Origin: Elusimicrobia bacterium HGW-Elusimicrobia-2
GTDB taxonomy: Bacteria; CG03
Direction of reading: 5' to 3'
DNA length: 11,310 bases
Assembly: GCA_002841685.1 (NCBI GenBank)
Contig: PHAM01000055.1
Span: 1-11,310, forward strand
Shown: positions 1-11,310 of the stretch, one piece after another
How positions within the stretch are numbered: the first letter of the stretch is position 1
Layout of the letters: each line of letters opens with the position of its first letter
Notes under the pieces: generated by a model
What the model saw: the letters and a program-made list of their open reading frames with translations, nothing else
Databases searched by the model: none
Told to the model about the DNA's origin: nothing
Program-made: the position numbers and the translations under genes

Positions 1-28
1 CTATTTTACAAGCATTTTCGGAGGATCT

Positions 29-325
29 TTATGCTGATGAGGATGACACCCCGTCGAAACAGCTTGTATTACAAGGATTTACGTTGGGACAGTAGTGATC
101 GCTTAAGTCTCCTAAATATTTCAAATAATGAAGGCTTACTATTAACCGGGTTTCTATTCCCGGGCGACTTTCTTCGCAATAATATTTTTCAAATCGATTA
201 TCAAATGATTCCCAGTCCATCTGATTCCCCAGTTTTACTAAACCATGATCTAAATTTATTATACGCTTTAATTCCACCTTGAATAAATCTTCCTGGTTTT
301 CATGTATTGTTTTTGTCGGTTTCAT
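29..325 (-). pseudogene. IS5-type transposase, N-terminal fragment (3'-truncated)
   Basis: This is the first part of an IS5/DUF772-type transposase. From the start MKPTKTIHENQEDLF through LKRIINLDHGLVKL and up to HYLKYLGDLSD the protein looks like the N-terminal DNA-binding part of these enzymes. The similarity I recognise stops at about position 98. After it come 22 unrelated residues and a stop at 29, so the catalytic DDE core, normally another 200 or more residues, is absent. I chose the ATG at 325 because GGGGAGG lies 12 nt upstream. A TTG at 364 in the same frame lies too close to the -10 box (366-371) to be the start. The product cannot transpose. The family is assigned by recognition of the N-terminal pattern only, so another related IS family is possible. 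Confidence 0.7.
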
Positions 326-365
326 TTTGCAAGCTTTCCTCCCCTTTTTTCTGTTTTCCTGCAAT

Positions 366-394
366 ATTATACCTTTTTTTTAGCTTTTTTGAAA
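366..394 (-). promoter_or_regulatory. Putative promoter of the IS transposase fragment
   Basis: On the minus strand a perfect TATAAT (371-366) is preceded, with 17 bp spacing, by TTTCAA (394-389), which is a poor -35 box. It lies about 40 bp upstream of the transposase ATG at 325, where an IS promoter is expected. The outer end of the IS should lie shortly beyond it, near 395-430, but I could not identify a terminal inverted repeat. Confidence 0.4.
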
Positions 395-724
395 CCCTTT
401 TGTCGTCGATACGGTTGCTTATTAGGATGCTTTTTCAGCGTCGACTACATAGAAAAGAAAGATTCCCTGATAAGGCAGAGAGCGGCTTTATTAGAACAAA
501 AGACAGTTTTAGGGCGAAAGGGTAAAGGTTGGCTCGAACCATTGAGAAACTGGATTTTAGACGCTCACCACGCCGGAGAACTTGTTTTGTCAAAAGATTT
601 GACGGAAATAAAATCTTTTACGGAAAAAATCGGAACGAACCGCCGCCTTCTGGACAAAACCTGTCTTTTGGATTTGAAAAAGCCATGGTCTTTTTTGTCT
701 TTCCCCGACGTAAAAAATCCTCAA

Positions 725-757
725 AGAAAGGTGAGCTCTGCTCACCGAAAATTTTTT
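725..757. terminator. Bidirectional intrinsic terminator
   Basis: GGTGAGC (730-736) and GCTCACC (740-746) form a perfect 7-bp stem with a 3-nt loop. On the plus strand it is followed by GAAAATTTTTT, suiting termination of the recombinase remnant. On the minus strand it is followed by TTTCTTT, suiting termination of the tRNA-Leu transcript about 35 nt after its 3' end. Confidence 0.6.
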
Positions 758-780
758 ACAAAAACGGCGAAAAGCGCGTT

Positions 781-867
781 TGGTGGGGGAGGAGGGACTC
801 GAACCCTCAATCTCTTGCGAGCAGCGGATTTTAAGTCCGCTTTGTATACCAATTCCAACACTCCCCC
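781..867 (-). tRNA. tRNA-Leu(UAA)
   Basis: The minus strand folds into a complete class II tRNA of 87 nt. The acceptor stem is GGGGGAG (867-861) paired with CTCCCCC (791-785). The discriminator is A784 and the CCA end is encoded (783-781). The anticodon arm is GCGGA-CTTAAAA-TCCGC, giving anticodon UAA, which reads leucine UUA codons. A variable arm follows, then the T arm GAGGG-TTCGAGT-CCCTC. The long variable region fits leucine. The 3' end touches the decayed recombinase region, and tRNA 3' ends are common integration sites. The gene lies 48 nt downstream of ftsB on the same strand but seems to have its own -10 box. Confidence 0.96.
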
Positions 868-881
868 GCTGATGTGAAATT

Positions 882-910
882 ATTATATCTAATTTTCAGC
901 TTCCGGCGAA
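882..910 (-). promoter_or_regulatory. Putative promoter of tRNA-Leu
   Basis: On the minus strand a perfect TATAAT (887-882) in an AT-rich patch lies 14 bp upstream of the tRNA 5' end. The -35 position (910-905, TTCGCC) matches consensus only at 3 of 6 bases. The expected transcription start near 875 would leave a very short leader for RNase P to remove. Confidence 0.5.
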
Positions 911-915
911 ACACT

Positions 916-1206
916 CTATTCTTCTTCGCCGCCGATAAATCTGTACTTCACCTCTCCCGGCTCTATCATCCCGTATTTTTCGCGGGCGAGCTTGTAATAA
1001 GCCGCTTCCGGATTCTTCTCGAACATCTCAAGCTGTTTTTTCAAAACAGCGTTCTGCCGGTCAAGTTCGGCGATCTTCAGCTCAAGGATCTTCCTGTTTT
1101 TTCTGTATATGAGAAATCTGCTGAAATGCTGATTTCCGAAGGCCGCGGCAAGAAAAACCACTACCGCCAGCAGATAAAACAGCCTTCTTTTCTGCTCATC
1201 ATTCAT
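916..1206 (-). CDS. ftsB: Septum formation initiator, FtsB/DivIC family
   Basis: This small (96 aa) bitopic membrane protein of the divisome would act with FtsL and FtsQ-type partners at the division septum. It has a short cytoplasmic N-terminus (MNDEQKRR), one transmembrane helix at about residues 9-24 (FYLLAVVVFLAAAFG) and a charged coiled coil at about 36-64. It then carries the family motif AREKYGMIEPGE at 74-85, followed by VKYRF. The length is typical. It lies 21 nt downstream of eno on the same strand, an arrangement also seen in E. coli, so the two are probably co-transcribed. The ribosome-binding site is weak (GGACGG). A tRNA-Leu gene follows. FtsB and DivIC are not separable by sequence alone, so the symbol is by context. 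Confidence 0.88.
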   Translation of the reverse strand: MNDEQKRRLFYLLAVVVFLAAAFGNQHFSRFLIYRKNRKILELKIAELDRQNAVLKKQLEMFEKNPEAAYYKLAREKYGMIEPGEVKYRFIGGEEE

Positions 1207-1227
1207 TCTTTACCGTCCGTCGGGCGT

Positions 1228-2484
1228 TCAGGCTTTGAGCTCTTCCTCTATCCTGAGAAGCTGATTATACTTTGACAATCTTTCTCCTCTGGCCGGCGCT
1301 CCGCTCTTGAGCTGGCCGCAGTTGACCGCGATGGTCAGGTCCGCTATGAAATTGTCGGCTGTCTCGCCGGAACGGTGAGAAACCAGAGATTTGTATCCGT
1401 TATCATATCCAAGCTTTATCACGTCAAGCGTTTCGGTCACGGTGCCTATCTGATTCAGTTTGATAAGTATGGCGTTGGCGGCCCCTCTGGAAATACCCTC
1501 CTTCACTCTGTCAACGGTTGTCACAAACAAATCGTCGCCTATAAGCTGTATCTTTTTCCCGAGTTTTTTCGTCTGTTTCACCCAGCCTTCCCAGTCATCT
1601 TCGGCGAAACCGTCCTCGATTGCGATTATGGGATATTTTTTTATCCATTTGTCATACAATTCTATAAGAGCGTCCGCGCTGAGCACTTTTTTCGGTGTTT
1701 CTCCGGCAAGGACATATTTTCCGTTCTTGTAGATCTCGGAAGCCGCCACATCCAGCACTATCGCCACATCCCTGCCGGGCTTATAGCCGGCTTCTTTCAC
1801 CGCGCGCGTTATGAATCTGAGAGCGTCTTCGTTTTCTTTCAGGTTCGGAGCGAATCCCCCCTCGTCGCCTATGGATGTTGAGAGGCCTTCTTTTTTCAGA
1901 ATGCTTTTAAGAGTGTGATACACTTCCGTGCCCATCTGCATTCTTTTTTCAAATGTTTTTCCGCCTACGGGAGCTATCATAAATTCCTGCACATCAACAT
2001 TGTTGTCGGCATGAGCGCCGCCGTTAAGTATGTTCATGCAGGGCACGGGTATGACCCAGCCTTTCAGTTTTCCGGGGAAAAGCGACCTTAAATGTTTGTA
2101 AAGCGGCACCTTTTTGGAAGCGGCCGCGGCGCGGCACACGGCCATGGACACGCCGAGGATGGCGTTCGCGCCCAATTTCTTTTTTTTGGGAGTGCCGTCA
2201 AGAGCTATCATCGCCCCGTCAACCTTCCTCTGGTCAAGAGCATTCATTCCCTTAACGCGTTTGGCGATTTTGGCCACATTCGCTACGGCCTTGAGGACAC
2301 CCTTGCCTTTATAGGCTTTTCCGCCGTCCCGCAGTTCCAGCGCCTCATGCACGCCCGTTGATGCGCCCGAAGGCACCGCCGCGCGTCCGAATGAACCGTC
2401 GGAAAGCAGAACATCCACCTCCACCGTCGGGTTTCCCCTTGAATCAAAAATCTGCCTGCCTGTCACCTTACTGATCTTAATCAC
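1228..2484 (-). CDS. eno: Enolase (phosphopyruvate hydratase)
   Basis: Enolase converts 2-phosphoglycerate to phosphoenolpyruvate in glycolysis and the reverse in gluconeogenesis. It is cytosolic and magnesium-dependent. With the chosen start the protein is 418 aa, normal for the family. Visible signatures: [15 protein letters not shown] near the N-terminus, substrate loop PSGASTG (38-44), H158 in GGAHADN, E208 in GDEGGFAP (catalytic acid/base side), metal ligands D245, E290 and D317 (GDDLFVT), catalytic K342 in [15 protein letters not shown] at 370-375 and K393. No key residue is missing. I chose GTG at 2484 because AGGAGG stands just before it (4-nt gap) and the protein then begins [12 protein letters not shown], as enolases do. 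An upstream in-frame ATG at 2514 would add ten residues encoded across that ribosome-binding site. ftsB follows directly; batE ends 195 nt upstream. Confidence 0.97.
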
Positions 2485-2572
2485 TTTTCCTCCTAATAAT
2501 TCCCTTCGTCTCATTAAATTTCAACTTCACGCGCTTCAATCTCACCAGAGCCGCGTTCGGTATTTGAAGCGG

Positions 2573-2636
2573 GCCATATGAGTGCGGAGTTTCGCCCAAG
2601 CTTCGCGCGAATTGGCAGCGAGCTGCATACGCGAGC
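2573..2636. repeat. Dispersed repeat, copy A (batE-eno spacer)
   Basis: This segment shares 26 of 28 bases (2609-2636) with 5244-5271 in the same orientation. Weaker similarity extends left to 2573 (GCCATATGAG against GCCCTATGAG). It sits in the 195-nt gap between batE and eno. Just around it an imperfect inverted repeat, GCGAGCTGCAT (2618-2628) and ATGCGGCTCGC (2656-2666), could form a hairpin, but without a T tract, so I do not call it a terminator. Confidence 0.7.
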
Positions 2637-2679
2637 GGCCGTCGACAAATGCCGGATGCGGCTCGCGTGCTTCGGCGCT

Positions 2680-3420
2680 TCAGTCAATTTCCGCGAGCGC
2701 GCTTTTTCTTATCCAGCCGCTTGAGGCGGCGACTCTCACAAAGAGCCAGCCTTCTTCCTCGTCGTAAATGGCGGCCTTCATCCCCGCGGGGACAGAGGCT
2801 ATCACTTTATAGGAAGCGCCCGGGCCGCTCTGCATTCCCTCTTCCCTCATGACAATACCGTAACCGCCCTTTGGGCCGCCATTCATTTTAGCATAGAGAG
2901 CGCCCCACGCGAAAGCTCCTGTCACAAAAAGAGCCGCAGCAAGCCAGAGAGACAATTCGCTTTTTGTGAAAACATGCAGCATAGCCGCGAAGAAAAAAAG
3001 CCATGTGACGACGACCACCGCCGTCCTGAATTCATCCTCCGTAAAAATATCCCCGAGTGAGGCCAGAGCGCTTTGCGGGACATCCTTCACGTCCAGCTTT
3101 TCCCCCAGCACCTGCAAATTATAATTTATGTCGCGGGATCTCGGACTGAGTTTTTTCGCTCTCAGATAATAGAGGCGCGCCTCGGGGTATTTGCCCATTC
3201 TGAAAAGGCAGTTCCCCGCGTTATAACAGTCTTCCCATCCGCCCTGATCCGCATCTATGCGGCTTTTATAAAATTCAAAAGCCCCGCGCCAGTTCTGTTT
3301 CCGGTAGAGATCTTCTCCCTCATCAGCGCCGGAGAAGGACACAAAAATAGCCGAGGTCATTATCATAAGCGCTAACAATTGGCGCATGAATCGAGCGGCA
3401 AAGCGTTTTATGTTTTTCAT
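2680..3420 (-). CDS. batE: BatE-like protein: signal anchor, TPR, two TM helices, SH3b domain
   Basis: This is a 246-aa membrane protein in the BatE position of the operon. It has an N-terminal signal or anchor segment at about 13-31. TPR-type helices follow (DLYRKQNWRGAFEFYKSRID, then CYNAGNCLFRMGKYPEARLY) up to about 105. Two hydrophobic helices lie at about 132-151 and 156-176, and a C-terminal bacterial SH3-like domain at about 183-246 (GIVMREEGMQSGPGASYKVI and GWLFVRVAASSGWI). TPR plus SH3b is a known BatE architecture. It probably works as an envelope scaffold or cell-wall-interacting part of the Bat complex, but this is inferred. I chose ATG 3420 because it overlaps the batD stop as ATGA, and a signal-like sequence follows directly. 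An upstream in-frame ATG at 3519 would lie inside batD. Confidence 0.8.
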   Translation of the reverse strand: MKNIKRFAARFMRQLLALMIMTSAIFVSFSGADEGEDLYRKQNWRGAFEFYKSRIDADQGGWEDCYNAGNCLFRMGKYPEARLYYLRAKKLSPRSRDINYNLQVLGEKLDVKDVPQSALASLGDIFTEDEFRTAVVVVTWLFFFAAMLHVFTKSELSLWLAAALFVTGAFAWGALYAKMNGGPKGGYGIVMREEGMQSGPGASYKVIASVPAGMKAAIYDEEEGWLFVRVAASSGWIRKSALAEID

Positions 3421-5348
3421 AGGTGTTTTTTCAACTTCTTCAAGAGAACCAGAGCCTCTTCTTTCATCGCGGCGGGATCCGTGCCGCAGCCGGAGGGCGA
3501 AAATCTTTCGCTCTGGCATTTCCTCACAAAAGCGGTGAATTCATCTCTGACGGGCCCGGGAGCGGCGGCTAATGCCGTTTGGGGAGAATATCCGCGCGGA
3601 GAATTCGTGCGTTCCCTGATAAAATTAAACAAAGCGTTTTCAATTCCGCCGCAGAGGAGCTCCCTCTCTGAGGGGAGCCTCAAAATCGCCGCGCGGCAGC
3701 GGCTGAAAGCCGTTCCCCGCGCCAAAGCCGATGAGGGTATTATCTTTTCGGCGACATGGTGCTTCACCGCCAGAAGCATGAAGAAAACAACAGCCGGAAA
3801 GGCCGACAGCATCACAAAATGAGCGGCTATAAAACCGCCTCCCGAAGGGCATCTGACAGCTTTAATATATCTGATGTCCTTTCCCAATTCCTTGAAAAGC
3901 AGGCTTTCCGGAGCGGCCGGGGCGCCCTTCGCCGCCGCGAGGACCTTCAGCCGGATTTCTTTTGTGCGGGCGGCCTCGTATTTTCCCGAGGACGGATCAA
4001 AATAGGCGTATTCCAGCGCCGGTATCATCTGCTCACCCTCGACGCGCGGCACAAGAACCAGCTGAAAAGTTTTGCTCCCAGTAATTTTATAATTATCCTT
4101 GCTTATCTGCTGGGATGAGATGATATCGTAACGCCTGAAATTCGCGAGGTCCAGAAAATCCGGTTCCGCGAGCGAACTTATGTTCCCCTCGCCCTCAATC
4201 TTCAGCGTGAGATTCACCGCCTCCCCGACGCGGAGAGTTTTCTTGTCCGTCGAGGCGGATGCGGAAAATCTCCCGACGGCGCCGCGGTAATTATCAGGTT
4301 TCCCCTTTTGAGGCAGACTTTTCACATCAAGCCGTAAAGGGCCGCTTTGCAGGACTTTTCTCCGGCCGCCGCCGAAAAAACCGGCGAAGAAATCGTTATT
4401 CCCACCGGGAAAATTGGATTCCACTATTTCAAGCCGCGCCGGTTCAAACTGGAACGCTCCTTTTGTTATCGGGAAAATGACGCTTTTAATTTCCGTCACG
4501 GAATAATTCCTGCCGTCCACAACTTTATTGTAGCGCAGAGGCGGAGGCAGGTCCTCTTTCAGAAATCCGTTGAACAAAGGAATAGACAGCCCGGGATTCT
4601 GGACCAGGTTCCTGTCGGCGTAAAAAAGAAAACTGTAATAAACCGGCTCGCCGGTGTAGCAGGAGGCCTTATCCAGCTTCTGCTCTATCCAGAAGGATTC
4701 CTGACGGGGGCTTTCGCCGCTTCCCGCGCTCACCTGAGAGGAGGCCGGGCGCACTTCCACGCTTATGGCCGAGGTCGTGTGGGTTTTGCCTTTATAGTCT
4801 ATCTGAAAAGACGGTATCGTCAGCCGCCCCGTTCTTTTCGGGACGAGAATGTACTTGTGCTCGCTGACCGCCGACATTTTTCCGTTCACAAATGAGACGT
4901 TCTGCGAAGTGCCGGACGAATAGACGTCAAAATCGTCCAGCGGCGGAAGCTGCATCCCCGGAAGCCTCGCGCCCGAGCCCGAGGCGGAAATCGTCAGCGT
5001 CAGCTGTTCATTGAGCCCTATGTTCTGTGACGACACCGAGGCGCTTATATTCAGATCCTCACGCCCCGGCGCATCCGCCACGGCAGACGAAGCGCTTTCA
5101 GCGGCGGCAAGCGGCGCAAAATTCAAAACAAGAAGCGCGGATATAATGCAGCAACACTTAATCAGGCCGGGCGCTATCCGTAGACGGCGGCGGATGCTGT
5201 CCGTCAGAGCCCTATGAGCAAGGGTTTTACACACACCCGCAGCGAATTGGGAGCGAGCCGCATACGCGAGCATCTCTGACGGATGGCTCCGGCGTCGAGG
5301 CACACCGCAGGCGGCAAAGATGCCGCTCCGGATTTTTATACTTTTCAT
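3417..5348 (-). CDS. batD: BatD/oxygen-tolerance-like protein with extended N-terminus
   Basis: This 643-aa protein is a BatD (oxygen-tolerance family) homologue, expected to expose repeated beta-sandwich domains in the periplasm and be anchored by a C-terminal helix. The first beta domain begins near 97 with LNISASVSSQNIGLNEQLTL, the family's typical opening. SFWIEQKLDKASCYTGEPVY starts the next at about 220, and a third starts near 365 (FSASASTDKKTLRVGEAVNL). A transmembrane helix lies at about 510-530 and a cytosolic tail follows. Oddly, the signal-peptide core (GLIKCCCIISALLVL, about 61-75, ending LAAAES) sits 60 residues from the start, and residues about 11-50 come from a dispersed repeat. 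ATG 5348 lies 1 nt after the batB stop, so it is the best coupled start. A GTG at residue 39 could be an alternative. batE overlaps its stop. Confidence 0.85.
   Translation of the reverse strand: MKSIKIRSGIFAACGVPRRRSHPSEMLAYAARSQFAAGVCKTLAHRALTDSIRRRLRIAPGLIKCCCIISALLVLNFAPLAAAESASSAVADAPGREDLNISASVSSQNIGLNEQLTLTISASGSGARLPGMQLPPLDDFDVYSSGTSQNVSFVNGKMSAVSEHKYILVPKRTGRLTIPSFQIDYKGKTHTTSAISVEVRPASSQVSAGSGESPRQESFWIEQKLDKASCYTGEPVYYSFLFYADRNLVQNPGLSIPLFNGFLKEDLPPPLRYNKVVDGRNYSVTEIKSVIFPITKGAFQFEPARLEIVESNFPGGNNDFFAGFFGGGRRKVLQSGPLRLDVKSLPQKGKPDNYRGAVGRFSASASTDKKTLRVGEAVNLTLKIEGEGNISSLAEPDFLDLANFRRYDIISSQQISKDNYKITGSKTFQLVLVPRVEGEQMIPALEYAYFDPSSGKYEAARTKEIRLKVLAAAKGAPAAPESLLFKELGKDIRYIKAVRCPSGGGFIAAHFVMLSAFPAVVFFMLLAVKHHVAEKIIPSSALARGTAFSRCRAAILRLPSERELLCGGIENALFNFIRERTNSPRGYSPQTALAAAPGPVRDEFTAFVRKCQSERFSPSGCGTDPAAMKEEALVLLKKLKKHL
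5209..5271. repeat. Dispersed repeat, copy B (inside the batD 5' end)
   Basis: This is the second copy of the repeat at 2573-2636, same orientation, with 26 of 28 identical bases at 5244-5271. It is read in frame as part of batD (for example AYAARSQFAAG). Read in the same frame, copy A gives AYAARCQFARSLG. Similarity fades outside this core, so the true ends are unclear. Confidence 0.7.
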
Positions 5349-5349
5349 T

Positions 5350-6915
5350 CTACCAGTCCTGACTCACCGCGGGCATCTTCTGTTTTTCCTGTTTTTTCCT
5401 GCCGCTTTTTTCCATATCGTCCAGCAGATTCATAGCGCGCTGCATATCGTCCTCGGACATATCCCCTTCCTTCTCCTTATCCTTCTCACCGTCTTTTTCG
5501 CCGCTGTCTTCGGATTTCTGACGCAGCGCCATCTCAAGGTTGTGCAGGGCGTCTGAAGAAGACGGATCAGCGCGCAAGACGCGCCGGTAAAAGCTTATCG
5601 CCTCGTCAATCTCCCCTTTTCTGTAGCAATTGTTCGCCATATTGTAAAACAGGTCTTCCTCCATACGGGGATTCTCAAAAGTCGCCGCTTTCCTGTAATT
5701 TTTTTCCGCATCGTCATGTTTCTCCATAAAATAATAAGTGTTCCCAAGATTATAGTAGGCCGCCTCTGACGCTTTCTTTTTGAGCGCTTCCCTGTAATGT
5801 TGTTCGGCTTTGAAAAAATCCCTGTTCCTGAAAGCCCTGTTCCCTCTGGAAATATCATCCGCCATGGACGGCGCGGCGATCAAAAGAAGCAGGATGAGCG
5901 CGGGCGGGATATTATCAAGGAACGTTTTTTTACGCGTTATAAAAGGCAGAAGGAAATCCGCTATCATAAAAAAGAGAGCGGCGGCCAGAGGAATGGAATA
6001 TTTTTTCTCCAGCGACGAGGAAAAAGACTCGCCCATAAAATCCTTGTCCATTGAATTGATGGCGTCGGCTATCTGTTCTATATCCCTGTTGGCGGGATCA
6101 AAAGGGAAATAGCGCCCTTTGCTGGCATTGGCTATTTGCAGAAGAAGCGTCTCATCGCGGCGGCTTATGACGGTTTCGCCCTTTTCATCTTTTTTGTAGC
6201 CCGTCACCTTGCCGTCGTCGTCTTTGACGGGAATGGGCTCGCCCTCGGGGGTGCCGACGCCTATGGCAAAAACCCTTATGCCCTTGAGCTCTTTCACAAT
6301 GGCGGCGGGATTCCCCTGCAGGTTCTCGCCGTCCGTCAGGAGTATGACCGCCCTGGAATTCGTGTCGTCATCAAAGCTTTCCGCGGCTTTGGACAGAGCC
6401 TCGGAGATGTTTGTTCCCGGATAAGGTATTTCTCCGGCGCTTATCTCGTCTAAAAACATCCTCAGCGACGCAAGGTCTCCCGTGAGAGGACAGATCGTGA
6501 AGGCCCGTCCGGCAAAACCCACAAGGCCGTAACGCTCTGAGCGCAGAAGAGACAGGATATATTTGATCTTCGCTATTGACGCTTTAAAGCGCGTGGGTTT
6601 TATGTCCTCGCAGAACATGCTCGACGACACATCAAGAGCTATCATCACGGAGCTGGATTTTTCCTCCACTTTTCTGCTGACAAGTCCCCAGCGGGGTCCG
6701 GCCAGAGCCGTGACAAAAAAAGCGAAAGCGAGAGCGGCCGAGATCCGCGCGAAAATTCCGGCACGGGGTCGGAAAGATGAGAGTTTTTTAAAAAGTGAGG
6801 AAGACGCGTACACAGAACATCTTTGCCTTCGGGCGCGCCATTCAAAAACAAAAAAGAGCGCTATAAACGGCAGCGCTAACAGAGCGAACAATATTTTCGG
6901 ATTATCCCATATCAT
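5350..6915 (-). CDS. batB: BatB-BatC fusion: VWA domain plus TPR domain
   Basis: This 521-aa protein joins two usually separate Bat proteins. The N-terminal half is BatB-like: TM helices at about 8-24 and 55-72, then a von Willebrand A domain with the full metal-ion (MIDAS) set D95-V-S-S-S99, T168 and D195 (LLTDGEN), and a TM helix at about 307-325. The C-terminal half is BatC-like: a second hydrophobic stretch at about 335-350 ending PSMA, TPR repeats at about 354-465 (AAYYNLGNTYYFMEKHDDAE, LFYNMANNCYRKGEIDEAIS) and a very charged tail rich in Lys, Glu and Asp. The VWA part should bind partner proteins through a divalent metal at the membrane, with the TPRs as further docking sites. It starts 1 nt after the batA stop and ends 1 nt before batD. 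The partner proteins are not known from the sequence. Confidence 0.88.
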   Translation of the reverse strand: MIWDNPKILFALLALPFIALFFVFEWRARRQRCSVYASSSLFKKLSSFRPRAGIFARISAALAFAFFVTALAGPRWGLVSRKVEEKSSSVMIALDVSSSMFCEDIKPTRFKASIAKIKYILSLLRSERYGLVGFAGRAFTICPLTGDLASLRMFLDEISAGEIPYPGTNISEALSKAAESFDDDTNSRAVILLTDGENLQGNPAAIVKELKGIRVFAIGVGTPEGEPIPVKDDDGKVTGYKKDEKGETVISRRDETLLLQIANASKGRYFPFDPANRDIEQIADAINSMDKDFMGESFSSSLEKKYSIPLAAALFFMIADFLLPFITRKKTFLDNIPPALILLLLIAAPSMADDISRGNRAFRNRDFFKAEQHYREALKKKASEAAYYNLGNTYYFMEKHDDAEKNYRKAATFENPRMEEDLFYNMANNCYRKGEIDEAISFYRRVLRADPSSSDALHNLEMALRQKSEDSGEKDGEKDKEKEGDMSEDDMQRAMNLLDDMEKSGRKKQEKQKMPAVSQDW

Positions 6916-6916
6916 A

Positions 6917-7894
6917 TCAGGGGATGCTCCTTATCAGCGCGAATCTCAAAATCATCGCCGTCACAAATAAAACGAAAGCCGCGTTCATAAATAATGACGC
7001 GTATTCCCTGTATTCAACAAAGGCGCTGGAAAGGATCTTTGTTTCCTCGAGCTTATCTATCTCGGCGTAAATCTCGCTCAATGCCTTTTCAGATTCCGCC
7101 CGGTAATATTTGCCGGATGTTTCATCGGCGATCTTTTTAAGCAGCGTTTCGTTGAGGTCATCCTCTATTCTTCCCATCACCTGTCCGAAAACCGGATGAT
7201 CTATCGGGATCTGCGCCGGGCCGCGGCCGCCGACTCCTATGGTATATATCTTTATCCCTATGTTCTTCGCGAAATCCGAGGCCATCTCCGGCGATATCAC
7301 GCCCCTGTTGTTGGCTCCGTCGGTGAGCAGGACTATGATTTTTGAAACGGAGGCGCTTTTCGCCAGATGTTTTACGGCGACGCCCAGTCCGTCGCCTATG
7401 GCCGTGCCGTCTTCGCCCGTCATACCCGCTTTTATGCCGGACACAAGGCGCAGAACGGCTTTGCGGTCAAAGGACAGAGGAGACTGCATCATGGCGACTC
7501 CTCCGAAAACGGCCATCCCTATCCTGTCAAAATCCCTTTTCCTGATGAAAGCGGCGGCTTCCTTTTTGGCCGTTTCCAGCCGGTTGGGTTTCAGATCGAC
7601 GGCGTTCATGCTCAGCGATGTGTCCATGACAATGAAAATGTCCCTGGCATTTTTTACCTCTTCCTTTCTGTTGATGCCTTTCGCTGGCCGCAGGCCTCCG
7701 GCAAAAGCCAGCATGATCGCCGCCAGATAAAGTCCCCGCCATATATGCGGCAGAGCGCTTGATATCCCCCAGCGCGCGAGCGAATCAGCTCTTGAATAAT
7801 AAACCGATTCTCTTTCTTTGTTTCTGAATATCATCCAGAAACACAGGGCCAGAAGCGGCAGAAAAATCAAAAAATAGGGGTTGAGTATTTTCAT
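6917..7894 (-). CDS. batA: BatA, VWA-domain membrane protein
   Basis: BatA is a 325-aa inner-membrane protein with one VWA domain, a core part of Bat aerotolerance or stress complexes. It has TM helices at about 5-23 and 51-68. The VWA domain starts near 85 and has a complete MIDAS: D91-T-S-L-S95 (VMDTSLSM), T164 (GTAIGDGL) and D192 (LLTDGANN). A C-terminal TM helix lies at about 300-321. Length and order match the family. The ATG overlaps the stop of the upstream gene as ATGA, with GAGGGAG just before it, so translation is likely both coupled and independently primed. batB begins 1 nt after its stop. Having two intact MIDAS proteins in a row (BatA and BatB) is the usual arrangement. Confidence 0.9.
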   Translation of the reverse strand: MKILNPYFLIFLPLLALCFWMIFRNKERESVYYSRADSLARWGISSALPHIWRGLYLAAIMLAFAGGLRPAKGINRKEEVKNARDIFIVMDTSLSMNAVDLKPNRLETAKKEAAAFIRKRDFDRIGMAVFGGVAMMQSPLSFDRKAVLRLVSGIKAGMTGEDGTAIGDGLGVAVKHLAKSASVSKIIVLLTDGANNRGVISPEMASDFAKNIGIKIYTIGVGGRGPAQIPIDHPVFGQVMGRIEDDLNETLLKKIADETSGKYYRAESEKALSEIYAEIDKLEETKILSSAFVEYREYASLFMNAAFVLFVTAMILRFALIRSIP

Positions 7895-8754
7895 AAGCTC
7901 CCTCTGCCCCCTATTCCGGCGAAGGAGTAGGCGTCTTTGAAAAGTTTATTGATCTCCCTCTCATCAAAACTCTGTCCCGCGAATTTCGCGAGGTCGCAGG
8001 AACGGAGAAAAGAAACGGCTTTAAGCCTTTCTTCCGTGGCGAAAGCTCGTTTCTTCAACTCTGCGTCTATTTCGCTCGTGTCCAGGAATATGGCCGGAAG
8101 GCCGCGCTTCTTTTCAAGATATAACCTGAAAGTGTCGGACAGGCCGTCGAGAAGTTCATTAACAGGATCGTTCCTGTCGAGCGCGTCAAGAGCCGAAGCG
8201 TACCAGTCTTCAGGGCTCATCTGTTCTTCAGGAGAGGCAAGAACTTGTTTCCGCCTCAGGAAATAATAGGCCGCGGCTAAAGCGGCAAGCAGCGCCATAA
8301 TCGCGATCAGTTTAGGAAATGCCCCCCTCTTCTGAGGCCGGAGCTTTTTTATTTCGGCCTCGGCTTCGCCCAGACGGCCCTTTACAAAAACGCTGAAAGG
8401 CTCTCCGCGCACGACGGCGCTTGAGATGACGAATTCCGGCGAGGGCACCTCCACATCGCCAAGATCAAAGAAACGGAGCTCAAAACGCGCGTAATCGTTT
8501 TTCGCGCCTTTTTTGTGTTCCGCGAGAGAAAATTTTATGTTGGCCGATGCGGGGAGGATTATTTTTTCCACCTTCTGATGAGCCTCTTTCGTTATGACGG
8601 CGTTCAACTCAAAGAGTTCGCCGATAACCGTGTGCGTGGAAGAAGGGCTGAGGATGACCGCGCCTGAGACGGCGGGCTTAGAAGCCGCGGCGGGGGCGGC
8701 TAAGGCCGGACAAAGGCAGGCGAATGCCAGCGCTAAAACAGCAGGTATCCTCAT
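7891..8754 (-). CDS. Bat-operon exported protein with one TM helix (DUF4381/BatD-like)
   Basis: I cannot name this 287-aa protein firmly. It begins with a clear signal peptide (MRIPAVLALAFACLCPALAA). A periplasmic, probably beta-rich domain follows at about 27-130 (LSPSSTHTVIGELFELNAVI; FELRFFDLGDVEVPSPEFVI). A TM helix lies at about 148-166, flanked by basic residues, and a helical cytosolic tail starts at SPEEQMSPEDWYASALDAL and runs to the end. The beta domain, single helix and helical tail resemble a short BatD or a DUF4381-like protein, which often sits between the DUF58 and batA genes. I chose ATG 8754 because it overlaps the DUF58 stop as ATGA, has GGAG close by, and starts the signal peptide. 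A longer in-frame start at 8835 would lie inside the DUF58 gene. It is probably an accessory scaffold of the Bat complex. Confidence 0.75.
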   Translation of the reverse strand: MRIPAVLALAFACLCPALAAPAAASKPAVSGAVILSPSSTHTVIGELFELNAVITKEAHQKVEKIILPASANIKFSLAEHKKGAKNDYARFELRFFDLGDVEVPSPEFVISSAVVRGEPFSVFVKGRLGEAEAEIKKLRPQKRGAFPKLIAIMALLAALAAAYYFLRRKQVLASPEEQMSPEDWYASALDALDRNDPVNELLDGLSDTFRLYLEKKRGLPAIFLDTSEIDAELKKRAFATEERLKAVSFLRSCDLAKFAGQSFDEREINKLFKDAYSFAGIGGRGSL

Positions 8755-9629
8755 CTTCTCCTCGACCTCGTCCTGAAAAGATTCAGGAGCGGCGGTACAT
8801 AATCGTCGCCGGTGGAGAGCTTCAGGAGATCGCATCCCGCGGAATTAAAAAGAGAATCCAGCATGCGCTCTTCCGCGCTCAACCTCTGGGAAAATATTTT
8901 TCTTGAAGCGCGGGATGAAAAATCGGCGAAACAGCGCCGGGCGCTGACGCTGTCTTTTATCCTGACCATCCCGCATTCGGGAAGCGTCACCTCGGATCTG
9001 TCCCTCACCCTCAAGCCGATCACATCGTGTTTTGAGGATAATATGCGCAGTTTCCGCGCGTCGTCCAGTGTGAAAAAATCGCTGAAAACAAAGATTATGC
9101 TCTTTTTACCGAACACTCTGGACGCGAACTCAAGAGCCCCCTGAATATCCGAGGCCCGGGCCGTGGGTTCGGCGTAAAGCATTTCCCTGATTATCCTCAT
9201 TATGTGGAAGCGCCCTTTCCTCGGCGGTATATATTTCTCTATGCCGGAGCTGAAAAGAATGAGACCCGCCTTGTCGCCGTTTCTCGCCGAAGTCCAGGCC
9301 AGAAGAGAGGCCACTTCCGTCGCGTATTCCCTTTTCATCTTCTCGGAAGTGCCGAAGTGCATGGAAGCGCCTATATCAAGCATGAAAACAACGGAAAGCT
9401 GGCGCTCCTCGGTGAATTCCTTGATATAGGGGGCGTTCATGCGCGCGGTGATGTTCCAGTCTATGCTCCTGACATCATCGCCGGGAGCGTATGGGCGCAC
9501 CTCGGAGAACTCTATGCCCTTTCCCTTAAAGGAAGAGGCGTATTTTCCCGTGAAGAGCTGCTGGGCGAGGAACCTCGCGCGGAGCTCTATCTTCAGGACT
9601 TTTTTTAATATCTCTTTCTCACTTATCAT
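8751..9629 (-). CDS. DUF58 (VWA-like) protein, MoxR partner
   Basis: This soluble 292-aa protein has the DUF58 signature at about 34-59 (GKGIEFSEVRPYAPGDDVRS followed by IDWN), just after an N-terminal helix (KKVLKIELRARF). A VWA-like fold follows. Its metal motif is altered: D85-I-G-A-S (LDIGASM) in place of DxSxS, with the later acidic position kept as FSDFF. Proteins of this family sit next to MoxR ATPases and are thought to be their substrates or adaptors. No transmembrane segment is seen. The start is uncertain in expression terms: no clear ribosome-binding site precedes ATG 9629, but the N-terminus matches family length. The gene follows moxR after 51 nt, and its stop overlaps the next gene's ATG. 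Confidence 0.9.
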   Translation of the reverse strand: MISEKEILKKVLKIELRARFLAQQLFTGKYASSFKGKGIEFSEVRPYAPGDDVRSIDWNITARMNAPYIKEFTEERQLSVVFMLDIGASMHFGTSEKMKREYATEVASLLAWTSARNGDKAGLILFSSGIEKYIPPRKGRFHIMRIIREMLYAEPTARASDIQGALEFASRVFGKKSIIFVFSDFFTLDDARKLRILSSKHDVIGLRVRDRSEVTLPECGMVRIKDSVSARRCFADFSSRASRKIFSQRLSAEERMLDSLFNSAGCDLLKLSTGDDYVPPLLNLFRTRSRRR

Positions 9630-9649
9630 ACTTGCGAGCGGGGAATGAT

Positions 9650-9687
9650 GCCGCTAAAAATCTGAAAGCCATAGATGTTTTTACGGC
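9650..9687 (-). promoter_or_regulatory. Inverted repeat spanning the moxR stop and moxR-DUF58 gap
   Basis: GCCGCTAAAAA (9650-9660) and TTTTTACGGC (9678-9687) are inverted repeats differing by one extra base, separated by 17 nt. One arm includes the moxR stop codon. In the mRNA this could form a hairpin between moxR and DUF58, the only sizeable gap inside the operon. It might stabilise, process or attenuate the transcript, but that role is inferred. Confidence 0.35.
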
Positions 9688-10664
9688 ACTTCAACGACTG
9701 AGAGGAGCTCGGAGATTATTTTGTCCGGCGTCTGGTTTTCGGCTTCGCCCTCATAGCTGAGTATTATCCTGTGGCGGAACACATCCTTGGCGACGTCTTT
9801 CACGTCTTCCGGTATGACAAAACCCCTTCCTTCTATGAAGGCCTTCGCGCGCGCGGCGTAAACAAGATGAAGCGTTGCCCTCGGAGAAACGCCCCATGCC
9901 AGCAGCGCCTTGAGTTTTTCCATTCCGAAATTCTCAGGATGCCTCGTGGCGGCGGCCAGATTGACGCAGTAACTTTTTATCTTGTCGTCGATATATATCT
10001 GCTCGATGAGTTCCTGGATCGCAGTGACATCTTCTTTCGTAATGACCTTATCAACCTTCGGGAGCTTCTTTATCCCCACCCTTTCTATGATATCCTTCTC
10101 CTCGTCTATTCCCGGATAATCTATGACGACTTTCATCATGAACCTGTCTATCTGCGCCTCGGGCAGAGGGTAAGTCCCCTCCTGCTCTATCGGGTTCTGC
10201 GTGGCCATGACAAAAAAAGGCACAGGGAGCATGTGTGTCGTGTCCCCTATCGTCACCTGCCTCTCCTGCATGGATTCGAGCAGAGCCGACTGCACCTTGG
10301 CCGGCGCGCGGTTTATCTCGTCGGCAAGGATGAAATTCGCGAACACGGGCCCCTTCTTCACGGAGAACTTCCCCTGGGCGGGATGATATATCTGCGTGCC
10401 TATGATATCCGCCGGAAGAAGATCCGGCGTGAATTGTATCCTCCTGAAATCCATGTCAAGGCTCTGGGCAAGAGTGCTCACGGCCAATGTTTTCGCCAGA
10501 CCCGGCACGCCTTCGACGAGGACATGGCTGTGGGTGAAAATCCCTATGAGCAGCCTTTCCAGAAGCTCATCCTGCCCCACGATGACGCGGTGGAGCTCTC
10601 TGATGATGTTCTTCACCTTCACGTTCTCGGCAAGCACTTTCTGATTCAGTTCATTTACATCCAT
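9681..10664 (-). CDS. moxR: MoxR-family AAA+ ATPase
   Basis: MoxR ATPases are cytosolic AAA+ chaperone-like enzymes that act on VWA-domain partners, here very likely the DUF58, BatA and BatB proteins encoded downstream. This one is 327 aa, usual for the family. Walker A is GVPGLAKT (52-59), Walker B is FILADE (111-116), followed by INRAPAKVQSALLESMQE. Sensor 1 is ATQNP (N157), the arginine-finger region is PEAQIDRF, and the sensor 2 region is WGVSPRATLHL. All look intact. I chose ATG 10664 because GGAGGG stands about 5 nt before it. An in-frame ATG at 10676 would place that site inside the gene. It is the first gene of the operon, with a strong promoter 43 bp upstream. Confidence 0.95.
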   Translation of the reverse strand: MDVNELNQKVLAENVKVKNIIRELHRVIVGQDELLERLLIGIFTHSHVLVEGVPGLAKTLAVSTLAQSLDMDFRRIQFTPDLLPADIIGTQIYHPAQGKFSVKKGPVFANFILADEINRAPAKVQSALLESMQERQVTIGDTTHMLPVPFFVMATQNPIEQEGTYPLPEAQIDRFMMKVVIDYPGIDEEKDIIERVGIKKLPKVDKVITKEDVTAIQELIEQIYIDDKIKSYCVNLAAATRHPENFGMEKLKALLAWGVSPRATLHLVYAARAKAFIEGRGFVIPEDVKDVAKDVFRHRIILSYEGEAENQTPDKIISELLSVVEVP

Positions 10665-10706
10665 ATTTCCCTCCATTTATAACCCTGCTTCTTAAATGCA
10701 TGAAAA

Positions 10707-10735
10707 ATTTTAAAATCTCTCTCGAAAATTGTCAA
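10707..10735 (-). promoter_or_regulatory. Sigma70-type promoter of the moxR-bat operon
   Basis: On the minus strand a perfect TTGACA (10735-10730) and TAAAAT (10712-10707, 5 of 6 consensus) are separated by exactly 17 bp. The expected start near 10700 gives a leader of about 36 nt before the moxR ATG, with GGAGGG in the right place. It is the best promoter in the spacer and lies in AT-rich DNA. Confidence 0.75.
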
Positions 10736-10904
10736 GACAGCGTCCACAAAATAGTCGTGTTAAGATTTTTCCGCAAATTAAATACCATCAGTCTTTGCTC
10801 ATAATTTACTCATCTTCATCTTTGCAGCAGTCACTAATTATATCATCAACCCGATCACAGCAATTGTATTTTTTTTATTTTTCACATTTTTATTAAATTC
10901 TGCG

Positions 10905-10919
10905 GTTAACCCGGTCAAC
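10905..10919. promoter_or_regulatory. Imperfect palindrome in the moxR-relE spacer
   Basis: GTTAACCCGGTCAAC is a palindrome with one mismatched pair (6 of 7 pairs). A similar half, CAACCCGATCAC, starts at 10848, 10 of 12 bases the same as 10907-10918. Both lie upstream of the operon promoter, so they could be binding sites for a regulator. The evidence is only the sequence symmetry. I see no gene and no clear terminator in the rest of 10677-10943, which is strongly AT-rich. Confidence 0.25.
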
Positions 10920-10943
10920 TTATTAAGCGTGCGGGGAATGATG

Positions 10944-11201
10944 TCAGTCGCCATAATGGGTTCGTGTTTTGTGGATGAACACCGTGCGGCTTTTCGAATC
11001 GACCGAATAGATGATACGGTCTTTATAAGTGAGCCGCAGTGAATAGAATCCTTCCAGATCGCCGATCAATTTCTTGCCCGAATAAGGAGAAGCCGCCACC
11101 TCATCCAGGAGCAGGGTTTTAAGTTTTTGTCTCAACCTCGGCGTCAGTTTCTTAACATCCTTAACCGCTTCTTTGGTAAAGCGGATTTTATACGATGTCA
11201 C
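10944..11201 (-). CDS. relE: RelE/ParE-family toxin (mRNA interferase-like), orphan
   Basis: The 85-aa product looks like a RelE/StbE-type toxin, normally a ribosome-dependent mRNA endonuclease held inactive by an antitoxin. Visible family features are the opening YKIRFTKEAVKDVKKL, the middle DEVAASPYSGKKLIGDLEGF, and the C-terminal core YSLRLTYKDRIIYSVD and HKTRTHYGD, with the basic and aromatic residues typical of the active face. It starts with GTG at 11201, preceded by AGGG. The only antitoxin-like space upstream is a 92-bp gap to a divergent gene, with no start codon or recognisable antitoxin frame. The stretch downstream also has only very short frames. It is either a solitary toxin or its antitoxin is lost or elsewhere. 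The symbol is a family label. Confidence 0.75.
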   Translation of the reverse strand: MTSYKIRFTKEAVKDVKKLTPRLRQKLKTLLLDEVAASPYSGKKLIGDLEGFYSLRLTYKDRIIYSVDSKSRTVFIHKTRTHYGD

Positions 11202-11233
11202 TTCTTTTTCCCTATATGGAACGCAATAAATAC

Positions 11234-11262
11234 TTGCGCATAAAAAGGAGAAGTGCTATAAT
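11234..11262 (+). promoter_or_regulatory. Extended -10 promoter of the right-edge gene
   Basis: TTGCGC (11234-11239) and a perfect TATAAT (11257-11262) are separated by 17 bp, and TGC directly before the -10 makes it an extended -10 promoter. The start of transcription should be near 11268. It drives the plus-strand gene starting at 11294. Confidence 0.7.
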
Positions 11263-11295
11263 CGGAACAGATATGTAAAGGAGGGCTGTTCCGAT
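11261..11295. promoter_or_regulatory. Perfect 10-bp inverted repeat over the -10 box and start codon (operator-like)
   Basis: ATCGGAACAG (11261-11270) and CTGTTCCGAT (11286-11295) are perfect inverted repeats separated by 15 bp. The left arm overlaps the end of the -10 box and the right arm overlaps the ATG. The ribosome-binding site AGGAGGG (11279-11285) is between them. Because transcription should start inside the left arm, a DNA operator for a dimeric repressor fits better than an mRNA hairpin, though a hairpin is possible if transcription starts earlier. Confidence 0.5.
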
Positions 11296-11310
11296 GAAAA
11301 GGATTGAAAT
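11294..11310 (+). CDS. Start of an unidentified gene, cut by the window edge
   Basis: A plus-strand gene begins at ATG 11294, read as MKRIE before the window ends. The support is the context: AGGAGGG 8 nt upstream and an extended -10 promoter before it. Five residues do not allow naming. It is divergent from the relE-type toxin, 92 bp apart, so the two may share a regulatory region. Confidence 0.6.

Follow-up and report, generated by a model that had tools for sequence, protein, structure and literature searches.

A dispersed palindromic element in Elusimicrobia with a covarying single-strand fold, in-place inversions and insertions at gene boundaries and start codons

Small palindromic repeats in bacteria are often treated as inert remnants. 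REP and REPIN sequences with their RAYT transposases are hairpins scattered over genomes and generally taken to move by way of single-stranded DNA, ERIC elements have been proposed to act on mRNA stability, and the Correia elements of Neisseria have been suggested as phase-variation switches. Rickettsia palindromic elements (RPEs) are palindromic repeats of 105-146 bp that also occur in frame inside protein genes (PMC2229807, PMC10969869). ERIC (~127 bp) and YPAL (~168 bp) are palindromic repeats with structured transcripts, YPAL having variable target duplications, and most bacterial MITEs of the Correia class end in TA and are rich in A+T (PMC2229807). Correia elements themselves are small elements with terminal inverted repeats that lie near genes and, according to a secondary account, can invert in place (Elbeyioglu 2017, as cited in PMC10969869).

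We analyzed a stretch of 11,310 nucleotides (the window), which is an entire contig (G000:C4) of the 1.78-Mb, 94-contig genome of Elusimicrobia bacterium HGW-Elusimicrobia-2 (G000), together with genomes of congeners (G001, G002, and G003), of the same family (G004, G005, and G006), of the same class (G007), and of another phylum (G082), several of these assemblies being incomplete. A first-pass annotation of the window had noticed that positions 2609-2636 and 5244-5271 agree at 26 of 28 bases; a repeat search of the window places this identity inside a longer match (family D8) between 2607-2636 and 5242-5271, identical at 28 of 30 bases in the same orientation. The left limits then proposed, 2573 and 5209, proved too narrow, as the copies with their arms span about 2539-2674 and 5170-5312, one lying between batE and eno and the other toward the 5' end of the batD frame, just as the annotation had placed them. 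Searches of the available literature found no description of the element in Elusimicrobia.

Copy 1 belongs to the main subfamily (2539-2674, plus strand; covariance model R1 match at 2533-2679, 123.6 bits) and has an orthologous copy in G002 (L043/L136); both batE and eno are on the minus strand, so its folding strand is antisense to both. Its terminal stem P1, identified by consensus fold, folding, and covariation, pairs the left arm GAGCCGCGTTCGGTATTTG (2548-2566, plus strand) with the right arm CAAATGCCGGATGCGGCTC (2646-2664, plus strand), between which lie, on the same strand, stem-loop P2 (2572-2616, GGCCATATGAGTGCGGAG ... CTTCGCGCGAATTGGC), with a tandem G.A close to its base, and stem-loop P3 (2618-2636, GCGAGCTGCATACGCGAGC), which also has a tandem G.A and covers most of the repeat first noticed. 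Copy 2, of a second subfamily (5170-5312, plus strand; model match of 92.8 bits), sits in an open frame at the start of batD; the inner left arm of its terminal stem, GTCCGTCAGAG (5199-5209), pairs with the inner right arm, CTCTGACGGAT (5274-5284), and its P2 (CTATGAGCAAGGG ... CCCGCAGCGAATTGG) and P3 (GCGAGCCGCATACGCGAGC) occupy 5212-5250 and 5253-5271, all on the plus strand. The window also holds a tRNA gene (784-867, minus strand; Rfam RF00005) and a small YoeB/ParE-like toxin gene (10944-11201, minus strand; Pfam E 3e-6).

Further copies, which would be expected of the mobile, MITE-like small repeat that the annotation had supposed, are abundant: a pattern allowing up to 3 mismatches hits 9 places in the genome (a reversed control pattern hits none), a DNA search with 2540-2700 finds ~20 further copies in both orientations with E down to 1e-21, and model R1 matches 22 times. 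The repeat is thus real, about 150 bases long (~100-160 bp with its arms), dispersed in some 20 to 30 copies in the host genome, and without a transposase gene of its own. Model R1 also matches 16 times in G003, 6 in G001, and 3 in G002; 1, 24, and 12 times in G004, G005, and G006; 34 times in G007; and 5 times in G082, with no match in eight other Elusimicrobiota genomes (G008-G015). Of six genomes from the G082 phylum, five are matched by a second model, R2, several of these matches being weak. All copy numbers derive from pattern, DNA, and covariance-model searches and, as repeats terminate contigs, represent minimum counts. A long element pattern also matches Elusimicrobia bacterium CG03_land_8_20_14_0_80_50_18, the match being locus L039 of G002. 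No element was found in viral contigs with the P3 pattern or in plasmids and phages with blastn, and Rfam in permissive mode (E up to 1 and 5, HEARO included), applied to g1 and distant copies, returned only tRNAs and chance matches.

An alignment of 32 oriented copies from G000-G003 (154 columns) gives an RNAalifold consensus in the form of a three-way junction of P1, P2, and P3, with 35 pairs, 25 of which carry double changes. P1, whose arms are the terminal inverted repeats, accounts for 19 pairs (18 with double changes), and the pairs of P2 and P3 covary as well. Overall, 93.9% of cells are paired, against 82.1% in shuffled and 30-45% in slid alignments, and 134 cells are double-changed against 37 after shuffling; none of 500 shuffles reached any of these measures. 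Single copies fold at z scores of -3.3 to -6.3 on the plus strand, while the reverse strand of copy 1 scores -0.6. Mispairs are asymmetric, with 64 G.T against 20 A.C and 35 purine-purine (A.G/G.G) against 10 pyrimidine (C.T/C.C) cases, which marks one strand as the folding strand; the binomial p of 1.6e-6 is indicative only, since related and paralogous copies are not independent data and neither, therefore, are their mismatch counts. G005 and G006 show no G.T excess on the model alignment, where the terminal stem aligns poorly. A wider alignment spanning nine genomes and two phyla has the tandem G.A of P3 in all 39 of its copies; that of P2 is present in most copies and is replaced by Watson-Crick pairs in G082 and some G007 copies, both sides having changed together. 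A branched core that covaries on one strand across two phyla points to selection on the fold itself. No such invariant tandem G.A core is described for ERIC or YPAL, which also differ in host range, the comparison being by description only. A hammerhead ribozyme, suggested by UGAG...CGAA, was rejected by eye as the CUGA core is missing.

These data bear directly on whether the element might be a plain palindromic repeat with a functionless fold, the arms being kept complementary by template switching or gene conversion between them. The arms are indeed partly locus-specific yet self-complementary, and inversion (below) suggests arm recombination. Arm repair, however, would erase mismatches such as G.T and G.A and, as P2 and P3 are not palindrome arms, would conserve neither of them, let alone a P3 tandem G.A that is invariant over two phyla alongside covarying P2 and P3 pairs, and we consider this explanation very unlikely.

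The copies encode no conserved peptide: open frames are spread over all six frames, and copies differ by 1-nt gaps. The element thus parts from RPEs, in which the encoded peptide is conserved and insertions occur inside many genes, the in-frame cases here being at start codons; the host phylum differs as well, and the fold here covaries on one strand, a separation that follows the published descriptions of RPEs. In composition the element departs from Correia-class MITEs: its G+C content is mostly 50-66%, the arms and core of g1 copies are not A+T-rich and lack TA ends, and its core is branched and covarying.

Comparison of orthologous loci in closely related genomes shows insertion, inversion, and decay of the element. 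The clearest insertions are three for which empty or reduced sites are known for comparison: L019 has AATGAT at both ends and falls between two genes that in G003 and G002 share bases between stop and start codon (ATGA or GTGA), L024 is inserted at a start codon with ATGAA at both ends, and L007 has AATGAAA, a reading taken from this locus in G002 and G003. Probable duplications of 5-8 bp occur at these loci and at L010, with traces at batD and at a gene for a secreted Kelch-repeat protein (the Kelch gene). In copy 1, an 8-bp direct repeat, GCGCTTCA, is a possible target duplication (2531-2538 and 2675-2682, plus strand), its right member containing the minus-strand TGA stop codon of batE (2680-2682); a matched-distance control reaches 8 or more in ~1.5% of cases. 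A blind search over 35 copies finds duplications of at least 6 bp in 26%, barely above the 22% expected by chance, so the case for target duplication rests on few loci, and we treat the 5-8 bp duplications of the clean insertions, which lie at TGA-containing start or stop codons, as likely.

Between G000 and G003, where flanks of the loci are ~95-97% identical, six orthologous pairs share their orientation (L012/L065, L013/L060, L015/L046, L017/L049, L018/L067, and L025/L064). Three others are clearly inverted in place: L020/L059 (136 bp, 95%, locus-specific arms included), L016/L042 (106 bp, 95%), and, in a comparison with G001, L030/L044 (97 bp, 99%). The presence of the locus-specific arms within the inverted segment of L020/L059 speaks for flipping in place and against a second insertion, a behavior shared with Correia elements, as are the small size, terminal inverted repeats, and position near genes. 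L011/L062, L022/L058, and L031/L038 are more complex, with arms replaced or duplicated. Decay leaves one-arm remnants, the right arm in L104, L110, L112, and the batD gene of G002, and the left arm in L275, the last of which breaks an apparent rule that deletion always spares the right arm.

Three clear inversions at orthologous sites, at positions that adjoin gene starts, are what would be seen if the element were an invertible cassette turning neighboring genes on and off. Such a phase-variation switch is highly improbable here: the gene contexts are unrelated, copy 1 contains no promoter-like site, and orientation is nearly fixed in three genomes. In these (G005, G007, and G082), 34 copies have a gene called on their 3' side, and for 31 of them that gene runs antisense to the folding strand, according to the simple custom gene caller on which all orientation counts rely; orientation is mostly sense in G006 and mixed in G000 and G003, as expected if copies flip.

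The same observations weigh on an unlikely but better-grounded rival, in which the element is a structured RNA acting as a transcript, either spreading by SINE-like reverse transcription or serving as a cis-acting mRNA element in host regulation. Tolerance of G.T and the tandem G.A pairs suit RNA, and double changes between orthologous copies kept pairing in 16 cases and broke it in 1, from which the structure seems to have been kept after insertion at some loci. Against this stand a folding strand that is antisense to the neighboring genes in G005, G007, G082, and the window, an orientation that flips between species, a copy 1 region whose plus strand bears no promoter-like site, and the absence of a matching Rfam family. 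Antisense placement and flipping would favor DNA as the active form, while the pairing kept between orthologues would also suit a transcript.

We regard it as reasonably probable that the element is a nonautonomous, MITE-like family whose active form is one folded single strand, the three-way junction. This reading draws on what was observed: the copies are dispersed, their pairs covary with a strand asymmetry, orthologous copies are inverted, deletions leave one arm, and copies are placed at gene boundaries and start codons. The first-pass annotation had not included the covarying fold with its strand specificity, the inversion of copies in place, their position at start and stop codons, or the range of the family, which takes in a class and a second phylum. 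An enzyme supplied in trans would recognize the folded strand, either as single-stranded DNA exposed in replication or as RNA, and insert it, duplicating 5-8 bp, where the target contains TGA; insertions would survive at start codons (NTGA) and at stop codons. Once inserted, the palindrome would be unstable: its arms may recombine, or a hairpin or cruciform may be extruded, so that it flips in place, and slippage may delete it with one arm left behind. Where the target is a start codon, the first start codon and the ribosome-binding site would remain upstream, so that only frame-keeping insertions and later changes would be tolerated, and these may lengthen the N terminus of secreted proteins such as BatD.

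Searches for a mobilizing enzyme or an autonomous copy, using the Y1 transposase and the inner arm sequence, found neither; GGTATCCGNAG in G000 and G003 led to two stray places outside known copies, neither of which reads as an element. A Y1/RAYT transposase was rejected as the mover, being present in element-free genomes and not found in G005 and G006 (24 and 12 copies), with no element near the Y1 loci that were read. The element resembles REP and REPIN sequences in consisting of dispersed hairpins, and some copies carry GTAG/CTAC at the stem, but the position of GTAG varies and covaries with its pairing partner rather than being conserved. Of the annotation's label "REP- or MITE-like", the second half holds and a REPIN identity does not, with no invariant GTAG tag and a Y1 transposase that does not track the element. 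The element is accordingly filed among bacterial MITE-like palindromic elements, being neither an RPE by the peptide criterion nor a REPIN by tag and enzyme. A bolder proposal, which we advance only tentatively, is that it represents an undescribed kind of mobile nucleic acid in at least two phyla, whose spread needs a one-strand three-way junction with tandem G.A and whose dedicated enzyme targets start and stop codons. The element provides a clear search target for its mobilizing enzyme.

The batD open frame (3417-5348, minus strand; PF13584 BatD) begins at an ATG at 5346-5348 with AGGA upstream, and its signal-peptide core begins past the element, which thus separates the upstream start from the core. 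Inside batD there is also a right-arm remnant of an older main-subfamily copy, GCCGTCTACGGATAGCGCCCGG (5166-5196, minus strand), with related remnants in G002 and G003, followed by CTGAT (5161-5165, minus strand) at the position of the pre-insertion start. That position reads ATG ATA in G001, GTG ATC in G002, TTG ATC in G003, and only CTG in G000. G001 batD, without the element, begins ATG ATA ATT AAG TGT, the pre-insertion state being ATGATAATTAAG; in G002 only an arm remnant is left (598 codons, counted from stop to stop), whereas an arm remnant is joined in G003 by an oppositely oriented main-subfamily copy and in G000 by the second-subfamily copy (648 codons). BatD of G004 and G006 likewise begins without the element segment, and the N-terminal extension is accordingly not a conserved feature of BatD, in line with the annotation's view of it as an insertion.

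Over 114 nt, a copy has roughly half of its six frames open anyway, and an open frame in one genome is therefore weak evidence of translation; more is told by where the ribosome-binding site lies and by the agreement among six gene copies. In G000, G002, and G003, whose inserts all differ, the stretch of batD from the upstream ATG to the old start has no in-frame stop codon and a length divisible by three. In the Kelch gene, a TTG preceded by AAAAGGGG/AAAAGGAG comes first, the element follows, and the signal-peptide core comes last; the frame is open in G000, G003, and G001. The batD insertion could alternatively be confined to the 5' untranslated region, with translation starting past it at the old CTG, GTG, or TTG, and the retention of GTG in G002 and TTG in G003 at that position fits such a start. 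This is rather unlikely, however, because a Shine-Dalgarno-like AGGA precedes the upstream ATG and none precedes the old start, G000 has only CTG there, the frame is kept through all three inserts, and the Kelch gene shows the same pattern. As judged from sequence, BatD and the Kelch protein are probably read straight through the element. The annotation's parallel with RPEs, drawn for a sequence that is absent from Rfam, extends in this respect to two predicted cases of in-frame insertion into protein genes, each with its frame open in three species, and offers a concrete route by which mobile DNA may rebuild the N terminus of secreted proteins. L012 has its own ATG after the element, which there is probably only upstream.

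Several copies carry or adjoin other repeats. A second small repeat, TGAGCCTTGCGAAGTCCGCCTCTGGAGGA, possibly of another palindromic family, is nested in L024, L025, L031, L065, and L069, always after AGC; a third, CAATGCATAAGGCCAAGCATAATTGCAGGCGAAGCCTGA (~39 nt), is inserted at GCGA/ATTGG in L021, L064, and L067, the Kelch frame of G003 staying open in L067 despite it; and a fourth, GAGGGATTTCTATGAAATCCCCGGGACTTAGTCCTGGAGATTC, lies in the right arm of L030 and L047/L151. L113 in G002 has short hairpins, GGTATCCGGAAAGCGACTTCCCGGATACC, sharing the terminal arm sequence around a different core, and in L163 and L183 of G007 the element is inserted within the P2 loop of another element. An extra second-subfamily copy is found in G002 at the batE/batD junction (G002:C92:2453-2596; L136/L144), 840 bp from the batE-eno copy. 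In many copies from G005-G007, the left flanks are degenerate short purine-rich tandem repeats, for example AATGGTAAATAGCG.
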